Positions 1 to 64,000 of a DNA stretch of 64,000 bases are shown piece after piece. The notes under the pieces are model-generated. The model was not told where the DNA came from. It did no database searches and was given only the letters and a program-made list of their open reading frames with translations. Each line of letters opens with the position of its first letter. Position 1 is the first letter of the stretch. The translations under genes and the position numbers were made by a program. This DNA is from Lactiplantibacillus daoliensis (GTDB lineage: Bacteria; Bacillota; Bacilli; Lactobacillales; Lactobacillaceae). The DNA is taken from positions 1 through 64,000 of the forward strand of contig NZ_BJDH01000011.1 of assembly GCF_005405005.1 (NCBI RefSeq), in the 5' to 3' direction.

Positions 1-60
1 CGAAGATTGCTAGACCCTACACATTTGATTTGTCGAAACTTTGTTCAGTTTTCAAAGGTC
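1..60 (-). ncRNA. rRNA operon leader (5' external spacer), gene body outside the window
   Basis: Read on the minus strand, this stretch carries the box ACCTTTGAAAACTGAAC followed by AAATGTGTAGGGTC. From memory this is the leader found just upstream of 16S rRNA in Lactiplantibacillus. It lies directly downstream of three tandem strong promoters that all read left. The 16S gene itself must start left of base 1, so only the leader is visible. A spacer between rRNA genes can carry a similar box, but the promoters argue for the operon start. Confidence 0.72.
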
Positions 61-96
61 TAATTTGTTGGTTGATTACCTCAACGCAACTTATTC

Positions 97-125
97 ATCA
101 TAGCATCTGAAGCACTTACTGTCAA
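97..125 (-). promoter_or_regulatory. rRNA operon promoter P3 (proximal)
   Basis: Minus strand: TTGACA at 125-120, a 17-bp spacer and TATGAT at 102-97. It is the last of three tandem promoters. Transcription would start near base 90 and run into the rRNA leader. Confidence 0.8.
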
Positions 126-189
126 ATACTTTTTTCAAAGAATTCAACCGGCCTTTTCAACTATCGTTGCCGTTGCGGCAACAGAAACT

Positions 190-218
190 ATCATATCAAT
201 TACTGAAGAAGTTGTCAA
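190..218 (-). promoter_or_regulatory. rRNA operon promoter P2
   Basis: Minus strand: TTGACA at 218-213, a 17-bp spacer and TATGAT at 195-190. The -35 is perfect and the -10 has one change from consensus, in the same arrangement as P1 and P3. Confidence 0.8.
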
Positions 219-287
219 CAACTAATTTCAATAATCTTTTTCGTTTCATCAGCACTAAGCTGACCTGCCGTAGCAGCAACGTGTACT

Positions 288-316
288 AATATACCAATTT
301 GAAATGAAAGTGTCAA
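288..316 (-). promoter_or_regulatory. rRNA operon promoter P1 (distal)
   Basis: Minus strand: TTGACA at 316-311, a 17-bp spacer and TATATT at 293-288. It is the most upstream of the three tandem promoters. The stretch between it and the ECF gene terminator near 464 shows no ORF worth calling. Confidence 0.78.
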
Positions 317-463
317 CGTTTTTCAACATATTTTTTCACAATTATGAAATTCAGTGTAAAACTGAGTCAAAAGTTGCAATAGCTAAAAGCGGCCTAAATC
401 CCTGCTGCTACTGACTTGATCGTTTAATTAAGTGTTCAAGGTCAATCGATTTCTTCTATTATA

Positions 464-497
464 AAAAGCAATCCATCATCAACGACAGATTGCTTTA
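464..497 (-). terminator. Rho-independent terminator after the ECF S component gene
   Basis: Minus strand: arms AAAGCAATC (496-488) and GATTGCTTT (473-465) form a 9-bp stem ending in a T-run. It follows the stop codon at 515 and separates this gene from the rRNA promoters. Confidence 0.75.
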
Positions 498-514
498 TCT
501 TTAAATTACTAGCT

Positions 515-1027
515 TCAGCTAAACTGTGTTTTAACACGATCCTTTAATTGCAAAACAGCCGGGAAGGCAATTACGCCTCCAATAACCGCTTGGACAAAGT
601 TCATTGGAATACCAATTAGTCCAGTCGGTATCGCATATAGAATTGAATCGGAAACAAAGTAGCCCACCACCATCACGACACTACCAATCACTAATGCTAT
701 AATCTGTTGTCCTTTTGACTTATTAGCCCCAAACTGTCCCACTAGGAAGCCCTCTAAACCGTGAACAATTAATGAAAAGAACATGTACTGTGAATAGCCC
801 AGAATCATATCCAACAAAAAGCCACTTGCACCGCCAACAATCGCACCGCCACGACGGCCGAATAATAATGCGGCAATAAAGATTCCTGCATCACAAAGAT
901 TCACATAACCGTGTGTCAATGGCACCGGAATATGTACAAACATTGAAAGTGCAACATCGACAGCAATTAATAATCCTAATGCAGCGACCATCCGCGTTGA
1001 AAAATGTGGTGATTGTTTACCTGCCAT
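515..1027 (-). CDS. ECF transporter S component (vitamin or precursor uptake)
   Basis: A 170-residue protein with about five or six hydrophobic segments, a short basic N-terminus, and the small glycine-rich loops (FGRRGGAIVGGASG) typical of S components of energy-coupling factor transporters. Such proteins bind a vitamin or related compound and use a shared EcfA/A'/T module encoded elsewhere. The fold resembles the HmpT/PdxU-like group, but the substrate cannot be read from sequence. The ATG at 1027 follows GAGGAGTAGTGATTCACA. It has its own terminator, and the tyrS terminator lies upstream, so it is probably monocistronic. I looked for a TPP-type leader and found none. Confidence 0.8.
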   Translation of the reverse strand: MAGKQSPHFSTRMVAALGLLIAVDVALSMFVHIPVPLTHGYVNLCDAGIFIAALLFGRRGGAIVGGASGFLLDMILGYSQYMFFSLIVHGLEGFLVGQFGANKSKGQQIIALVIGSVVMVVGYFVSDSILYAIPTGLIGIPMNFVQAVIGGVIAFPAVLQLKDRVKTQFS

Positions 1028-1133
1028 TGTGAATCACTACTCCTCTAATCTTTTTACGATTAACTGTCATGAACAACACCCCTGTTGGAATGATTTTACA
1101 CCAATTTTCTGAAAACACCCAGAACTTAGGCAC

Positions 1134-1166
1134 GAAAAAACTGACAGACGATAACGTCTGCCAGTT
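1134..1166 (-). terminator. Terminator after tyrS
   Basis: Minus strand: ACTGGCAGACG, loop TTAT, CGTCTGTCAGT and then six T. It is a strong stem just downstream of the tyrS stop at 1181. Confidence 0.88.
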
Positions 1167-1180
1167 CGTTTGGTTACTGA

Positions 1181-2437
1181 CTATTTAACCCGTGCTAAGA
1201 AGTACTTCTTTTTACCACGACGGACAATGACAAACTTGCCATCAAATGCCGCTTTAGGATCAATTTCAGCATCAACATCTGTGATCTTCTCACCGTTAAT
1301 CCGAATGGCACCATTTTTAATATCTTCACGTGCTTGACGACGTGACCCTTCAAATTTAGTGGCATCAACCAACCATAACACAATGTTTTGTGTTTCAGCC
1401 GAGACATCCGCAGAAGGCACCCCTTTGAAACCTTGTTCGATTTCGTCCGCATTCAAGCTTTGAACTTCACCCGTGAATAAGGCTTTAGTAATATTTTCAG
1501 CTTCAACAACCGCATCCTTACCATGGACGAATTCAGTGACTTCTTCAGCTAAACACCGTTGGGCTTCCCGCTTCTCAGGAGCAGTCTTAACGGTTTCTGC
1601 CAATGTATCAATTTCTTCATGACTTAAGAATGTAAAGTATTTCAAATATTTGACCACATCACGGTCATCTTGGTTAATCCAGAATTGATAGAATTCGTAA
1701 GGTGACGTCTTTTCTGGGTTCAGCCAAACAGCACCACCTGCAGTCTTACCAAACTTCGTCCCATCAGCCTTCAATAATAATGGAATCGTTAGGCCATAAG
1801 CTTTGGCTTCATTACCTTCCAAACGATGAATTAAATCGGTTCCGGCAGTGATGTTCCCCCATTGATCGGCACCACCAATTTGCAATTGAACATGTTCTGC
1901 ACGGTATAAATGCAAGAAATCAATTGACTGTAAAATTTGGTAAGTGAATTCCGTGTAGGAAATTCCAACTTCCAAACGACTGGCCACGACTTCTTTATTT
2001 AACATCGTGTTCACACTGAACAACTTCCCGTAATCACGTAAGAATTCTAACAATGACAGCTTTGATAACCAGTCATAGTTGTTCACAATTGAAAAGTTCT
2101 CATCTGAACCGAACAGCTTATGCATCTGCGCATTCAAGCCGTCTTCATTATGTTTAACTTGAGCCATCGTTTGTAAAACCCGTTCCGAATTTTTACCAGA
2201 AGGATCACCGATCGCTCCGGTCCCGCCACCAACAACCACGTATGGATGATGACCAGCTAATTGGAATCGTTTCAAGATCATGAAGGGAATCAAATGACCA
2301 ATATGCATACTGTCACCAGTTGGGTCAATCCCACAGTACAATGACACAGACTGCTTTTCAGTCAATTCTTTCAAGCCGGCTTCATCAGTTTGCTGATTGA
2401 TTGCACCGCGCCACTTTAAATCATCAATAATGTTCAT
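1181..2437 (-). CDS. tyrS: Tyrosyl-tRNA synthetase
   Basis: Charges tRNA-Tyr with tyrosine in the cytoplasm. The 418-residue length is normal for bacterial TyrRS. The class I signature HIGH is at residues 45-48, the KMSKS equivalent appears as KFGKT near residue 230, and the tyrosine-binding segment GGADQWGN is present. The last ~65 residues form an S4 RNA-binding domain. The ATG at 2437 is preceded by TTAGGAGGACTATAG. A T-box leader with a UAC specifier lies directly upstream, so expression should rise when tRNA-Tyr is uncharged. No defect is seen in the reading frame. Confidence 0.97.
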   Translation of the reverse strand: MNIIDDLKWRGAINQQTDEAGLKELTEKQSVSLYCGIDPTGDSMHIGHLIPFMILKRFQLAGHHPYVVVGGGTGAIGDPSGKNSERVLQTMAQVKHNEDGLNAQMHKLFGSDENFSIVNNYDWLSKLSLLEFLRDYGKLFSVNTMLNKEVVASRLEVGISYTEFTYQILQSIDFLHLYRAEHVQLQIGGADQWGNITAGTDLIHRLEGNEAKAYGLTIPLLLKADGTKFGKTAGGAVWLNPEKTSPYEFYQFWINQDDRDVVKYLKYFTFLSHEEIDTLAETVKTAPEKREAQRCLAEEVTEFVHGKDAVVEAENITKALFTGEVQSLNADEIEQGFKGVPSADVSAETQNIVLWLVDATKFEGSRRQAREDIKNGAIRINGEKITDVDAEIDPKAAFDGKFVIVRRGKKKYFLARVK

Positions 2438-2466
2438 CTATAGTCCTCCTAAGTTAAGGTCCGAGA

Positions 2467-2699
2467 AAATAAAAAGAACTCACCCCTGCTATTAACAGGG
2501 ACGAGTTCTCGCGTTACCACCCAAGTTACCACTCTAAAAAAGAATGATCTCTCATTTATTGATAACGAAATAATCCGGCCGAATGGCAGTTCACTTCATG
2601 TAATTCATCATTGATCACAGCTCGGTTCACACCAACCACCGAGTCGCTTAACTGTTGGATCAATCACTACTAGTTAAAGGTCACTACTTTTAATTGTTT
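2467..2699 (-). ncRNA. T-box riboswitch leader of tyrS
   Basis: Reading leftward from about 2699, the transcript has a Stem I region. A likely specifier codon UAC (Tyr) sits at 2602-2600 in the context AATTACATGAA. The T-box core TGGGTGGTAACGC is at 2523-2511. Next comes a terminator helix, GAACTCGTCCCTG paired with CAGGGGTGAGTTC, ending in a T-run at about 2475-2467. Uncharged tRNA-Tyr would pair with the T-box and favour the antiterminator. The family is certain. The exact specifier loop is inferred from position and from the downstream gene. Confidence 0.93.
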
Positions 2700-2705
2700 G
2701 TTAAT

Positions 2706-2734
2706 ATCATAAGCACTCGGCACCGAAATGTCAA
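2706..2734 (-). promoter_or_regulatory. tyrS promoter
   Basis: Minus strand: TTGACA at 2734-2729, a 17-bp spacer and TATGAT at 2711-2706. The -35 overlaps the stop codon of the upstream exporter gene (2731-2733), so the two transcription units abut. Confidence 0.82.
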
Positions 2735-4119
2735 TCTCGTTTCCGAGTTCGCATTGCCAATGTCAGGACCACCAAATTAATCAGAATTAAAACCAGTAAA
2801 AAGCCAAAGCCCACTGTTGACCCTAAGGCCGTCCGCTGTGCTAAGGTGCCACTGGTGTGCGTCTGTACAAGTGTAATCAATACAGAAACAATTGACGTTC
2901 CGGTCGCGCCAGCAAATTGTTGCAAAGTATTAAACACCGCATTGCCATCCGCCTGTTGGTCCAAACTCAGCTGACTCAAGCCACTGGTCATCGTATTTCC
3001 CATGGTTAGCCCCATTCCAATCATTAACAAAATGTAAAACCACAAAATTAACATCCCAGTCAATCGTAGTCCAAACGCCGTAAATAACGCGATGGCAATT
3101 GCTAAAATGGTTGCTCCCGTCAAAATTGGCTTTACGGCACCAAAACGATCTAAGAGTCGACCACCTAATGGCGCAAAAGCTGCCCCAATTGCCGCCCCTG
3201 GTAGGACAAATAAGCCAGCCAAAAGCGCACTTTTTCCAGTAACAATCTGAATATAATTTGGCAGGATAAACGCCAATCCGAGTGCATTGATCTGAACTAA
3301 AAAGAACCCTAACAAATGCCAGTCAAAGGACCGCGCTTTAAAAATTCCCAGACTGATCAATGGTTGTGACGTCCGGCGCGTACGCTGCACAAACCCGATT
3401 AGCCCCAGCACACCAATGATTAATGCCCCGATGACAAGCCCAGGTTGCTGCGACAAATTTTGCAAATTGCTAAACGCTAACGTAAAGCCAACAAAAACCA
3501 GCATAATCATCAGCCAACCCAGCACATCAAAGCTCGTTTTGACAGTTGGTTCAGCCTGCCGAATCGCATAACACCCAAAGACAAGTGACACGATCAATAA
3601 TGGTAAAAGTAAGATAAAGATCCAATGCCAGCCCAAGCTACTAATCACTAAACCTCCAAAAGTCGGCCCCAGTGCAGGTGCAATTGCCGTAATTAAGGTA
3701 CCGACACCCATGAACATTCCTTTTTGCTGATCTGGAACCCAATCCAAGATAATATTGAACATTAGTGGTAATGCAATCCCAGTTCCTAAACCTTGAATGA
3801 TTCGACCGAGTACCAAGCTATCAAAGTTAGCTGCACTAGCATCAATTAATAACCCAGCCATAAATAGCAGATTAGCCGTCACAAATAATGTTTTAGTCCG
3901 AAACCGACGTTTCAAAAATGATGAAATCGGCACAATAATTGCGACCACTAATAAATAGGCCGTTGTTAACCACTGCACGGTCGCCGTATTAATGCTAAAT
4001 TGTCGCATTAATACCGGAAAGGTCACATTCATCGACGTTTCAACGATGACGCCACAAAATGAGAGCAACCCCGCGGCAATCACCGCTAAAATTAATTTTA
4101 AATCGACTTTTTTTGTCAC
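2731..4119 (-). CDS. MFS multidrug exporter, DHA2 (EmrB/QacA/LmrB-like) family
   Basis: A 462-residue inner-membrane drug:H+ antiporter with 12-14 hydrophobic segments. Family features are the early segment with TFPVLMRQF, the motif A-like loop after TM2 (FLKRRFRTK), the motif B-like GRIIQGLGTG, and the motif C-like GPTFGGL in TM5. The GTG at 4119 sits eight bases after AGGAGG, which makes it the better start. It is divergent from a marR gene, with a palindrome over its promoter start, so repression by that MarR and induction by a toxic substrate is the likely arrangement. The substrate is unknown. Confidence 0.9.
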   Translation of the reverse strand: MTKKVDLKLILAVIAAGLLSFCGVIVETSMNVTFPVLMRQFSINTATVQWLTTAYLLVVAIIVPISSFLKRRFRTKTLFVTANLLFMAGLLIDASAANFDSLVLGRIIQGLGTGIALPLMFNIILDWVPDQQKGMFMGVGTLITAIAPALGPTFGGLVISSLGWHWIFILLLPLLIVSLVFGCYAIRQAEPTVKTSFDVLGWLMIMLVFVGFTLAFSNLQNLSQQPGLVIGALIIGVLGLIGFVQRTRRTSQPLISLGIFKARSFDWHLLGFFLVQINALGLAFILPNYIQIVTGKSALLAGLFVLPGAAIGAAFAPLGGRLLDRFGAVKPILTGATILAIAIALFTAFGLRLTGMLILWFYILLMIGMGLTMGNTMTSGLSQLSLDQQADGNAVFNTLQQFAGATGTSIVSVLITLVQTHTSGTLAQRTALGSTVGFGFLLVLILINLVVLTLAMRTRKRD

Positions 4120-4140
4120 TTAGTTAGCCTCCTAATCATA

Positions 4141-4158
4141 TAGTTCGTATTCGAACTA
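4141..4158. promoter_or_regulatory. Probable MarR operator between exporter and marR
   Basis: Perfect inverted repeat TAGTTCG-TATT-CGAACTA just downstream of the exporter's likely -10 (TAAACT on the minus strand). A matching half-site, CGAACTATT, lies at about 4252-4260, next to the marR start. The same half-site at both divergent promoters suggests one repressor controls both. Binding by the adjacent MarR protein is inferred. Confidence 0.68.
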
Positions 4159-4273
4159 ACAAGTAGTTTATCACAATTCAATAGGATTTCAAATCTATAT
4201 TCAAGTTGACATTTAAGACTTATTGACATAAACTGCCATTTAGTAAGAACACGAACTATTACGAGGAGGAGCT

Positions 4274-4714
4274 ATGAAGAATTCACTTGGTATTGCCATC
4301 AAAAAAGCAAACAACGCGCTTGCTCGTGATTCAGATCGCTACGCAAAACAGCTTGGCTTAACCGGTATGCAAATCAGTGTCATTAATTTCATCGCCGGCC
4401 ATGAAACCACGCAAGCAATCTTCCAGCGAGATTTAGAGCACGAATTCAATATCCGTAAGGCAACTGCCTCCAGTCTAGTTTCCACGATGGTTGAAAAACA
4501 GTTATTGATTCGGGTTCCCGCACCCAATGATGCCCGCTACAAACAACTGTTGTTAACGCCCAAAGCGCACCTGCTGGCCACGCAAATTGAGGCATTTTTC
4601 CAAGCAAGTGAACAACGAATTCAAACTATTTTGGGCAATCAGACAGCGTTAACTTATACAAGCTTAAATCAGATCAGTACCGCATTTACAGCCACCAACA
4701 CGCCTAAACCATAG
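4274..4714 (+). CDS. MarR-family transcriptional regulator
   Basis: A 146-residue winged-helix regulator of normal MarR length. The central helix-turn-helix and wing region includes LEHEFNIRKATASSLVSTMV followed by a wing ending RVPAPNDARYKQL. These proteins bind palindromes as dimers and release on small-molecule binding. The ATG at 4274 follows GAGGAGGAGCT. It is divergent from the DHA2 exporter and shares an intergenic palindrome with it, so it probably represses both. It ends in its own strong terminator. Confidence 0.92.
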   Translation: MKNSLGIAIKKANNALARDSDRYAKQLGLTGMQISVINFIAGHETTQAIFQRDLEHEFNIRKATASSLVSTMVEKQLLIRVPAPNDARYKQLLLTPKAHLLATQIEAFFQASEQRIQTILGNQTALTYTSLNQISTAFTATNTPKP

Positions 4715-4749
4715 AAAGGACCTGAGCTAGTTCGCTCAGATCCTTTTTT
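4715..4749 (+). terminator. Terminator after marR
   Basis: AAAGGACCTGAGC, loop TAGTTC, GCTCAGATCCTTTTTT: a stem of about 11 bp with a T-run starting directly after the stop codon. Confidence 0.9.
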
Positions 4750-4768
4750 GATGGCTATTATGTTGATC

Positions 4769-5149
4769 CTAATTCTTAACGGTTGGGCCTAACTTAGTCG
4801 GCCGCTGACTGGCTTGATGACTAGCAACCACAACGGGCCTGCCCAATGATGTTGCTGGCCGCAGGCGGTCTTGTTTTGTCAAAGCAACCGATACGGACTT
4901 TGGTACCGGACTTACCGTCGTAAATGACGCGCGAGTTGCTACCGACCGCGTTGAACGACTTTTTACTGATTTAGCCTGCTGACGAATTGCTTTGACAGTG
5001 ATTGCGGTCTCAGAATTGCTAATCACGTTCACCTGGCCGTCTACTTGGTGAAAAATCTGATTCACTGACGGAGCTGCGACTAATCCTAGCGCTAGTGATC
5101 CTGTTACAATAAGAATGCCCAGTTTCATCTTCTGTTTAAAATTCATCAC
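4769..5149 (-). CDS. Small secreted or membrane-anchored protein of unknown function
   Basis: A 126-residue protein that I do not recognise. The N-terminus (MMNFKQKMK followed by a hydrophobic run to about residue 26, ending LGLVAAP) looks like a signal peptide or anchor. The rest is basic and rich in Ser, Thr, Val and Arg, with low complexity (VKSRSTRSVATRASF). No catalytic motif is visible. The start is an ATG-ATG pair after GAGGAAGG. It lies alone between the marR terminator and the C39-like gene. A structured, exported, cell-wall-associated role is only a guess. Confidence 0.6.
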   Translation of the reverse strand: MMNFKQKMKLGILIVTGSLALGLVAAPSVNQIFHQVDGQVNVISNSETAITVKAIRQQAKSVKSRSTRSVATRASFTTVSPVPKSVSVALTKQDRLRPATSLGRPVVVASHQASQRPTKLGPTVKN

Positions 5150-5335
5150 ACCATGCCTTCCTCGTTCAACCTATTTTTTGACCCGCTTAATGTTGATCTC
5201 AGTGATCAGTCGGACCTTTAACAGTTATCATAAGCCAAATTTCTTGAAAAGCCACGGCATTCCGATTTCAATTAAGTTACAGTTTCTGGCAAGGCCGGAG
5301 TTGCTGAGGTTACCAGAAAAGCGACTGTTCAACCC

Positions 5336-5385
5336 ATCAAAAAAGGCTCCTTAAGTCACAACTGACTCAAAGAACCTCTAGAAAT
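5336..5385 (-). terminator. Terminator after the C39-like peptidase gene
   Basis: Minus strand: AGGTTCTTTGAGTCA, short loop, TGACTTAAGGAGCCT, then a T-run. The stem is imperfect but long, and directly follows the stop at 5392. Confidence 0.75.
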
Positions 5386-5391
5386 TTTTAA

Positions 5392-6159
5392 TTAACGTTT
5401 AGCAGTGAGCACAATGGCTTGTTTGCCCATCTGATTGTAGGCTCCTTGGAAATCGGACCAACTAACTGCTTGTTGTTTATAACCATAAGGATTATTAATA
5501 TAAATCAGTTTCTTCGTGCGGTTGAACCCGACGATGACCACACTATGCATATCATAAGTGATCTTAACGTTACCTTGTGGCGTATGCCACGTCTTCATCG
5601 TGTCAACGGGCGCGAAAGTCCCCGTAGTAATTGTCCAAACTGGACGACCTAGTTCCAATTGCGCAATCACTTGATCAAAACTAGCCCCAGTCAAATCTTT
5701 AACCTGGCTCGTCTGAGTCTTGGCTAACTTAGCAATTGGCCCGTGATAAACGCCCAAGCCAGGATTAGCACCAGTCACATCACCGACAAAACCCACATTC
5801 GGATTACCATGTTCGCCATTCTCATCCGTCAATGGCACGCTATTCAACTTAGTGGCTAACTGATTCTTCGTCACATTGTAGTGATAATAGTTCAGCAACA
5901 TGGTTAACGAGGTCACTTCACAGCCATTATAGAGCTGTGGATCTGTCATTTGATTAACCAACGGGACATCAAGTTTCACTTGATTAACTGCTTTCGCTTG
6001 AGGCGTAGCCGGTTTTGGATTAGCAGTAGTCTTTTTAGTCGTGAATGATGCTTCAGACCAATCTGAAACCTGAGTTGCAGACCACCCCACAGTTCCTAAG
6101 ATGGCAATTAAAATGAGCACTTTTGGCCAGATACGCCGTCGCTTATAATGTCTTGGCAC
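5392..6159 (-). CDS. C39-like (Peptidase_C39_2) cysteine peptidase family protein, membrane anchored
   Basis: Starting at GTG 6159 the protein has 255 residues: a basic N-terminus, one transmembrane helix (about residues 13-28), a Thr/Pro/Lys linker, then a papain-like C39_2 domain. The candidate nucleophile is Cys80 in NGCEVTSL, the candidate His is in MHSVVIVGFN, and an Asn follows in YINNPYG. The domain would be extracellular. Its substrate is unknown, and proteins of this family in lactobacilli have mostly not been characterised. GTG 6159 sits eight bases after AAAGGAG. The longer TTG start at 6183 would place that site inside the coding region, so I reject it. Confidence 0.82.
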   Translation of the reverse strand: MPRHYKRRRIWPKVLILIAILGTVGWSATQVSDWSEASFTTKKTTANPKPATPQAKAVNQVKLDVPLVNQMTDPQLYNGCEVTSLTMLLNYYHYNVTKNQLATKLNSVPLTDENGEHGNPNVGFVGDVTGANPGLGVYHGPIAKLAKTQTSQVKDLTGASFDQVIAQLELGRPVWTITTGTFAPVDTMKTWHTPQGNVKITYDMHSVVIVGFNRTKKLIYINNPYGYKQQAVSWSDFQGAYNQMGKQAIVLTAKR

Positions 6160-6267
6160 TATCCTAACTCCTTTCTTTTGCAAACTTTTTTGTTTAACTT
6201 ACGCAATCAATTTAACACTTTCGTCCACCATCATACCATCAAATTATTAATAAAAACACTAAAAAAG

Positions 6268-6837
6268 TCACGCCACAAATGGCAATTTAAAATTGGGACT
6301 CAAATAATCGGTCAAAGCCAGTGGCCGCCGGGCTGGAACCGCTGTCGTCCATGTCTGACTCATCGCTTGATTATACACAGTAGTATCTGCAGCCGTGCTG
6401 CCCTGAATCAGGGTAAAGTTTAACTGACTTTGACCTAATAGTTGTTCGACTGTTCGAATGGCAACTAATTGCTGCCGTTGTTGGCGATGCTGATACCACT
6501 TAACCGGTTGTTGGGCAATCGTCAGCACACTCTGTGGCATGCTAAGAACCAACTGAGCCGTTGGACTTGCAGTCATTGCAGCGGTGATCGATTGAGTTTG
6601 TGCCACCAAGGCTCTAGACTCTAGTTGAACTAACACTAAATCTTGCGCCAACATCGCGGCTGCGAGACCAGCTGAATCCGTCAGCTCACCAATAATAACG
6701 TCAACCGCGGCTGGCCAAATCAACTGATCATTTGACGTATAGACCGTTAGTCGAACCGCTGGATAGTGCGCAGCGGCAGTGGTTAAGGCTTGCGCTTGTT
6801 CAGGTGTCAATCGACCTGCAACTAGAATATTTTGCAT
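6268..6837 (-). CDS. Hypothetical protein with Rossmann-like N-terminus (possible degenerate SDR)
   Basis: From ATG 6837 this is a 189-residue soluble protein. It opens MQNILVAGRLTPEQAQAL, like the first strand and helix of a nucleotide-binding fold, but lacks the full GxxGxxG motif. A later run QQLVAIRTVEQLLGQSQLNFTLIQG resembles the region after the catalytic Tyr-Lys in atypical SDRs such as NAD(P)H-binding proteins, but there is no clear YxxxK. It is rich in Gln and Ala. A TTG start at 6858 is possible but has no clear ribosome site. Function is unknown and the SDR assignment is tentative. Confidence 0.6.
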   Translation of the reverse strand: MQNILVAGRLTPEQAQALTTAAAHYPAVRLTVYTSNDQLIWPAAVDVIIGELTDSAGLAAAMLAQDLVLVQLESRALVAQTQSITAAMTASPTAQLVLSMPQSVLTIAQQPVKWYQHRQQRQQLVAIRTVEQLLGQSQLNFTLIQGSTAADTTVYNQAMSQTWTTAVPARRPLALTDYLSPNFKLPFVA

Positions 6838-7039
6838 TTTTTCAGCCCACTTTCTCAATCAAAATTTTTCAATAGATTGAGTTTACTAGTTTCTAGTTAC
6901 TGGAAGGCAAGCGCGATGACACATTATTTTGACAATTTTTTGATTTTTTTGTGGCATCGGTTTCAATTTGTTTTATGATAATAAGGTCAACTAACGAACT
7001 GTTTTACTCTAAAAATTATGATTATAATGAGGTGTTTAA

Positions 7040-8377
7040 ATGGCAGCGCTATTGTACGCCCTCTCGTTACTCTCCGGAGGGTATGAAATGTTAATTATGA
7101 TGATCGCATTTCGCGAATTTCTGACTTGGCGGCTCTCAACAGTATGGATCGCACTAGTCATCTTTTTCGGCGTCTTCGGTCAACTTGCGACCGCCCAATG
7201 GCCACAAGTCCCGCTCGTTTTCTTCTGGATTGTCCCAATTACCATCGTCAACACAATCATGAGTGCACGTTTACTCTATACAAAATGGCTTTTAACGTTG
7301 CCGATCGCGCTTTTCTTAAATGCCATCAAACGGTTGGTTGGCGGGATGGCTGGCAGCTTTCTAAAATGGATCATGTCCTCAGATGCGCCAATGCAACTCC
7401 GGCAAGCCATCGACATGCACAATTTATCCGCCAACATCAACCTATTCGGCGCTGTTATTATCTGTTTGCCCGTGATGTTAATTATTGGCTTAATTGCACA
7501 CCATTTCATGGTTAAATCATCTGCCGCGGACTTTTTCCAACATGCCAAAATTGATCGCAGTGACTACTTACTGGTCTTGCTTTGCTACGCGTTGTATCTA
7601 GGTGCCTACGCCTATGTACTAGACTTGTCTGTCATTTCACAAACCTACGTAGCTAGTGCCTCCAGTCTGATTTTTGGTATCATTGTCTTCTATGTTGTTA
7701 GCAATAAAAACAGTCGCCTAACCGATGCTCAACTTCTGAGTGAAGTTTCTGATTACAACGAGTTACTAGGGCATCGCAACCAGCAATTACATTTGTTCAA
7801 ACACGACTATCAAAATATTCTACTGAGCTTATCGCAATACATTCAAGACGAAGACCTCCCTGCCCTCAAAACTTACTTTGAAGATGAAGTCATGACCAGC
7901 GGCCAGAGTCTAAGTGTCGATGTCGGCCCAGAACAACTTCGCAACTTGCATGTTCCAGCCCTGAGTGGCTTAATCTATTCAAAATATGAAGCCGCCGCCA
8001 GTCGCCAGGTGGAACTCCAACTCACCGTCTTACAGACAATTGAATTGCCGGAAGCCGCCCGTGTCAACATTGTCCGCATTCTCGGCAACTTGTTAGACAA
8101 TGCCATCGATGCCGCCGCTCAAGCTGACCGTCAAGTTCGCTTGAACGTGCAACAAACCAGTATGGGCCACGTCACATTCACGATTGAAAATAAAGTTCCG
8201 GCTGGCGAAACAATCGACCTAGCTCGGATTAAGAAAAGTCGCTTTACGACTAAACCAGGCCATTTAGGTTACGGTCTCAGTAGTATTGCCCAATTAGCTA
8301 GCAATAATGCGCAAGTCAGCTATCAGCTTCAAGAAAGCACGTTTATCGCGACATTAACCATTCATAAGGAAAACTAG
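7040..8377 (+). CDS. Orphan sensor histidine kinase, HPK10 / AgrC-like (GHKL)
   Basis: A 445-residue membrane kinase. The first ~215 residues hold about six hydrophobic segments, as in AgrC/ComD/PlnB peptide sensors. A dimerisation helix follows with phospho-acceptor His255 in FKHDYQNIL, the HPK10 H-box. The N-box is LGNLLDNAIDAA and the G-box is KPGHLGYGLSSI. Such kinases sense secreted peptides and pass phosphate to LytTR-type regulators. No response regulator or peptide precursor is next to it; the downstream gene is a YueI-like protein. The ATG follows GAGGTGTTTAA. The partner must be encoded elsewhere, or the gene is a relic. Confidence 0.88.
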   Translation: MAALLYALSLLSGGYEMLIMMIAFREFLTWRLSTVWIALVIFFGVFGQLATAQWPQVPLVFFWIVPITIVNTIMSARLLYTKWLLTLPIALFLNAIKRLVGGMAGSFLKWIMSSDAPMQLRQAIDMHNLSANINLFGAVIICLPVMLIIGLIAHHFMVKSSAADFFQHAKIDRSDYLLVLLCYALYLGAYAYVLDLSVISQTYVASASSLIFGIIVFYVVSNKNSRLTDAQLLSEVSDYNELLGHRNQQLHLFKHDYQNILLSLSQYIQDEDLPALKTYFEDEVMTSGQSLSVDVGPEQLRNLHVPALSGLIYSKYEAAASRQVELQLTVLQTIELPEAARVNIVRILGNLLDNAIDAAAQADRQVRLNVQQTSMGHVTFTIENKVPAGETIDLARIKKSRFTTKPGHLGYGLSSIAQLASNNAQVSYQLQESTFIATLTIHKEN

Positions 8378-8479
8378 CCTTTAGAAAATTTTAATTTGCT
8401 AAAATGAATTTCTTCACTACAATTAAAGTAAGACTTTGAGTGGTAGCGATTACTCACTCTTTGGAAAGGACTTGAATCC

Positions 8480-8986
8480 ATGTCACAATCCGAAGACGAA
8501 ATGGATAAACATTTACAATCAGCGATGTTTGGAACACCGGTCTTACATCCAGACGAACAACATCGCAACTTAGGCACTTTTCACGAACGCATTGATCTGG
8601 GCATTACCTTCACCCAAGCACTCTTGCGGGATTACTCTGCAGAACTGCAAACTGAGATTGCAGCTCATCCCGACTATCAACTGTTATTACACGGTTTGTT
8701 AGATCAAGATATTTTAGACCGTTATATCAAACTCGCTAATCAGACTAACCTCAAATTCGCGATTCGAACGGATTTGCTTTACCAACACGAACCAGATAGT
8801 CTCGCGATTGCACTGGCCGCGCCCAGTGCGATCAATCCAGATACGATTAACATCGATGATCGTTTCCCGTTACCACCTCTGGAAACCACGACGACCATCC
8901 CAAAGCAATTACTCGTCGAACGCATCTATCAACATTTGGAACACAATCGCCACGAGTACCATCTGCGTCACCACAATAATCAATAA
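8480..8986 (+). CDS. YueI family protein (DUF1694)
   Basis: A 168-residue soluble acidic protein. The segment GTPVLHPDEQHRNLGTFHERI, together with the later LLDQDILDRYIKLANQ and FAIRTD, matches what I remember of the DUF1694 / YueI family in Firmicutes, whose function is unknown. The ATG follows GGAAAGGACTTGAATCC. A 102-bp gap separates it from the kinase gene, and a strong terminator follows, so it is probably transcribed alone or with the kinase. Confidence 0.8.
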   Translation: MSQSEDEMDKHLQSAMFGTPVLHPDEQHRNLGTFHERIDLGITFTQALLRDYSAELQTEIAAHPDYQLLLHGLLDQDILDRYIKLANQTNLKFAIRTDLLYQHEPDSLAIALAAPSAINPDTINIDDRFPLPPLETTTTIPKQLLVERIYQHLEHNRHEYHLRHHNNQ

Positions 8987-9004
8987 ACAACTAAAAAGAG
9001 TCAC

Positions 9005-9037
9005 AAAAAAAGTCTGGTTTTTCCCCAGGCTTTTTTC
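9005..9037 (+). terminator. Terminator after the YueI-like gene
   Basis: AAAAAAGTCTGG, loop, CCCAGGCTTTTTT. A-runs on one side and T-runs on the other suggest it may also work for the gene on the opposite strand. Confidence 0.82.
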
Positions 9038-9062
9038 GTTATTAACATACTTTTCTATAATT

Positions 9063-9743
9063 TTAGTGAAATAACTCCAAGATTCCAATCACAATCGGTG
9101 GGATCACTAACGACGGCAGCAAATTCAACGTATTGATCTTTTTAATGTTCAAGAGACCCAAGCCCGAACCCAAGATTAAAATTCCGCCGACAATCGTAAT
9201 TTCGTTTAAAATCGGCGTACTCAACGCCCCTCGCAATACTAGCGCCAAAACATACAACGACCCCTGCCAAACAAACAACACACCTGCGGCAATCGCAATA
9301 CCAAAACCAAATGTCGATGCGAGCACAATTGAAGTAATGCCGTCCAACATCCCGTTTGTGAACAAAAAGGTGTAGTCATGCTTTAGTGCGGCTTCAATTG
9401 GACCAAGAATTGAAAGCGATCCAATACAATAGAGTAAAATCGCGGTCGCTAGACCTTCCGACAAATTACCACCAGAGAAATGACCAACTAACTTGTCAAA
9501 TCGACCTTGTAAATCTAGTGCTTGGCCAATTAGACCACCAACAGCCAAACTGACAATGAACAGCACGGGATATTTACTATGTGGCATCCGTTGCACGACC
9601 GCATTGATCCCAATCACAGTCGCCGCTAGTCCCAGTGCCTGCATCAAAATATTGTGATAGGCAGGCTTGATTCCCTTGCTAAATAGACTACCAATCGTGC
9701 AACCGATCAAAATCATGCCAACATTAAAAAGTGTCCCAATCAT
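9063..9743 (-). CDS. DUF554 family membrane protein (YdfK/YqgA-like)
   Basis: A 226-residue integral membrane protein with about seven hydrophobic segments. The opening MIGTLFNVGMILIGCTIGSL, the conserved GLAATVIGINAV, and FVSLAVGGLIGQALDLQ are hallmarks of DUF554. The family is often annotated as a putative transporter, but I know of no demonstrated substrate. The ATG sits after GGAGGGTAAGTAG. It follows the DAACS symporter gene, whose terminator lies in between, so the two are probably separate units. Confidence 0.85.
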   Translation of the reverse strand: MIGTLFNVGMILIGCTIGSLFSKGIKPAYHNILMQALGLAATVIGINAVVQRMPHSKYPVLFIVSLAVGGLIGQALDLQGRFDKLVGHFSGGNLSEGLATAILLYCIGSLSILGPIEAALKHDYTFLFTNGMLDGITSIVLASTFGFGIAIAAGVLFVWQGSLYVLALVLRGALSTPILNEITIVGGILILGSGLGLLNIKKINTLNLLPSLVIPPIVIGILELFH

Positions 9744-9765
9744 CTACTTACCCTCCAAAATTGAA

Positions 9766-9796
9766 AAGAGGACTGAGCTGGTCAGTCCTCTTCATG
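9766..9796 (-). terminator. Terminator after the dicarboxylate/amino acid symporter gene
   Basis: Minus strand: AAGAGGACTGA, loop CCAGC, TCAGTCCTCTTTTC. Perfect 11-bp stem. Confidence 0.85.
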
Positions 9797-9809
9797 AAAC
9801 TTAAGTTGT

Positions 9810-11129
9810 TTACTTTGTAATCGCGGCGGGATGATGACCTGCCTTAATCTCAGCCAAATAATCATCCGCCATTTTTGGATCAAATTCATGTTCCGATTTA
9901 CCAATAATCACTGCTGCCAAGGAGTTCCCAACGACATTCACGACCGTTCGGCCCATATCAACTAACCGGTCAATACCGGCGATAAAGGCCAAGCCTTGGA
10001 CCGGAACGCCGATTGTCGAAATCGTTGCGAGTAACACGACGAAGGATGCGCCTGGTACACCGGCAATTCCTTTAGACGTGATCATCAAGACGATTAACAA
10101 CGTAATCTGTTGGCTCATCGATAAATGAATCCCGTAAGCCTGTGCTAAAAATAGCGCAGCTAATGATTGGTAAATGGCCGAACCATCTAGGTTGAACGTG
10201 TACCCCGTTGGCACAACGAAGGAAACGATCCCTTGACTGACACCATACTTTCCCATTTTATCAATAATGCGTGGTAGGGCAGCTTCAGAACTGGCAGTTG
10301 AAAAGCCGAGCACCATCTCATCACGAATCACGCGTAGTAAATGCCAAATACTCAGCCCAAACAAGCGAGCCACTAGCCCCATCACAACCACGATAAAAAT
10401 CGCCATTGTCGCATAGGCCAAAATGATGAAATAACCCAATGGCGCTAAGGCTTTGAGTCCCATTTCCGCAACAGTCACCCCAATCAAGGCACAAACGCCA
10501 ATCGGTGCGGTGTGCATGACCCAGTTGGTGACCTTAAACATCGCTTCAGCGACCGCATTCATGAAGTCCAAGATAATCTTACCCTGTTCCCCAATCGCAG
10601 CGGTGCCTAAGCCAAAGAATACCGCAAAGAAGATCACGGGAATCATATCCCCAGCAGCTAACGATTTGAACACGTTCGTTGGGATAATTCCCATTACCGT
10701 TGACCAAATTCCATTATGCGAGACGGTTTTCGCCGTCGCCACGTATTGACTAATATTCGACGAATGTAACTGGTGAATGTTGATGTAATCCCCAGGATGA
10801 AAAACATTCCCGATAATCAGCCCAAGGGCAATCGCAATGGTCGTCATCACTTCAAAATAAATAATCGTTTTCCCACCAATACGGCCAAGCTTCTTAAGAT
10901 CGCCCATATTCGCAATCCCAGTAATCAAACAAGCCACCACAATTGGTAACACAATCATTTGAATTAAACTAATAAACATCGTCCCAATATTTTGCATCGC
11001 CGTAATAGCGGTTTGATTGCCATAGAAGACAACCCCTAAGATAATTCCTAAAACTAAGCCAACCAAGATTTGCCAACCTAGACTCAGGCGGAAATGATGC
11101 GTTGTTTTCAGTTGCGTTTCTTGCTTCAA
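9810..11129 (-). CDS. Dicarboxylate/amino acid:cation symporter (DAACS family, GltP/DctA-like)
   Basis: A protein of about 439 residues taking up glutamate, aspartate or C4-dicarboxylates with H+ or Na+. Conserved elements are the serine-rich hairpin loop FSTASSEAALPRI, the GYTFNLDGSAIY motif in TM7, the second hairpin SKGIAGVPGASFVVL, and the TM8 motif DRLVDMGRTVVNVVGN. The TTG at 11129 lies nine bases after GGAG. The alternative TTG at 11135 is only three bases from it, so I prefer the shorter form. Substrate choice cannot be settled by sight. Confidence 0.93.
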   Translation of the reverse strand: MKQETQLKTTHHFRLSLGWQILVGLVLGIILGVVFYGNQTAITAMQNIGTMFISLIQMIVLPIVVACLITGIANMGDLKKLGRIGGKTIIYFEVMTTIAIALGLIIGNVFHPGDYINIHQLHSSNISQYVATAKTVSHNGIWSTVMGIIPTNVFKSLAAGDMIPVIFFAVFFGLGTAAIGEQGKIILDFMNAVAEAMFKVTNWVMHTAPIGVCALIGVTVAEMGLKALAPLGYFIILAYATMAIFIVVVMGLVARLFGLSIWHLLRVIRDEMVLGFSTASSEAALPRIIDKMGKYGVSQGIVSFVVPTGYTFNLDGSAIYQSLAALFLAQAYGIHLSMSQQITLLIVLMITSKGIAGVPGASFVVLLATISTIGVPVQGLAFIAGIDRLVDMGRTVVNVVGNSLAAVIIGKSEHEFDPKMADDYLAEIKAGHHPAAITK

Positions 11130-11265
11130 AATCAATCGCTCCGTTCACATTTATAGCTGATTTCACTAAAATTAACACACAATATTAACATTTTAGCACA
11201 AATCATTCGTAAATGAGAAAAGAATTAGAAATCACTCATGAAATTATTGCTGAAAACGTGCCAAC

Positions 11266-11781
11266 TTATTTCGTCGACTTTTGCTTAGCGGTTAAACGCT
11301 GATAAACCGTCGCACTGACCCAATCAGCCGTCCACATCCATAATACGTGACCAATCGCTTCTGAAATATGTTCTTCCGCTGGTTGATCCTTGGCACGTGG
11401 AATGGTCCCTAATGCTGGCAAAATCGTATGATGGAACGCCCCAAAAATACCGAGTCCAAATAAAGCACTACTACCGGCTTTAGCCTTGGGGTGCTTACGA
11501 GCCCACAAACTGTAAGCCACTGCAAAAGTTGTCGAAAAACCAAAATGCATCATATAACTCGTAATCGGTAATTCATGCCCCGAATACGTGTATGTTGCAT
11601 GAGTCACACTTTCTGGGACCCCAATTTGTTGTAATAGCTGCTGTGGCGGATTCGTTTGATCCCGAGCCGCAGTCCGTGGGGGAAGAATGTTTTCCCAGCC
11701 TAACTTAACGAGTCCCGAGATAACGCCACCCGTAACACCCGCGATTAAAGCTGCACGATGATTGAAACTTTTATTTGCCAT
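11266..11781 (-). CDS. YagU family protein (DUF1440)
   Basis: A 171-residue predicted membrane protein. It shows the DUF1440 pattern with KLGWENILPPRTAARDQTNP near the start, FGFSTTFAVAYS in the middle and the C-terminal EAIGHVLWMWTADW. E. coli YagU has been linked to acid resistance. Transfer of that role is only inference. The ATG at 11781 follows GGTTAGGACAA. No partner gene is apparent; it is divergent from the HrtBA-like transporter genes. Confidence 0.87.
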   Translation of the reverse strand: MANKSFNHRAALIAGVTGGVISGLVKLGWENILPPRTAARDQTNPPQQLLQQIGVPESVTHATYTYSGHELPITSYMMHFGFSTTFAVAYSLWARKHPKAKAGSSALFGLGIFGAFHHTILPALGTIPRAKDQPAEEHISEAIGHVLWMWTADWVSATVYQRLTAKQKSTK

Positions 11782-11967
11782 TTGTCCTAACCTGCCTCTC
11801 CATTCAATAAATTAATCATACCAGCCTTTCAGTAAGAACCGTAACGATTTAACCCAGATGCTGATATAAATAAAATAATATTAAAGCTTGCGCCGTTTTG
11901 AGTTTGATGCTATGATTTGACCATTCACTTATCACTCGATAAACGAAATTAAAAGGAGGCACCTCGC

Positions 11968-13035
11968 GTGTACTTAGGACTAAAAGAAATGCGTCATGAA
12001 AAACTGCGTTACAGCCTATTAAGTGGCGTTTTGTTATTAATTGCATTGGTCGTCTTCATGTTAGCTGGCCTAGCAAATGGGCTCTCCAATGGTAATCGAG
12101 AAGCCATTGATAATTGGCAAGCAACCGACGTCTATTTGAATCAGAATACCAACGAAACGTTATCCGCTTCACAACTGAAATTAGCTGATCAAAAATACAT
12201 CAAGGGCGACCAGGTCACCCCGTTAGCCACGCTTTCAGGAACACTGCGTACCGATAAAAATCGGCATAAAACCACGATTAGTGCCCTTGCGACCAGTCGC
12301 AATAGCTTTATCATGCCTAAAGTTAATAGTGGGCATCGGATTAACGGTCGCAATCAGCTCCTTATTTCCGATAGCTTGAAGGCCGAGGGCTACAAACTTG
12401 GCCAAAATGTCCGCTTAGGCACGACCAAACGAACAGTTAAAATCGTTGGGACCTACACCAGTAGTACCTATATGATTTCACCAACGATTTACACCGATAT
12501 TGCCACCTTGAATCGACTGAAGGACATGCCCGTGACCAGTGGCAATCAGCAAACCATTAACGGCTTTGTGACAAAAAATGGCCGCTTTAGCCATTCAAGT
12601 CACGGCAGTCTTCAGCATTTAACGATGACAACTTTCATCAACAAATTACCTGGTTACAGTGCCGAACAATTGACCTTGGATACGATGATCTATTTCTTAT
12701 TCGCAATCGCGCTCGCCATTATCGGAATCTTCATGTTCGTCTTAACTTTACAAAAACAAGCCCTATTCGGCGTCTTGAAAGTTCAAGGTATCGGGACGAA
12801 ACATATCCTAGCCGCCCTGCTGACCCAAAGTGTGGCGATGTCAGTCATCGGTATCGTCATTGGCCTTGGTATCACGGTCGGCCTGGCACAAATCATGCCC
12901 GCCGGCTTACCCTTTGTCATCAACTGGGGACAATTTGGCCTGTATAGTTTAGCCTTGCTGGCAGCTGCCGTTATCGGTGCGTTACTTTCATGGCGAACGG
13001 TCGCTAATATCGATCCCGCCGTTGCAATCGGCTAG
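11968..13035 (+). CDS. ABC transporter permease, HrtB / FtsX type
   Basis: A 355-residue permease with one N-terminal transmembrane helix, a large extracellular domain (about residues 40-230) and three C-terminal helices, which is the MacB/FtsX layout. The opening YLGLKEMRHEKLRYSLL and overall architecture resemble HrtB of heme-efflux systems, so heme or another hydrophobic toxicant is the likely cargo. The GTG start at 11968 is seven bases after AAAGGAGGC. The ATPase gene follows after 14 bp with its own AGGAGG. No HrtR or HssRS regulator is adjacent, so the heme role is an inference from homology only. Confidence 0.82.
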   Translation: MYLGLKEMRHEKLRYSLLSGVLLLIALVVFMLAGLANGLSNGNREAIDNWQATDVYLNQNTNETLSASQLKLADQKYIKGDQVTPLATLSGTLRTDKNRHKTTISALATSRNSFIMPKVNSGHRINGRNQLLISDSLKAEGYKLGQNVRLGTTKRTVKIVGTYTSSTYMISPTIYTDIATLNRLKDMPVTSGNQQTINGFVTKNGRFSHSSHGSLQHLTMTTFINKLPGYSAEQLTLDTMIYFLFAIALAIIGIFMFVLTLQKQALFGVLKVQGIGTKHILAALLTQSVAMSVIGIVIGLGITVGLAQIMPAGLPFVINWGQFGLYSLALLAAAVIGALLSWRTVANIDPAVAIG

Positions 13036-13049
13036 AAGGAGGATAACTT

Positions 13050-13721
13050 ATGACAGCAGTTTTAGCATTACAACAAATCAATAAACAGTTTGGTCACGGT
13101 CACACCGCCGTAACGGCCTTGAAAGACGCCAATTTTGAAGTGAGTGCCGGCCAATTTGTCGCCATCATTGGCCCCTCTGGTTCCGGCAAAAGTACCTTCT
13201 TAACGATTGCCGCTGGGCTACAGACACCCACTAGTGGTCAAGTTCTGTTAAATGGAACTGAATTAGCCACGCAATCTGAAAAGGCGCGGCTGGCATACCG
13301 TTTCAATGAAATCGGCTTTATTTTGCAAAGCTCGAATTTGATTCCATTTCTCACGGTCACGGAACAATTAAAGTTGGTCGACAAAATGTCTAAGCGTCCC
13401 TTTCAAAAAGAACGCGCCCAAACACTACTCCACGAACTTGCATTGAGTGAAGTCGCCACCGCCTATCCCAATGAATTATCTGGTGGGGAACGCCAACGCG
13501 TCGCTATTGTGCGAGCACTCTACAACGATCCAAGCGTCATTTTGGCTGATGAACCAACTGCCAGTTTAGATACGCCGCGCTCTATCGATGTGGTTAACCG
13601 CTTGGCAAAAGAAGCCCATCAACACAATAAAGCCATCGTGATGGTCACTCATGATCAGCGGTTGATTGGCAATTGCGACGTTGTTTACAAAATCGAAGAT
13701 GGTGTCATGACAAAACAATAA
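13050..13721 (+). CDS. ABC transporter ATP-binding protein, HrtA / LolD type
   Basis: The 223-residue ATPase partner of the preceding permease. The Walker A motif GPSGSGKST covers residues 41-49, the signature is LSGGERQ, the Walker B is VILADEPTASLD, and the switch is MVTHDQRL. The LolD/MacB-type signature and length fit energising an FtsX-type exporter rather than an importer. The ATG is preceded by AGAAGGAGGATAACTT. Downstream, repeat copy A is inserted before a strong terminator, so the repeat becomes part of this operon's 3' UTR. Confidence 0.92.
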   Translation: MTAVLALQQINKQFGHGHTAVTALKDANFEVSAGQFVAIIGPSGSGKSTFLTIAAGLQTPTSGQVLLNGTELATQSEKARLAYRFNEIGFILQSSNLIPFLTVTEQLKLVDKMSKRPFQKERAQTLLHELALSEVATAYPNELSGGERQRVAIVRALYNDPSVILADEPTASLDTPRSIDVVNRLAKEAHQHNKAIVMVTHDQRLIGNCDVVYKIEDGVMTKQ

Positions 13722-13762
13722 TTTAACTTGGATTGTCACCCCCTGTGCTATAAAAATAAGTA

Positions 13763-13979
13763 CTAAAGATTGAAAATCACAACTTCTGCGCTCCGTCAGT
13801 CAAAATCGGTGTGCTGCGTGGGGACGACGCCAGCCACAGTACGGTCTGGTAGATTGGCGGTTTTGGCAAATTTTCCGGGCGAGGTTCAAGACGTTTTTGA
13901 GGCTTGAACCGGTCCCTCGTCCGCATGTTATCGGCAACAGCCGGAAGCACGTCAATAATTTTTAACTTGTAACTTTCAG
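13763..13979 (-). repeat. Dispersed repeat copy A (internally deleted, about 217 bp)
   Basis: Begins CTAAAGATTGAAA, the terminal repeat also found at copy C. Next come the R-module outer half (CTCCGTCAGTCAAAATCGG) and, after a deletion, part of the L-module with hairpin CTTGAACC / GGTTCAAG, ending near AACTTTCAG. Relative to copies C and F, about 300 bp is missing. On the opposite strand the junction falls at GACCGT, a short sequence present at both break points in copy C. It lies between the hrtA-like stop and that operon's terminator. Flanks ATAAGTAC and ATAAACAC could be a decayed duplication. Confidence 0.82.
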
Positions 13980-13987
13980 ATAAACAC

Positions 13988-14036
13988 CAAAACAGCCAAT
14001 AGGCACTCGTTTTGAGTGCCTATTGGCTGTTTTTTA
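13988..14036 (+). terminator. Terminator of the HrtBA-like operon
   Basis: AACAGCCAATAGGCACTC, loop, GAGTGCCTATTGGCTGTT followed by a T-run. The stem of about 18 bp is perfect. It lies more than 260 bases after the stop codon because repeat copy A sits in between. Confidence 0.93.
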
Positions 14037-14144
14037 TCTATCAGTCGAATTGACTACCGCAAATTTTCTTGTCAGAACTGCCTTGTCGCTTGTCATTCCA
14101 AATACTAATTAGCAACGAGCAAAATCCGATCCTAAAAAACTCAT

Positions 14145-14897
14145 TTAATCCTGTGCATAGTAATCGATGATTTGACAGAGCAATGCCGTTGCACCCTGTC
14201 CAGCACGATCATCATAGTAACTTTGGAATCGCTCATCCGCTTGATACATTGCCGCAAGATTACGGTGCATTGTCGCCGAAACTTTGGGCCAGTTATAACT
14301 TAGCCATTGCTTGTGAGCTTCGTAAATTCTTTTTGCGACTGGACCAGGAACAGCTGGCTGGGTCTTCAAATCTGCCAATAGTTGGGCTTCCATTGCTTGC
14401 ATCGTCTGGTAATCCGTTTCAGATAAGTGTGCGAATCGCTGATTGGCCTTTTTTAGTGTTTCCGCGTCATACTTTTCCACCAATTCAGCCCCATAATTCT
14501 GTTCATTTTCAGTCAGTTTTTCCTGCTTAAATGCCGTAAATTTTTCACTATCAGTCATTTCATGTCCTCCTTGTTGCGTCTTAATCGTTGTCTTGACGAG
14601 AGCCAACAAGCCATCTAAGTGTTGCCGTTGAGCCAACAACTGTTGATACTGAGTTTGTAACGCCGTCACAACTTCTGCTGGCGATTGAGTCAACAATTGT
14701 TTGATTTCCACCAATGGGACTGACATGGCGCGGTATAAACAAATCTGTTGCAGTTGATCAACCTGCGCCGTTTCATAATACCGATACCCATTCTCACCAA
14801 CATAAGCTGGTGGCAATAAGCCGATTTCATCATAATACCGTAGTGTTCGGACACTCACACCGGCTAACTCAGCCAACTGTTTAATTTGATAAGCCAT
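14145..14897 (-). CDS. MerR-family regulator with TipAS antibiotic-recognition domain
   Basis: From ATG 14897 the protein has 250 residues. Residues 1-70 form the MerR winged helix with the signature VRTLRYYDEIGLLPPAYVGE. A coiled dimerisation helix follows, and then a TipAS-like domain (from about residue 120: FTAFKQEKLTENEQNYGAE onward). TipA-type regulators bind thiopeptides or other compounds and activate promoters with long spacers. The start lies after GGAGGCAGCTAT. The longer reading frame from 14954 would run through the promoter and is rejected. No adjacent target gene is obvious, so autoregulation is the only visible circuit. Confidence 0.88.
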   Translation of the reverse strand: MAYQIKQLAELAGVSVRTLRYYDEIGLLPPAYVGENGYRYYETAQVDQLQQICLYRAMSVPLVEIKQLLTQSPAEVVTALQTQYQQLLAQRQHLDGLLALVKTTIKTQQGGHEMTDSEKFTAFKQEKLTENEQNYGAELVEKYDAETLKKANQRFAHLSETDYQTMQAMEAQLLADLKTQPAVPGPVAKRIYEAHKQWLSYNWPKVSATMHRNLAAMYQADERFQSYYDDRAGQGATALLCQIIDYYAQD

Positions 14898-14923
14898 ATA
14901 GCTGCCTCCTTCCAACAAAATTA

Positions 14924-14954
14924 AGTCTAAAGGGTTACGCAACGAGAGGGTCAA
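14924..14954 (-). promoter_or_regulatory. MerR-type promoter with 19-bp spacer (autoregulation)
   Basis: Minus strand: TTGACC at 14954-14949, a 19-bp spacer containing TCGTTGCG, and TAGACT at 14929-14924. A 19-bp spacer is the hallmark of promoters that MerR proteins activate by twisting DNA. It drives the TipA-like gene. Confidence 0.75.
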
Positions 14955-14963
14955 GGATTAATT

Positions 14964-14996
14964 AAAAAAAGCGTCTCTTTTTATCGAGAACGCTTC
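14964..14996 (-). terminator. Terminator of the nucleoside hydrolase-ECF operon
   Basis: Minus strand: AAGCGTTCTC, loop, GAGACGCTT and seven T. It sits directly after the ECF S component stop at 15002. Confidence 0.88.
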
Positions 14997-15001
14997 TAAG
15001 T

Positions 15002-15550
15002 CTAATTTGCTTGCGGTAATTTATAGCGAATCGCCCGATAAACTAGCGCGACCACGTACACGGTTAAGAAACGATCGACATAGTCCGTCCCGATCTGAAT
15101 CAGAAAGACTGCCAACGCTTTCGTCATACCGGTCCCTAACAATACTTGTACCAGCATGCTGGAACCCGACGAGGTAATACCGTGAAACAAGATGACAGTA
15201 ATCATCGTACTAACGAGCGTCCCTGGGAGTGAAATTGCGAATGCCAACCACCAATTATTTTTAAAAGTTGCTGGTTTGAACCGATGATAAAGCAACCCGG
15301 CTACCAGCCCAGTTAAGAGCTGCACTGGCATGAAGAACAACGAATACAAATCTGTCGTCGCCATCAATAAGCCAGTGGCGCCCCCAGCTAGCATCCCGCC
15401 AAAGGGCCCAAAGACGGCCGCAGCTAAAACTGTCCCAATCGAATCCAAGTAAATTGGGAGTTTCAACATCAAGGCAATATTACCACCGACAACATTGAGT
15501 GCGATACAGAGTGCGAGTAACGCAACCGTACGAGTGCTGAATTTTTTCAT
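15002..15550 (-). CDS. ECF transporter S component, possibly QrtT-like (queuosine/queuine uptake)
   Basis: A 182-residue membrane protein with about six hydrophobic segments and the S-component loops FGPFGGMLAGGATGLLMA and FFMPVQLLTGLVAGLLYH. Its start overlaps the stop of the nucleoside hydrolase gene by four bases, so the two are translationally coupled and probably act on the same compound. A preQ1-I-like motif leads the operon. The known pairing of ECF S proteins with Q-specific nucleoside hydrolases in queuine salvage suggests uptake of queuosine or queuine. Other nucleosides or bases remain possible. The shared EcfA/A'/T module is not in this window. Confidence 0.8.
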   Translation of the reverse strand: MKKFSTRTVALLALCIALNVVGGNIALMLKLPIYLDSIGTVLAAAVFGPFGGMLAGGATGLLMATTDLYSLFFMPVQLLTGLVAGLLYHRFKPATFKNNWWLAFAISLPGTLVSTMITVILFHGITSSGSSMLVQVLLGTGMTKALAVFLIQIGTDYVDRFLTVYVVALVYRAIRYKLPQAN

Positions 15551-16536
15551 GCGCCCACCACCAATAATTGATGCAAAACTGCTGTCAGATCAGGCTCGTT
15601 CGCACCGATCACCCGTGTCAAAAACTGGCGCCAAAAGGCCATCGTATCCACTTGTGTGGTGACAAAACTATTCGGGGCACGATGCCAGAAATCATGATCA
15701 TCGACCATCGACTCACCACGGGCCAAATCATCCGTCGCAACTACCGTCGTATAAGCATCAAAACCAGTTAAAATTGTTGGATCTACAAAGTAAGCAACTG
15801 CCAACGGATCATTGATCACACAACCAATGACGCGCTCGTACTGCCAATGAAAATCGAAATAAAAGCGTGTAATTTTTTCAATAAAGCGACCCATTTCAGG
15901 GTTAATATCTTTCATATATTCTAACAAACTAGGTGTTAACACGATTTGACGTGTCACATCTAGGCCAACCATATGAATAGGAACTGGCATCAAGTCAAAA
16001 ACCTGTTTAGCGGCATCTGGATCACACCAAAAGTTATATTCGGCGACTGGTGAACAGTTGCCGTGACTCTTATAATTGCCACCCATCAAAACAAATTGGT
16101 CAACCGCGGCAAACGCGGCCGTATCTCGCTGCAAGGCCTCTGCTAAATTGGTCAGCGGTCCTAATGCCAAAATCGACGTTGTCGGATCTTCATCTAGCGT
16201 CTCCAAAATAAAACTGACGGCATCTTGGGCCGGATGAACGGTAGTAACCTCAGGAATCTGACTATTGCCAAGTCCATCGTCACCATGGGTATCTTGGGCA
16301 CTCACATAATCGACTTTCAATAGTCGATTGGCCCCCATATAAACTGGAACATCTAACCGATCAGCTAGTGCCAACACTTTCAGCGCATTAGCAGCGCCAA
16401 TATGCGTTGGGACATTGCCACAAACGGTTGTAATACCGACCACATTTAGTTCCGGTGAATTTAACGCTAATAGCAGCGCCAAACTATCATCAATACCGGG
16501 ATCACAATCGATGATGACATTTCTTGTTGCATCCAT
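15547..16536 (-). CDS. Nucleoside hydrolase (IUNH family), possibly QueK-like
   Basis: A 329-residue enzyme that cleaves the N-glycosidic bond of a ribonucleoside to free base and ribose. The calcium-binding signature DCDPGIDD is at residues 10-17. The central LMGGNY and AEYNFWCDPDAA motifs and the late VINDPLAVAYF (last metal ligand) are all present, so it should be active. The ATG follows CGGAGGTAGGAAA. It is first in a two-gene operon with an ECF S component behind a preQ1-I-like motif, which suggests hydrolysis of queuosine to queuine. A general purine or pyrimidine nucleosidase is the alternative. Confidence 0.9.
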   Translation of the reverse strand: MDATRNVIIDCDPGIDDSLALLLALNSPELNVVGITTVCGNVPTHIGAANALKVLALADRLDVPVYMGANRLLKVDYVSAQDTHGDDGLGNSQIPEVTTVHPAQDAVSFILETLDEDPTTSILALGPLTNLAEALQRDTAAFAAVDQFVLMGGNYKSHGNCSPVAEYNFWCDPDAAKQVFDLMPVPIHMVGLDVTRQIVLTPSLLEYMKDINPEMGRFIEKITRFYFDFHWQYERVIGCVINDPLAVAYFVDPTILTGFDAYTTVVATDDLARGESMVDDHDFWHRAPNSFVTTQVDTMAFWRQFLTRVIGANEPDLTAVLHQLLVVGA

Positions 16537-16559
16537 TTTCCTACCTCCGATTAATCGTG

Positions 16560-16600
16560 AAGTTCTTGGTTTTTTATCCTGGGAAGTTTACGAACCAGGC
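16560..16600 (-). ncRNA. preQ1-I-like riboswitch candidate
   Basis: Minus strand, in order: CCTGG (16599-16595), loop TTCGTAAACTTC, CCAGG (16582-16578), then the tail ATAAAAAACCAAG. The five-base-pair hairpin with a ~12-nt loop and an A-rich tail closely copies preQ1-I aptamers such as the B. subtilis queC leader (P1, UUC-starting loop, AUAAAAAACUAA tail). The second helix is not clean here: CUU in the loop with AAG in the tail is the best I see. The genes downstream (nucleoside hydrolase and ECF S) fit. Class variant and ligand are inferred. Confidence 0.58.
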
Positions 16601-16636
16601 CAGCGGCACACCGCTGATTGCATAAATGCATGTCTA

Positions 16637-16642
16637 ATTATA
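16637..16642 (-). promoter_or_regulatory. -10 box of the nucleoside hydrolase operon
   Basis: Minus strand TATAAT, perfect. The -35 at 17 bp is weak (TGTTAA). Transcription from here would give a leader of about 95 nt containing a CAGCGG/CCGCTG hairpin and then the preQ1-like motif. Confidence 0.62.
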
Positions 16643-16705
16643 ACGAACTGCCGCTTAAATTAACATCACTCACAAAAATTTCTCGTCGAAGATCCAAAAA
16701 GACGC

Positions 16706-16736
16706 TATAATAGGACGCATTGCAGTGTGATCACTG
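16706..16736 (+). promoter_or_regulatory. tetR promoter -10 and candidate operator
   Basis: TATAAT at 16706-16711, then the inverted repeat CAGTG-TGAT-CACTG at 16723-16736, just past the expected transcription start. This is a good place for autorepression. The -35 is weak. No matching repeat was seen before the oleate hydratase gene, which carries a different palindrome. Confidence 0.5.
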
Positions 16737-16822
16737 ATTCGTTTCTGAGCATACCCAGCTATGACCCACCCAGAGTGGAGATCTCAATCAATCGAACTAA
16801 TTCGCTTAGGAGGACTGTTTGT

Positions 16823-17377
16823 ATGGCATCAAAAACCAAAGAAAAATTAGCAGCCGCCCTAGTGACTGAGCTACACCAAACCCCTGTCGATAAAATTACG
16901 ATTCAGGCCATCGTTGATGACTGCGACCTCACCCGGCAAACTTTTTATAATCATTTTGCTGATATTTACGAACTCGTCGAGTGGACCGCAAAGGAAGCGA
17001 CTGCCCGCGCACTCACAAATGTGGCCGATTATGACAACTGGCAACAAGGCTTCCTAAATATCATGGCAGATATTCAGGACAACCAATATTTGGTCATGAA
17101 TACCTATCAGTCCGCTTACCGGGATCTATTAGAAAAATATATTTATACTGTGCTTTACGAATACATCATTAAAGTCGTCAATCGCCAAGCCATTGGCATG
17201 CGTGTCGCCGACAAACATAAACATTTCATTGCACACTTCTATACTCTGGCCTTCATTGCCTTGATTTTTGAATGGGTCAAAGACGGCTTTCAAGACGATC
17301 CCCATGAAATAGTCGAACAGACTGGTGTACTCGTTCAAGGCGATTTTCAAAAAGCTCTCAACACCTATGCCGAGTAA
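16823..17377 (+). CDS. TetR/AcrR-family regulator (DhaS-like), likely controls oleate hydratase
   Basis: From ATG 16823 the protein has 184 residues. The helix-turn-helix DKITIQAIVDDCDLTRQTFYNHF is at about residues 22-44, and the C-terminal ligand domain looks like TetR_C_8 (DhaS group). It is followed by a terminator and then by oleate hydratase in the same direction. The chosen start lies nine bases after AGGAGG; the longer frame from 16727 crosses the operator and is rejected. TetR genes next to fatty-acid hydratases commonly respond to free fatty acids. That link is inferred from position. Confidence 0.87.
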   Translation: MASKTKEKLAAALVTELHQTPVDKITIQAIVDDCDLTRQTFYNHFADIYELVEWTAKEATARALTNVADYDNWQQGFLNIMADIQDNQYLVMNTYQSAYRDLLEKYIYTVLYEYIIKVVNRQAIGMRVADKHKHFIAHFYTLAFIALIFEWVKDGFQDDPHEIVEQTGVLVQGDFQKALNTYAE

Positions 17378-17387
17378 TTTACAATTT

Positions 17388-17425
17388 TTGCGAACTGTCC
17401 AAATTTTGACAGTCCGCTTTTTTTG
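17388..17425 (+). terminator. Terminator after tetR
   Basis: GCGAACTGTC, loop CAAATTTT, GACAGTCCGC followed by seven T, directly after the tetR stop. Confidence 0.9.
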
Positions 17426-17429
17426 TCAA

Positions 17430-17458
17430 TTGTTTCGTCCAAGAAACCGCTTTATTGT
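17430..17458 (+). promoter_or_regulatory. Oleate hydratase promoter with overlapping palindrome
   Basis: TTGTTT at 17430-17435, a 17-bp spacer and TATTGT at 17453-17458. The inverted repeat GTTTC-GTCCAA-GAAAC at 17432-17447 covers the -35 and spacer and is a candidate repressor site. Confidence 0.48.
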
Positions 17459-17500
17459 AATAACAAGCAATAAATCTATTTCATGAAGAAGGCCATTATT

Positions 17501-19300
17501 ATGAACATTTATAAAACAATGTATCGCCCAGTAAAACCCGCCGGAATCGATGATCGTCGTGCTAATATCGTTGGTGGTGGGATTGCTGGTTTAGCCACTG
17601 CCGTTTTCTTAATTGATGACGCCAAGATGCCGGCTCGCAACGTCACGATTTATGAAAAGAAACCCGTCATGGGTGGTTCCATGGATGGGACCAAGCGTGC
17701 CGCTGGTTACCTTTGCCGGGCCGAACGTGAATTGGAACCTTACATGGAATGTCTCTGGTATCTCTGCAGCAAGATTCCATCATTAGAAAATGCTGGCCGT
17801 AGCGTTTTAGATGACGTGGTTGACTTCAACCGTGATGAACCAATTCACAGTGAAGCCCGGGTCATCATCAATCAAGGTGAGATCGACAGTCACTATCACG
17901 ACTACAAGCTTGCGCCTCAATACGCTGAAGCAATGCGTCAAATCATCGCCTCCAGTGAGGAAGAACTGGCCGACAAGAGTTTGGATGACTTCTTCGACGC
18001 TGACTTTTTCAGAACCAACTTCTGGACTTGCTTCCACAGTCAACTAGCCTTCAAGGATTACCACAGTGTGATCGAATGTCGTCGTTACTGGCAACGCTTC
18101 ACATTCATCACCCGTCATGAATATTTGGAAGGCTTTATTCATACTAAATATAACGAATATGATGCCATCATCTTACCAATCGAACGCTGGTTAATCGACC
18201 AAGGCGTCAGCTTCATCAACGACTTTGCCGTCACTGACTTGCAACTTGACGATGCCAACAACACGGTCACGGGCATCATCGCTAAACAACACGGCGAACC
18301 AACCACGGTCGGCGTCAACAGCCAAGACTTGGTCTTCGTTACCACCGGATCAATTAGTGAAAACAGTACCTTCGGCGACAATCATACGGTTGCCGAAACC
18401 AATCGTGACACCGAGGATATGGGGACTTTCACCATCTGGCAGAACCTCGCTAAAAGAGATGAAAAGTTCGGTCATCCCGAGAAATTCTTGGGTCAAATTG
18501 ACAAGACTAAGTGGATTTCCTTCTTCCCAACAGTTAAAGGTTATCCAGAATTCTTCAAACGGATCGAGCGGCTCTCTGGTAGTCCTGCTGGGACTGGTGG
18601 CTTAATGACTTTCAAAGACTCTAACTGGGATCTGTCATTTGAAATTCATCACAAACCATTCTTCCCTTACCAAGCCAGCGATGAAGAAGTTGGTTGGGGC
18701 TATGGTCTCTATGGTGAAAATATCGGGAACTACATCAAGAAACGGATGTGGGATTGTACCGGTGACGAAATCATGACCGAATTGCTCTATCATTTGGGCA
18801 TGCTCGATATTAAGGATGAAGTCTTGGCGCATACGTACATGTCAACCGCCATGATGCCATATTGTACCGCCCAGTTCATGCCACGTAAGCTCGGTGACCG
18901 TCCTAAGGTTATCCCAGCTGGCTGCACGAATTTAGCCTTACTTGGTCAATTCGTGGAAATTGACGATGACGTGGTCTTCACGGTTGAAACCTCTGTTCGA
19001 ACTGGGATGGAAGCAGTCTATGGCCTCCTAAACTTGGAAAAGGATGTCCTTGAAGTTAATACTTCACGTTACGACATTCGCTACTTGCTCGAACGGGTTA
19101 AGCGCTTTGCTGGGATTCACGGTGAAATTAAAGCGAGTGACTTGCCACCATTGGATCCAGCAAAATTACCTGAACTTGAAGCCGGCTTGCTCAAGTTAAT
19201 CAATGATGTGCCACCGTTCTATCAAATGTACCTTGGGCGCGACCAAACGATTCCAACCAAAAAGGCCGTCTTACACCCAGAAGCACCTCACAGTAAATAG
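17501..19300 (+). CDS. ohyA: Oleate hydratase (FAD-dependent fatty acid double-bond hydratase)
   Basis: Adds water to the cis-9 double bond of oleic or linoleic acid, giving 10-hydroxy acids, and detoxifies host or food fatty acids at the membrane face. From ATG 17501 it has 599 residues, in the family range. The FAD-binding motif NIVGGGIAGLATAVF lies near residue 25, followed by YEKKPVMGGSMDG. The C-terminal blocks TAQFMPRKLGDRPKVIP and EIDDDVVFTVETSVRTGMEAVYG are hallmarks of this family, once called myosin-cross-reactive antigen. ATG 17501 follows AGAAGG. The ATG at 17483 has no site upstream. Confidence 0.95.
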   Translation: MNIYKTMYRPVKPAGIDDRRANIVGGGIAGLATAVFLIDDAKMPARNVTIYEKKPVMGGSMDGTKRAAGYLCRAERELEPYMECLWYLCSKIPSLENAGRSVLDDVVDFNRDEPIHSEARVIINQGEIDSHYHDYKLAPQYAEAMRQIIASSEEELADKSLDDFFDADFFRTNFWTCFHSQLAFKDYHSVIECRRYWQRFTFITRHEYLEGFIHTKYNEYDAIILPIERWLIDQGVSFINDFAVTDLQLDDANNTVTGIIAKQHGEPTTVGVNSQDLVFVTTGSISENSTFGDNHTVAETNRDTEDMGTFTIWQNLAKRDEKFGHPEKFLGQIDKTKWISFFPTVKGYPEFFKRIERLSGSPAGTGGLMTFKDSNWDLSFEIHHKPFFPYQASDEEVGWGYGLYGENIGNYIKKRMWDCTGDEIMTELLYHLGMLDIKDEVLAHTYMSTAMMPYCTAQFMPRKLGDRPKVIPAGCTNLALLGQFVEIDDDVVFTVETSVRTGMEAVYGLLNLEKDVLEVNTSRYDIRYLLERVKRFAGIHGEIKASDLPPLDPAKLPELEAGLLKLINDVPPFYQMYLGRDQTIPTKKAVLHPEAPHSK

Positions 19301-19344
19301 TTAATCGTCCTGTTTTAACGCCTAAATATCATAATTAACTCCCC

Positions 19345-19384
19345 AAAAACGTGGGCTAACTTAGCAGTTGGCCTACGCTTTTTA
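19345..19384 (+). terminator. Terminator after oleate hydratase
   Basis: AAAAACGTGGGCTAAC, loop, GTTGGCCTACGCTTTTT: an imperfect stem with a T-run, about 45 bases after the stop. Confidence 0.82.
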
Positions 19385-19417
19385 TGATAAACTAGCGCCG
19401 ATTTTTCAAACTATTTT

Positions 19418-19560
19418 TATAATAATGATAGTATTTTGCCTTTAATGGGACTATTCTATGGATTGTAATTAGAAGTCTCGATTAGCTAAACTTAGTGTCC
19501 CAATTAATCGTTTGATATGTGACATTAAGTTAGTCCTTTCGATTCATAGGGGTGAAAAAG
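19418..19560 (+). promoter_or_regulatory. Promoter and leader of the P-type ATPase gene
   Basis: TATAAT at 19418-19423 without a good -35, then a leader of about 130 nt. Within it TGGGACT (about 19446) can pair with AGTGTCCCA (about 19495), closing a ~55-nt domain. I cannot assign it to a known riboswitch class. Confidence 0.35.
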
Positions 19561-22323
19561 ATGGGAAAATCTGGAATGACCACTGATGATTATGCAAAAT
19601 TATCAGTTGACCAATTTTACCAAGCACTCAAGACCCAAGCGACCGGCCTGAGCGATACTGAAGCGACTAAACGTTTACAAGACGTTGGGCCTAACACGAT
19701 CCAACAGACACAATCGCGGTCGCAGTTCAAAGCTTTTATCAAGAACTTCACTAGTCTGATGGCGCTATTGCTGTGGGTCAGCGGCTTCATTGCGATGTTT
19801 GTTGGCATGTTAGAACTCGGCATTGCCATTTGGGCTGTCAATATTATTAACGGTTGCTTCAGCTTTTGGCAAGAACACGCTGCTCAAAAAGCAACCGACT
19901 CCTTAAAAGAGATGTTGCCAACCTACACGCACGTTTGGCGTGATGGCAAAACCACCCAAATTAACGCAACCGACTTAGTTCCCGGCGACGTCTTCACGAT
20001 TCAAGCCGGTAACAGTATCTCGGCAGATGCCCGCATCGTTCAGGGAACCGCCTTGCAAGTGGATGAATCCGCCTTAACTGGTGAATCCGTTGCCGTAGAT
20101 AAAAAACCAACCTACGAAAAAGGTGACGGTCGGTTTTCGGAAGCTAACATCGTGTACGCCGGCACCGTCGCCGTCAATGGGACCGCCACCGCAGTCGCGA
20201 TTCAAACTGGGATGCAGACCGAATTTGGTCAAATCGCCAGTTTAACACAGCACCAAAAAACGACGGTTTCACCATTAGCCACCGAACTGAACCACTTGAC
20301 GCGGCAAATCTCCATGATTGCCATTTTGATTGGCTTGATTTTCTTTGTGGCGGCAATTTTCTTTGTCCATTATCCAATTGCGAAGTCCTTTATCTTCGCT
20401 TTAGGTATGATTGTGGCGTTTATTCCAGAAGGTCTCTTGCCGACCGTCACGTTATCGTTGGCGCAAGGAGTCACCCGGATGTCCAAGAAACACGCGCTCG
20501 TTAAAGAACTCAGCAGTGTGGAAACCTTGGGCGAAACTACGGTCATCTGTTCCGATAAAACTGGTACTTTGACCCAAAACCAAATGACGATCAACCATGT
20601 TTGGTTGCCACAACAACGGTATCAAGTTAGTGGTGAAGGCTACGTCAACAATGGCAAAGTCTTAGCTGCTAAACAGCCAGTTGTGCTAGACCAGCATCCT
20701 GATTTAGCTTTACTATTACGTATTTCTGCTCTGGACAACGATACAGAAATACAACCGGGAAAAACACCACAAGCTAAGCCAAAAATTATTGGGACACCAA
20801 CCGAAGCCGCACATTTAATTTTGACAGAGAAATCCGGCCTAAATTTGGCTGACTTACGGCAATCCTATCCAAGAATCGGCGAGCTACCATTTGACTCTGA
20901 TCGTAAACGGATGACCACGATCCATCAACAGCCGGACGGCAGTCAAGTCGTTTACGTCAAAGGAGCGCTTGATGGCATTTTAACCATTTGTGACACTATC
21001 CTTGATAACGGTCAAACACGACCACTCACTGATGCTGACAAAACCACTATTGATGCGGCCAATAAGCACTATGCGGCCGAAGGACTCCGTTCAATGGCGA
21101 TGGCCTATCGGACTTACGCTGGCTTACCAACAGACCCAGCCGATTGTACGATTGAAAACACCGAACAACATTTAACCTTCGTGGGATTAACCGTCATGGC
21201 CGATCCTCCGCGCCCTGAAATTTACGATGCCGTTGAAAAATGTCATCGGGCGAACATCCGGATCATCATGGTTACAGGTGACAGTCCCCTGACCGCTAAG
21301 AGTGTGGCTGTTAAAATCGGGATCGATAGTGACCAGGTTCGCGTCATTACCGGTGATGAGCTCACTGCCATGAGTGACTCCGACTTGCAGGACGCCGTCA
21401 AAGGTGAAGTCATTTTTGCTCGGGTTGCCCCTGAACAAAAGTATCGGATCGTCAAAGCTAATCAGCACAACGGTGAAATCGTCGCAGCCACTGGTGATGG
21501 TGTCAATGATGCACCTGCTTTAAAACAAGCCGATATTGGGATTGCCATGGGAGTGACTGGGACCGATGTCGCCAAAGATGCCGCCGATATGATTTTAACG
21601 GATGACAACTTTGCTTCAATTGTTGCGGCCATTGAAGAAGGCCGAACCGTTTACAGTAACTTACAAAAGTTCTTACTCTATATTTTGAACAGTAACGTGC
21701 CCGAAGCGATTCCATCCGTGCTCTTCTTATTCTCACGAGGCTTGATTCCACTGCCGTTGACCGTTATGCAAATTTTAACCGTCGACTTAGGAACCGATAT
21801 GTTACCTGCCCTTGGACTAGGTGCTGAAAAGAGTGAACCAGGTATCATGGACCAACCGCCCCGTGCGCGTAACGCGCATCTGTTAAATAAGACCATTGTC
21901 TGGAAGGCCTTTGGTTGGTACGGGATGATTGCGTCCTTGCTCTCAACCGTAGCCTACTTCTTCGTCAACTATTTACACGGCTGGCCAAACGTGGCGTTGG
22001 CTGCTAGCGGCGACACTTACGTGATGGCTACCACGATGACTTTAGCGGCCATCGTCTTCTGCCAGATTGCCGCAGCGATTAACTGCCGGACACAAGTCAC
22101 ATCAGTCTTCAAAATTGGCCTGTTCAGTAATCGCCGAATCTGGTGGGGGATTGGCTTTGAAATTGCCCTAATTGCGTTGTTGATGTATGTCCCTGTTCTC
22201 CAAGGTCTATTCAACACCGCCGCAATTAACGGCCGTGATTGGCTGCTCTTATTCAGTATTCCGATACCATTAATTTTGATTGAAGAGGCGCGGAAAGCCA
22301 TTGTACGCCGACGCTTAAGCTAA
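19561..22323 (+). CDS. Cation-transporting P2-type ATPase (Na+/K+-ATPase-like)
   Basis: A 920-residue membrane pump. An N-terminal cation-ATPase domain precedes the TGES-type motif ALTGESV. The TM4 motif is PEGLLPTVTLSLAQG, the phosphorylated Asp332 lies in SDKTGTLTQNQ, the hinge motif TGDGVNDAPALKQAD is near residue 644, and TM5-6 has SNVPEAIPSVLF and VDLGTDMLPALGLG. The PEGLL and DLGTDM motifs look closer to Na+/K+-type (P2C) than to SERCA (PEGLP), so sodium export is plausible, but ion choice is unproven. ATG 19561 uses GGGGTG as its site; a GTG at 19552 would place that site inside the gene. Confidence 0.92.
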   Translation: MGKSGMTTDDYAKLSVDQFYQALKTQATGLSDTEATKRLQDVGPNTIQQTQSRSQFKAFIKNFTSLMALLLWVSGFIAMFVGMLELGIAIWAVNIINGCFSFWQEHAAQKATDSLKEMLPTYTHVWRDGKTTQINATDLVPGDVFTIQAGNSISADARIVQGTALQVDESALTGESVAVDKKPTYEKGDGRFSEANIVYAGTVAVNGTATAVAIQTGMQTEFGQIASLTQHQKTTVSPLATELNHLTRQISMIAILIGLIFFVAAIFFVHYPIAKSFIFALGMIVAFIPEGLLPTVTLSLAQGVTRMSKKHALVKELSSVETLGETTVICSDKTGTLTQNQMTINHVWLPQQRYQVSGEGYVNNGKVLAAKQPVVLDQHPDLALLLRISALDNDTEIQPGKTPQAKPKIIGTPTEAAHLILTEKSGLNLADLRQSYPRIGELPFDSDRKRMTTIHQQPDGSQVVYVKGALDGILTICDTILDNGQTRPLTDADKTTIDAANKHYAAEGLRSMAMAYRTYAGLPTDPADCTIENTEQHLTFVGLTVMADPPRPEIYDAVEKCHRANIRIIMVTGDSPLTAKSVAVKIGIDSDQVRVITGDELTAMSDSDLQDAVKGEVIFARVAPEQKYRIVKANQHNGEIVAATGDGVNDAPALKQADIGIAMGVTGTDVAKDAADMILTDDNFASIVAAIEEGRTVYSNLQKFLLYILNSNVPEAIPSVLFLFSRGLIPLPLTVMQILTVDLGTDMLPALGLGAEKSEPGIMDQPPRARNAHLLNKTIVWKAFGWYGMIASLLSTVAYFFVNYLHGWPNVALAASGDTYVMATTMTLAAIVFCQIAAAINCRTQVTSVFKIGLFSNRRIWWGIGFEIALIALLMYVPVLQGLFNTAAINGRDWLLLFSIPIPLILIEEARKAIVRRRLS

Positions 22324-22330
22324 AAGGTGG

Positions 22331-22566
22331 CAAATTGAAAATTACTAACGCCCAACCACTTCCTCAATAATTAGACAATGAAAAACGCGTCGATTACTTG
22401 CCGCTTCCGGTTGTTACTAATAACATGCGGACGAGGAACCGTACCTTGGCTGGCGCCGTCCTCCACAACACATCGACTCTGACTGACAGAGCACTAAATT
22501 TTGACAGAGCCACTTTACACGTGACCGAAGCTGGTAGTACACCTTTGTAAGGTTTTTAATTAATAA
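22331..22566 (+). repeat. Dispersed repeat copy B (internally deleted)
   Basis: Starts about eight bases after the ATPase stop with a decayed terminal repeat (AAATTGAAAATTA). It then has GCTTCCGGTTGTTACTAATA and GCGGACGAGGAACCG, and jumps straight to TACCTTGGCTGGCGCCGTCC and CTCTGACTGACAGAGC. All sequence between the L-module 5' arm and the R-module 3' part is missing. The junction falls at ACCG, a sequence common to both break points in copy C. The right end is eroded near the terminator at 22567. Confidence 0.78.
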
Positions 22567-22614
22567 CAAGCTTGAAATCAGGGGTATTACAACCCGAGAT
22601 TTCAAGCTTGTTTT
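22567..22614 (+). terminator. Terminator of the P-type ATPase gene, downstream of repeat B
   Basis: CAAGCTTGAAATC paired with GATTTCAAGCTTG, then TTTT. The 13-bp stem is perfect, with an internal GGG/CCC pair in the loop. It lies 244 bases after the stop because repeat B is in between. The T-run is short, so it may be leaky. Confidence 0.7.
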
Positions 22615-22767
22615 GCATTAACATTGTCGCCAACTATGATGCCTATTCCATAAGGCCTAAAAAGCGCTCTGCCACAACCAGTCCCGTCACTTTCAGGATT
22701 GTCTGCGGTAAAGCGCTTAAACATGCTACAATGTGAGTATTAATAAACTAAAAGCAGGTGTCGAATT

Positions 22768-23295
22768 ATGCGCAAAGTTCAATTTTATGGTGCCGTATCC
22801 ATGGATGGCTATTTAGCCACGACCGATGAACGGCTCGACTGGTTATTTCAAACTGAAGGTGCTGAAGAGGCGCCGACAGAAGCATTTATGGCACAAGTTG
22901 ATACCGCCATTATGGGCCGCCACACATACGAATACACCATGGCGCAAACGACCGACCAACTGATAAACCCTTATAATCCCGACACACAGAGCATCGTGAT
23001 GACCACGAAACCGCACGCTGGTGATGATCATACGACTTTTACGAATGCCGAACTACCAGCTCTAGTAAAGCAGTTACGCCAAGCCAGCGGTAAAAATATT
23101 TGGATTGTCGGTGGTGCTGGTGTCTTAATGCCACTTTTGACGGCTGACTTAATCGACGACCTCTATATTCAAATTGCGCCGGTCTTTTTAGGCGATGGCA
23201 TTAGTCTATTCAATCATGCTGATTACCAGCGTCGCTTTAAACTGGCAGCAACGAACCAATATGGTCAATTAGCCGAAGTCCACTATACCCGCTAA
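22768..23295 (+). CDS. Dihydrofolate reductase family protein (RibD C-terminal-like, YyaP type)
   Basis: A 175-residue NADPH-binding protein. The opening VQFYGAVSMDGYLATTDERLDWL, IMGRHTYEYT in the middle, and the glycine-rich IWIVGGAGVLMPLL are the usual blocks of the DHFR/RibD C-terminal superfamily. It is too diverged to be the housekeeping folA product, and the natural substrate is unknown. The ATG follows AGCAGGTGTCGAATT. Its stop overlaps by four bases the stop of the convergent GNAT gene, so there is no room for a separate terminator. Confidence 0.88.
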   Translation: MRKVQFYGAVSMDGYLATTDERLDWLFQTEGAEEAPTEAFMAQVDTAIMGRHTYEYTMAQTTDQLINPYNPDTQSIVMTTKPHAGDDHTTFTNAELPALVKQLRQASGKNIWIVGGAGVLMPLLTADLIDDLYIQIAPVFLGDGISLFNHADYQRRFKLAATNQYGQLAEVHYTR

Positions 23296-23831
23296 TTGAT
23301 ACCAAAAGCCGCATCATAGTGCAGTTTGCCATGATAATGTGTTAACGCATGGGGCGTCAATTCGTGTAACATAAAGTTTTCAGCCGGAACTTCAAACGGT
23401 GCTGTAATATTGAAGGCTGCCGCAGCAGTATAACCAAACCGTCCGTAATAACTAGGATCACCCAAGATACTAATCGCCGGATATCCGGCGATATGAGCAC
23501 GCCGCTCTAACTCCCGAACCAGCGCACTCCCAACGCCTTGACCTTGATATGCTGGTAACACCGCTAAGGGTGCCAACACTAGCAACGGTTGGCCCGTCGC
23601 CGGTTGCTGATTGACCGTCGCTACCGATAACATCGCAAAACCAATCACTTCACCCGCCGCAGTGCTAGCCAACACGTCAAATGTTGGGTGGTATAGCGGC
23701 GATTTTCGTAACCGGCCAATTAACTGATGCTCATCATGATCCGTATATTCAATACCCGTAAATGCGGTTTCCACAACGGCCGCCGTGGTCGCATATTGTG
23801 ATGGTAAGACCGTTTGTAACTTAATGGTCAT
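23292..23831 (-). CDS. GNAT-family N-acetyltransferase
   Basis: From ATG 23831 a 179-residue protein. The acetyl-CoA binding core is seen as VLAPLAVLPAYQGQGVGSALV (motif A, Q/RxxGxG/A form) followed by the YYGRFGY strand typical of YhbS-like acetyltransferases. The acceptor is unknown. The start overlaps the end of the napA-like gene by 11 bases and has GGAGG nine bases upstream, so it is co-translated with the antiporter. The longer frame from 23897 lacks a site and is rejected. Confidence 0.87.
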   Translation of the reverse strand: MTIKLQTVLPSQYATTAAVVETAFTGIEYTDHDEHQLIGRLRKSPLYHPTFDVLASTAAGEVIGFAMLSVATVNQQPATGQPLLVLAPLAVLPAYQGQGVGSALVRELERRAHIAGYPAISILGDPSYYGRFGYTAAAAFNITAPFEVPAENFMLHELTPHALTHYHGKLHYDAAFGIN

Positions 23832-25011
23832 GAACAGAACCCTCCAGCTTCTCTTTTTCTTGATGATGAATTGACTGCCGTAGCAACAATGGCGCAATTA
23901 ATGTCGTCAATATGATAGCCGTAATGACCGCTGAATACCGGTCGGCGGATAACAACTTACCCTGATAACCAATCTGAGCAATAATTAGGGCCATTTCCCC
24001 ACGGGAGACCATGCCAGCGCCAATTTCATAACCACTGGTCCAACTAAACCCAGCAATTTTGGCACCAATCCCAGCGCCTAGTAACTTCGTTGCAATCGCA
24101 GCCACCGTGATGACCACAATGAACCAGAAATCATTTAGGAACCCGTTGAATGACATGTTCAACCCAATACTAACAAAAAACACAGGGATAAAGACAGCAT
24201 TTCCAATCGGCTGAATATGCCGATCAATGACTTCGTGATAATCCGTTTGACCAACCGCAATTCCAGCAAAGAATGCCCCAATCACGGCACTCAAGCCAAT
24301 AAAGTCCGCTAAGTAAGCTAAGCCAAAACAAATGACCAACGACATTAACGTCACCGAAGTCGGCACAAGCAAAGCGTCCCCTATTTTCATCAACAGTGGC
24401 ACTAACCATTTGACCACAACAAAGAGACTGACGAAGAACACCGCTTGAATGGCCAAAGTCAGGCCTAAATTAGTTGATTGTGAGGAACTCGTTCCCACTT
24501 GGCCGCCGAACAAGCTGACCATCAGGCTCAAAATCAAAACGGCCAAAACATCGTCAACTACGGCCGCCCCCAAGATTGTCGTGCCTTCCTTCCCGTCCAG
24601 CGCATTCAATTCCTTTAATACCGCGACTGAAATAGAGACCGAAGTCGCCGCAAAGGTCACCCCTAAAAACAAACTCTCAACGTTGCTCAAGTGAAACAAC
24701 TGGCTGCACCAATCGATCACCCCAACAGGCAGAATGACCCCTAACACGGCCACTAACAAACTCGGTTTCCAATACTTTTTCAGTAATTGTAAGTCACTTT
24801 CTAAGCCAGCCATAAACATTAAAATGATGACACCCAGCTCAGCAAAGTCCTTAATGAACGGTGTCGCGGAGACCCATCCGAGTAGCGCGGGTCCTAACAC
24901 AATCCCGCTAAGTAGTTGACCAATGACGGCTGGTAAGCCCATCCGGACACTGATATGCCCCGCCACTGCAGTCACAATCAAGATTAAACTTAAAGTTCCA
25001 ATGTAGCCCAT
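23821..25011 (-). CDS. Cation:proton antiporter, CPA2 family (NapA-like)
   Basis: A 396-residue membrane protein with about 12 hydrophobic segments that exchanges Na+ or K+ for H+. Family features are the start GLPAVIGQLLSGIVLGPALLGW, the LMFMAGLESDL block and the late VFIPVFFVSIGL. The core AAVVDDVLAVLIL carries the paired Asp residues used for ion binding. ATG 25011 lies four bases after AGGAGG. The frame extends to 25059, but that part overlaps a possible leader terminator. It is co-transcribed with a GNAT gene. It has no C-terminal TrkA-N domain, as in the short NapA form. Confidence 0.88.
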   Translation of the reverse strand: MGYIGTLSLILIVTAVAGHISVRMGLPAVIGQLLSGIVLGPALLGWVSATPFIKDFAELGVIILMFMAGLESDLQLLKKYWKPSLLVAVLGVILPVGVIDWCSQLFHLSNVESLFLGVTFAATSVSISVAVLKELNALDGKEGTTILGAAVVDDVLAVLILSLMVSLFGGQVGTSSSQSTNLGLTLAIQAVFFVSLFVVVKWLVPLLMKIGDALLVPTSVTLMSLVICFGLAYLADFIGLSAVIGAFFAGIAVGQTDYHEVIDRHIQPIGNAVFIPVFFVSIGLNMSFNGFLNDFWFIVVITVAAIATKLLGAGIGAKIAGFSWTSGYEIGAGMVSRGEMALIIAQIGYQGKLLSADRYSAVITAIILTTLIAPLLLRQSIHHQEKEKLEGSVHDH

Positions 25012-25075
25012 TTTTCCTCCTAAAAAAGGGCACGCCAAGAAAGCAACTGCCCAACCCAAAAGCAGTTCGAATTCT
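25012..25075 (-). promoter_or_regulatory. Possible attenuator in the napA leader
   Basis: Minus strand, just before the Shine-Dalgarno: GGGCA, 15-nt loop, TGCCC, then six T and AGGAGG. The upstream AACTGC can pair with GCAGTT, which uses the same GGGCAGTT bases, so two exclusive hairpins are possible. This resembles an antiterminator/terminator switch. The terminator stem is only five pairs, so this is tentative. Confidence 0.35.
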
Positions 25076-25374
25076 TGAAGTGTCCTTCAACCGAATGTAT
25101 TTATCTGTGAAACCAGTATAGCATATTTTCATAGCACCCGACAGTAAGCGGTATCACAACGTTATCTAACCATCACTTCCAACTGTGTGATTCCCAATCA
25201 CGGCACTAGCCAAAACCGGCACACAGTATAATTTTACGGCTAAGAACCGCTCATTGTATCGATTATTGCAACTAGAGTGGCAAAAAGTAATGACTTGGCT
25301 TTTTACGCAACTACATTCTCATAAAACCGGTATAATAACCGTATTGAGCTTTTTATTGGAAAGGACGATTATTC
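25076..25374. other. Intergenic region between napA-like and YczE-like genes
   Basis: A leftward promoter candidate for the antiporter (minus-strand TATACT near 25115, weak -35) and a rightward TATAAT near 25332 for the YczE-like gene, with no strong -35. No ORF, repeat copy or clear terminator is seen. A TTGAAG/CTTCAA hairpin lies at about 25076-25092. Confidence 0.4.
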
Positions 25375-26055
25375 GTGACCCACATTGCTGATTTTCACCA
25401 ACGTTTTTGGTTTTTAATATTTTCTATTTTCTTAAACTCGGCCGCCAACGCCCTGACCATTTCAACCAATCTCGGTAGCGCTGTTTGGACTGGGTCTAGT
25501 GTTAATCTGGCAAACTGGATTCATATTTCGCTTGGGACGACCCTGTTACTTTACGGCATTGCCGTCACCATCTTGAACCAGCTTATGCTCGGCCATTTTG
25601 ATCGCCGTCGTTTTATTTCTAACTTGCTTTTCATCATACCGTTCAGTTACTTGGTTCAATTCATTGCGGTCTTTTGGAATTGGCTTGGCGTTCCGAATTT
25701 ACCGGTTGCGATTCGCTTAATTGTTAATTTACTAGGCTTACTTGGTGTCGCCGCGGCCGTTTCAATTTATCAGCGTTGTAACCTCATTCAACATCCTAAC
25801 GATGATTTGTCATACATCCTGCGCTTCCGATTCCTACACGGTTCCGCAATCATCGCGCAATGGACTAGTTATTTACCACCATTAACGATTACCGTGGTCG
25901 CCTTTCTAGTTACCGGACAACTCCGCGCCATCGGCATTGGTACCGTCTTTGCCCTGGTTGCACAAGGCGCTATCATGGGCTGGTCTGATACACACGTCTT
26001 CCCCAGTCTCAAACATCACATTGATGTCCCAACGGCTGAACACCATGCGGCTTAA
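25375..26055 (+). CDS. YczE/YyaS/YitT-like integral membrane protein
   Basis: A 226-residue protein with five or six hydrophobic segments. The early block FSIFLNSAANALTISTNLGS followed by WTGSSVNLANW resembles the YczE/YyaS family, where a conserved NALTI..NLG turn occurs. B. subtilis YczE affects surfactin production by an unknown route, and no function can be transferred here. The GTG at 25375 follows GGAAAGGACGATTATTC. It stands alone before the AEC transporter gene, with a 112-bp gap. Confidence 0.75.
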   Translation: MTHIADFHQRFWFLIFSIFLNSAANALTISTNLGSAVWTGSSVNLANWIHISLGTTLLLYGIAVTILNQLMLGHFDRRRFISNLLFIIPFSYLVQFIAVFWNWLGVPNLPVAIRLIVNLLGLLGVAAAVSIYQRCNLIQHPNDDLSYILRFRFLHGSAIIAQWTSYLPPLTITVVAFLVTGQLRAIGIGTVFALVAQGAIMGWSDTHVFPSLKHHIDVPTAEHHAA

Positions 26056-26167
26056 CTAAGAATCCGCCATTAAAACGGTTACATTTCAAAAACGCGTTGA
26101 CATTGCATCAGTCTTATTCTCATAATGGCTTTAACCCTTATTAAATTCTAATTATTGGACTGATTAT

Positions 26168-27094
26168 ATGGACCTTGCGCAACTGACCAGTCAAATCATT
26201 TTAATGTTCATTTTGATGCTCGTTGGTTTAATGATCAACAAATTGGGCTTCATGCATGCACAAACTTCAACTGATTTGACCAATATTTTATTATATGTCG
26301 TCTCCCCATGCCTCATCATTAAAGCATTCGAACAGACCTTTTCCGCCAACCGCTTGCAAATGTTGGGCCGCGTCATTATCGCAATTGTCGTCATCTATGC
26401 GTTAATGATCATCATCACACAGCTCGCTTTCAAACACGTCAAAGATGACAATCTGCGTCGTATCATGCGTTATGGTTCCGTGTATTCGAATGCTGGCTTC
26501 ATGGGAATTCCTCTGACCAGCTCACTTTTCGGGGCAACCGGTGTTTTCTACGCCGTTGCTTCGCTGGCAGCCTTCAATATTTTTAGTTGGACACATGGGA
26601 TTTCCTTATTTACTGGCAAGCAAGGCAGTCGCCGCGATAACGTCAAACAAATTGTGCTGAATCCAAATATCATTGCAATTATTGCTGGTTTAATGATATT
26701 TATCACCTCGTTTCAGCTACCAACAATTGCCAATAGTGCCATTACATACGTGAGCTCGATCAACACGCCACTTTCCATGATTGTGATTGGGAATAGTTTG
26801 GCGGATGTCAAGCTCAATCGGGAAACTTTGGACAACCGACTCTGGTGGGTTCTCTTATTACGAAATCTGATTTTTCCTTATCTCGCCATTGTCGTTTTGC
26901 AGTTATTAGGAATCAGTGGCGTGCCGCTCTATACTACTGTGTTAATGGCCGCTTGCCCCGTTGCGGGAATCGTCGTCCTCTTCTCACTCAAAGTTCATGG
27001 AAACCCCGGTCCGGCAGTCGCATTAATGAGTATTTCAACAATTTTGAGTGTCATCACCATTCCGTTGGTCTTCGCACTCGTCAGTTTAAACTAA
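26168..27094 (+). CDS. AEC family transporter (auxin efflux carrier fold)
   Basis: A 308-residue protein with about ten hydrophobic segments. The opening ILMFILMLVGLMINKLGFM, the N-terminal-half motif NILLYVVSPCLIIKAFE, YSNAGFMGIPL and the C-terminal VLMAACPVAG are the conserved signatures of the family, which includes malate and other organic acid carriers in lactic acid bacteria. The substrate cannot be told from sequence; a malate-type role would normally sit beside mleS, which is absent here. The start is ATG with a weak GGA site. A bidirectional terminator follows. Confidence 0.9.
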   Translation: MDLAQLTSQIILMFILMLVGLMINKLGFMHAQTSTDLTNILLYVVSPCLIIKAFEQTFSANRLQMLGRVIIAIVVIYALMIIITQLAFKHVKDDNLRRIMRYGSVYSNAGFMGIPLTSSLFGATGVFYAVASLAAFNIFSWTHGISLFTGKQGSRRDNVKQIVLNPNIIAIIAGLMIFITSFQLPTIANSAITYVSSINTPLSMIVIGNSLADVKLNRETLDNRLWWVLLLRNLIFPYLAIVVLQLLGISGVPLYTTVLMAACPVAGIVVLFSLKVHGNPGPAVALMSISTILSVITIPLVFALVSLN

Positions 27095-27147
27095 AATAAC
27101 CAAGCAAGGCACCCTGAAAAAACTAGGTGGCTCGCTTGGTTATTTTA
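27093..27147. terminator. Bidirectional terminator between the AEC gene and the toxin-antitoxin pair
   Basis: AAAATAACCAAGC and GCTTGGTTATTTT pair perfectly over 13 bp, with an inner GGCACCCT/AGGTGGCT helix. Both directions end in T-rich sequence. It overlaps the last codons of the toxin gene. Confidence 0.85.
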
Positions 27148-27448
27148 AACTACCTTGAAATAGCTCATCATGTGGCCCAATTCTAACTAGTCGAATAGTT
27201 AGATTTGACTTATGTGGTAAGTATAAAACTAGCACATCTACTTTTCCTTCAGCTAAGTGAAAGTCAAAATGGCCATTATAATTTCCACCCTCATTTACTA
27301 ATATATGTGGCTTATATGTATTTGGTACCGATCCAAAACTGGCCAATTCATCTAAAGCCACCTCTAGTTCCGATACCAATTCCGGATACTGCCTTTTAAA
27401 AAGCTGATAGTCCTTAGAGAATTGAGCGTCATATTTTAGCCTATACAT
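27140..27448 (-). CDS. Type II toxin, YafQ family mRNA interferase (RelE/ParE superfamily)
   Basis: A 102-residue basic protein. The start MYRLKYDAQFSKDYQLFKRQY, the middle KPHILVNEGGNYNGHFDFHL and the ending LTIRLVRIGPHDELF match YafQ. Its catalytic His and neighbouring residues lie in the H-D-F-H-L and R-x-G-x-H-x-E-L blocks, which are present here. It would cleave mRNA in the ribosome unless bound by the upstream antitoxin. The ATG at 27448 overlaps the antitoxin stop by eight bases. A start at 27463 is possible but less like the family. Confidence 0.9.
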   Translation of the reverse strand: MYRLKYDAQFSKDYQLFKRQYPELVSELEVALDELASFGSVPNTYKPHILVNEGGNYNGHFDFHLAEGKVDVLVLYLPHKSNLTIRLVRIGPHDELFQGSLK

Positions 27449-27746
27449 TAGAATCGTCACCATCTAAAGCTGCCAACAAAGCCTGCGCATTCTTAAAACT
27501 GGACGACTCATCGGGAATCAAACCTAATTCCTTGGCTTCTGCGAGGACCATTGCCCGTTTTGTCTTTGACGTTGGCTGATCTTTTTCTGGGACAATTACT
27601 TCAAATGGAATGCGATTTTGAATGACAAACTGTTTAGCCGCCATTGTAAAATAAGTATTTAGACTAATCCCAGCTGCATCCAAACGAGCATTTAATTCCT
27701 TTCTCAAATTATCATCTAATCTAATTGTTGTTGGTGTTGAACTCAT
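27441..27746 (-). CDS. Type II antitoxin, RelB/DinJ family
   Basis: A 101-residue antitoxin. The N-terminus PTTIRLDDNLRKELNARLDAAGISLNTYFTMA is a ribbon-helix-helix DNA-binding domain of RelB/DinJ type. The C-terminal half, rich in Ala, Glu and Leu, would wrap the YafQ toxin. The ATG at 27746 lies after AGAGGTGATTCAA. A GTG at 27755 would put the site inside the gene. Overlap with the toxin gives tight co-translation. A palindrome upstream fits autoregulation by the complex. Confidence 0.92.
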   Translation of the reverse strand: MSSTPTTIRLDDNLRKELNARLDAAGISLNTYFTMAAKQFVIQNRIPFEVIVPEKDQPTSKTKRAMVLAEAKELGLIPDESSSFKNAQALLAALDGDDSNV

Positions 27747-27766
27747 TTGAATCACCTCTTTTCAAC

Positions 27767-27792
27767 ATCATAATAACATACATCCGATGTTA
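27767..27792 (-). promoter_or_regulatory. Toxin-antitoxin promoter and operator
   Basis: Minus-strand -10 TATGAT at 27772-27767, and a perfect inverted repeat TAACAT-7-ATGTTA at 27774-27792 covering the spacer. The -35 is weak. It is positioned for repression by the antitoxin or the complex. Confidence 0.58.
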
Positions 27793-27849
27793 AGCTGGCA
27801 TCATAAGTTCTCCATAAAAACGGCGATTAATCAATCGCGTCTGACGAAC

Positions 27850-28508
27850 TCACCGCAACCAAACTTTAGCCGCAGTCAAATCAGACACCGTCTTAATTGG
27901 CCGTGCCGCCGGGTTCTTCTTGATCGCGATTGATCCAAATCTCATCGGCCAATTCAACTGCTCGGCCGGGACCACATCTGATTGATACCCGCGTGCAATA
28001 TGCCAATGGTTGTCAGCGGTCAATCCCAATTGCTGTTCAGCTGCTTTGAAAAAGGTCAACTCTGGCTTATAGGCCTGCACATCTTCTGCCGTCAGCACTG
28101 TATCAAATGGCACCTGCCAAGCTGCCAAGTTGGCCGGCATAATATCCCAAGATGAATTGGACATGATTACTAACTGAAAGCCTTCTGCCTGCCACGCTTG
28201 TAATGTCGCCACCACCTCTGAAAACGGGAGTAAGTGCTGTTGAGCTTGTAAATAGTCGACATAGTGACTTTCAAAAAAATGAACCCGTTCAAACAATTGG
28301 TCTAAGTGTTTCAAATCTTCGCGTACTAAGGTTGCGTAATCCAGATAAGGTTGCACACTAACCGGATCATCCTTGTAACGCTCATATGCGGTCCGAACCT
28401 TTTTTGGATCAAGTCCCACTGAGAAGGCTAAATCCTCAAGCCACAATATAACGGCTCAGTATTAATCAAGGTGCCATAACAATCAAACGTTGGAATCTTA
28501 GTCATCAT
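27850..28508 (-). pseudogene. Frameshifted HAD-superfamily hydrolase (haloacid dehalogenase type II-like)
   Basis: The 3' part (27850-28446) encodes about 198 residues: WLEDLAFSVGLDPKKV, motif II in LVIMSNSSWD, a Lys in DVQAYKPE and the late GYQSDVVPAE region. Motif I, with the nucleophile Asp, is in another frame just upstream: from ATG 28508/28505 it reads TKIPTFDCYGTLINTEPLY and then reaches a stop. The frames join if one base is restored around 28446-28452. As read, the long frame lacks motif I and should be inactive. A sequencing error cannot be excluded. Confidence 0.75.
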
Positions 28509-28603
28509 TTTTTATTGCATCCCACTAAACATCTTGATTATCGCCTATTTTCGCAATCGTTTACCCGATCAAAAAAGAACGCATCATCTCCGCAGACGAG
28601 TTG

Positions 28604-28633
28604 TTAGAATTGGTCTAATTTCAGTGCTATACT
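28604..28633 (+). promoter_or_regulatory. Promoter of the DHA2/DUF4811 operon with palindrome
   Basis: TATACT at 28628-28633. The inverted repeat TTAGA-ATTGG-TCTAA at 28604-28618 sits where the -35 and spacer would be, so a repressor may act here. No regulator gene is adjacent. Confidence 0.4.
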
Positions 28634-28698
28634 TATTAGTTATGTGATTTAATAATTTTTACACTTTAATTCAAGAACCAGAAAGGACTGTTTTAAGC

Positions 28699-30183
28699 AT
28701 GCCGACACAAACTTCGGCTTTGCCACTCGATGCTGATGGCAAACCGTATCATCGAACTTGGCTAGTCCTGACTTTATTAGTTGGGACTTTTACAACATTC
28801 GTAACTCAAACACTGTTAACCACGGCATTTCCAACGCTAATGGCCTATTTCCATATTTCGGCCAATGCTGTTCAATGGTTAACCACTGGCTTCATGTTGA
28901 TTATGGGAATCATGATTCCCGTTAGTGCCTGGATGCTAACCCGTATCAATTCAAAGATTTTGTACTTAACAGCCATGATTATTTTCGGCTTAGGAACGGT
29001 TCTCGCCTACTTCGCCGTCAATTTTCAAATGCTACTGATTGCGCGAATGATTCAGGCCATGGGGGTCGGCATCTCAGCGCCGGTCTTCCAAACGATCATG
29101 TCATCTGTTTATCCGCCTGAAAAACGTGGTTCAGCCATGGGAACGGCCGGAATTGTCATTGGACTAGCACCAGCCATTGGTCCGACCTTATCTGGTTGGA
29201 TTATTGATAACTATAATTGGCGGGCCTTATTTCTCTTTATCCTGCCGATTAACTTACTCGTCATCCTAGTTTCGCTGTTCACATTACGTAAAGTATTACC
29301 CACATCTAAGCAACCGATCGACTGGTGGTCTGTTTTAATTTCTACCATCGGTTTTGGGAGTATGTTGTACGGCTTTTCTTCCGTTGGTGACGCTGGCTGG
29401 GGGGACCCAATCGTCTTAACAGCTTTAGTCGTTGGCGTTATTTTTATTGGCTTATTCGTCCATCGACAACTCCACATGACTCAGCCATTATTGGAATTAC
29501 GTGTCTTCAAAATTCCTGCTTTTACGTTATCTGCTATTTTAACGGCTCTGGCCTACATGTCCATGATGGGCGTCGAGTTAATTCTACCAATGTACATTCA
29601 GACTGTGCTCGGCCGTTCAGCCATGGATTCTGGCTTAATTCTCTTACCTGGTGCGATTATGATGGGGATCATGAGTCCAATTACCGGGCGGATCTTTGAC
29701 CATATCGGTGCCCGCCGCTTAGCCATGACTGGGATGTTACTCTTAACACTCGGAACAGCGTTCTTCCTATCCATCAGCGCAACGACGCCAATCTTATGGA
29801 TTATCGTCGTCTACGCCATTCGGATGTTCGGCTTAACGATGGTTACCATGCCGGTCACAACGACTGGGATCAACGCCTTACCATTTAATCTTATTTCACA
29901 TGGGACAGCGGCAAACAATACGTTACGTCAAGTCGCTGCTTCAATGGGAACGGCCGTCCTAATTAGTGTGTATTCCAGTGTTGCCAAGTGGCAGATGCCT
30001 GGTCACAATTTGTTAGCCCAAGCCCCATTAAAATATCAAACCGCGGCAACCAACGCCACACTGACAGGTTATCATATGGCGTTTATCGTTTCGCTAATCT
30101 TCTGTGCTTTTGGCTTTGGCCTGACCTTCTTCTTGAAGTCACACCATTCAGTTGCCGCACAGCAGGAGGATGACCGCGCATGA
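28699..30183 (+). CDS. MFS multidrug exporter, DHA2 family (LmrB-like)
   Basis: A 494-residue protein with 13-14 hydrophobic segments. The start FVTQTLLTTAFPTLMAYFHI followed by AVQWLTTGFML, the motif A-like loop WMLTRINSKI, RMIQAMGVGISAPVF and motif C GPTLSGWIID place it in the DHA2 drug:H+ antiporter group. It overlaps the DUF4811 gene by four bases (ATGA), an arrangement I remember as recurrent in lactobacilli, so the two proteins probably act together in the membrane. The ATG follows AGAAAGGACTGTTTTAAGC. The substrate is unknown. Confidence 0.92.
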   Translation: MPTQTSALPLDADGKPYHRTWLVLTLLVGTFTTFVTQTLLTTAFPTLMAYFHISANAVQWLTTGFMLIMGIMIPVSAWMLTRINSKILYLTAMIIFGLGTVLAYFAVNFQMLLIARMIQAMGVGISAPVFQTIMSSVYPPEKRGSAMGTAGIVIGLAPAIGPTLSGWIIDNYNWRALFLFILPINLLVILVSLFTLRKVLPTSKQPIDWWSVLISTIGFGSMLYGFSSVGDAGWGDPIVLTALVVGVIFIGLFVHRQLHMTQPLLELRVFKIPAFTLSAILTALAYMSMMGVELILPMYIQTVLGRSAMDSGLILLPGAIMMGIMSPITGRIFDHIGARRLAMTGMLLLTLGTAFFLSISATTPILWIIVVYAIRMFGLTMVTMPVTTTGINALPFNLISHGTAANNTLRQVAASMGTAVLISVYSSVAKWQMPGHNLLAQAPLKYQTAATNATLTGYHMAFIVSLIFCAFGFGLTFFLKSHHSVAAQQEDDRA

Positions 30184-30683
30184 TTATTAGTTTATTAATT
30201 TTAGCGACTTTCGTCTACGCTGGTGTCATGGTTTTTATGCCCAACAGTTTCAAACGGACCTTGCTGATTGCTGTCAGCTTTATTGTGATTGCTGGCAGTT
30301 TGAGCGCCCTCGTTTTAAATGACAATTACCACTGGGGGATGCGTCAAGTCAGCACCACCCGTACCGAAACTTTGCGACCATTGCAATCAAAACAACGAGC
30401 CCTCGGCATTAAGCATTTGGGTACCGGCACCGAACGCGTGATTTTATATCGCACTACCGCGTCCGCCAAGGTTCAAAAAACAACCACGGCCGCGACCACG
30501 ACCAAACTGGCCACTGGTTCAACAGCACACGTTAAAACTACGACCACACGCTGGGTTTATCGCAATCAAACTACAAAAGTCTTATTTAACTTAGGCAAAA
30601 CCAATCATCAATTTGCTAGTCGTCATTATACCTTTGTCTTACCGATAAAATGGCACTCAATGACCATTAAGACCACTAAATAG
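30180..30683 (+). CDS. DUF4811 domain membrane protein
   Basis: A 167-residue protein. Two N-terminal transmembrane helices (about residues 3-20 and 26-46) are followed by an extracytoplasmic region rich in Thr and Lys, with the block HWGMRQVSTTRTETLRPL. This matches DUF4811, a family found next to DHA2 exporters. It starts inside the exporter's stop codon. A role as a small accessory subunit of the exporter is inferred from this coupling only. Confidence 0.85.
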   Translation: MIISLLILATFVYAGVMVFMPNSFKRTLLIAVSFIVIAGSLSALVLNDNYHWGMRQVSTTRTETLRPLQSKQRALGIKHLGTGTERVILYRTTASAKVQKTTTAATTTKLATGSTAHVKTTTTRWVYRNQTTKVLFNLGKTNHQFASRHYTFVLPIKWHSMTIKTTK

Positions 30684-30686
30684 GAC

Positions 30687-30722
30687 AAAAAACGGCAACC
30701 ATCACCGGTTGCCGTTTTTTTG
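30687..30722. terminator. Bidirectional terminator
   Basis: AAAAAACGGCAACC, loop ATCA, CCGGTTGCCGTTTTTTT. A- and T-runs flank a GC-rich stem between two convergent genes, so it can serve both. Confidence 0.92.
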
Positions 30723-30724
30723 TC

Positions 30725-31732
30725 CTATTTTAAAAGTAAGTTAATTAAGATTAACGCCGTAACAACTTGAATCGTCACCACGCCTAAGCCATATAAAGCG
30801 AGCCGCTTACCGGCCTTCAAAAAGTTAACTAAGTTCAAACGCAACCCAATCGCCGCCAGGGCAATGATTTCAAACCAGCTACTAATAACATGGGCCGTTG
30901 CGCCGACAACAACTGGCAACGTCACCAAACTGTTTAAGGCACATAATATCAAAAAGCCCGCAACATACCATGGCAACCAATGACCAGTGCCATTACCACT
31001 GATCTCAGCCTCTTCAGCCAATTCTTTTTCCAGTGTCCGTTGATGTAGGCGACCAAAAATCAGTACCACGACCACCAGCATCATAATCCGCATAATTTTA
31101 AAAATCGTCGCAAATTGAACCGTCGCCTGATTGACCATGCTGGCCGCAGCCACCACTTGACCAACTGATTGCAACGTTCCCCCAATCAAGGCCCCTTTCA
31201 AAATCGTCTGACTCCCAAATAGGCTCATACCCAACCAGGGCAACGTTAGCATCAAGACCGTTCCCATCAAGTTAACCAACGTGATAACCGTCCCTTTGTC
31301 ATCTTCATCGGCTTCAATCACTGGTGCAATTGACGCAATCGCGGATGACCCACAGACAGCATTCCCTCCGGCCATTAATAACCGCATGGACTGACTGAAA
31401 CCGAGTCGCTTACCCAGCCACATCGCGCCGACGATCGTGACAGTCATTTGAATCAAGATAAAGCCAACGCCCCAGACCCCAATCTGACCAATCGTTTGGA
31501 CAGTCATCGTTGCCCCCAACAGCATGACCGAATATTCCAACAGTTTGCTTTCCGCAAACTTGGTGCCTTTTGCCAATTGCGGTTGGCGTAAAACGGTGTT
31601 CCCCAATAAGATCCCTAGTAAAATCGCAATCGTGGCCGCCCCTAAAGCCGGAACCCGTTGCGCCAATAATTGACTAATAATTGCAATCGCCAAACTGGTC
31701 ACTAACCCCGGTAAAATCACTTTTAACTTCAT
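30725..31732 (-). CDS. YeiH family membrane protein (UPF0324, putative sulfate exporter)
   Basis: A 335-residue protein with about ten hydrophobic segments. The early [12 protein letters not shown], the middle [22 protein letters not shown] and [19 protein letters not shown] are the conserved blocks of YeiH/UPF0324, which databases often call a putative sulfate exporter without direct proof. It is divergent from a LysR regulator gene, as in E. coli yeiH-yeiE, which suggests control by that regulator. The ATG follows AAGGAGAGTTTGAGTAG. It ends at the shared terminator. Confidence 0.9.
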
Positions 31733-31807
31733 CTACTCAAACTCTCCTTGCCTTCTCAATAGATTTTATTATACCGGGCTAGTATTTATTTGAGAAATAA
31801 ATTATTA

Positions 31808-31822
31808 TGATAGTTATTATCA
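31808..31822. promoter_or_regulatory. Candidate LysR-type binding dyad
   Basis: TGATA-GTTAT-TATCA in the 118-bp divergent region between the YeiH-like and lysR genes. AT-rich dyads of this kind are typical LysR targets. Binding is inferred from position. Confidence 0.45.
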
Positions 31823-31850
31823 AGTTTATTAATTGAAAGGCGGCTCACCG

Positions 31851-32675
31851 ATGCTCAAACAGTTGCAAACTTTTATCGCCGTTTATGAAACTCGTAACTT
31901 TTCACAGGCAGCAGAACAACTCTTCATTTCACAGCCCACTGTTTCGACGCAAATCAAACAACTGGAAGCGGACTTGGAAACCTCGCTATTTACCCGCAAT
32001 GGTCGGCAAACAATCCAGCCAACAGTCAGCGGCAACTTGCTCTACCAACAAGCTCAGAAATTATTAGAAACCTGGATAGCCACTAAGGTCGCCATTCAAA
32101 CCACCAGTGAGACTGCGCCAATACCTTGTCGGATAGGCGCATCGCATACCACGTCCAGCCTAATTTTGCCAGGACTTCTCACCCAATTGGCACCCCTGAG
32201 TCAGCAATTCAAATTTGAAATCACCCTCGCTAACTCCGCCGACATCTTGACGCAGATGACACAGCACCACTTGGACTTTGGTTTGGTTGAAAAACCATTG
32301 GTGACGGATCATTTAGACCGGCTAGCCTTTGGTCAAGACGAGCTCGTTCACGCTGGCCAACTAACCAGTCCACTGTGGTTATTACGCGAACCCAACTCTG
32401 GCGTACGTCACTATACCAATGCTTATCTCAAAGCACAGAATATCCAGCCGACACAAACAATGATTATTCACAGCAACCAATTAATTGCTGACTTACTAGC
32501 ACAAGGCATTGGTCAGACCATTATTTCAAAGCATGTCTTAGCTCTCAACGTGCCTACTGTAAACTTAGGTCCTAATTACCAACGTCAATTTTTCATGTTA
32601 ACACCAACCACTGTGAAGCCAGCGTTAGTTGGCATTCAAGCCAAGATTTCAAGCTATTTACAAAACTGGGCGTAA
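31851..32675 (+). CDS. LysR-family transcriptional regulator
   Basis: From ATG 31851 a 274-residue protein, slightly short for the family. The N-terminal helix-turn-helix LQTFIAVYETRNFSQAAEQL followed by FISQPTVSTQIKQLE is clear, with a LysR substrate-binding domain from about residue 85. It is divergent from the YeiH-like gene and probably activates it. The TTG at 31833 would extend the protein by six residues over its own ribosome site (GAAAGGCGG), so I reject it. The effector is unknown. Confidence 0.9.
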   Translation: MLKQLQTFIAVYETRNFSQAAEQLFISQPTVSTQIKQLEADLETSLFTRNGRQTIQPTVSGNLLYQQAQKLLETWIATKVAIQTTSETAPIPCRIGASHTTSSLILPGLLTQLAPLSQQFKFEITLANSADILTQMTQHHLDFGLVEKPLVTDHLDRLAFGQDELVHAGQLTSPLWLLREPNSGVRHYTNAYLKAQNIQPTQTMIIHSNQLIADLLAQGIGQTIISKHVLALNVPTVNLGPNYQRQFFMLTPTTVKPALVGIQAKISSYLQNWA

Positions 32676-32712
32676 CTTAAACTTGGCATTCTGGTCTGTA
32701 TAATCGAACGCC

Positions 32713-32749
32713 AAAAAAGGACTGCTGAAACTAATCAGTAGTCCTTTTT
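32713..32749. terminator. Bidirectional terminator between lysR and gtfB-like genes
   Basis: AAAAAAGGACTGCTGA, loop, TCAGTAGTCCTTTTT. Both strands end in T-runs. Before insertion of repeat C it lay just beyond the glycosyltransferase stop; now 561 bp plus one duplicated target copy separate them. Confidence 0.9.
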
Positions 32750-32769
32750 GTCGTAAACTATTTAAGAAT

Positions 32770-33330
32770 CTAAAAGTTGAAAGTCAAAAATTGCCGGTCT
32801 GCACGAGGACAACAACAATCAGGTCATGAAAACTAGTTGAATACTGCTGCTTCCGGTTGTTGCCGATAACATGCGGACGAGGGACCGGTTCAAGCCATAG
32901 AAACGTCTTGAACCTCGCCCAGGAACTTTGCCAAAATCGCAAATCTCCCGGACCGTCCGTGGTGTAAGGCCGGCAAAAGAACGCCGGTCAAACGCCACCT
33001 GCACGTCCGATGCTATCAGCAACAACCTCCAGCTAATCAGTGTTTTTGAGGGAATAAATCAGTTATTTATGCTTAGCGGAGTCAGTCAGAATTAGTGTAC
33101 AGTGTCGGCAATATTAGTCCGCGTTCCTGGCCGACTAATATTGCGGGGCAATTCAAAGACGTGTTTTATCGGCTTTGAATTGAGGCGTCAGACCGTACTT
33201 TGGCTGGCGCCGTCCCCCACAGCACACCGATTCTGACTGATAGAGCACTGAATTTAGTTGAGTCCACTTTAGACGTACTGGTTATTAGTGCTACGACATT
33301 TATGACGTTTTTGAGTCTTTCAATCTTTAG
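32770..33330 (+). repeat. Dispersed repeat copy C: full-length 561-bp element with 8-bp target duplication
   Basis: Starts CTAAAAGTTGAAAGTC and ends with the inverse of CTAAAGATTGAAAGACTC, so the terminal inverted repeats match over about 20 bp with a few changes. TTAAGAAT at 32762-32769 and at 33331-33338 flanks it exactly. The L-module (about 32860-33030) is closed by GGTTGTTGC/GCAACAACC. The R-module (about 33075-33245) is closed by TCAGTCAGAAT/ATTCTGACTGA. No credible ORF. It is a near match to copy F in opposite orientation. I do not recognise the family. Confidence 0.93.
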
Positions 33331-34835
33331 TTAAGAATTTGTTGCCACTGTTGCCAAACCGCAGCGTCACCATAAGCTTCACTACTTTGATAGGCACCGT
33401 CGATTAATCGTTGCTGTCTCTTTGGATTTTCAATCGTCCGTAGTAAACCGGCCGCCAATTGATTGATGGCACCATCTTTGATCAGATAACCATTTTTACC
33501 ATCCTTAATCACATCGCGTGGACCGTAATTCACATCATAAGCGACCACCGGCACACCATGCCCAATGGCTTCAATTAGTGACAACGGCTCTGCATCACTT
33601 TCACCAGCATAAACGTACGCGCCCGCTTGGTCATATACCTGAGTCAAATCAGGTTGATAGCCCGCAAAGGTCACACTATCACCCAGCTTCAACTCAGTGA
33701 CTTGCGTTTTTAGCTGATCAATCGCACCACCGTAGCCATAAATAACTAGCGTTGCATCCGCCAAAGTTCGGTGAACTTGATTGAAAGCCGTGATAATTTG
33801 ATCAACACGCCGGCCAGCATCAACACGCCCGGTATAAATAATTTGATGCGCCTGCCGCTCAGCTAATGATTTCTTCGGTCGAGCTGACTGCGCCGCCGAA
33901 ACGACACCAGCAGAAATGGCATAGATTGGGCGTGCTGGTTGCCCACCTAACCATTTTGACAGATCACTGCGTTGTTGCGCGGTACTCGTAATCAAACCAT
34001 CCAATGACGTCAAATATTGATGAATTCCATAGACGTACGCATTATTCAGATTGGAATAGACTTGGTCGCGTGGATCAATCGCATGTGGCGTTGGTAACCA
34101 CAAGTATTTCTGCGCGGATGTCCGCATGTTGATTACTGGCCACTGTGCGGCTAATGGTCGATCAGCAATAAAGGTATTATGCTCACCATTTTGGCGATTT
34201 AATTCATCCAAAAAGAACCGATACCACTCTTGTTCACCATTAAAGTAATAATCTTGGCCTTCATAATCAATCAGTTTACAGAGTGTCACGACATTGGCAC
34301 CCGCCGAATCATGCCCATAATAGGCTTCAGCAAAACGCGAGCCATCCGGCCGATAGTAAAGATCAGTGATAGCTTCTCCCGCGGGCGAATAAAATTCATC
34401 ACGCGCCTTAAAGCCACGTTCATCGTAATCGGTTCGTTGAACCAGATTACCAAATGGATCAAAAATTTCAATAAAATAGACATGACCAACGGTGCTAGGC
34501 ACGAAATGAACTTTGGCGACTAACCGGTCACCCTCTAGCACTTCGCTCACATTCGGATCGGGTTTGATATTAGTGACCCGCGGAAAATCCAAATCATCAA
34601 TCTTGACAACTTTGCTTTTAAACGTCGTTGTGCCACGGAAAAAGTCGAATAAATTGGCCATCTGATCATCAGCTAACTGGAAGCGGCGCATATTTTGATG
34701 GAGTAACGCATCGAATTGACGAGTGACCATTTTGGCTGGCACCTTGTGGGCTTTAAATAATTGTAGCCGCTTGAATTCTGCATGTTCAACGCCTGAATTC
34801 ATGGCCATTAAATATTGATTGACAAAGAAAATCAT
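33327..34835 (-). CDS. Glycosyltransferase, GtfB/TagE type (GT4 with DUF1975 N-terminal domain)
   Basis: From ATG 34835 a 502-residue cytoplasmic enzyme. The N-terminal half (FFVNQYLMAMNSGVEHAEFKRL onward) is the DUF1975-type domain. The C-terminal half is a GT4 fold with HQIIYTGRVDAGRRVDQII and the nucleotide-sugar site EPLSLIEAIGHGVPVVAYDV. It overlaps the first glycosyltransferase by four bases (ATGA), so they are coupled and probably form a hetero-complex. In L. plantarum, GtfA and GtfB (formerly TagE5/TagE6) are reported to be both needed for protein O-glycosylation; teichoic acid glucosylation is the alternative. Its stop codon is supplied by repeat C. Confidence 0.87.
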   Translation of the reverse strand: MIFFVNQYLMAMNSGVEHAEFKRLQLFKAHKVPAKMVTRQFDALLHQNMRRFQLADDQMANLFDFFRGTTTFKSKVVKIDDLDFPRVTNIKPDPNVSEVLEGDRLVAKVHFVPSTVGHVYFIEIFDPFGNLVQRTDYDERGFKARDEFYSPAGEAITDLYYRPDGSRFAEAYYGHDSAGANVVTLCKLIDYEGQDYYFNGEQEWYRFFLDELNRQNGEHNTFIADRPLAAQWPVINMRTSAQKYLWLPTPHAIDPRDQVYSNLNNAYVYGIHQYLTSLDGLITSTAQQRSDLSKWLGGQPARPIYAISAGVVSAAQSARPKKSLAERQAHQIIYTGRVDAGRRVDQIITAFNQVHRTLADATLVIYGYGGAIDQLKTQVTELKLGDSVTFAGYQPDLTQVYDQAGAYVYAGESDAEPLSLIEAIGHGVPVVAYDVNYGPRDVIKDGKNGYLIKDGAINQLAAGLLRTIENPKRQQRLIDGAYQSSEAYGDAAVWQQWQQILN

Positions 34836-36376
34836 TTGCCCGCCCCACTTTCTGATTGATAGAACTTGGCGGCTGCTTGCATCAATGGTTGCCATTGTTC
34901 CCAAACTGCCGTCGTACTATACCGTTTGGCATCTTGATAAGCTTGTTTACTGTAAGCTTGCAACCGTTTAGGATCACTCAGTAGCTTCGTCATGGCTGTT
35001 GCAAGCGCGTCAATGTCATCGACCGGCACGAGCTCACCATCTTCACCCGCACGAATAATGTCACGGGGGCCATACTTCACATCATAGGCAATCTGTGGAA
35101 TACCGTGGGACTGACCCTCTAACAGCGCTAAGGCAAAGCCTTCCGCTCGTGACGTCAGCATTGCCAATTGCGCATGATCATAAACCGGCGCAATATCCTG
35201 TGTATAATCATTAAAACGAACCGCATCCGTTAGTTTTAGTTCTTTAACCAGTTGCTTCAATTCTTTACCAGTATTCCCATTGGCATAGCCCCAGAAGTCC
35301 AAAGTCGTTGCCGGCAGCTGCGCATGAACTTGCTCAAATGCCCGTAAAACATGACTTTGTTGCTTTTCTTCGGATAGCCGCGCCACAAAGATAATCTTAC
35401 CTGGCGTCCGACTTGACCAGCGTGGGTGCCGGGCCTTAAGCGTTTTATCTGACACAATCCCCACTGGAATCGTGAAAACTGGTGGCTGGCTGCCATAACG
35501 CGCCACAAAGTCGGTCGTTTGTTGCGCCGTTGCTGCAATGACGCCATTCCAGTCCGCCAAATTATTGATCGCATAAGCATAATTAAAGTTCAATGTCGCC
35601 GTTTTAGGATGCGCTGGGTCATTCACGTGATTACTATGCAAATGCATCACCTTGAACGCTGGCGTATGCATTTGCAACGCGGCATAAGCCAATTCATAAG
35701 TTCGATCAATGATAAAGACTGATGCCGGTGTTTCCCGATTCAACTCATCTAGGAAGAACGTGGTCATCTGTTGTTCACCAGTGAATGACCAGTCCTGTCC
35801 CTGATAATTAATAAAGCGATATAAGGAATTTTGCGTCACGTTACGTCGGTTCGGCATATGAAAAGTTTGGTAAACAACTTCCCCAGCCGGATTAAAGACT
35901 TGTTCACTAGCAACTTGGCCGTCAAAAGTGTAAAACTGTTCTAGCCCTTTAAACCCACGGGTATCATACCAATCCGTTTTGACAAGTTTGCCTGTTTGAT
36001 CGTAAGTTTGTACGTTATTAATTTGCTTATAATCGGGCGCAAACGTATTCACCCGCATTAAGAGTTGCTTTTGCTGATAGACGGCAAAATTATGGCCTTC
36101 CGTTACCACCCGCAAATACTTGGGTAACTTTAAGTCGGCAATTGTTAACTTGACCGGCTTAAAGTCGGTTGATTTTTGAATAAAGTCAAATAAATTAATT
36201 TGATTATTTTCCGCAATTCCTGCCGATTTTAACGTTTGATGAAGGGACAGCGAAAAGAAGCGCGTCACAATTTTAGCTGGCTCTTCGTGCTGATTAAATA
36301 GTGCGAGCCGCTTCATTTCAGCATGTTCAATGCCGGACTTTTTCGGATTAATACTCGTATTCACAAAGTAATACAT
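34832..36376 (-). CDS. Glycosyltransferase, GtfA/TagE type (GT4 with DUF1975 N-terminal domain)
   Basis: From ATG 36376 a 514-residue enzyme, paralogous to the next gene: YYFVNTSINPKKSGIEHAEMKRL at the N-terminus, then GKIIFVARLSEEKQQSHVLRA and EGFALALLEGQSHGIPQIAYDV in the sugar-nucleotide domain. The ATG lies seven bases after GAGGGG. The pair faces a secreted Ser/Thr-rich LysM protein on the other strand, the kind of substrate such enzymes modify. It could instead glucosylate polyglycerol- or polyribitol-phosphate teichoic acid. It is first gene of the two-gene unit. Confidence 0.87.
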   Translation of the reverse strand: MYYFVNTSINPKKSGIEHAEMKRLALFNQHEEPAKIVTRFFSLSLHQTLKSAGIAENNQINLFDFIQKSTDFKPVKLTIADLKLPKYLRVVTEGHNFAVYQQKQLLMRVNTFAPDYKQINNVQTYDQTGKLVKTDWYDTRGFKGLEQFYTFDGQVASEQVFNPAGEVVYQTFHMPNRRNVTQNSLYRFINYQGQDWSFTGEQQMTTFFLDELNRETPASVFIIDRTYELAYAALQMHTPAFKVMHLHSNHVNDPAHPKTATLNFNYAYAINNLADWNGVIAATAQQTTDFVARYGSQPPVFTIPVGIVSDKTLKARHPRWSSRTPGKIIFVARLSEEKQQSHVLRAFEQVHAQLPATTLDFWGYANGNTGKELKQLVKELKLTDAVRFNDYTQDIAPVYDHAQLAMLTSRAEGFALALLEGQSHGIPQIAYDVKYGPRDIIRAGEDGELVPVDDIDALATAMTKLLSDPKRLQAYSKQAYQDAKRYSTTAVWEQWQPLMQAAAKFYQSESGAGK

Positions 36377-36400
36377 TCTCTCGCCCCTCAAATTTGTCAT

Positions 36401-36791
36401 AGGTGTTACTGTGGTCGATTATACCAAACAGCATTTATTTTTTAAGGATTCTCACCACTAACTTAAAACTTTTCTACAATATTATTCAGCCAGTTTGATA
36501 ACGAGTTGTCCTAAAGCAGTCTTTTTTAGATTTGAAAGTAATCAGTCAAACTTATTGATAAATTATTTAATAAATTGTGATGAAATTGTTAATTTGTTAC
36601 AACAAGTTACAATCAGCGATTTTTATTACAAAACAGCCAAAAACTGTAACTTGGCGTTTATTGGATTGCAACACTGCGCGACTATACTAGGCACTGTTGT
36701 TTAGTTAATGCGTCTTAACGCCAATCACTAAACCTTTAATAACTAATGATCAGTTAATCAATCGCAAACCTATAGGAGTGAATTAATTTTT
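36401..36791 (+). promoter_or_regulatory. Long upstream region of the LysM/Apf-like gene
   Basis: A promoter TTGGAT (36661-36666), 16-bp spacer, TATACT (36683-36688), then about 100 nt of leader. Upstream, GTTACAA occurs twice with a 3-bp gap (36596-36602, 36606-36612), and TGTAAC occurs again near 36645. On the minus strand this reads TGTAAC-N4-TGTAAC, close to the WalR consensus TGTWAH-N5-TGTWAH but one base short. Control by the cell-wall regulator WalR is a possibility only. No ORF is credible here. Confidence 0.42.
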
Positions 36792-37598
36792 ATGAAGATT
36801 AAAAACATTTTATTATCATCCGTCGCTGCCACTGGTTTATTTGCCATTGGTACCACCATTGCAAACGCCGATACGGTTACTGTTAAAGCTGGCGATACTG
36901 TCAGCGCCATTGCAGCCAACCACAAGACAACGGTCGCTGCCATCAAAAAGGCGAATAAATTGGCAAACGTTGATTTGATTTTCGTTGGTGACAAATTAGA
37001 AGTTAACGGCACACAAACTAACACAGTTACTGCAACGGTACCAACTAGCGCTGCTAGTCAAAGTAACGTTCAATCAGCAGCTTCAACATCAAGCACAAGT
37101 GCTACTAGCCAGAGTTCCGTTCAATCAGCAGCTTCAACGTCAACGACCAGTGCTGCTAGTCAAAGCAGTGTTCAGTCAGCTAGCTCAACACCACAAGCTG
37201 CTTCAAGTGCCGCTAGTCAAAGTACTGCTAGCACGAGTGTGGCTTCATCCGCATCAAGTTCAGCGGCTAGCCAATCATCATCAACGGCAACTTCCGCTGC
37301 AACGACGAATTTGAGCTACTCAACGAATGCAGCCAGCACGACAACGACCAGCAGATCAACGTCAACAACTTCTAGCTCTGAAGCTGCTGCTCAAGCTTGG
37401 ATTGCCAGCAAAGAATCTGGTGGTTCTTACACGGCTTCCAATGGCAATTACTACGGTAAGTATCAATTAACGAAATCATTATTAAACGGTGATTTATCCG
37501 CTGCAAACCAAGAAGCCGTCGCGACCGCCTATGTAACTGCACGTTACGGATCATGGACAGCTGCCCAATCTTTCTGGGAAGCCAACGGTTACTATTAA
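36792..37598 (+). CDS. Secreted LysM protein with Ser/Thr/Ala-rich linker and Apf/transglycosylase-like C-terminus
   Basis: A 268-residue exported cell-wall protein. Residues 1-27 are a signal peptide (ending TIANAD). Residues ~29-72 are one LysM domain (VKAGDTVSAIAANHKTTVAAIKKANK) that binds peptidoglycan. Residues ~80-195 are a Ser/Thr/Ala/Gln linker with three 17-residue tandem repeats. The last ~70 residues (AWIASKESGGSYTASNG, YGKYQLTKSLL, YGSWTAAQSFWEANGYY) match the Apf-type lysozyme-like domain. The linker resembles O-glycosylated AST-rich regions known from L. plantarum. The ATG follows TAGGAGTGAATTAATTTTT. A terminator follows inside the adaA end. Confidence 0.93.
   Translation: MKIKNILLSSVAATGLFAIGTTIANADTVTVKAGDTVSAIAANHKTTVAAIKKANKLANVDLIFVGDKLEVNGTQTNTVTATVPTSAASQSNVQSAASTSSTSATSQSSVQSAASTSTTSAASQSSVQSASSTPQAASSAASQSTASTSVASSASSSAASQSSSTATSAATTNLSYSTNAASTTTTSRSTSTTSSSEAAAQAWIASKESGGSYTASNGNYYGKYQLTKSLLNGDLSAANQEAVATAYVTARYGSWTAAQSFWEANGYY
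37050..37202 (+). repeat. Three 51-bp tandem repeats in the Ser/Thr-rich linker
   Basis: Units begin at 37050, 37101 and 37152 with GCTGCTAGTCA or GCTACTAGCCA and contain GTTCAATCAGCAGC. Each encodes 17 residues of the form A(A/T)SQS(N/S)VQSAAST. Copy number is likely to vary between strains. Confidence 0.8.
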
Positions 37599-37616
37599 AA
37601 TTTAAAATTCAATTAC

Positions 37617-38186
37617 TTAACAGTCGGACGATTCAGTTCGGCTGTTTTTTTTGCGAAATTCTCGTGGCGTCTGGTGTACGGCCTGCTTAAAAACGGTACT
37701 AAAATAGGCCGCCGACTGAAAACCACAGGCAGCGGCAATTGCAGTGATGCTCAGATTCGTTGTGCGTAACAGCCGAGTTGCATGCCGTAATCGAACCTGC
37801 TTTAAGGCCGCCATTGGCGTGCGGCCGGTCTGCTGTTGATAGACATGATGCAAATAATAAGGCGCACCATGAGCTAACTGTGCCAACAAATCCAGATCAA
37901 GTTTATCTTGATAGTGAGTCGCGATAATTTGATCAATTTCCGTCACCCACTCCGCCGTTGAGACGGCTTGTCCAGTTGGTCGACACCGTTTGCAAGGTCG
38001 ATAGCCAGCTTGCATCGCTGCAGCGGGCGTCGTAAAGAGTTGCAAATTTTCCCGTTTGGGTAGGCGTGAATGACAACTAGGCCGACAGAAAATACCCGTA
38101 CTGGTCACACCATAATAGAATAGACCGTCTTGTGTGGCGTCATTGGTTACAATCGCTTGCCAGCGTTGATCAGTTAGTTTCAGCAT
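37617..38186 (-). CDS. AdaA-like methylphosphotriester-DNA methyltransferase and AraC-type activator
   Basis: From ATG 38186 a 189-residue protein. The Ada zinc domain has its four Cys as GIFCRPSCHSR and PCKRCRP; the first Cys accepts a methyl group from DNA phosphotriesters. The C-terminal ~100 residues are an AraC helix-turn-helix pair ending ACGFQSAAYFSTVFKQ. Methylation turns such proteins into activators of alkylation-repair genes. It is divergent from the ogt gene, its expected target. The ATG follows AAAGGGGGCGCCAAA. Its last codons double as the terminator of the gene on the other strand. Confidence 0.92.
   Translation of the reverse strand: MLKLTDQRWQAIVTNDATQDGLFYYGVTSTGIFCRPSCHSRLPKRENLQLFTTPAAAMQAGYRPCKRCRPTGQAVSTAEWVTEIDQIIATHYQDKLDLDLLAQLAHGAPYYLHHVYQQQTGRTPMAALKQVRLRHATRLLRTTNLSITAIAAACGFQSAAYFSTVFKQAVHQTPREFRKKNSRTESSDC
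37619..37652 (+). terminator. Terminator of the LysM/Apf-like gene, inside the adaA 3' end
   Basis: AACAGTCG, loop, CGGCTGTT followed by a T-run. It overlaps the stop and last codons of the convergent adaA gene. Confidence 0.8.
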
Positions 38187-38325
38187 TTTGGCGCCCCCTT
38201 TAGTAAAATTATACGGCATTTTCAAGTCAGCCCGTCACGGCAACACTTAAAAAGCAAGATTTTAAAACTTTATGCCATCGATTTCTGCTATACTGACGCT
38301 AAAATCATACTTGGAGGACAGAAAA

Positions 38326-38814
38326 ATGGACTTAACTTTAACGAAAATCACAATTGGACAACAAACCTTTTGGCTGGGATCAACAACTAAAGGACTTGCC
38401 TTCGTCGGCAGTGCGAATGGTCCCGATGATGAATGGCAACAATTTTATCCTGATGCGAATACTCATTTTGATGACACGGCTAATCAAATGACAGCACAGG
38501 CGCTCACGACTTACTTAAACGGTCAGAAAACTGAATTCGATCTCCCACTAGACCTCACTCACGGGACTACTTTTCAACAACAGGTCTGGGGAGGCCTCCG
38601 TCAGATTCCTTATAGTCAGACATGGACATACACCACTTTGGCTGAACGGTTAAACCGCCCAACCGCGACTCGGGCGATTGCTTCAGCCGTTGGGCGCAAC
38701 CCGATTTTGATCATTGTGCCTTGTCATCGGGTGATTCGAAAAGATGGTCAATTGGGTGGTTACCGCGGCGGCCTTGCCATGAAACGACAATTACTACGTC
38801 TAGAACATGCCTAA
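38326..38814 (+). CDS. ogt: Methylated-DNA--protein-cysteine methyltransferase
   Basis: Removes methyl from O6-methylguanine by suicide transfer to Cys133 in the motif IVPCHRVI. The RAIASAVGRNP helix before it and GGYRGGLAMKRQLL after it are the normal DNA-binding and lid elements. 162 residues is usual for Ogt/AdaB. ATG 38326 lies after TTGGAGGACAGAAAA. The frame open from 38272 has no site. It is divergent from adaA; together they form a two-gene adaptive response to alkylation damage. Confidence 0.95.
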   Translation: MDLTLTKITIGQQTFWLGSTTKGLAFVGSANGPDDEWQQFYPDANTHFDDTANQMTAQALTTYLNGQKTEFDLPLDLTHGTTFQQQVWGGLRQIPYSQTWTYTTLAERLNRPTATRAIASAVGRNPILIIVPCHRVIRKDGQLGGYRGGLAMKRQLLRLEHA

Positions 38815-38888
38815 CAAACAGTCACCAGTTGCAACCACCCGTCAATTACGACATAATTAAGTTATTCTAATTTATTGGGGGCGGCACA

Positions 38889-39788
38889 ATGTTAACGGTA
38901 GCACATATTAGCAAGAATTTTGGAACCCTCCACGCACTTAAAGACGTTTCCTTTGACGTTCATGACGGGGAAATCATGGGCTTAATTGGTCAAAACGGTG
39001 CTGGTAAATCCACAACGTTTCACAGTATTTTAAACTTCTTGAAATTTGACGGCGCGATCACTTGGAATGGTCAAGCGCTAACCGCCGAAGATTATAATCA
39101 AATCGGTTACTTACCAGAAGAACGCAGTCTGATGCCAAAATTAACCATTACACAACAAATTGTCTACTTAGCACGACTAAAAAATCAGCCGGCCAAAGTC
39201 ATCAAACCAAAGGTCAATGATTGGATGCAGCGCTTTGCCGTTAAGGGTCAACCAACTGATAAAATCAGCAAGCTATCCAAAGGGAATCAACAAAAAGTTC
39301 AACTCATCTGTACGTTGATCCATGATCCCCAATTGATTATTTTGGACGAACCGTTTAGTGGTCTTGATCCAGTCAATTCAGATTTGTTGAAACAAGCAAT
39401 TCTAGCAGCTAAGAAACGGGGCGCTGCAATTATTTTCTCGAGTCACGACATGAGTAACGTTGAAGAAGTTTGTGACTCACTCGTGATGCTCCGCAATGGT
39501 GAAGTTGTTCTAAAGGGCAAGATCAATGACGTTCGCAATCAATTCGGGCGTACTCGCTTATTCTTAACGACTGATTGGACCGCGGACCAATTAGCGGCAT
39601 TGCCAAATGTGGCGGCAGTCAACGCACTCGGTGATCACCGGTATCGGTTGCAACTGACCGATGCTGAGGCGGGTCCTGCAATTTTTGATGCCGTGACAGC
39701 CGGCCACTATATTCAAGAATTTAGTCAACAGCCTCCGACCCTAGACGAAATTTTCCGGACGGAAGCGGGAGGGCTTGACCATGAATAA
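38889..39788 (+). CDS. ABC transporter ATP-binding protein, NatA-like
   Basis: A 299-residue ATPase. The Walker A is GQNGAGKST at about residues 36-44, the signature LSKGNQQKV is the usual NatA/Yhaq variant, the Walker B is LIILDEPFSGLD, and the switch is IIFSSHDMS. The C-terminal ~85 residues form the DUF4162-type domain that follows such ATPases. With the next gene it makes an exporter of the NatAB group, linked elsewhere to Na+ or drug efflux. The substrate here is unknown. The ATG lies after GGGGGCGGCACA, and it overlaps the permease gene by eight bases. Confidence 0.92.
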   Translation: MLTVAHISKNFGTLHALKDVSFDVHDGEIMGLIGQNGAGKSTTFHSILNFLKFDGAITWNGQALTAEDYNQIGYLPEERSLMPKLTITQQIVYLARLKNQPAKVIKPKVNDWMQRFAVKGQPTDKISKLSKGNQQKVQLICTLIHDPQLIILDEPFSGLDPVNSDLLKQAILAAKKRGAAIIFSSHDMSNVEEVCDSLVMLRNGEVVLKGKINDVRNQFGRTRLFLTTDWTADQLAALPNVAAVNALGDHRYRLQLTDAEAGPAIFDAVTAGHYIQEFSQQPPTLDEIFRTEAGGLDHE

Positions 39789-40998
39789 AACTTGGATTGT
39801 CACCAGTGAAACCTATCTGCGCCAGACTAAATCCTGGAGTTTTCTCTTATTAGTCCTCATGCCATTTCTATTTATCGGCATGACGTTTGGGATCTCTTAC
39901 GTCGCGACACCAAATAAAAGTAAAAGTGACATTGCCGTTGTCAGCACTAATTCAGCGTTACGCACGAGTTTTATCAAACAAAGCGGTGTGGCGACAACTA
40001 AAAAGTATGCCAACACCAGTGCCGCGCAAAAAGCGACTAACCGTAGTGACATTAACGGCTATATCGTTTTAAAAGCAACTGGCAAACAAGTCAGTGCCAC
40101 TTTTAACGGTCCAAATGAAATTAATAGTGGTGACCAGGCCAAGATTCAACGCTTTTTAGCCACGGCGCAAACTCAATTGAATGTCCAACAGGCTAAATTA
40201 ACGCCAACGCAACAGCAAGCGTTAGCCATTCAACCGAAATTCAAACAACAGTTACAGAAAAAGACGGCTTCTGATAAAGCCGCCAAAACCATCTCGTTTT
40301 ATATTCTGGTGTTCTTTGTCTACTTGATTCTAACGACCTATTCTTCCATCACGGCACAGGAAATTGCCGCGGAAAAAGGCACCAAGATTATGGAAGTCAT
40401 TTTCTCCAGTACGACCCCACGAAAATACTTTAACGGTAAAGTCTACGGTGTCTTGCTCATGATTGTCACCCAACTTCTAGTTTACCTATTAGGCGGCGCA
40501 TTAGTGGTTCAATTTGCCCAACACAGCCGAATCACTGCTGGTCTTTGGCAACAATACGCTAGCGTAATTGGCAAAGTCTTGCATAATTTGTTATCAATTA
40601 ACTTATTATTCGCCCTAGCTGCCGTCCTGCTTTACACGGTCGTTTCAGCATTCTGCGGCGCACTTGTCACCCGAGTAGAAGATGCTGGGAAGGCGTCACA
40701 ACCTGTTATCTATTTGAATTTACTCACCTTTGTCATGGCGATGGCCTTTCAAGGTAGCCCAAGTAGCGGCGTGGTTACGGTCTTCTCTTACATTCCATTC
40801 TTCTCGTCTTACTTAATGCCGTTGCGTTTGATCAATGGGACCGCAACCATGACCGAAGCGGTCATCTCAATGATTATCTTGTTAGCAACCGTGGTTGGCA
40901 GCATGTGGTACATCGGCAAAATCTATGGTGGCTTGATGCTGCAAACTGATGAACTTGGGTTCTGGGGTAACTTGAAGCGTGGCCTTAGTTTGAAATAA
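39781..40998 (+). CDS. ABC transporter permease, NatB-like (ABC-2 family)
   Basis: From ATG 39781 a 405-residue membrane protein. It has one N-terminal helix, an extracytoplasmic domain of about 140 residues, and a C-terminal block of five or six helices including ITAQEIAAEKGTKIMEVIFSS, the conserved amphipathic segment of NatB/YhaP proteins. The start has GGAGGG seven bases upstream and overlaps the ATPase gene, so they are co-translated. The TTG at 39775 is a less likely start. A terminator follows at 41073. Confidence 0.9.
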   Translation: MNKTWIVTSETYLRQTKSWSFLLLVLMPFLFIGMTFGISYVATPNKSKSDIAVVSTNSALRTSFIKQSGVATTKKYANTSAAQKATNRSDINGYIVLKATGKQVSATFNGPNEINSGDQAKIQRFLATAQTQLNVQQAKLTPTQQQALAIQPKFKQQLQKKTASDKAAKTISFYILVFFVYLILTTYSSITAQEIAAEKGTKIMEVIFSSTTPRKYFNGKVYGVLLMIVTQLLVYLLGGALVVQFAQHSRITAGLWQQYASVIGKVLHNLLSINLLFALAAVLLYTVVSAFCGALVTRVEDAGKASQPVIYLNLLTFVMAMAFQGSPSSGVVTVFSYIPFFSSYLMPLRLINGTATMTEAVISMIILLATVVGSMWYIGKIYGGLMLQTDELGFWGNLKRGLSLK

Positions 40999-41072
40999 AT
41001 TCCTGGAATTTTCCGCCTACCGGTTGGGAGCGCCTTGGATCTGTGATTCAAAACTAAATTAAACACTTAATA

Positions 41073-41110
41073 CACAAAAAGACACGAGCAGATTCTCGTG
41101 TCTTTTTGTG
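41073..41110 (+). terminator. Terminator of the NatAB-like operon
   Basis: CACAAAAAGACACGAG, loop CAGATT, CTCGTGTCTTTTTGTG. Perfect stem, and A/T-runs on both sides make it usable in both directions. Confidence 0.92.
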
Positions 41111-41151
41111 GAACTATTTTTACTTATTGCTTGCTACCTAGATAGCTGAAA

Positions 41152-41273
41152 CGTGCTTGCTCGGGCAGCGTCCTCCGCTTGCTACGCCAGTCAACAACTC
41201 GGAAAAAACACCGAGTAATTGGCTGGCTAGGCAATGCTCAGAAGCTCCCGCCCTCGCTCACACTCTAGGCTTG
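41152..41273. repeat. Long imperfect GC-rich hairpin
   Basis: The core stem CTCGG (41198-41202) pairs with CCGAG (41211-41215) around an AAAAAACA loop. Outward, the left arm (GCTTGCTACGCCAGTCAACA) aligns with the complement of the right arm (TAATTGGCTGGCTAGGCAATGC), and then GTGCTTGCTCGGGC with the complement of GCCCTCGCTCACAC. The stem is over 50 bp with many mismatches. It lies between convergent genes and its right end overlaps the SDR stop. It is unrelated to repeat family A-F. No T-run, so a simple terminator is unlikely. Confidence 0.6.
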
Positions 41274-42008
41274 TTTGGTTGGATAAATCGTGAACTCGTT
41301 GACGTTCACGTCTTCCGGTTGATCGACTGCAAAGTTCACGACATTTGCCACCGCATCGGGACTAATCCCGACTTGCTTGTAGAATGCGTCCATCCCTTGC
41401 TTTGTGTCCTTGTCGGTAATTGTGTGTAACAATTCCGTATTGATTGCGGCGGGATAAAGGCTCGCCGTCCGAATATTAGTGTCTTCTTCGGCGCTCTCCA
41501 TCCGAATAACTTCCATCAAGTTGCGAACCGCAAACTTCGTGGCGCCGTAGACCCCAGCACCAGCAAAACTCTTAATCCCAGCGACCGAAAAAGTCGTGAT
41601 AATTTGACCGTGTTTTTGCGTAGTAAAGATTGGCATAACGGCCGCAACCCCATGTAAAACACCTTTCAAATTAATATCGACCATCGCATCCCATTCATCC
41701 GTATGCAAGGCACTGATTGGAGAACTCGGCATAATCCCAGCGTTGTTGAAGATCACATCCAAGCCGCCAAATTTAGTTTGAGCTAATTTGACCAAGCCAG
41801 CTACATCCGCTTGCTTAGTGACATCAGTTACTTGGTAGGCAGCGGTGCCACCAGCGGCTTCAATATCCTTAACAATCGCTTGTAGCCGGGCTTCACGCCG
41901 CGCACCCAAAACCACTTTAGCGCCATGTTTTGCTAATAATTTTGCTGAAGCTTCACCAATCCCAGATGAGGCTCCCGTAATCACGATTACTTTATTTTTA
42001 ACCGTCAT
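41265..42008 (-). CDS. Short-chain dehydrogenase/reductase (SDR)
   Basis: A 247-residue NAD(P)-dependent oxidoreductase. TGASSGIGEA near the N-terminus binds the cofactor, NNAGIM is the structural motif, and the catalytic Ser and YxxxK appear in TTFSVAGIKSFAGAGVYGATKFA. RREARL after strand 2 favours NADP(H). It is the last gene of a cupin-CMD-SDR operon and overlaps the CMD gene by four bases. The operon is under a MerR-type promoter, which suggests a role in handling reactive aldehydes or quinones. The substrate is unknown. Confidence 0.92.
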   Translation of the reverse strand: MTVKNKVIVITGASSGIGEASAKLLAKHGAKVVLGARREARLQAIVKDIEAAGGTAAYQVTDVTKQADVAGLVKLAQTKFGGLDVIFNNAGIMPSSPISALHTDEWDAMVDINLKGVLHGVAAVMPIFTTQKHGQIITTFSVAGIKSFAGAGVYGATKFAVRNLMEVIRMESAEEDTNIRTASLYPAAINTELLHTITDKDTKQGMDAFYKQVGISPDAVANVVNFAVDQPEDVNVNEFTIYPTKQA

Positions 42009-42340
42009 GTAATGCTCCTATTCTTCACCGAAAACTTCTTTAGCCACGCCCATGGCTGACCAAGCTTTGGCCAACCAGCGTAAAAGGCTAAGTGTGTAAT
42101 TTCTTCGACAACTTCATCTTTGGTTAAGCCATTTTGCTTACCCATTTGCAAATGCGCCTTTAATTGTGGAAAAGCGCCACTAGTCATCAAACTAGCAATC
42201 GTAATCATACTGCGATCACGTAAACTCAGTTCCGATTCACGGGACCAAACTTCACCAAATAATACATCATCATTGAGGGCGGCGAACTTAGGGGCGAAAT
42301 CGCCCAAATTATTGCGACCTGCGGTTTGTTTTTTAGCCAT
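42005..42340 (-). CDS. Carboxymuconolactone decarboxylase (CMD) family protein
   Basis: A 111-residue single-domain protein. FGEVWSRESELSLRDRSMITIA, the HLQMGKQNGLTKDEVVEEITHLAFYAGWP run and the small alpha-helical fold are typical of CMD proteins. It has no CxxC, so it is not an AhpD-like peroxidase. It is encoded between a cupin and an SDR in one operon; CMD-cupin pairs are common and are thought to process small carbonyl or lactone compounds. The ATG follows AGGAGGAATTAAGA. Confidence 0.88.
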   Translation of the reverse strand: MAKKQTAGRNNLGDFAPKFAALNDDVLFGEVWSRESELSLRDRSMITIASLMTSGAFPQLKAHLQMGKQNGLTKDEVVEEITHLAFYAGWPKLGQPWAWLKKFSVKNRSIT

Positions 42341-42352
42341 TCTTAATTCCTC

Positions 42353-42754
42353 CTAGCCTAATTTTGCGTATGCAACGTCATCAACAGGTTCAAGCCATTC
42401 GCTCGTGCCTTTCGTGATGGCAACGTGTGAGAACCAACTGTCTTTGGTCGCACCATGCCAATGTTTAATGCCTTCATGAATCGTGACGCTGTCGCCAGCA
42501 TGTAACAATTGCGCTGGTTTGCCAGCTTCTTGATACCAACCTTCGCCACCAGTAACTAATAAAATTTGAAAACCATCATGATGGATGTGCCAGTTATTCC
42601 GGCAACCAGGTTCAAAAGTCACATTCGCCACATTGACATCAATCTCATCACCCGGTTCAGATAACCCTTGTAGATAACTTTGGCCAATAAAATACTTGGC
42701 ATACGCCGTATTCTTTTCGCCTAAACCAAAAACGCCACTTTTACTCTCTGACAT
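42353..42754 (-). CDS. Cupin domain protein
   Basis: A 133-residue single cupin. The first cupin motif is seen as CRNNWHIHHDGFQILLVTGGEGWY with metal-binding His residues, and the second as LHAGDSVTIHEGIKHWHGAT. This is the form often fused or linked to CMD proteins. It is the first gene of the operon, 12 bp before the CMD gene and just downstream of the MerR-type operator. The ATG follows TAGGAGGAATTATTT. The reaction is unknown. Confidence 0.9.
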   Translation of the reverse strand: MSESKSGVFGLGEKNTAYAKYFIGQSYLQGLSEPGDEIDVNVANVTFEPGCRNNWHIHHDGFQILLVTGGEGWYQEAGKPAQLLHAGDSVTIHEGIKHWHGATKDSWFSHVAITKGTSEWLEPVDDVAYAKLG

Positions 42755-42798
42755 AAATAATTCCTCCTAAATTACTTGTTTTCCTTATCGATGAGTTC

Positions 42799-42829
42799 AC
42801 TATATTACTTAAAGTGTACTTTAAGTCAA
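42799..42829 (-). promoter_or_regulatory. MerR-regulated promoter of the cupin-CMD-SDR operon
   Basis: Minus strand: TTGACT (42829-42824), a 19-bp spacer, TATAGT (42804-42799). The spacer is filled by a dyad with 9-bp arms, ACTTAAAGT-GT-ACTTTAAGT (42807-42826). Both the 19-bp spacing and the dyad are classic for MerR activators. Confidence 0.88.
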
Positions 42830-42844
42830 TACCAAAGCACAAAC

Positions 42845-42893
42845 TTGTTAAAATAATTTTTCGTGGTATCATCTTTCTTAAAGTAACTTGAAG
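42845..42893 (+). promoter_or_regulatory. merR promoter and second operator
   Basis: TTGTTA (42845-42850), 16-bp spacer, TATCAT (42867-42872). A near-copy of the operator dyad, CTTAAAGTAACTTGAAG, lies at 42877-42893, just past the start of transcription. This fits negative autoregulation. Confidence 0.65.
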
Positions 42894-42908
42894 AAAGGAC
42901 GTCTTTGC

Positions 42909-43349
42909 ATGCCTACTGAAACCAAAATTGAAACCCAATATTCAATTGGTGATTTTGCCAAAGCAGTTGGGTTAACCGCGCCAACCTTACGCTATTACGA
43001 AACGGAAGGCTTGATTGAGACACACCGACTAGCCAATGGTCGTCGCTATTATGAAGAAGCCGATATTAACTGGGTTAAATTCCTGCTACATTTAAAAGGA
43101 ACCGGTATGAGCATCAGTGAGTTGAAGCAATACGTCATCTGGCGAGCAGCCGGTGATGACACGATTCCAGAGCGCCTCGACCTATTGAAAAAGGTTAAAG
43201 CTGACTTTCTTGTTCAATTTGATGAAGTCCAACATCATTTACAGATTCTTAATGACAAGATCAACTGGTACGAAGAAAAGGAAGCCGGCGTCACCAAAGA
43301 CCCCGAAAGTTTCCGAGCTTACCTTGATCGCTTTGGTCACCACGAGTAA
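42909..43349 (+). CDS. MerR-family regulator (AdhR-like)
   Basis: From ATG 42909 a 146-residue regulator. The helix-turn-helix YSIGDFAKAVGLTAPTLRYYE is followed by the wing, then KGTGMSISELKQYV and a long dimerisation helix. The effector end is short and has no Cys cluster, so metal sensing is unlikely. Aldehyde or small electrophile response, as for AdhR, is plausible. It is divergent from the cupin-CMD-SDR operon with operator dyads on both sides. The TTG at 42888 overlaps the second operator and is rejected as start. Confidence 0.92.
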   Translation: MPTETKIETQYSIGDFAKAVGLTAPTLRYYETEGLIETHRLANGRRYYEEADINWVKFLLHLKGTGMSISELKQYVIWRAAGDDTIPERLDLLKKVKADFLVQFDEVQHHLQILNDKINWYEEKEAGVTKDPESFRAYLDRFGHHE

Positions 43350-43350
43350 A

Positions 43351-43391
43351 TGAAAAGGCGGCGTGCACAAATTGCACGCCGCCTTTTCATT
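43351..43391 (+). terminator. Terminator after merR
   Basis: TGAAAAGGCGGCGTGC, loop ACAAATT, GCACGCCGCCTTTTCA. Perfect 16-bp stem usable in both directions. Confidence 0.92.
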
Positions 43392-43501
43392 ATAGAATCA
43401 ATAGCCAGTTCATTCACAAATAGATTTAGACATTACTTGCCCACAGCACAGGCTATCTAGCCATGAAGTCTGAACCTTTAACCGATTCTGGTTTTAAGTT
43501 C

Positions 43502-43957
43502 CTAATCTTTCTTAAATACGAGCCATTTTGATAAGAAGTAGTTTGCGACCAACGCAATCCCATGACCGATCACCTTAGTCATCGTCCCATTCACCGACAA
43601 TACAGAAATGCCGAGCCATAAAATGACGGCTTCAATCAAATAAGTCGCGACCCGAGTACCATAAAAGGTGCCGACTTCTTTAACTAAGCTCTTCGTTTCA
43701 TGTTGGAATACAAACATTTTGTTAACGACAAACGAGAACAAAACACTTAAAAACCAGTCAATTAAGTTTGCAATTTGGTATTCGATACCAAATGTATGAT
43801 ACAGCAAATAGAACAAGGCAACGTTAAAGACAACCGTAATGACGCCCCACAACGCATAGAGCTGTAACTCGTTATTGGCCTTTTCTTCAACTGCTTCTAA
43901 TTCTTCTTCAAATTCTGCCTCAGTATGCGGTACTGGACGTTCCTTATCCTTGTCCAT
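43502..43957 (-). CDS. GtrA family membrane protein
   Basis: A 151-residue protein with an acidic cytoplasmic N-terminus (about 30 residues, EAEFEEELEAVEEK) and four transmembrane helices. The block LIDWFLSVLFSFVVNKMFVF and the ending LVANYFLSKWLVF are the GtrA signatures. Such proteins are thought to flip polyprenyl-phosphate sugars across the membrane for glycosylation of wall polymers or proteins. The gene lies 18 bp after an M20 deacylase and is probably co-transcribed. Neither gene's partner sugar transferase is adjacent. Confidence 0.88.
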   Translation of the reverse strand: MDKDKERPVPHTEAEFEEELEAVEEKANNELQLYALWGVITVVFNVALFYLLYHTFGIEYQIANLIDWFLSVLFSFVVNKMFVFQHETKSLVKEVGTFYGTRVATYLIEAVILWLGISVLSVNGTMTKVIGHGIALVANYFLSKWLVFKKD

Positions 43958-43975
43958 CTCTCAAAATACCCCCAC

Positions 43976-45211
43976 TTATGCTAATAATTTTGTAAATAAT
44001 TGTTCATATAACTTAATAAAGCGTTGATACATATCCAAATCAACATATTCATTGACCTGATGGGCAGTAATATTCCCTGGTCCAAAGACAATGATTTCCA
44101 TATCTGGATTCTTAACGATGTAAGACGAAGCATCCGTCCCACCTGGTGCACCAAAATATGGTAAGGCCTGCGTCAAGACTTGTTCGCCAACTTGCTTAGC
44201 TAACTGAACTAAGTTTGCTTCAGCCGGTGTGTGCACTGGATAGAAGCTGTCTTGAACATTTAGTGTCAAATCAGCACCCGCAGCATTGCACTCGGCAATG
44301 AGTTTTTCCAAAGCAGCAATTATTTTATCATTGCGTAATTCTGGAATGGTCCGAACCTTGACCGACATGTCTGCACTAGCTGGCACCGTATTGATCTGTT
44401 CGCCACCATTGATGAGTGTCACTACTGGCACCGTGGCCCCTAAAACAGGATTAATCGTTGTTTTAAAGCTTTCAAAATAAGCGGTTTGTTTTTGATAAAA
44501 CTGCATTAACATATCGATCGCATTTTTACCGATGGTTGGCATCGAGCTATGAGCCGCCACACCCTTGGCATGCACCGAATAAGTTAACGACCCTTTATGA
44601 GCTAATTCGATAAAATGTTGTTCCGTGGTCGGATTGGCAGCCATCATTTTTTCAGCAATCTCAGCATCAACACCCAACATCGCTTGAATTGGCTTTTGCG
44701 TGAGCAATTGCTTGTCCGCGCCACTAGGTTCACCAACGATCAAAGCATCAATGTCATCCGCATAGCCCATATCGACTAATTGTTCCGCACCCAAATGACC
44801 GTCTTCTTCGCCAACAGTCGCCATTAAACGCAAGGTCCCATGTAACGGCACATTGGCTTCTTTCAAGTTAATGAAGGCAAATACACCTGCCATTAAGCCG
44901 GCTTTCATATCCGTGGCACCACGGCCAAACAAGCGATTATCTTTAACCGCTGCGGACAAAGCTGGAACCGCCCACTTGCTCTCGTCGCCAAGCGCAACCG
45001 TATCTTCATGGCCATCAAAGCCCACGACTGGGCCATTACCGTCACCAATTTCAGCGACTAAACTCGTCCGATTGGGCGCATAGTCAATCAATTTAGCGTC
45101 GATACCATGTTGCTTAAGCAACTTGGCTAGGTAATCGGCCACTGGTTTTTCATTATCATTGACCGTATTCATTTTTACAATATCACTTAATGCTTGGATT
45201 GTTGCATCCAT
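43976..45211 (-). CDS. M20 family metallopeptidase (ArgE/DapE-type deacylase)
   Basis: From ATG 45211 a 411-residue zinc enzyme. The first ligands are in VGFDGHEDTV, the catalytic Glu pair in TVGEEDGHLGAE, a later ligand in IVGEPSG, and the last His in the C-terminal ITAHQVNEYV. The middle ~110 residues are the dimerisation lid. It removes an acyl group from an N-acyl amino acid; succinyl-diaminopimelate is the usual annotation but not certain. GGGGTGACGGAA precedes ATG 45211. The GTG at 45220 is within that site. Confidence 0.88.
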   Translation of the reverse strand: MDATIQALSDIVKMNTVNDNEKPVADYLAKLLKQHGIDAKLIDYAPNRTSLVAEIGDGNGPVVGFDGHEDTVALGDESKWAVPALSAAVKDNRLFGRGATDMKAGLMAGVFAFINLKEANVPLHGTLRLMATVGEEDGHLGAEQLVDMGYADDIDALIVGEPSGADKQLLTQKPIQAMLGVDAEIAEKMMAANPTTEQHFIELAHKGSLTYSVHAKGVAAHSSMPTIGKNAIDMLMQFYQKQTAYFESFKTTINPVLGATVPVVTLINGGEQINTVPASADMSVKVRTIPELRNDKIIAALEKLIAECNAAGADLTLNVQDSFYPVHTPAEANLVQLAKQVGEQVLTQALPYFGAPGGTDASSYIVKNPDMEIIVFGPGNITAHQVNEYVDLDMYQRFIKLYEQLFTKLLA

Positions 45212-45306
45212 TTCCGTCACCCCGAGAACGTGTTTAACCTGATAAACACAATTTATACTGCAATTCGATTACATCACTTTTTAAGTCCCGGCGCAAGTCC
45301 TCACGT

Positions 45307-47883
45307 TCAATCCACTGATTTTAGTGCATCCAGCATGTTGACCCGTTTAAGCTTGCGATGCATCATCGCCATGACGATTAGACTAAATGCCACCGTTAGT
45401 AACGCCGAATAAACGTAACTCAGCGGATGGATTCCCGGTGAAAACATTAACGCGTTTGTTTCGGCCGTCTGCAGAATGTGGCTGTGCAGCCAATTACCTA
45501 GGAAACAGCCTAGAATAATTCCCAATCCCGTTAAAATTAAGTTTTCGCGGAAGATATACATCGTCACTTCGCCGTCATAAAAGCCTAAAACTTTAATCGT
45601 CGACAACTCGCGAATTCGTTCCGAAACATTGATATTCGTCAAATTGTACAACACAACCAGCGCAAGGGCGCCCGCTGAAATCACAAAGATCAGGACGACT
45701 AAGTTCATGCTATCGAACATCTTAAAGGTGGTCTTTCTTTCCGTTGCCATTAGAGTGACGTTCATAATTCCACGCTGACGCAACAGCTTGTTCGCATAAG
45801 CATTTTCTTGACGCTCACTCGTCTGGGTAAACTGAACATAATTACTATTGTAAATAGGCCGTTTACCAAACGTTTCGCGGTAATATGTCGGGCTTAAATA
45901 GACAAAGTGATTGACATAGTTTTCAGCGATTGCGGCAACTTTAACGCACTTCGTGGGTTGACCAGCTAATTTGAGTGCTAAGGTGTCGCCGACTTTAACG
46001 TGTGTCAGCTTGGCAAGCTTTTCATCGATAATGGCACCATGATTACCTAAATTATACCGTTGGTGGCTCTGACGTTGACGCAACGTAACAAATTGATTCA
46101 ATCGTTGCGTCTCTACGGGAACCCCCAGTGTGACGGTCTGTTCCCCAACACCAGCTTGCTTAACCGTCGCTTGTGCTGACTTCAAAGCTAAACTAGACCG
46201 AGTTAATTTTTCATTGGCAATCGCCCGGCGTTGTGCAGCCGTTTCCGAACCGGTCCGGGTGATAATTGCGTCATAGTGCCATAAATCATTAAACTGCTTC
46301 GTCCCAATATCGCCAATCGAATCTTTAAGACCAAAACCAGTAATCATCATGGCCATGCAACCTGCAATCCCTAAAACTGTCATTAATAAGCGTTGTTTAT
46401 AACGGAAGAGATTCCGCAACGTAATTTTATGATTAAAGCTAAGCCGATGCCACAAACCAGTCCAACGCTCCAACCAGAGGGTCTTACCCGCTTTGGGTGA
46501 TTTTGGCTGTAACAATTGTGCTGGTAAACTACGCAAATCGACCCGTAAAACAATCAGCGCCGTCCCTAATGTGCACAATAACGCAATGACTAAGGCAATC
46601 AGGATATCTGACCAAATATACTGAACACCGATTGCTGGCAGGTTATACATACTCCCATAGGCTTGGGCAATGAACTGTGGAAAGAAATTGACACCGAATA
46701 AGACGCCCAAGCCAGTCCCAATTAAGGCAGCCAGACCGCCATAAATCATAAATTCGCTTCCAACGGCGGCATTGGAATAACCTAAAGCCTTCAATGTTCC
46801 CATTTGTAACCGCAGTTCTTCCACCATCCGCGTCATCGTGGTTAAACAGATCAGCGCGGCAATCGCAATAAAGAAGAGTGGAAAGACCGTTGACAGTGCA
46901 ACAACCCGTTGTGTATTTTCGTGATACTCAGTATAACCCGGGTTATCAGCACGATTACTGTAAAGATAAGTTGGTTGCTTAATCGCCGCAACTTTGGCCT
47001 GTGCGTTTGTGAGTTGCGCTTGTAACTTAACCAATTGTGGCGTGTTCGCTGGGACTTGGGCAGCTAAACTGGTCACCGCTTGTGACAGTGGCGTTAACTG
47101 CTGCTGAGCTGCTTGCTGTAAACTCTGTTGCCGCTTTTTAGCTTGTGGGCGCAACCAACGCTTCAGTTTCGTCGTATTTGTGTGGTTTAACCGGTTGTAT
47201 TTTGCCGTATATGGTTTCACGCCAATTAAGTTCTTAAATTGGACGTCAATTCGCGTGAATACCTTTAGCTTTAAGGTTTGCGGCCGGACATAGGCGACAT
47301 AATCTAAGGTACCTTTACCAACCGTGGTCACACCCCGGGTAGTATTTTCCACATAGCGTGGTGAGTTCACAAAACCAACAACTTTAAACTGCCGCCGAGT
47401 AAACTTTTTATTCACGGCCTTACTACTAACGATTCGATAAGTCGATCCCAAGGTTAAACTTGGCTGAAGCACTTTAGCCTGCGAATCCAAAACAATTTCA
47501 TTGGCTTTTTTTGGTAAGCGCCCACTGATGACCCGTAGCTGATTGAGTTTTTGGGTCGTCGGTAACTCAGCCACCCGAACGACGCGGTTGTTATTGAGCT
47601 GATTCACATCAAGATATTTCTCGGGTTGTATGATTAGTTCATCACGATGCTTCTGTAACGCTTTTATATCGGCAGTTGTTAGACCCAAGGTTGATTGCAC
47701 ACTATTTGTGGCTAGCCGTTGTTTAGCAAAATAATCATCCGCTGCCTGTAACATATCGGGTCCCGTGGCTCGAATCCCCGTGTAAAAAGCGACCCCCAAA
47801 AAGATAATCAACATAATCGAAAAGAAACGCGCTTTAGATCGCCAGATTTCACGGCGAATGGCTTTAAGATACGCTCTTGTCAT
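45307..47883 (-). CDS. ABC transporter permease, FtsX/MacB-type (large, two FtsX domains)
   Basis: From ATG 47883 an 858-residue permease. A first transmembrane helix (FFSIMLIIFLGVAFYTGI) is followed by a long extracellular domain with a coiled, Gln-rich part (about residues 240-320), three helices, a second helix-plus-domain unit, and three final helices with SERIRELSTIKVLGFYDGEV. This is the layout of bacitracin- or lipid-type exporters. It lies 10 bp after its ATPase gene. The frame from 47961 would overlap that gene and has no site. The cargo is unknown; no BceRS-type two-component pair is adjacent. Confidence 0.87.
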   Translation of the reverse strand: MTRAYLKAIRREIWRSKARFFSIMLIIFLGVAFYTGIRATGPDMLQAADDYFAKQRLATNSVQSTLGLTTADIKALQKHRDELIIQPEKYLDVNQLNNNRVVRVAELPTTQKLNQLRVISGRLPKKANEIVLDSQAKVLQPSLTLGSTYRIVSSKAVNKKFTRRQFKVVGFVNSPRYVENTTRGVTTVGKGTLDYVAYVRPQTLKLKVFTRIDVQFKNLIGVKPYTAKYNRLNHTNTTKLKRWLRPQAKKRQQSLQQAAQQQLTPLSQAVTSLAAQVPANTPQLVKLQAQLTNAQAKVAAIKQPTYLYSNRADNPGYTEYHENTQRVVALSTVFPLFFIAIAALICLTTMTRMVEELRLQMGTLKALGYSNAAVGSEFMIYGGLAALIGTGLGVLFGVNFFPQFIAQAYGSMYNLPAIGVQYIWSDILIALVIALLCTLGTALIVLRVDLRSLPAQLLQPKSPKAGKTLWLERWTGLWHRLSFNHKITLRNLFRYKQRLLMTVLGIAGCMAMMITGFGLKDSIGDIGTKQFNDLWHYDAIITRTGSETAAQRRAIANEKLTRSSLALKSAQATVKQAGVGEQTVTLGVPVETQRLNQFVTLRQRQSHQRYNLGNHGAIIDEKLAKLTHVKVGDTLALKLAGQPTKCVKVAAIAENYVNHFVYLSPTYYRETFGKRPIYNSNYVQFTQTSERQENAYANKLLRQRGIMNVTLMATERKTTFKMFDSMNLVVLIFVISAGALALVVLYNLTNINVSERIRELSTIKVLGFYDGEVTMYIFRENLILTGLGIILGCFLGNWLHSHILQTAETNALMFSPGIHPLSYVYSALLTVAFSLIVMAMMHRKLKRVNMLDALKSVD

Positions 47884-47893
47884 GACTAAACAC

Positions 47894-48595
47894 CTACCAT
47901 TCAATCTCAGCCAATGGCGTCGGATGGTCATTGTAAACGACCGACTGGACCTTGGCATCATTAATTCGAATCACCTGATCCCCCAGCTGCGCAATCGCAC
48001 TATTATGCGTCACGATAATAACCGTGGTCTGGGTTTCACGAGCCGCATCTTGAATCACTTGTAGAACCTGTTTGCCCGTTCGATAATCCAGAGCCCCAGT
48101 TGGTTCATCGCACAATAAAAGCTTAGGATTCTTCGCAACTGCGCGAGCGATGGCCACACGTTGCTGTTCCCCACCGGATAATTGTGCCGGAAAGTTACCC
48201 GCACGATCCGTCAAGCCCACTAGTTTTAAAGTTTCATCAACGTCACGGGCATTTTTCGTGATTTGTGACGCCAGTTCCACATTTTCTCTGGCCGTCAAAT
48301 TAGGCACTAAATTGTAAAATTGAAAGACGAACCCAACCGCTTGGCGGCGATAAGTGGTCAATTGCTTGGGTGAAAACTGGGCAATATCCTCGCCATCAAT
48401 CAAAACTTGTCCACTAGTCGGCGTATCCATTCCGCCCAATATATTTAATAATGTCGATTTACCAGCGCCGCTCGGTCCTAAAATAGTCACTACTGAACCT
48501 TGTGCAACTTCGAATGATAACGCCTGATTGGCAACGGTTCGCTGGTTTCCATTCCGAAACTCTCGGGTTTCTTTAATTACTTCGATATATGCCAT
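47894..48595 (-). CDS. ABC transporter ATP-binding protein, MacB/LolD type
   Basis: A 233-residue ATPase. The Walker A is GPSGAGKST near residue 41, the signature is [14 protein letters not shown], the Walker B is [12 protein letters not shown], and the switch is IIVTHN. PTGALDY is the usual form for FtsX-type exporters. It is the first gene of a two-gene operon with the large permease. The ATG follows TAGGAGGACTTTAAC. The region upstream holds only repeat remnants, so the promoter must lie between about 48600 and 48690. Confidence 0.94.
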
Positions 48596-48689
48596 GTTAA
48601 AGTCCTCCTATGTATTCGGTTACATTTATATCATACCTTAAAATCAGCCAACTCCGCTAATTTCAACAAACTTCTCTCAGCTTCACTGT

Positions 48690-48830
48690 GGATGCCACTT
48701 CCGGTTAACACTGATAGCGTGCGGTCGTGCCAACCTCCAGCGGCATAATCGTAGAAAATTAACACTATCTTTCAAAACCAATAACAATCTCAAAGACTAA
48801 TCATAGCGGAGTCAGGCAGAATCGATGTGC
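48690..48830 (+). repeat. Dispersed repeat remnant D1
   Basis: Contains CCACTTCCGGTTAACACTGATAG, GCGTGCGGTCG and CCAACCTCCAGC: the two arms of the L-module with its interior lost. Then comes TAGCGGAGTCAGGCAGAATCG, the start of the R-module. Same orientation as copy C. Decayed. Confidence 0.6.
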
Positions 48831-48851
48831 TTTTTCACTTTAATAACCCAA

Positions 48852-48892
48852 ACAAAAAATCAGTCAGCAACTGCTTTCACAGCACTAACTGA
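48852..48892 (-). terminator. Terminator-like hairpin between repeat remnants
   Basis: Minus strand: GGTCAGTTAGTGCTG, loop, CAGTTGCTGACTGATTTTTT. No gene lies immediately upstream of it on that strand; it may be a leftover or may stop readthrough from the acetyltransferase gene. Confidence 0.45.
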
Positions 48893-48921
48893 CCTTAAAT
48901 TCATTCACTAGAGGTTAAAAG

Positions 48922-49040
48922 CATCAAAAAATCACAACTATTTTATGACTTGCAACTGTTACATCTAAAGTGGACTCGCCAAAATTCAGCGCACCGTCAA
49001 TCAAAATCAGTGTGCTGTGGGGGAACGGCGTCAATCAAAA
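48922..49040 (-). repeat. Dispersed repeat remnant D2 (inverted relative to D1)
   Basis: Carries the R-module outer end: CTAAAGTGGACTCGCC, GCACCGTCAATCAAAATCAG, TGTGCTGTGGGGGAACGGCG. This matches copy F positions 61218-61290 in the same orientation. The terminal repeat (near GCATCAAAAAATCACAAC) is decayed. D1 and D2 together look like two partial insertions facing each other. Confidence 0.65.
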
Positions 49041-49286
49041 AAGGACCCCGTCCTAAAGTGGACAAGGTCGCAGTGATAGCCTGCATGAATAAGACGGTCA
49101 AATGTCTGTTAGTCATGGTAAAGGCCAACCAAAAATATGATTACTCATATTACGGACTCGAGGTCCAATAAGATATCACTATCTTATGAGTACATTTTAA
49201 CAGTCACACGCTGATTTTTACAGAGGTAACTCGTCCTACTCATCATCACGATCAGCGTAATAAGCTGCTTTTTGCTTGGCCCAATA
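49041..49286. other. Non-coding stretch after repeat D2
   Basis: About 245 bp without a credible gene. I see no terminator with a good T-run and no terminal repeat. Together with 48596-49040 it makes a ~690-bp gap filled mainly by repeat debris. Confidence 0.4.
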
Positions 49287-49856
49287 CTACTGGTCCTGTG
49301 CCGTGATTTGACGTAAAACGTGGCAGGGATTGCCAACCGCAACAACACCGTCCGGAATATCCTTCGTTACAATAGAACCAGAACCAATCACAACATTGCT
49401 CCCAATCGTGACACCGGGATTAACGACCACATTGCCACCAAACCAAACATTATCCCCAATCGTAATTGGATAACCATACTCCAATTGTTCGGCACGGATT
49501 TCAGCATCAATTGGATGTCCCGCTGTATATAATCCCACACGTGGCCCCATAAAGACATTATTACCAATCGTAATTGGCGCGACATCAATAAAAATGGCAT
49601 CGTAATTGGCGTAGAAGTTATCCCCAATGGTAGTATTACGACCATAATCGGTATGAAATGGTGGTTCCAAATAACCATTCTTGCCAATTTTATTAAATAA
49701 CTGCGTTAACAAGTCAGTCCGGGTTGCCCCTTCATCTTCAGTCGTTTGGCTATAAGCACGCGCCAACCGTTTACCTTCACGCATTTCACGAGATAATTCG
49801 GGATCATCAGCGATATAGAGTTCACCCGCCAACATCCGTTCCTTTTGTGTTTTCAT
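49287..49856 (-). CDS. Sugar O-acetyltransferase (maltose/galactoside acetyltransferase type)
   Basis: From ATG 49856 a 189-residue left-handed beta-helix enzyme of the hexapeptide family. The N-terminal Mac domain (KERMLAGELYIADDPEL) precedes hexapeptide repeats ITIGNNVFMGPRVGLYTAGHP, where the His is catalytic, and VTIGSNVVIGSGSIVTKDIP. It acetylates a sugar with acetyl-CoA; the exact sugar is unknown. The start has GGAGG 12 bases upstream, a wide spacing. A second homologue lies at 54530-55099. Confidence 0.9.
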   Translation of the reverse strand: MKTQKERMLAGELYIADDPELSREMREGKRLARAYSQTTEDEGATRTDLLTQLFNKIGKNGYLEPPFHTDYGRNTTIGDNFYANYDAIFIDVAPITIGNNVFMGPRVGLYTAGHPIDAEIRAEQLEYGYPITIGDNVWFGGNVVVNPGVTIGSNVVIGSGSIVTKDIPDGVVAVGNPCHVLRQITAQDQ

Positions 49857-50085
49857 AAGATAATCAATCCTCCACTTATTAAAAATTTGGCTACTGCTAA
49901 AGTTAACCATATCATGAAATCGATTTCAACGGCACTATGACCCATTTCTAAAAGCAAGTTGCCCCATTTGCCAACTCTCAATCAGAATTCATTCGGGCTT
50001 AGCAAATTTTTTAAGTTTTTTTATCCCCTCAATGCCGGGTAGTCGTATATAATAAGAGTTATACACACTTAAGGAGTAGAAAACT

Positions 50086-50706
50086 GTGAAAACATTTAAA
50101 AGTATTATGAGCTGGGTCATCCCAGTCGTGATTGGGCTTGGACTGGCACTACTAATCAAGCAGTTTTGGTTTACCATGGTTCGCGTTGATGGAACTTCCA
50201 TGCAACCAAACTTACAAAATAACGAACGCGTCGTTGCATTTAAGACCAGCAAAATTAAAGCGGGGTCCGTCGTTGTCTTTGACGCTTATGGCCTAGATCC
50301 AGATCAAGCATCCAAAGATGCTGTTTACGTCAAGCGTGTCATCGGGATGCCTGGTGATACCGTTCGCTACACTAGCAGCGGTAAGCTATACGTCAACAAT
50401 AAACTCGTTAAACAAACCTACTTAAAAAACAACATGCAACAAACCACCGGCTCATTCATGGCCAACAACCATAGCAAGTTCACCGGCTGGGATCTGAACA
50501 GTTTGAGCAACAACCAGGATGGCTGGCACACTAAAGTCACCACTAATAAGGTACCCAAGGGTTCTTACTTCGTTATGGGGGATCATCGGAGTGTTTCTAA
50601 TGACGGTCGTTATTGGGGATTCGTTCCTAAGAGTAAAATGATTGGGGTCGTCAAAGCCTGGCCTTGGCAAAATCGCAAACAATATATCAATAGTTTTCAA
50701 CCGTAA
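50086..50706 (+). CDS. lepB: Signal peptidase I
   Basis: A 206-residue membrane serine protease that cuts signal peptides from exported proteins. One N-terminal helix (WVIPVVIGLGLALLIKQF) is followed by the catalytic Ser38 in VDGTSMQPNL and the general-base Lys83 in YVKRVIGMPGD. The box GDHRSVSNDGRYWGFV is also present. The GTG at 50086 lies nine bases after AAGGAG, with a TATAAT near 50047. It has its own terminator. Sip-type paralogues are usual in this group, so this need not be the only one. Confidence 0.95.
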   Translation: MKTFKSIMSWVIPVVIGLGLALLIKQFWFTMVRVDGTSMQPNLQNNERVVAFKTSKIKAGSVVVFDAYGLDPDQASKDAVYVKRVIGMPGDTVRYTSSGKLYVNNKLVKQTYLKNNMQQTTGSFMANNHSKFTGWDLNSLSNNQDGWHTKVTTNKVPKGSYFVMGDHRSVSNDGRYWGFVPKSKMIGVVKAWPWQNRKQYINSFQP

Positions 50707-50721
50707 TACTGATTGAATGAA

Positions 50722-50763
50722 CAAAGCGCCGCCACTTTTAATGTGACGACGCTTTATTTTTAT
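50722..50763 (+). terminator. Terminator after lepB
   Basis: AAAGCGCCGCCAC, loop TTTTAAT, GTGACGACGCTTT then ATTTTT. Stem of 13 bp with two mismatches. Confidence 0.78.
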
Positions 50764-50781
50764 CCACAGTGGATAACTTTT

Positions 50782-51255
50782 TTAGTCAACTGGTTTACTT
50801 GTATGACGATCTTTAAACCAAAAGTATCCACAGACAACTGGACTAACTAAAATTAGAATCACAGCCATCAAAATATTTTTAAAGAAATTAATGAACTCAT
50901 CCATAAAATCACTTTTAGCTTCAACTTGTGGTGTCAAAGAGGTGGGAACTGGCTTAGGCTTCGTGCGCTTAACCGGCGCAGACCAGGTACGACCAGAATC
51001 CTGAATAATTTGATCATCATCAGGTCGGGTTGATGGCGTTTCCTTAGACTTTCGCCGCCAGACTTTGAAAACTTTTGGCCAACGATATTTGATAATTGGA
51101 AACAAGATCAAGGCACAAATAATGCTGTAAATGACTAATGGATTAAATTCTAAAATGATTCGATTAACCGTTTGGCGCGCGGAAAAAAACATGATGATAA
51201 AGACCGCAATTGCCCCATAGAACCAACTACTAATTAAATTACCCGCTCGCCACAT
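50782..51255 (-). CDS. Hypothetical membrane protein
   Basis: A 157-residue protein that I do not recognise. Two N-terminal helices (about residues 10-27 and 37-56), a charged cytoplasmic middle of about 60 residues rich in Lys, Pro and Thr, and one C-terminal helix (about 130-147). No motif is visible. It is the last gene of a tight cluster of small genes (GNAT, two small proteins) and starts five bases after the GNAT stop. Confidence 0.6.
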   Translation of the reverse strand: MWRAGNLISSWFYGAIAVFIIMFFSARQTVNRIILEFNPLVIYSIICALILFPIIKYRWPKVFKVWRRKSKETPSTRPDDDQIIQDSGRTWSAPVKRTKPKPVPTSLTPQVEAKSDFMDEFINFFKNILMAVILILVSPVVCGYFWFKDRHTSKPVD

Positions 51256-51260
51256 TTAAC

Positions 51261-51719
51261 CTAACCACCCTTCACGTTTTGCGCTAAGCGCACCATACTT
51301 TTACACTGAATCCCATCTTCATAAATGGGTTCTGAGTAGTTATCCACAAAATAGTTCGCCCAAATAGTTGTCATTTCAAAACCAGCCCGCTGATACAAAC
51401 CTAATTGCCGCAATGAGGAGTTACCAGTCCCGATTTCCAGCTGGTCACAGTTCGCATCCTGTTGACAACTTTTAATCGTGGCTGCTAACAAAGCTTTGGC
51501 GATTCCACGGTGTTGATAACTCGGATCAACGGCCACATTCATGATTTCTTTAGTCTTCGGCTTGGTCGTTTTCAACACCAAAACGCCCACAATTTGGTTG
51601 GCTAACTGATAACCATAAATTGTGGCGTGCACTAATGCTTGCTGAGCCCGGGTCCAATCTGGATCCGCTAGTAACAATAGTGCTTTGGGTGCCTGTTCCG
51701 CAGTGAGTCTAACAATCAT
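51261..51719 (-). CDS. GNAT-family N-acetyltransferase
   Basis: From ATG 51719 a 152-residue protein. The acetyl-CoA site is MNVAVDPSYQHRGIAKALLAA (motif A, QxxGxA form), followed by LEIGTGNSSLRQLGLYQRAGFEM. The acceptor is unknown. Its start overlaps the stop of the preceding small membrane gene by four bases (ATGA). The frame open from 51767 would overlap that gene by 52 bases and is rejected. Confidence 0.88.
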   Translation of the reverse strand: MIVRLTAEQAPKALLLLADPDWTRAQQALVHATIYGYQLANQIVGVLVLKTTKPKTKEIMNVAVDPSYQHRGIAKALLAATIKSCQQDANCDQLEIGTGNSSLRQLGLYQRAGFEMTTIWANYFVDNYSEPIYEDGIQCKSMVRLAQNVKGG

Positions 51720-51973
51720 CGGGAACTTCTCTTCGCCAAATGGTGCTGAAAACCATTGCCCCAGCAAACATATGGTACAACGACCGCAACAATGGCTAAC
51801 GCGTAGTCCGCAACTGTTAAATTAGCAGCGTTCATGACGACTAAGTAGGCCAAAAAAACCGTCCAAAGTACCGGCACAATGCCACCAACCCAAAAATATC
51901 GACTGGCGGAGAAAACATATTCTTCTAAAATAAAAATGATGATGGCAATAATTCCAAGCATAACTAAATTCAT
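51716..51973 (-). CDS. Small hypothetical membrane protein
   Basis: 85 residues, three hydrophobic stretches (about 3-17, 25-45 and 55-73) and a basic C-terminus, AKRSSR. Not recognised. The ATG lies after GGGAGGTTATGGC. It is translationally coupled to the GNAT gene and looks like a member of the same operon. A small regulator or stabiliser of a membrane partner is possible but not shown. Confidence 0.62.
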   Translation of the reverse strand: MNLVMLGIIAIIIFILEEYVFSASRYFWVGGIVPVLWTVFLAYLVVMNAANLTVADYALAIVAVVVPYVCWGNGFQHHLAKRSSR

Positions 51974-51999
51974 GCCATAACCTCCCGATTACGCTAAAC

Positions 52000-52305
52000 T
52001 TACTTTTGCTTCAGTTGTTTTAACATATCCACAAAGCGGCCAACTTGACAGTTTTCCACATCTTCATCTGAATAATAAATAATCATTTGTTCCCGTTGTT
52101 TTGCTGATAAATTAGCTTGTGAACCAAAATAAACTAAATAAACCGCATCGTCCGTTTTGGTCAAACTTTTTCCGTAATCAGTATCCAAAGTAACGGTGTA
52201 ATCAGCATCTAGCTGATCACTTAACGCATCAATAAAACCCTGAATTGCCTTATTTGTAACTGTTTCTTGACCAGCAACAACACTGGTCACAACATAAACT
52301 TGCAT
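52000..52305 (-). CDS. Hypothetical protein
   Basis: From ATG 52305 a 101-residue soluble protein opening MQVYVVTSVVAGQETVTNKA, with mixed strands and helices and an acidic character. I do not recognise a family. The site GAGGTTTTAACT precedes the start. The frame open from 52359 has no ribosome site. It is placed 26 bp before the small membrane gene, probably in the same operon. Confidence 0.6.
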   Translation of the reverse strand: MQVYVVTSVVAGQETVTNKAIQGFIDALSDQLDADYTVTLDTDYGKSLTKTDDAVYLVYFGSQANLSAKQREQMIIYYSDEDVENCQVGRFVDMLKQLKQK

Positions 52306-52418
52306 AGTTAAAACCTCGTTATAATTAATTTTGTTTCTAGTTCCAAATTCATTATCCACATTATCGCAGATTTACAGCAATCGCAAGCACTGACTTATGC
52401 ACAGCCCGCGGTAAAAGC

Positions 52419-53048
52419 TTAACGTAATGTTAGCTTATCCCCAGTCTTATCCACAATCGTCACGGTGCAAGGCGCAAGTTGCTGTTCAGTCGCCGGTTGC
52501 CCAGTAATTTCAAAGCGCAATTTACGCAAAATCACAGGATCCACAATAACTAATGCCCGACCATGATCTGGGGTTGCCGCAGCGACTTCTGCTAGTCCTG
52601 TTTGATATCGTTGCCAGAATTCATTCCCACTTTCGGCCAAACTATCAACATCATGATCATGGATCAAGTTCTGGATTTCAGTTGGGGTCTGGTCGGCTTC
52701 AAAAGCCGCAATCGTGGGATAGCCCAATTTAGTTGCAAAGCCTGACCAGACCGCCGCCCGTTCAAAGCCTTCAAAGCCACCGTAAAATGGTGCCCGTAGC
52801 GCCGTCTTTTGTTGCAGTTTTAGTGGACTCGCTTGCGCGGCAATAATTGCGCGACCCGTTTGTTCGGCACGACTCGCATCACTCGCGAACGCCGTCTCAA
52901 ATTTAACGGTGGCTAACTGCCGACCAAGCGCTTGGCTGGCCTTTAAACCGGCCGAAGTCAGTGGTGTGCCGCTCCAGCCTTGAAAGCGATCAAGTTGATC
53001 AAAATAAGTTGTTCCGGACACAGCTAAGTACAAGGTGATAGTTTTCAT
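52419..53048 (-). CDS. Histidine phosphatase superfamily protein with lost catalytic residues
   Basis: A 209-residue protein with the overall phosphoglycerate mutase-like fold: TLYLAVSGTTYFDQLDRFQGW, TPLTSAGLKASQALG, FETAFASDASRAEQT and FGGFEG-like PFYGGFEGFE. The nucleophile motif RHGxT is replaced by AVSGT, so the phosphate-accepting His is missing. The usual LRE acid is LRA, and the second His of the late VxHG motif is VDP. It should not act as a phosphatase and may be a pseudoenzyme or binding protein. The frame is intact, so it is not simply decaying. It is the first gene of the small-gene cluster. Confidence 0.85.
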   Translation of the reverse strand: MKTITLYLAVSGTTYFDQLDRFQGWSGTPLTSAGLKASQALGRQLATVKFETAFASDASRAEQTGRAIIAAQASPLKLQQKTALRAPFYGGFEGFERAAVWSGFATKLGYPTIAAFEADQTPTEIQNLIHDHDVDSLAESGNEFWQRYQTGLAEVAAATPDHGRALVIVDPVILRKLRFEITGQPATEQQLAPCTVTIVDKTGDKLTLR

Positions 53049-53128
53049 GTTGTGGTCCCACTTCCGTTTATTTTATCTCCCAATCATAGCATAAAAGCAG
53101 CCCGCTCACCGGATTCCTTCACTTTAAA

Positions 53129-53514
53129 CTAAAGTTGAAAGATAAAAATCGCTAGTAACTGCCATCATGTCAATAATTAGGGACTGGGTATTAAGTCACA
53201 TTGCCGCTTCCGGTCGCCACTGATCACATGCGGTCGCGGGACCGGGGCAAGCCTGAGGAACGTCTTCCCCCTCGCCCAGAACCCTTGCACAAATCGCAAG
53301 TGTCCCGGGCCGTCCGTGGCGTAACGCCGGCAAAGATCATGCCGACCCAACGCCACCTTCACGACCGATGCTATCAGCGGCAACCTCCAGCTAATTTAAC
53401 TGTTTTTAGGTTAGATTTGGCTTCTGCTTGTCGGAACTAAACCATGTGCCTAATCTGGAAGGGGCTGTTCCCTACATGACAGTATTTATGAACCTTTTTA
53501 GCTTTCAACTGAAG
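53129..53514 (+). repeat. Dispersed repeat copy E1 (L-module with both ends)
   Basis: Starts CTAAAGTTGAAAGATAAAAA and ends with the inverse of CTTCAGTTGAAAGC, a good pair of terminal repeats. A complete L-module is at about 53205-53393, closed by CGGTCG/CGACCG and CACATG/GATG pairings, with hairpins GGGGCAAG/CTTCCCCC and CTTGC/GCAAG. The R-module is missing apart from degenerate sequence. Orientation as copy C. No target duplication is visible. Confidence 0.82.
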
Positions 53515-53639
53515 ATATATGAATAGTGACCATCAATTTTAGTTTAACAGGATTGATAAGTGAAATATTAAACACGAACAGTCAATGAAAACAGCCAAGA
53601 AAGTTCAAAGCACTGCTAACTGTCGCTTTTATTTTAAGA
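53515..53639. other. Spacer between repeat copies E1 and E2
   Basis: About 125 bp of AT-rich sequence between two oppositely oriented copies. It contains AACAGT and ACTGT segments that could pair, but no clear terminator or ORF. Confidence 0.4.
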
Positions 53640-53943
53640 ATCAAATCAAACTTTTTTTACCTTTTTATACCCATTAACCTGGTTGGAGGGCGTCGCTGAT
53701 TGCATCGGGCGTGAAGATCCCGTTAGAGTGGCGCTTTTTGCCGGTCTTACGGGACGGACCGCCCGAGACATTTGCGGCTTTTGCAAAGGTTTCGGGCGAA
53801 GGCCAAGACCGGTCTTCAGGCTTGGCCTGGTCCCACGTCCGCATGCAATCAGTGACGCCCGGAAACAACAACGCTGAGGCCTTTTCATCATCAATGTACT
53901 GTTAAGACGGCATTTATTAGTGATTTTCGTCTTTAAATTTTAG
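53640..53943 (-). repeat. Dispersed repeat copy E2 (diverged L-module, inverted relative to E1)
   Basis: L-module at about 53693-53866, read on the minus strand. It has its own set of paired changes: hairpin AGGCCAAG/CTTGGCCT (53800-53828), outer helix CCCGT/ACGGG, and a closing stem GGGCGTC with CTGATTGCAT against ATGCAATCAG and GACGCCC. The left limit is unclear, and the right end is near TTTAAATTTTAG at 53943. It ends ten bases before the uspA terminator. Confidence 0.75.
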
Positions 53944-53952
53944 CCTTCAAAT

Positions 53953-53992
53953 TAAAAATCGACAATGCGACCTGTAAGTCACACCATCGATG
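53953..53992 (-). terminator. Terminator after uspA
   Basis: Minus strand: ATCGATGGTGTGAC, loop TTACAG, GTCGCATTGTCGAT followed by TTTTTAA. 14-bp stem with G-T pairs. Confidence 0.75.
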
Positions 53993-53998
53993 ATTGAT

Positions 53999-54442
53999 TT
54001 AACGAACCACTAAAACTGAAATTGGTGCATGTTTTGCCATATAAGCCGCTTGGGAACCGAAATACTTCCGAACCCCTTGTTTAGAAATGGACCCGATGAC
54101 GAGTAAATCTGGTTTAATTGCTGGAATAATATCCTTCACAATCGTCTCACCAGGATCGCCTTCGTCCACAATCGAAGCCACGTCTTCGACACCAAATTGT
54201 TTGGCTAATTTTTCATATTGCAACACGTGTTGTTCCAAATCGGCACGCTGACCATGGACAAAATCCTTGCTCATCGCTTCATAGACGTTCATGTTATCCT
54301 GTTCCAAGATCGACACAATCGTCAACTTGGCATGATCTGTTTTAGCACGATTGATCGCATAGCGAAAGGCTAGCTGTGCATCATCTGAATCATCAACCCC
54401 GACTAAAATATGCTTAAATTCCTTAGGACTCATTTCTGACAT
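53999..54442 (-). CDS. Universal stress protein, UspA family
   Basis: From ATG 54442 a 147-residue protein. It shows HILVGVDDSDDAQLAFRYAI at the start and the ATP-binding end VIGSISKQGVRKYFGSQAAYMAKHAPISVLVVR, a variant of G-2x-G-9x-G-(S/T). UspA proteins accumulate under stress, and many bind ATP. The ATG has GGGGAGG nine bases upstream; the start at 54460 overlaps this site. It stands between the acetyltransferase gene and the repeat pair E1/E2. Confidence 0.93.
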   Translation of the reverse strand: MSEMSPKEFKHILVGVDDSDDAQLAFRYAINRAKTDHAKLTIVSILEQDNMNVYEAMSKDFVHGQRADLEQHVLQYEKLAKQFGVEDVASIVDEGDPGETIVKDIIPAIKPDLLVIGSISKQGVRKYFGSQAAYMAKHAPISVLVVR

Positions 54443-54529
54443 AATCAATGTCCTCCCCAATTGGTTAAATTTTAGACTGATTACTTAATGATCAATTTCA
54501 TTCTCAACGACTCTGATACACTTGTCAAC

Positions 54530-55099
54530 TTAGGCGTTTGGTTTGTTTTCTTTCAGGACTCGAGCCGGATTACCAACCACGACCACGTTGTCAGGAAATG
54601 AATGCGTGACAACTGACCCGGCACCCACGACCACGTTATTTCCGAGCGTGACACCAGGCAAAATCATCGCGCTGCCGCCAATCCAACAATCATTACCGAT
54701 TTTAATTGGTGCAGTCCGTTCAGCTTCTGTGCGGCGTACCGTTGGATCAAGTGGGTGCACTGGCGTATACAACCCAACTTTGGGGCCAAATTTACAATCA
54801 TTACCAATAGTCACTTGACCTTCATCACAAATTTCAACGCCGTGGTTCGCGTAAAAATGATTACCAATTGTAATATTCACACCATAGCTGAATTCAAAGG
54901 TCGGTTCAACGAAGAAACGGTCCCCAACAGAGCGCAAGAGTGAAGCCATCCCGGCATTCCGCTCGTCGTTATCGGCAATTTGGTTATATTTCATAATCTT
55001 GCCACGGACATCGTTGCGTAACTTGAGTAACTTGGGTGATTCCATATACAATTCACCATTGATCATTTGTTGATAAGCTGGGTCATTATCGATTTCCAT
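54530..55099 (-). CDS. Sugar O-acetyltransferase (maltose/galactoside acetyltransferase type)
   Basis: A 189-residue hexapeptide-repeat enzyme. The Mac domain INGELYMESPKLLKL is followed by VNITIGNHFYANHGVEI and the catalytic-His region FGPKVGLYTPVHP, then GNDCWIGGSAMILPGVTLGNNVVVGAGSVV. It acetylates a sugar or nodulation-factor-like acceptor; the sugar is unknown. It is a paralogue of the gene at 49287. The ATG lies after AAAAGGAAGTTCAGT. Monocistronic by position. Confidence 0.92.
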   Translation of the reverse strand: MEIDNDPAYQQMINGELYMESPKLLKLRNDVRGKIMKYNQIADNDERNAGMASLLRSVGDRFFVEPTFEFSYGVNITIGNHFYANHGVEICDEGQVTIGNDCKFGPKVGLYTPVHPLDPTVRRTEAERTAPIKIGNDCWIGGSAMILPGVTLGNNVVVGAGSVVTHSFPDNVVVVGNPARVLKENKPNA

Positions 55100-55340
55100 A
55101 CTGAACTTCCTTTTAACTATATTTTAGTTTGTAAACTTATTGCCGCCTGCCGGCTAAATTGTCACTCTAATCAGTTGACTGATTTCATGCTTTAAATTTT
55201 CTGCCATAGCTCGGAGCAATAGCGACAAACAATGCCACTGTCTTGGTAACTGTCACTCGTTACCTGACTATTCTTTCTATTTAAGGATACCACACTAAGC
55301 AAAGTTGCTGTATGATGACCTTATCAAGGAGGTCCTTCAT

Positions 55341-56201
55341 TTGAACGAAGCAACTTTAGAACGACAAAATCATGATAATCATCAAAAAACAATCACGGCT
55401 GAACAATTGGCCGCAGAACGCACACGGACTGAAAATTTCCCATTAAACTCAGGTGAAACCGCTAAACTTTACATTCACGAACCCAACTATGTGCCTTCAA
55501 AAGGCATCATTATTGATTTCCATGGCAGTGGTTTTGTGCATTTACACAACGACCATGACAGCTATTTCTGTAAGCGAATTGGCATTGCAACCCAATATAC
55601 CGTACTCGATTTCGACTATCCATTAGCGCCAGAACATCCTTTCCCAGCCGCATTAGACGCTTGCGATGAACTCGTACAAACGGTCCAAGCACATTACTCA
55701 GATTATTGCGCGGCAACCCCACAGAAACTCATTCTCATTGGCCACAGTGCTGGTGGTAATTTAGTTGCCGGCACTCAAATGCGAGCGCTCAAGGCTGGTC
55801 GACCAGTCGCAGATCTAGCTGTTTTAGACTACCCTGCGTTAGATTTAGATACTGACCCGGACGATCTGACCTATCCAACTGGCGCCGTTATTTCCGCTGA
55901 ACAAGCGAAACGGTTTAATCGGTTCTATCGTGCGAACACGCCATTAGGTAATCCAGAAGTGTCACCAGTATTAGCCTCAGTTTCATCACTAGTTGGTTTC
56001 CCACAGACGGTCATTCACACGGCTGATCATGACACGCTGGCGCCTGAAGGTGAAACCTTTGGACATCATCTAACTTTGGCACATACTCCGGTCACGACTA
56101 AACGCTATGCCAACTCACTGCATGGCTTTACCGTCTCATTGACCGGTGCTTATCAGGAATCATTTAACGACATGGTCCAACAAATTCAACGCCTCGTGTA
56201 G
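55341..56201 (+). CDS. Alpha/beta hydrolase (HSL/esterase-lipase type)
   Basis: From TTG 55341 a 286-residue hydrolase. The oxyanion motif IDFHGSGFVH corresponds to HGGG of the hormone-sensitive lipase group. The nucleophile Ser is in LIGHSAGGNL, the Asp in VIHTADHDTLAPEG, and the His in NSLHGFTV. TTG 55341 is eight bases after AAGGAGG. The frame extends to 55305, but that would place the site inside the gene. A carboxylesterase for short-chain esters is likely. It is followed after 15 bp by a HAD gene. Confidence 0.88.
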   Translation: MNEATLERQNHDNHQKTITAEQLAAERTRTENFPLNSGETAKLYIHEPNYVPSKGIIIDFHGSGFVHLHNDHDSYFCKRIGIATQYTVLDFDYPLAPEHPFPAALDACDELVQTVQAHYSDYCAATPQKLILIGHSAGGNLVAGTQMRALKAGRPVADLAVLDYPALDLDTDPDDLTYPTGAVISAEQAKRFNRFYRANTPLGNPEVSPVLASVSSLVGFPQTVIHTADHDTLAPEGETFGHHLTLAHTPVTTKRYANSLHGFTVSLTGAYQESFNDMVQQIQRLV

Positions 56202-56216
56202 AAAAGAGTTATCCAC

Positions 56217-56900
56217 ATGCTAAAATACGTTATTTTTGATTTAGACGATACGCTACTCGATTTTAGTCGTGGGGAACAGGAAGGCATTCTTGACCTGTTG
56301 AAAAAGTATGGTATCACTGATTTGCAACACGGCCTTCAAGTTTACCAAGCCCATAATCACTGGGTTTGGTCACAAATTGAACACGGTGCGGATCCAGAGC
56401 CACTACTGAATCAACGATTTGCCGTTGTCTTTCAGCGGCTCGGTGTGATGGTAAACGGCCCTGCCTTGCAACATGAATACAGCACCATCTTGGATCATAA
56501 CTTTTACATTTTACCCGGTGCCACTACTTTATTAACCGATTTACAACAAGCCGGACTTAACTTAATTGTTGGCACCAATGGCGTGAAAACGACCCAACTA
56601 AGCCGTTTACAAGGCTCTGGCTTGGCCCAGTATTTTCCACAGGTCTTTATTTCAGCTGACTTAGGTGTGGCGAAACCAGATCCACGATTCTTTACCGCAA
56701 TTTTTGACCGTAATCCGGCCATGACGCATAGTAACACCATCATGGTTGGGGATAACTTGGGCTCAGATATTAGCGGTGCCATCCACGCACAACTCAAAAA
56801 TATTTGGTTTAATCCACATCATCGTCCAAATGATAAAAGTTATCAACCGACTTATACTGTGGATAACTTTCAACAACTGGAAAAAATATTACTGCACTAA
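56217..56900 (+). CDS. YjjG-type HAD nucleotidase (noncanonical pyrimidine 5'-nucleotidase)
   Basis: A 227-residue phosphatase. Motif I is IFDLDDTLLDF near the N-terminus, motif II VGTNGVKTTQ, motif III Lys in LGVAKPDPRFF, and motif IV MVGDNLGSDISGA. The DDTLLDF and GxxNG forms and the size fit YjjG, which hydrolyses dUMP, dTMP and noncanonical nucleotides. The gene follows the esterase gene by 15 bp with the site AAAGAGTTATCCAC, so the two may be co-transcribed although their roles look unrelated. Confidence 0.9.
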   Translation: MLKYVIFDLDDTLLDFSRGEQEGILDLLKKYGITDLQHGLQVYQAHNHWVWSQIEHGADPEPLLNQRFAVVFQRLGVMVNGPALQHEYSTILDHNFYILPGATTLLTDLQQAGLNLIVGTNGVKTTQLSRLQGSGLAQYFPQVFISADLGVAKPDPRFFTAIFDRNPAMTHSNTIMVGDNLGSDISGAIHAQLKNIWFNPHHRPNDKSYQPTYTVDNFQQLEKILLH

Positions 56901-56930
56901 AAAAAGACGTCATCATGACGTCTTTTTTAC
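56897..56930 (+). terminator. Terminator after the HAD gene
   Basis: AAAAAAAGACGTCAT, CATGACGTCTTTTTT: perfect stem starting at the stop codon. Confidence 0.9.
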
Positions 56931-56947
56931 ACTCCCAATTAATGACA

Positions 56948-57541
56948 CTACTCTTCAATTTGAACAAAATGCGTGTTGCCTAAACCGCCACCGACTTGCA
57001 TCACGCTGCCACCATGTCGCAACTTGCCTAAGTTAATGGGACGAAAGTTCAACGGTCGTACCAGTTCAGCAAAAGTCTTCTTAGCAACAATATCGTCACC
57101 AGCATAAAATAACACCCGCCGACCCTCGCCGCTCACGTGACCATCCATAAATTCTGGTGGCAACGTGTTAAAAGCCTTAATGACTCGCGCATTATTTGCG
57201 GCAGCAGCAATCACTTCACTGCCAGTCAAAGGCGCCGTTTTTATTTTCTTGAAGTCCGCTGTAAACTGATTCGTCACATCGACAACAATCCGCTGATCAT
57301 AATCTGCGACTTGCCGCAGGACAGCTGGCGCCTGTTCAAACGGGACGGCAATGATAACTAACGGTTGTTGTAACGCCACGCTAACTTCAACAAATACGAC
57401 ATTGGCGGCAAATTCGTCTCGCCGCGGCGCTAAACTTGCCGCACCACTATGTCGGCTGAGCTTTACTTGATTGTCACCACGCGCAAAGGTTTGCGCCAAA
57501 ACGGTACCAACAGTCCCAGCACCAACAATTCCAATTTCCAT
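56948..57541 (-). CDS. NADPH-dependent F420 reductase-like / NAD(P)-binding oxidoreductase
   Basis: A 197-residue Rossmann protein. It opens with IGIVGAGTVGTVLAQTFARGDN, a classic GxGxxG site, followed by LSRHSG after strand 2, which suggests NADP. The block VVDVTNQF and the later VIKAFNTLPPEFM are typical of the family called NADPH-dependent F420 reductase in databases. Lactobacilli have no F420, so the real substrate is another small molecule. The ATG follows TAGGTGAGTTC. Convergent with the HAD gene. Confidence 0.87.
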   Translation of the reverse strand: MEIGIVGAGTVGTVLAQTFARGDNQVKLSRHSGAASLAPRRDEFAANVVFVEVSVALQQPLVIIAVPFEQAPAVLRQVADYDQRIVVDVTNQFTADFKKIKTAPLTGSEVIAAAANNARVIKAFNTLPPEFMDGHVSGEGRRVLFYAGDDIVAKKTFAELVRPLNFRPINLGKLRHGGSVMQVGGGLGNTHFVQIEE

Positions 57542-57651
57542 GAACTCACCTACTTAACCATGATTTAATGAGTCCATTTTAGCGAAAAGTGCACTCAAAG
57601 GGAAATATTAAGAGAATCACCCGTCTAAATTGAGCAAAAAAATTCACCAAT

Positions 57652-57701
57652 TAAAATGGCACGCAAGTTATTTCAGCCATAACCAGCGTGCCATTTTCAA
57701 T
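57652..57701. terminator. Terminator of the DUF3737-PatB operon
   Basis: AAAATGGCACGC and GCGTGCCATTTT pair over 12 bp around a 24-nt loop that can pair further. T-runs on both strands. Confidence 0.85.
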
Positions 57702-57704
57702 TGT

Positions 57705-58874
57705 TTAATCTTGAACCATATAAGCTTCAATACCAGCTTGCAACCGTTTTAGACCATCCGTTAATTCTGCCGTTGGACAAGCGATGTTAATTCTCAAGAA
57801 GTACTTGCCATCACCACGATAGACATCTCCCGCAGAAAGAAATAACCCAGTTTCCGAGCGAATAAATGTGGCTAACTCACTCGCATCCGCTGCGACCGCG
57901 CTGATGTCTAGCCAGATTAAATAGGTTGCCTGAGCTTCGATGACTTTAACAGCTGGTAGATTTTTAGCCACAAAAGTCTGCAGTTGACGCTGATTGTCTG
58001 CAATCTTAGTCCGTAGTTCAGCAACCCACGCATGTCCCTCACGATAAGCCGCGATACTCCCCGGAATCGCAAATGAGTTGGGCTCAGCGAGTTCGTCATT
58101 GTTAATGGCTCGACTCACACGCTCGCGAATTGCCTGGTCTGGCATGATCAAAGTCGCCGCATGAAGTGCCGCAACATTGAAAGTTTTGCTAGGTGAGATG
58201 CAGCTAATGCTATTTGCGGCCACTGGCGCACTTAATGATGAAAATGGCGTATAGTCCTGACCATTCAACGTTAAATCACAATGAATCTCGTCAGCTAATA
58301 TTAAAACGTGATGCTTCAAAGCCAGTTCACCAATATGTTGTAAGTCGGCGCGGGACCACACGATTCCAATCGGATTTTGCGGATTGCACAGAATCATCAT
58401 CGTTGTTAATGGTTCCGCCAACTTTTGCTCTAAATCGGTAAAATCAATCGTGTACTGACCATCATTTTCAACTAAATCACTGGAAAGTGTGTGTCGGCCA
58501 TTATTTTCAATTGAATGATAAAACATGTTATAGACTGGCGCCTGTACCAGCACGTTATCCCCTGGTGCAGTCATTTTGCGCACAATTGATGAAATAGCTG
58601 GCACAACCCCAGTACAAAACATCAGCCAGTCCAATTGTGGTCGAAAATGGTGCTCAGTTGCCCACCAATCAGCTACTGCTTCATAATAACTCGTTGGAAT
58701 TTCTTCATAACCGAAAATGCCAAAGGCCGCCCGCTTTTTCAGTGCTGTGATAATTTCTGGTGCCGTTTGAAAGTCCATGTCGGCAATCCACATCGGTAAT
58801 TCCCCAGGCTTGACGTTCCACTTAGCTGAATTCGTATGACGCCGATCGATAATTGTTTCAAAATCATACTGCAT
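57705..58874 (-). CDS. MalY/PatB-type PLP-dependent C-S lyase/aminotransferase
   Basis: From ATG 58874 a 389-residue enzyme. Its N-terminal FETIIDRRHTNSAKW and PMWIADMDF are typical of PatB (cystathionine beta-lyase type). The pocket shows CNPQNPIG, LADEIHCDL and the Schiff-base Lys in SPSKTFN. It cleaves cystathionine or cysteine conjugates, giving thiols and pyruvate, and may form sulfur aroma compounds. It overlaps the end of the DUF3737 gene by 11 bases, so it is co-translated. The frame open from 58925 adds 17 residues without a site. Confidence 0.93.
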   Translation of the reverse strand: MQYDFETIIDRRHTNSAKWNVKPGELPMWIADMDFQTAPEIITALKKRAAFGIFGYEEIPTSYYEAVADWWATEHHFRPQLDWLMFCTGVVPAISSIVRKMTAPGDNVLVQAPVYNMFYHSIENNGRHTLSSDLVENDGQYTIDFTDLEQKLAEPLTTMMILCNPQNPIGIVWSRADLQHIGELALKHHVLILADEIHCDLTLNGQDYTPFSSLSAPVAANSISCISPSKTFNVAALHAATLIMPDQAIRERVSRAINNDELAEPNSFAIPGSIAAYREGHAWVAELRTKIADNQRQLQTFVAKNLPAVKVIEAQATYLIWLDISAVAADASELATFIRSETGLFLSAGDVYRGDGKYFLRINIACPTAELTDGLKRLQAGIEAYMVQD

Positions 58875-59718
58875 GGCGCACACCGCTTTCATTGTCCACT
58901 GAAATAGTCGTTTGTTTAGGATCATCCATAATCACTTGTTGAATCGCCTGAGCATGAATCTTACCACTGATTGGATTCTTAACGCTGTCAATACTTGAAA
59001 CGATGTCGGCATCAATATCTTTACAATATTCAAAGGCCAAGTCAGTATTTAATAATGTGCAGTTTTCAAGCGTCAGTCCATCCATGTAACAGAGGCCTTG
59101 ATCACTTTCAATCGTACAGTTCACAAAACGTACATTCTTTGAGTTCCAGCCTAAATATTCACCAATAATTTTTGAATCATAAACCGTGACGTTTTCACAA
59201 TTCCACAAGGCATCTTTCGTCATCAACGTGGCGTTGTGAATTTCGATGTTTTTAGCCCCATCAAAGGCATAGTTGCCGACTAGATTAAAGTCACGAATCT
59301 TGATATTTTCACTGTTCATCCCAAAGTAGTTACCGGCAGCCTGAACATCATGAATATCGATATCCCGGCTATTCCATAACGTTTCTTCTGCATGAGGCAT
59401 GTGAACGTGATCTAACTTAATTCGACTTGCCCGCCGGAATAGTTTAGGCGCTTGTAAGGTACTATTCGTAATCGTAATGTCATCGGTATACCAAATCCCA
59501 GACCGTGACATTTCTTCAAAAATCGAGTTATTTACTCGAATATGACGACTGTACCAAAGTGGATATTTCCACTTAAAAATCGATTGTTCTAATTCGATAT
59601 TTTGGCTTTCCTTTAACGGCGACTCACCGTCTGCAAAAGTACTATTTTCAATGTGTAAATCGCGTGCCTTAAATAAGGCCCGTTCACCGGTTAATAATTG
59701 TTGATTAATCATTTTCAT
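58864..59718 (-). CDS. DUF3737 family right-handed beta-helix protein
   Basis: A 284-residue protein built of repeated short strands (for example SRHIRVNNSIFEE, SRDIDIHDVQAAG, SENIKIRDFNLVG, SKNVRFVNCTIES) with a period of about 20-23 residues. This gives a parallel beta-helix like pectate lyases, though no catalytic Asp or Arg cluster is evident. The N-terminal LTGERALFKARDLHIENS is the DUF3737 hallmark. Coupling with PatB is recurrent in lactobacilli as I remember it. No signal peptide, so it is cytoplasmic. Function unknown. The ATG follows GAGAAAGAAGTTTTAATTA. Confidence 0.88.
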   Translation of the reverse strand: MKMINQQLLTGERALFKARDLHIENSTFADGESPLKESQNIELEQSIFKWKYPLWYSRHIRVNNSIFEEMSRSGIWYTDDITITNSTLQAPKLFRRASRIKLDHVHMPHAEETLWNSRDIDIHDVQAAGNYFGMNSENIKIRDFNLVGNYAFDGAKNIEIHNATLMTKDALWNCENVTVYDSKIIGEYLGWNSKNVRFVNCTIESDQGLCYMDGLTLENCTLLNTDLAFEYCKDIDADIVSSIDSVKNPISGKIHAQAIQQVIMDDPKQTTISVDNESGVRHAV

Positions 59719-59828
59719 TTAATTAAAACTTCTTTCTCTAAGTAACGATGCTAATTAAGATTCAATGATTATTTTAATAGCTTCGAGTTGGTCTAAGGCA
59801 ACCCCTTTAGCAAAAAAAGTTCAAAAAT

Positions 59829-61004
59829 TCAATCCACCACTCGCTCAGTAACCCTTTGACGACGAAATTCAAGCTGAATTGCAGCAGTCATTAGGATAAG
59901 TCCGCCACTCAAAACTAGTAGTCCCCAAATGCCCCACCATTGGACTAGCTGTGGTGCTAAATAAGCGCCCAGCGCGGCAGTACCATCTGTAAAAACCAAG
60001 GTTAATGCCAGCAACCGACTGACAAAGTTAGCCGGTACTTGTGTTTGAAAATAGGTATAAAATTTCAGATTAAAACAACCACGTAGACTTCCCAGCAACC
60101 ATAAACCAACCCCAAACAACGGTGGTAGTGGCACTAACATTAATAGACTTATTAGTGCACCATAGCTCAGTTGAACGGCAGTTAAGCGCGGCAACCAGCG
60201 TTTAAGCAGTGGTGCCATAATGATGCCACCCGCTTCACAACCGAGATAAAGTGATAGCGCAAGCTTCGAGTGCCAAGTCGTTAAAACTAGCCACGGTACA
60301 AAGACCGCGACGACCGCATCCACTAAACAGCCGATGATTGCTAAACTTGTCAACTTGATTAGGTCTGGCCGTTGCCGAAATAACCGCCAAGCTGGTGACA
60401 GCTTTGGTCGTTTCACTGACTGTTGAACTGCCAAGGGCCGCAATTGGAATCGCTGATCTAACCATGCCGAACATAAGAAAGCGCCCCCCATTATCAGGAT
60501 CAAACTCCGGGCGGGGACCCAGATCAGCAAACTCGCAATTAACATCGAAGCACTAATAATTGCGACTTGGCGAATTTGGGTTTGAAACCCATTGACACGG
60601 GTAATCTGCTGCGGGGCAAATAAGCGTGGCACGATGGTCTTATTACCTAATTTATAAAAGACACCAATAGCTTTATTCACGACCGAAACCGTCGCCAACG
60701 TGACCACTTGCCAAGTTGGATTCGTCATCACTAACGCCGCAGCAACAAATAATAATCCCGTCAGCAGATCAGTAACGAGCATCACAATTTTCGGATTGGT
60801 CCGTTCAATCAGCACTCCAGCCACTAAATTTAATATTAATGCTGGTGCCATCGTCAGTGCTAAGACCTGCCCTAATAACTTAGGACTGCCAGTCGCTTCA
60901 ATTAATTGGACCGATACTAAATACATAAACCCATAAAAACCAAAGAATGTAATTGCCATACTGACTAAGTAGTAACTGAAATTATGTGAATGTGTTTCTC
61001 GCAA
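59829..61004 (-). CDS. MFS transporter (12 TM, MdtG/Bmr-like)
   Basis: A 391-residue protein with about 12 hydrophobic segments. The start VSMAITFFGFYGFMYLVSVQLIEATGSPKLLG and the loop after TM2 (GVLIERTNPKIV, motif A-like) put it in the major facilitator group often labelled macrolide or multidrug exporter. It lacks other family hallmarks, so the substrate is open. The TTG at 61004 follows AAAGGGGATGAAAAGTGG. No ATG in frame lies close to that site. It is flanked upstream by repeat copy F. Confidence 0.82.
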   Translation of the reverse strand: MRETHSHNFSYYLVSMAITFFGFYGFMYLVSVQLIEATGSPKLLGQVLALTMAPALILNLVAGVLIERTNPKIVMLVTDLLTGLLFVAAALVMTNPTWQVVTLATVSVVNKAIGVFYKLGNKTIVPRLFAPQQITRVNGFQTQIRQVAIISASMLIASLLIWVPARSLILIMGGAFLCSAWLDQRFQLRPLAVQQSVKRPKLSPAWRLFRQRPDLIKLTSLAIIGCLVDAVVAVFVPWLVLTTWHSKLALSLYLGCEAGGIIMAPLLKRWLPRLTAVQLSYGALISLLMLVPLPPLFGVGLWLLGSLRGCFNLKFYTYFQTQVPANFVSRLLALTLVFTDGTAALGAYLAPQLVQWWGIWGLLVLSGGLILMTAAIQLEFRRQRVTERVVD

Positions 61005-61159
61005 CCACTTTTCATCCCCTTTGGCTGAATACTCATGAAACTATTACCAGTGTTGTACATGAGTGAGTCAAACAACTAATTTGTTTTATCCTAATTGTAC
61101 CCGTCTCGACTGCCGAAAACTAGCGCGTTTATTTTTATATTCTTTCAATTTTTTAATAA

Positions 61160-61688
61160 TTAAAGTTTGAAAGACTCAAAAGCATCACAAATATTGCAGT
61201 AACAGTAACCAGTGCGCCTAAAGTAGACTCACCTAAATTTTAGCGCTCCGTCAGTCAAAACCGGTGTGCTGTGAGGGGACGGCGCCAGCCAAGGTACGGT
61301 CTCAAAGCCGACAAAACACGTCTTTGAATTGCCCCGCGAGATTAGTCAGCCAGGAACGCAGACTAATCTCGCCGACACTGCACACCGATTTCGACTGACT
61401 CCGCTAACCGTAACTAACTGATTGATTGGAGGTCATTGCCGATAGTATCGGACGTGCAGGTGGCGTTTGACCGGCGTTCCTTTTGCCGGCCTTACACCAT
61501 GGACAGCTCGGAGATTTGCGGTCTTGGCAAAGCTTCTGGGCGAGGTTCAAGACGTTTCTTAGGCTTGGACCGGTTCCTCGTCCGCATGCTATCGACAACA
61601 ACCGGAAGTAGCAGTGATCGACTAGTTTTCATTACCTGATTGTTGACTTAATGGTGCAGACCAGTAATTTTCAACTTTCAATTTTTTG
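61160..61688 (-). repeat. Dispersed repeat copy F (near full-length, about 529 bp)
   Basis: Begins TTAAAGTTTGAAAGACTC and ends with TTTTCAACTTTCAATTTTTTG, imperfect terminal repeats. It is an opposite-orientation match to copy C along its length, with R-module hairpin GCGAGATTAGTC/GACTAATCTCGC (61336-61372) and the L-module in the right half. The closing stem of the R-module pairs about 18 of 20 bases. A 19-bp direct repeat with one mismatch (61142-61160 and 61675-61693) flanks or overlaps its ends. No clear 8-bp target duplication. The short frames inside are not credible genes. Confidence 0.92.
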
Positions 61689-61691
61689 ATA

Positions 61692-61727
61692 ATAAAAAAA
61701 CAGCGACCCATTAATGCAGTCGCTGTC
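61692..61727 (-). terminator. Terminator of the 44-residue ORF
   Basis: Minus strand: ACAGCGAC, loop TGCATTAATGG, GTCGCTGT and seven T. It directly follows the small gene and supports its reality. Confidence 0.85.
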
Positions 61728-61732
61728 TTAGC

Positions 61733-61867
61733 TTACTTCAATTTGATTTTAATTTTTAACTTTTTAGGATACGCCGACTCACGAAGTCGTAAGACCGCAA
61801 TCACCAAATTCAACCCACTCAACAAGCACATTAAGCCAGCTGTTAACACAGCACCTTTTCGTAACAT
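61733..61867 (-). CDS. Small membrane protein, 44 residues
   Basis: An ATG at 61867 lies five bases after GAGGTGG and opens a frame of 44 codons ending in TAA at 61735-61733. The product starts MLRKGAVLTAGLM, has one hydrophobic helix (about residues 6-26: VLTAGLMCLLSGLNLVIAVL) and ends in a very basic tail (KKLKIKIKLK). A strong terminator follows at once. It lies 41 bp after the stop of the ABC exporter gene on the same strand and may be part of that operon. The function is unknown; it may be an accessory peptide of the exporter. Confidence 0.7.
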   Translation of the reverse strand: MLRKGAVLTAGLMCLLSGLNLVIAVLRLRESAYPKKLKIKIKLK

Positions 61868-61908
61868 GTGCGCCACCTCGCGTTTATTTACATTCAGCTT
61901 AACACAGT

Positions 61909-63696
61909 TTACTTGGCATGCGCCGAATTTTGTAATTGAATCATATCATAGTAGTACCCTTGTTGGGTCAGTAACTCATCATTTGTCCCACGTTCCACAA
62001 TTTTTCCTTGATGTAACACTAAAATCAAGTCAGCATTTTGAATCGTCGATAACCGATGAGCAATCGCAATCGTTGTCCGATTTCGTTGAATGCGACTCAA
62101 TCCAGTCTGAATCATTTCTTCGGTTTCCGTATCCACATTGGCCGTCGCTTCATCCAAAATTAAGATTTTGGGATCAGTGACGATCGTCCGTGCAAATGAA
62201 ATCAGTTGGCGTTGACCAGAGGAATAACTTGCCCCGCGTTCAATCACTCGCGACTCATAATTTTGTGGCAACTCATCAATAAATTCATTGGCCGTCACAA
62301 ACTTAGCCGCCGCTTCAACTTGTTCATCTGAGATTGACTCGTCAAACATCCGAATATTTGATTTAATATCACCATAAAACATGAATGGCTCTTGTAAAAC
62401 CAGCCCCAGTTTCTGGCGTAATTCTTTCGCTGGATAATCACGAATATCACGATCATCAATTAAGACTTCACCAGATTGGAATTCATAGAACCGCATTAAA
62501 ACATTGATAGTTGAAGTTTTGCCACTCCCAGTCTGACCAACCAAAGCAACCGTTTGACCAGGTTCAGCGACAAATGACACATCATTTAAAACTGGATGTA
62601 CCCCATCATAAGCAAAGGTCACATGTTTAAACTCAATCTTCCCACGCGTAATTTTTGCATCCGGATCGGCATGTTGCGCTGGTGCGATCGTTTGATCATC
62701 CATAATCCGCAAAACCCGTGATCCCGCAACGACCCCATCTTGAAAATCGGAGAGATTATCCATCATTTGAGTCATTGGATTGTAAAAGTTATCCAGGTAA
62801 GTAATGAACGCGTAAACAACCCCAGCCGCCACGTAACCATTTAAGCCACGAACACCGAAGAAACCTAGAATCATGACCGTTCCTAAAGCGTAAAACAAGT
62901 TGATGATGGGACTCAAAAGTAACGAATTGGTTCGAATCATCGCCTGTCGCGTCTTAAAATAAGCATCATTGGTGTGATCAAATTCATCGTTGATTCGCCG
63001 TTCTTGTCGGAACTGCTGAATAACGCTAATGCCAGTAATGGCTTCACTTAACTTCGTATTTAATTCACTCAACCGTTCCCGCATCCGTCGATAAACGCGT
63101 GAACTATACCGTTGATAATACCAAATCGAAACAGCCAAAAATGGCATGAATACGAGTAACCACAAAGCAATCTCGTGGTCCGTAAAATACATGGCTAAAA
63201 ATGACGAAATTACGGCAAAAAAGGCCGTAAATAAGGTATTGAATAGCGCCCAGAAATTAGAAAATGACATCGTATCGTTGGTCAACCGTGACAAGATTGA
63301 GCCACCAGGTACTTGGTCAAAATACCGCATGCCCATCCGATGCAACTTCTGGAACAACTGACGCCGGACGTTTTCCAACATGTACTCGGCACCCATCGTA
63401 CTCGTGTAATTCTGGAAGAACTGCATCGCCGCACGAACGATCATGCCAAAGAAGTACAGGCCAGCAAAATACCACAGAATTGCAATCGTTGCCTGACCCG
63501 TTCGTAAATAACGGTCAATAAACAGTTGCAGTACCTTTGGTAAATAGATATTAACTAGGCTAATGAGGCCTGACATCATAATCGTCGTGATAAAGAACCA
63601 TTTGAATGGCTTGGCATAGGGCAATAATCGCCGAATGACCGTCAACTGTTCCTTGACCGGCATGCTTCGCGCCCAAACTGATTGACGTTGTGCCAT
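61909..63696 (-). CDS. ABC exporter half-transporter with canonical ATPase site (heterodimeric MDR, LmrD/YheH-like)
   Basis: A 595-residue protein: residues ~1-330 are six transmembrane helices of ABC type I exporter fold and residues ~345-590 are the ATPase. The Walker A is GQTGSGKTST, the signature SSGQRQLISFART, the Walker B LILDEATANVD with the catalytic Glu, and the switch IAHRLSTIQ. It is coupled (TAATG) with the gene upstream, which has Asp in place of that Glu. The pair therefore forms an asymmetric heterodimer of the LmrCD/BmrCD type. Drug or lipid-like substrates are likely. Confidence 0.93.
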   Translation of the reverse strand: MAQRQSVWARSMPVKEQLTVIRRLLPYAKPFKWFFITTIMMSGLISLVNIYLPKVLQLFIDRYLRTGQATIAILWYFAGLYFFGMIVRAAMQFFQNYTSTMGAEYMLENVRRQLFQKLHRMGMRYFDQVPGGSILSRLTNDTMSFSNFWALFNTLFTAFFAVISSFLAMYFTDHEIALWLLVFMPFLAVSIWYYQRYSSRVYRRMRERLSELNTKLSEAITGISVIQQFRQERRINDEFDHTNDAYFKTRQAMIRTNSLLLSPIINLFYALGTVMILGFFGVRGLNGYVAAGVVYAFITYLDNFYNPMTQMMDNLSDFQDGVVAGSRVLRIMDDQTIAPAQHADPDAKITRGKIEFKHVTFAYDGVHPVLNDVSFVAEPGQTVALVGQTGSGKTSTINVLMRFYEFQSGEVLIDDRDIRDYPAKELRQKLGLVLQEPFMFYGDIKSNIRMFDESISDEQVEAAAKFVTANEFIDELPQNYESRVIERGASYSSGQRQLISFARTIVTDPKILILDEATANVDTETEEMIQTGLSRIQRNRTTIAIAHRLSTIQNADLILVLHQGKIVERGTNDELLTQQGYYYDMIQLQNSAHAK

Positions 63697-64000
63697 TATT
63701 GCACCGCCCCTTCCACTTTAGTTTCTAATTGTTGGCGCTCAAAAATTTCTTGATACCAACCATGTTGTTGCATTAATTGTGAATGCGTTCCGCGTTCGAC
63801 AATCCGACCTTCATCCATCACGATGATTTCATCCGCGTTCATGACCGAACTCAAGCGATGAGCGGCAATAATCGTGGTCTTGTCGGCCCGTTCCGCCTTC
63901 AAATTAGCGAGAATCTCCGCTTCCGTTTCTGCATCCACGGCTGATAACGCATCGTCTAAAATCAATAACTCTGGGTTAATCAACAGGGCCCGCGCAATGG
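63696..64000 (-). CDS. ABC exporter half-transporter with degenerate ATPase site, partial (5' end outside the window)
   Basis: Only the C-terminal 101 residues are inside the window, opening IARALLINPELLILDDALSAVDAETE. The Walker B ends in Asp-Asp rather than Asp-Glu, so its ATP site is non-catalytic, as in LmrC/BmrC and YheI. The switch HRLSSVMNADEI is present. Its stop overlaps the start of the partner gene by one base. The frame runs off the right edge at 64000; the signature, Walker A and membrane domain lie beyond. Confidence 0.92.
   Translation of the reverse strand, partial: IARALLINPELLILDDALSAVDAETEAEILANLKAERADKTTIIAAHRLSSVMNADEIIVMDEGRIVERGTHSQLMQQHGWYQEIFERQQLETKVEGAVQ

Follow-up and report, generated by a model that had tools for sequence, protein, structure and literature searches.

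The question raised by this locus is what kind of sequence has come to lie between the gene of a LysR-like regulator (stop at 32675) and the gene of a glycosyltransferase-like protein (gtf) on the opposite strand, both of which are named here by resemblance, and by what means it arrived there. In the window, i.e., the whole 64-kb stretch of DNA that was analysed, positions 32770-33330 are occupied by a non-coding element of 561 bp whose inverted ends measure 14 bp; it starts with CTAAAAGTTG at 32770, ends at 33330 with the inverse of CTAAAGATTG and is flanked by TTAAGAAT on both sides. A sequence-only reading had proposed these ends, this length and a perfect 8-bp target duplication abutting the element without a gap, all of which are confirmed by the coordinates; in all, the plus strand of the window contains TTAAGAAT four times. 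The same reading held that the element encodes no credible protein, which remains true, as its longest open reading frame (ORF) is 68 aa and none is credible as a protein. The features of the element and its borders are listed below.

32762-32769, no strand: left copy of the target duplication, TTAAGAAT (from the sequence, BLASTN and the duplication test)
32770-32783, plus strand: left terminal inverted repeat, CTAAAAGTTGAAAG, with a genome consensus of CTAAAGGTTGAAAG followed by TTAAAAATTG
32845-33035, minus strand: folded module H1, a long basal stem and three hairpins (model built from H2, E=2.4e-12)
33036-33073, no strand: 38-bp spacer separating the 5' ends of the two modules
33074-33250, plus strand: folded module H2, with its hairpins in the same order as in H1
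33317-33330, minus strand: right terminal inverted repeat, CTAAAGATTGAAAG in the minus-strand reading, where the consensus goes on with ACTCAAA
33327-33329, minus strand: stop codon TAA of the adjoining 525-aa glycosyltransferase-like ORF (33327-34904), provided by the right end of the element (coordinates read directly)
33331-33338, no strand: right copy of the target duplication, TTAAGAAT, within the 3' end of the glycosyltransferase-like ORF

Since the stop codon of the gtf-like gene lies inside the right end of the element, the insertion changed the extreme end of that reading frame. The predicted RNA fold of the element is much more stable than those of 100 shuffles, with a z of about -10 on either strand.

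The element is very probably a non-autonomous transposon (MITE) that carries the ends of an IS4-family, ISPepr1-type element. In its own genome (G000; 2.63 Mb in 19 contigs), the end pattern has been found at 126 sites, as opposed to 11 for a reversed control, and the pattern is present in 13 of the 21 genomes of the genus. One check proposed at the outset concerned duplications flanking the other copies, and most intact copies do have one: when the innermost end pairs from G000 and the relative G020 were scored, 23 of the 32 copies with at most two mismatches in both ends had a 7-8 bp duplication with no more than one mismatch (15 of 22 in G000 and 8 of 10 in G020), as opposed to 2.0% when flanks of different copies were paired as a control. 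An exact 8-bp duplication was present in 8 of the 32 intact copies (0.1% in the control), and the flanking 8-mers of these copies are 79% A+T. Nine of the 32 fail the duplication test, one of which, L064, has a 9-bp repeat that falls outside it. Under a looser end criterion 27 of 42 pairs match, and across all 119 end pairs from all loci, with nested and IS pairs included, 21 match at 7 or more of 8 positions.

A second proposed check was to look for unoccupied sites in relatives. The lysR-gtf site was compared in 19 other genomes of the genus (L283-L301; the twentieth, G009, gave no such locus), and in 17 of these 19 sister-species loci no trace of the element was detected, either by BLASTN beyond chance or by the covariance model of the modules. 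In one of the 17 (G010), on a contig that starts about 120 bp away, the sequence across the junction is CTATTCAAGAATTTGTTGCC, which is what an unoccupied site should look like. The other two loci contain related sequence, i.e., a derivative of about 120 bp with an H1 fragment near the same position in G013 (L284, between gtf, which ends at 2668, and lysR, at 2871), and a divergent module at 2691-2873 on the minus strand in G007 (L294, 53 bits), 27 bp beyond the end of gtf; these may represent either a decayed, old shared insertion or a favoured site. The lysR-gtf spacers of G011 (L298) and G018 (L299) have a stretch in common, GAAACGTGCGCC...GTCAG...GTTCCGCTTAAC, which is perhaps another small repeat.

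Likely autonomous partners occur in sister species, where ends of the CTAAAGGTTGAAAG type have been found on IS elements in G008, G019, G020, G010 and G017. The element of G008 is 1565 bp long and encodes a 451-aa transposase, that of G020 is 1567 bp long with an open frame of 466 codons, and that of G019 is 1559 bp long with a transposase match split over two frames; the IS elements of G010 and G017 are broken, and G014 and G009 hold fragments. These IS elements of about 1.56 kb and the 561-bp element agree at 13-14 of 14 end bases. The G008 and G020 proteins match the NCBIfam family transpos_IS4_4 at 482 and 460 bits (cut-off 250), as well as Pfam DDE_5 and DDE_Tnp_1, and YGRRWQIECYFKVAK in the IS4-type transposase presumably represents the YREK spacing. 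Duplications flank the IS elements of G019, GACTTTA(T), and G020, ATAGGAG, and none is clear in G008.

The ISPepr1 subgroup has been described as comprising elements of 1500-1600 bp with ends YT-AA-YTT---A, duplications of 7-8 bp and a preference for AT-rich sites (PMC2266710). The sister-species elements are like that subgroup in their size (1.5-1.6 kb for the autonomous copies), their 5'-CT ends, 7 of 8 conserved end bases, their YREK-spaced transposase and their AT-rich 7-8 bp duplications (PMC2266710). Placed by this published description, they would fit the ISPepr1 subgroup of IS4, which likewise fits as the family that the sequence-only reading could not name. Unlike such elements, the 561-bp element lacks a gene, and the IS copies examined showed no modules; because its similarity to the IS elements is confined to about 20 bp at either end, it cannot simply be a deletion derivative of them. 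A 142-bp MITE in G008 (L254:2121-2262), with ends like those of the IS itself and without modules, appears to be an ordinary deletion derivative. Taken together, the IS4-family elements with the same ends in sister species, the duplications around 23 of 32 copies and the 17 of 19 loci without a trace of the element point to a MITE moved in trans, which supports the proposal that this is a MITE-like element mobilized by a transposase encoded elsewhere.

As to the enzyme itself, matches to the G008 transposase are found in 7 of the 21 genomes of the genus, some being mere fragments; in G020 and G010, elements and transposase matches occur in the same genome, with the G010 matches broken. In the own genome, there was no match to this one query protein at E<=0.001, nor did the roughly 100 sites listed of the 126 include a pair of ends spaced by more than about 700 bp, as sought for a transposase-bearing copy. 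What defines a MITE is its ends and the absence of a gene; the assignment therefore holds although no cognate transposase match was found in the own genome, a result that does weaken the claim of present activity in the strain of the window. Relatives of the transposase are carried on 212 plasmid records, mostly at less than 60% identity, while one L. plantarum record reaches 97% over 91%, and a plasmid could therefore be the source. The enzyme of the own genome may have been lost, may have come from a plasmid, may be a more distant relative or may be missing from the assembly. Carriage of the 561-bp element itself by plasmids or phages was considered and set aside, as there was no match in either collection, both of which may omit near relatives; a single scan of viral contigs for a module motif was negative. 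In the proposed mechanism, an ISPepr1-type transposase acting in trans would have bound these ends and placed copies next to genes, and in the own genome the enzyme would now be absent, or would formerly have been plasmid-borne, with the copies mostly decaying.

The related copies that had been proposed elsewhere in the window are real by BLASTN, at 13781-13949, 22382-22522, 48899-49039, 53202-53407, 53684-53870 and 61157-61690. The 61.2-kb copy is the only one near full length, and the rest are fragments or deletion products; the 53.2- and 53.7-kb matches look like the two halves of a single element of about 0.8 kb. The following copies can be delimited.

13763-13979, no strand: internally deleted copy of about 217 bp that retains parts of both modules, with 2 and 4 mismatches in its ends
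22382-22522, plus strand: internally deleted fragment in which part of H1 is joined to part of H2 (BLASTN)
48899-49039, minus strand: fragment of the H2/right-end part (BLASTN)
53128-53950, no strand: divergent related element with two H1-like modules (53202-53393 minus, 53681-53869 plus) and uncertain ends (4 and 5 mismatches of 14)
61160-61688, minus strand: second near-full-length copy with both modules, 80% identity over 569 columns (BLASTN 61157-61690)

The ends of the 61.2-kb copy are degraded (2 and 3 mismatches), with a possible duplication TAATAA seen by eye. The element at 53128-53950, about 0.8 kb long, has two H1-like modules pointing outward across a 287-bp spacer in place of an H1/H2 pair. 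Beyond the window, the own genome contains at least 40 long copies among 116 first-look candidates, and a 320-kb sample searched with the module model gave 28 modules at 19 sites, or one site per 17 kb, from which roughly 150 sites per genome can be extrapolated. Nine of these 19 sites are (-,+) pairs, none is a (+,-) pair and 10 have one module at the threshold used. All copy numbers per genome given here are lower bounds.

While the ends place the element among the MITEs, the novelty lies in what it carries, two large folded modules that form a conserved heterotypic pair and are widespread in Lactobacillaceae with and without these ends. H1 and H2 are distinct, homologous modules of about 180 nt that point outward and have hairpin order and loop motifs in common, such that a covariance model built from H2 alone matches H1 on the opposite strand (E=2.4e-12). 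As H2 itself is matched on its reverse strand too, though more weakly, overlapping matches were merged. Across genera, the fold is maintained through compensatory change. An alignment of 62 modules (G007, G018, other genera and low-copy members of the genus), which was fitted to the model, shows change on both sides at 60 of 63 pairs, and 91.7% of its cells are paired, as opposed to at most 39.7% when the partner is slid. When 32 genus copies of H1 were aligned separately with MAFFT, compensatory changes were found at 32 of 62 predicted pairs (alignments A1 and A2 hold 32 chosen of 69 aligned cores). The description of the element as larger and more structured than most was correct and understated, as its core is a conserved module pair that is also found without these ends.

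Dispersed repeats of bacteria tend to be short and of simple structure. The BOX and RUP repeats of Streptococcus pneumoniae are, like the modules, high-copy, structured intergenic repeats in Lactobacillales. It could be argued that the element is an ordinary MITE or intergenic repeat that has already been described, and that its structure is the usual by-product of inverted repeats. The transcripts of MITEs often fold stably and their location is commonly AT-rich and intergenic (PMC10969869), and IS4-type ends and duplications are unremarkable; however, a by-product would not leave 60 of 63 pairs with compensatory change between genera, nor would it keep two homologous modules as a heterotypic pair, and the absence of an Rfam match speaks against it as well, making this account improbable. 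MITEs such as QMITE2, as outlined in PMC10969869, are like the 561-bp element in being non-coding and intergenic, with inverted ends, duplications and a stable fold, and in being moved in trans, while the 561-bp element is larger and has at its core a conserved, complex module pair that also exists without the ends. A literature search found no paper that apparently describes this repeat, in results swamped partly by the animal 'mite' and with subscription papers mostly outside its scope; a survey of stem-loop families covers L. johnsonii and, in the part consulted, not the plantarum group (PMC2267715). A known RNA family was rejected as an identity for the element, as Rfam 15 gave no match over it at the gathering cut-off (chance-level matches only at E<=5 and E<=1) and no family over eight loci with divergent copies. 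Elsewhere in the window, Rfam finds an ordinary T-box leader (2494-2693) and a PreQ1 riboswitch (16560-16604), both on the minus strand.

In unselected duplex DNA, G.T and A.C mismatches in a stem are expected to be equal in number. In the sense strand of the 69 cores, G.T is found 371 times vs 191 for A.C (H1 171/100, H2 200/91; union of the pairs predicted for both strands), and in the cross-genus set 135 times vs 44. As G.T is commoner than A.C in the sense strand, the fold seems to be important in one particular single strand, and this tolerance of G.T fits both RNA and single-stranded DNA. Eight copies from G020 have the opposite skew (sense G.T 5 vs A.C 12). Mismatches confined to a single copy among the 69 cores lack the skew (G.T 27 vs A.C 38), and singleton changes per column are 0.34 in paired vs 0.57 in unpaired columns of the G000 copies, and 0.075 vs 0.069 in the very similar copies of G020. 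Such figures suggest, without being decisive, that selection acts on the spreading lineage more than on each resident copy.

These data bear on the possibility that the twin module is a pair of bacterial non-coding RNAs, transcribed from the flanks or the spacer and serving the host or the transposon, for which the IS4-type ends are a mere vehicle. The very strong covariation, the preference for G.T in the sense strand and the fewer singletons in paired columns of G000 are in agreement with such a pair, which is nonetheless doubtful, as the paired columns of G020 are not better protected and the single-copy mismatches show no excess of G.T. In the element studied here, moreover, the 38-bp spacer leaves scant space for two promoters. 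The gene context also argues against it, since none of 26 sites lies between divergent genes, whereas 55 of 211 background gaps of at least 60 bp are divergent; of the 26, 9 are in convergent gaps, 17 in tandem gaps and none within genes, on a crude ORF map and a combined site list in which the 53-kb element is entered twice. The copy number of well over 100 in some genomes and the lack of a match in 3 of 21 genus genomes are further points against an RNA pair, as are solitary modules, which occur both sense and antisense to neighbouring ORFs (by eye, crude ORFs). As these solitary modules, judged by eye on the crude ORFs, have no fixed orientation to their neighbours, a cis-regulatory RNA was rejected too.

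The modules extend well beyond the reach of the IS4-type ends. The model matches 18 of the 21 genus genomes and, under stricter filters than those of the genus search, 13 of 121 genomes and 7 of 40 genera in a sample of Lactobacillaceae, and the own genome and one other (G277, one copy, 48.6 bits) in a class-wide sample of 250. Relatives with the module include L. pingfangensis, L. nangangensis, L. xiangfangensis and an uncultured Lactobacillus MAG, and G007 has at least 148 modules (148 of 150 scored places). In a set of 40 loci from G007, G018 and other genera, neighbouring modules separated by less than 500 bp have the outward arrangement (-,+) in 22 cases, (+,+) in 3 and (+,-) in none, and 16 of the 40 loci have one module only. 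Departing from the usual outward layout, two loci of G007 (L319 and L327) each have a pair of like-oriented modules within 200 bp.

A tree was built from 31 loci in 13 genomes picked for their outward pairs, with spacers of 20 to 463 bp (62 of 74 matches, the weaker strand being dropped at 12 overlapping places), and its modules were labelled by their score against the H2 model. In this tree, an H1-type clade of 16 modules (support 0.95) and an H2-type clade of 15 modules (support 0.89) each contain Lactiplantibacillus together with other genera, which makes the unequal pair appear older than the copies in those genera; some modules of G007, G035, G142 and G094 depart from the split. In G007 and the other genera, the conserved sequence stops near GCGGCA (by eye) and the CTAAAGG ends are lacking, with degraded IS4-type ends seen by eye farther out on some copies in G004 and G016. 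G007 has no site of the end pattern, and no duplication above control was detected around 15 pairs of G007 and 7 of other genera. A genome with at least 148 modules, no end pattern and no duplications around its pairs means that IS4-type transposition cannot explain the whole family.

Inverted doublets that are extragenic, fold as single strands and lack duplications around pairs outside the IS4-ended forms would be expected of a true REPIN, moved by a REP-associated Y1 transposase (RAYT). REPs, though, are several times shorter than the modules of about 180 nt, and the Y1_Tnp domain (PF01797) had no match in the module-rich genomes G020, G008, G018, G013, G004 and G016 and was found in G001, G002 and G011, three genomes in which the model of the modules matched nothing. 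RAYT/Y1 was consequently rejected as the mover of the modules, since the distribution of PF01797 does not track theirs in the genus, and a true REPIN is very improbable. The layout is the same as that of REPINs as far as these are described in PMC3116915, in that both are high-copy, extragenic, inverted doublets of a folding unit with single-strand structure, whereas the units here are about 180 nt long with three hairpins, form two distinct paralogues and do not track with Y1.

The twin module is tentatively read, at a probability of roughly 0.45, as a folded nucleic acid of Lactobacillaceae that replicates, is strand-specific and belongs to a class not described before, an H1/H2 pair that spreads on its own account, reaches well over 100 copies in some genomes, has been boxed by IS4-type ends in Lactiplantibacillus and has thus dispersed by two routes or more. 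Before or besides this boxing, the pair would have been a dispersed, self-spreading repeat, like a very large REPIN, and in the least certain step of the mechanism its single-stranded form might be the substrate of some factor that aids its spread, rather than a regulator of genes at each site. A multi-hairpin unit of about 180 nt, in a mostly fixed outward two-part layout and at a few to well over 100 copies per genome, has been kept across genera largely via compensatory change, and the reason why a transposon passenger should need an exact single-strand fold becomes a testable question. The covariance model detects the module family in draft genomes, and ISPepr1-type IS4 elements are the likely autonomous partner with which the movement of the boxed form could be reconstituted.

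Some departures from the common form of the modules have also been seen. In G007, the spacers between modules at L325, L328 and L334 have a partly conserved stretch in common (alignment, by eye). A shorter module form of about 155 nt with a conserved upstream flank is found in G005 (L369, L377, L384 and L391) and G003 (L371), and in G005, which has 13 module matches, it may belong to a longer repeat of that species. In G277, which belongs to the same order and another family, a lone module-like structure (L394, 1501-1655, minus strand, 48.6 bits) lies between ORFs that we take, by resemblance, to be purD and purE.
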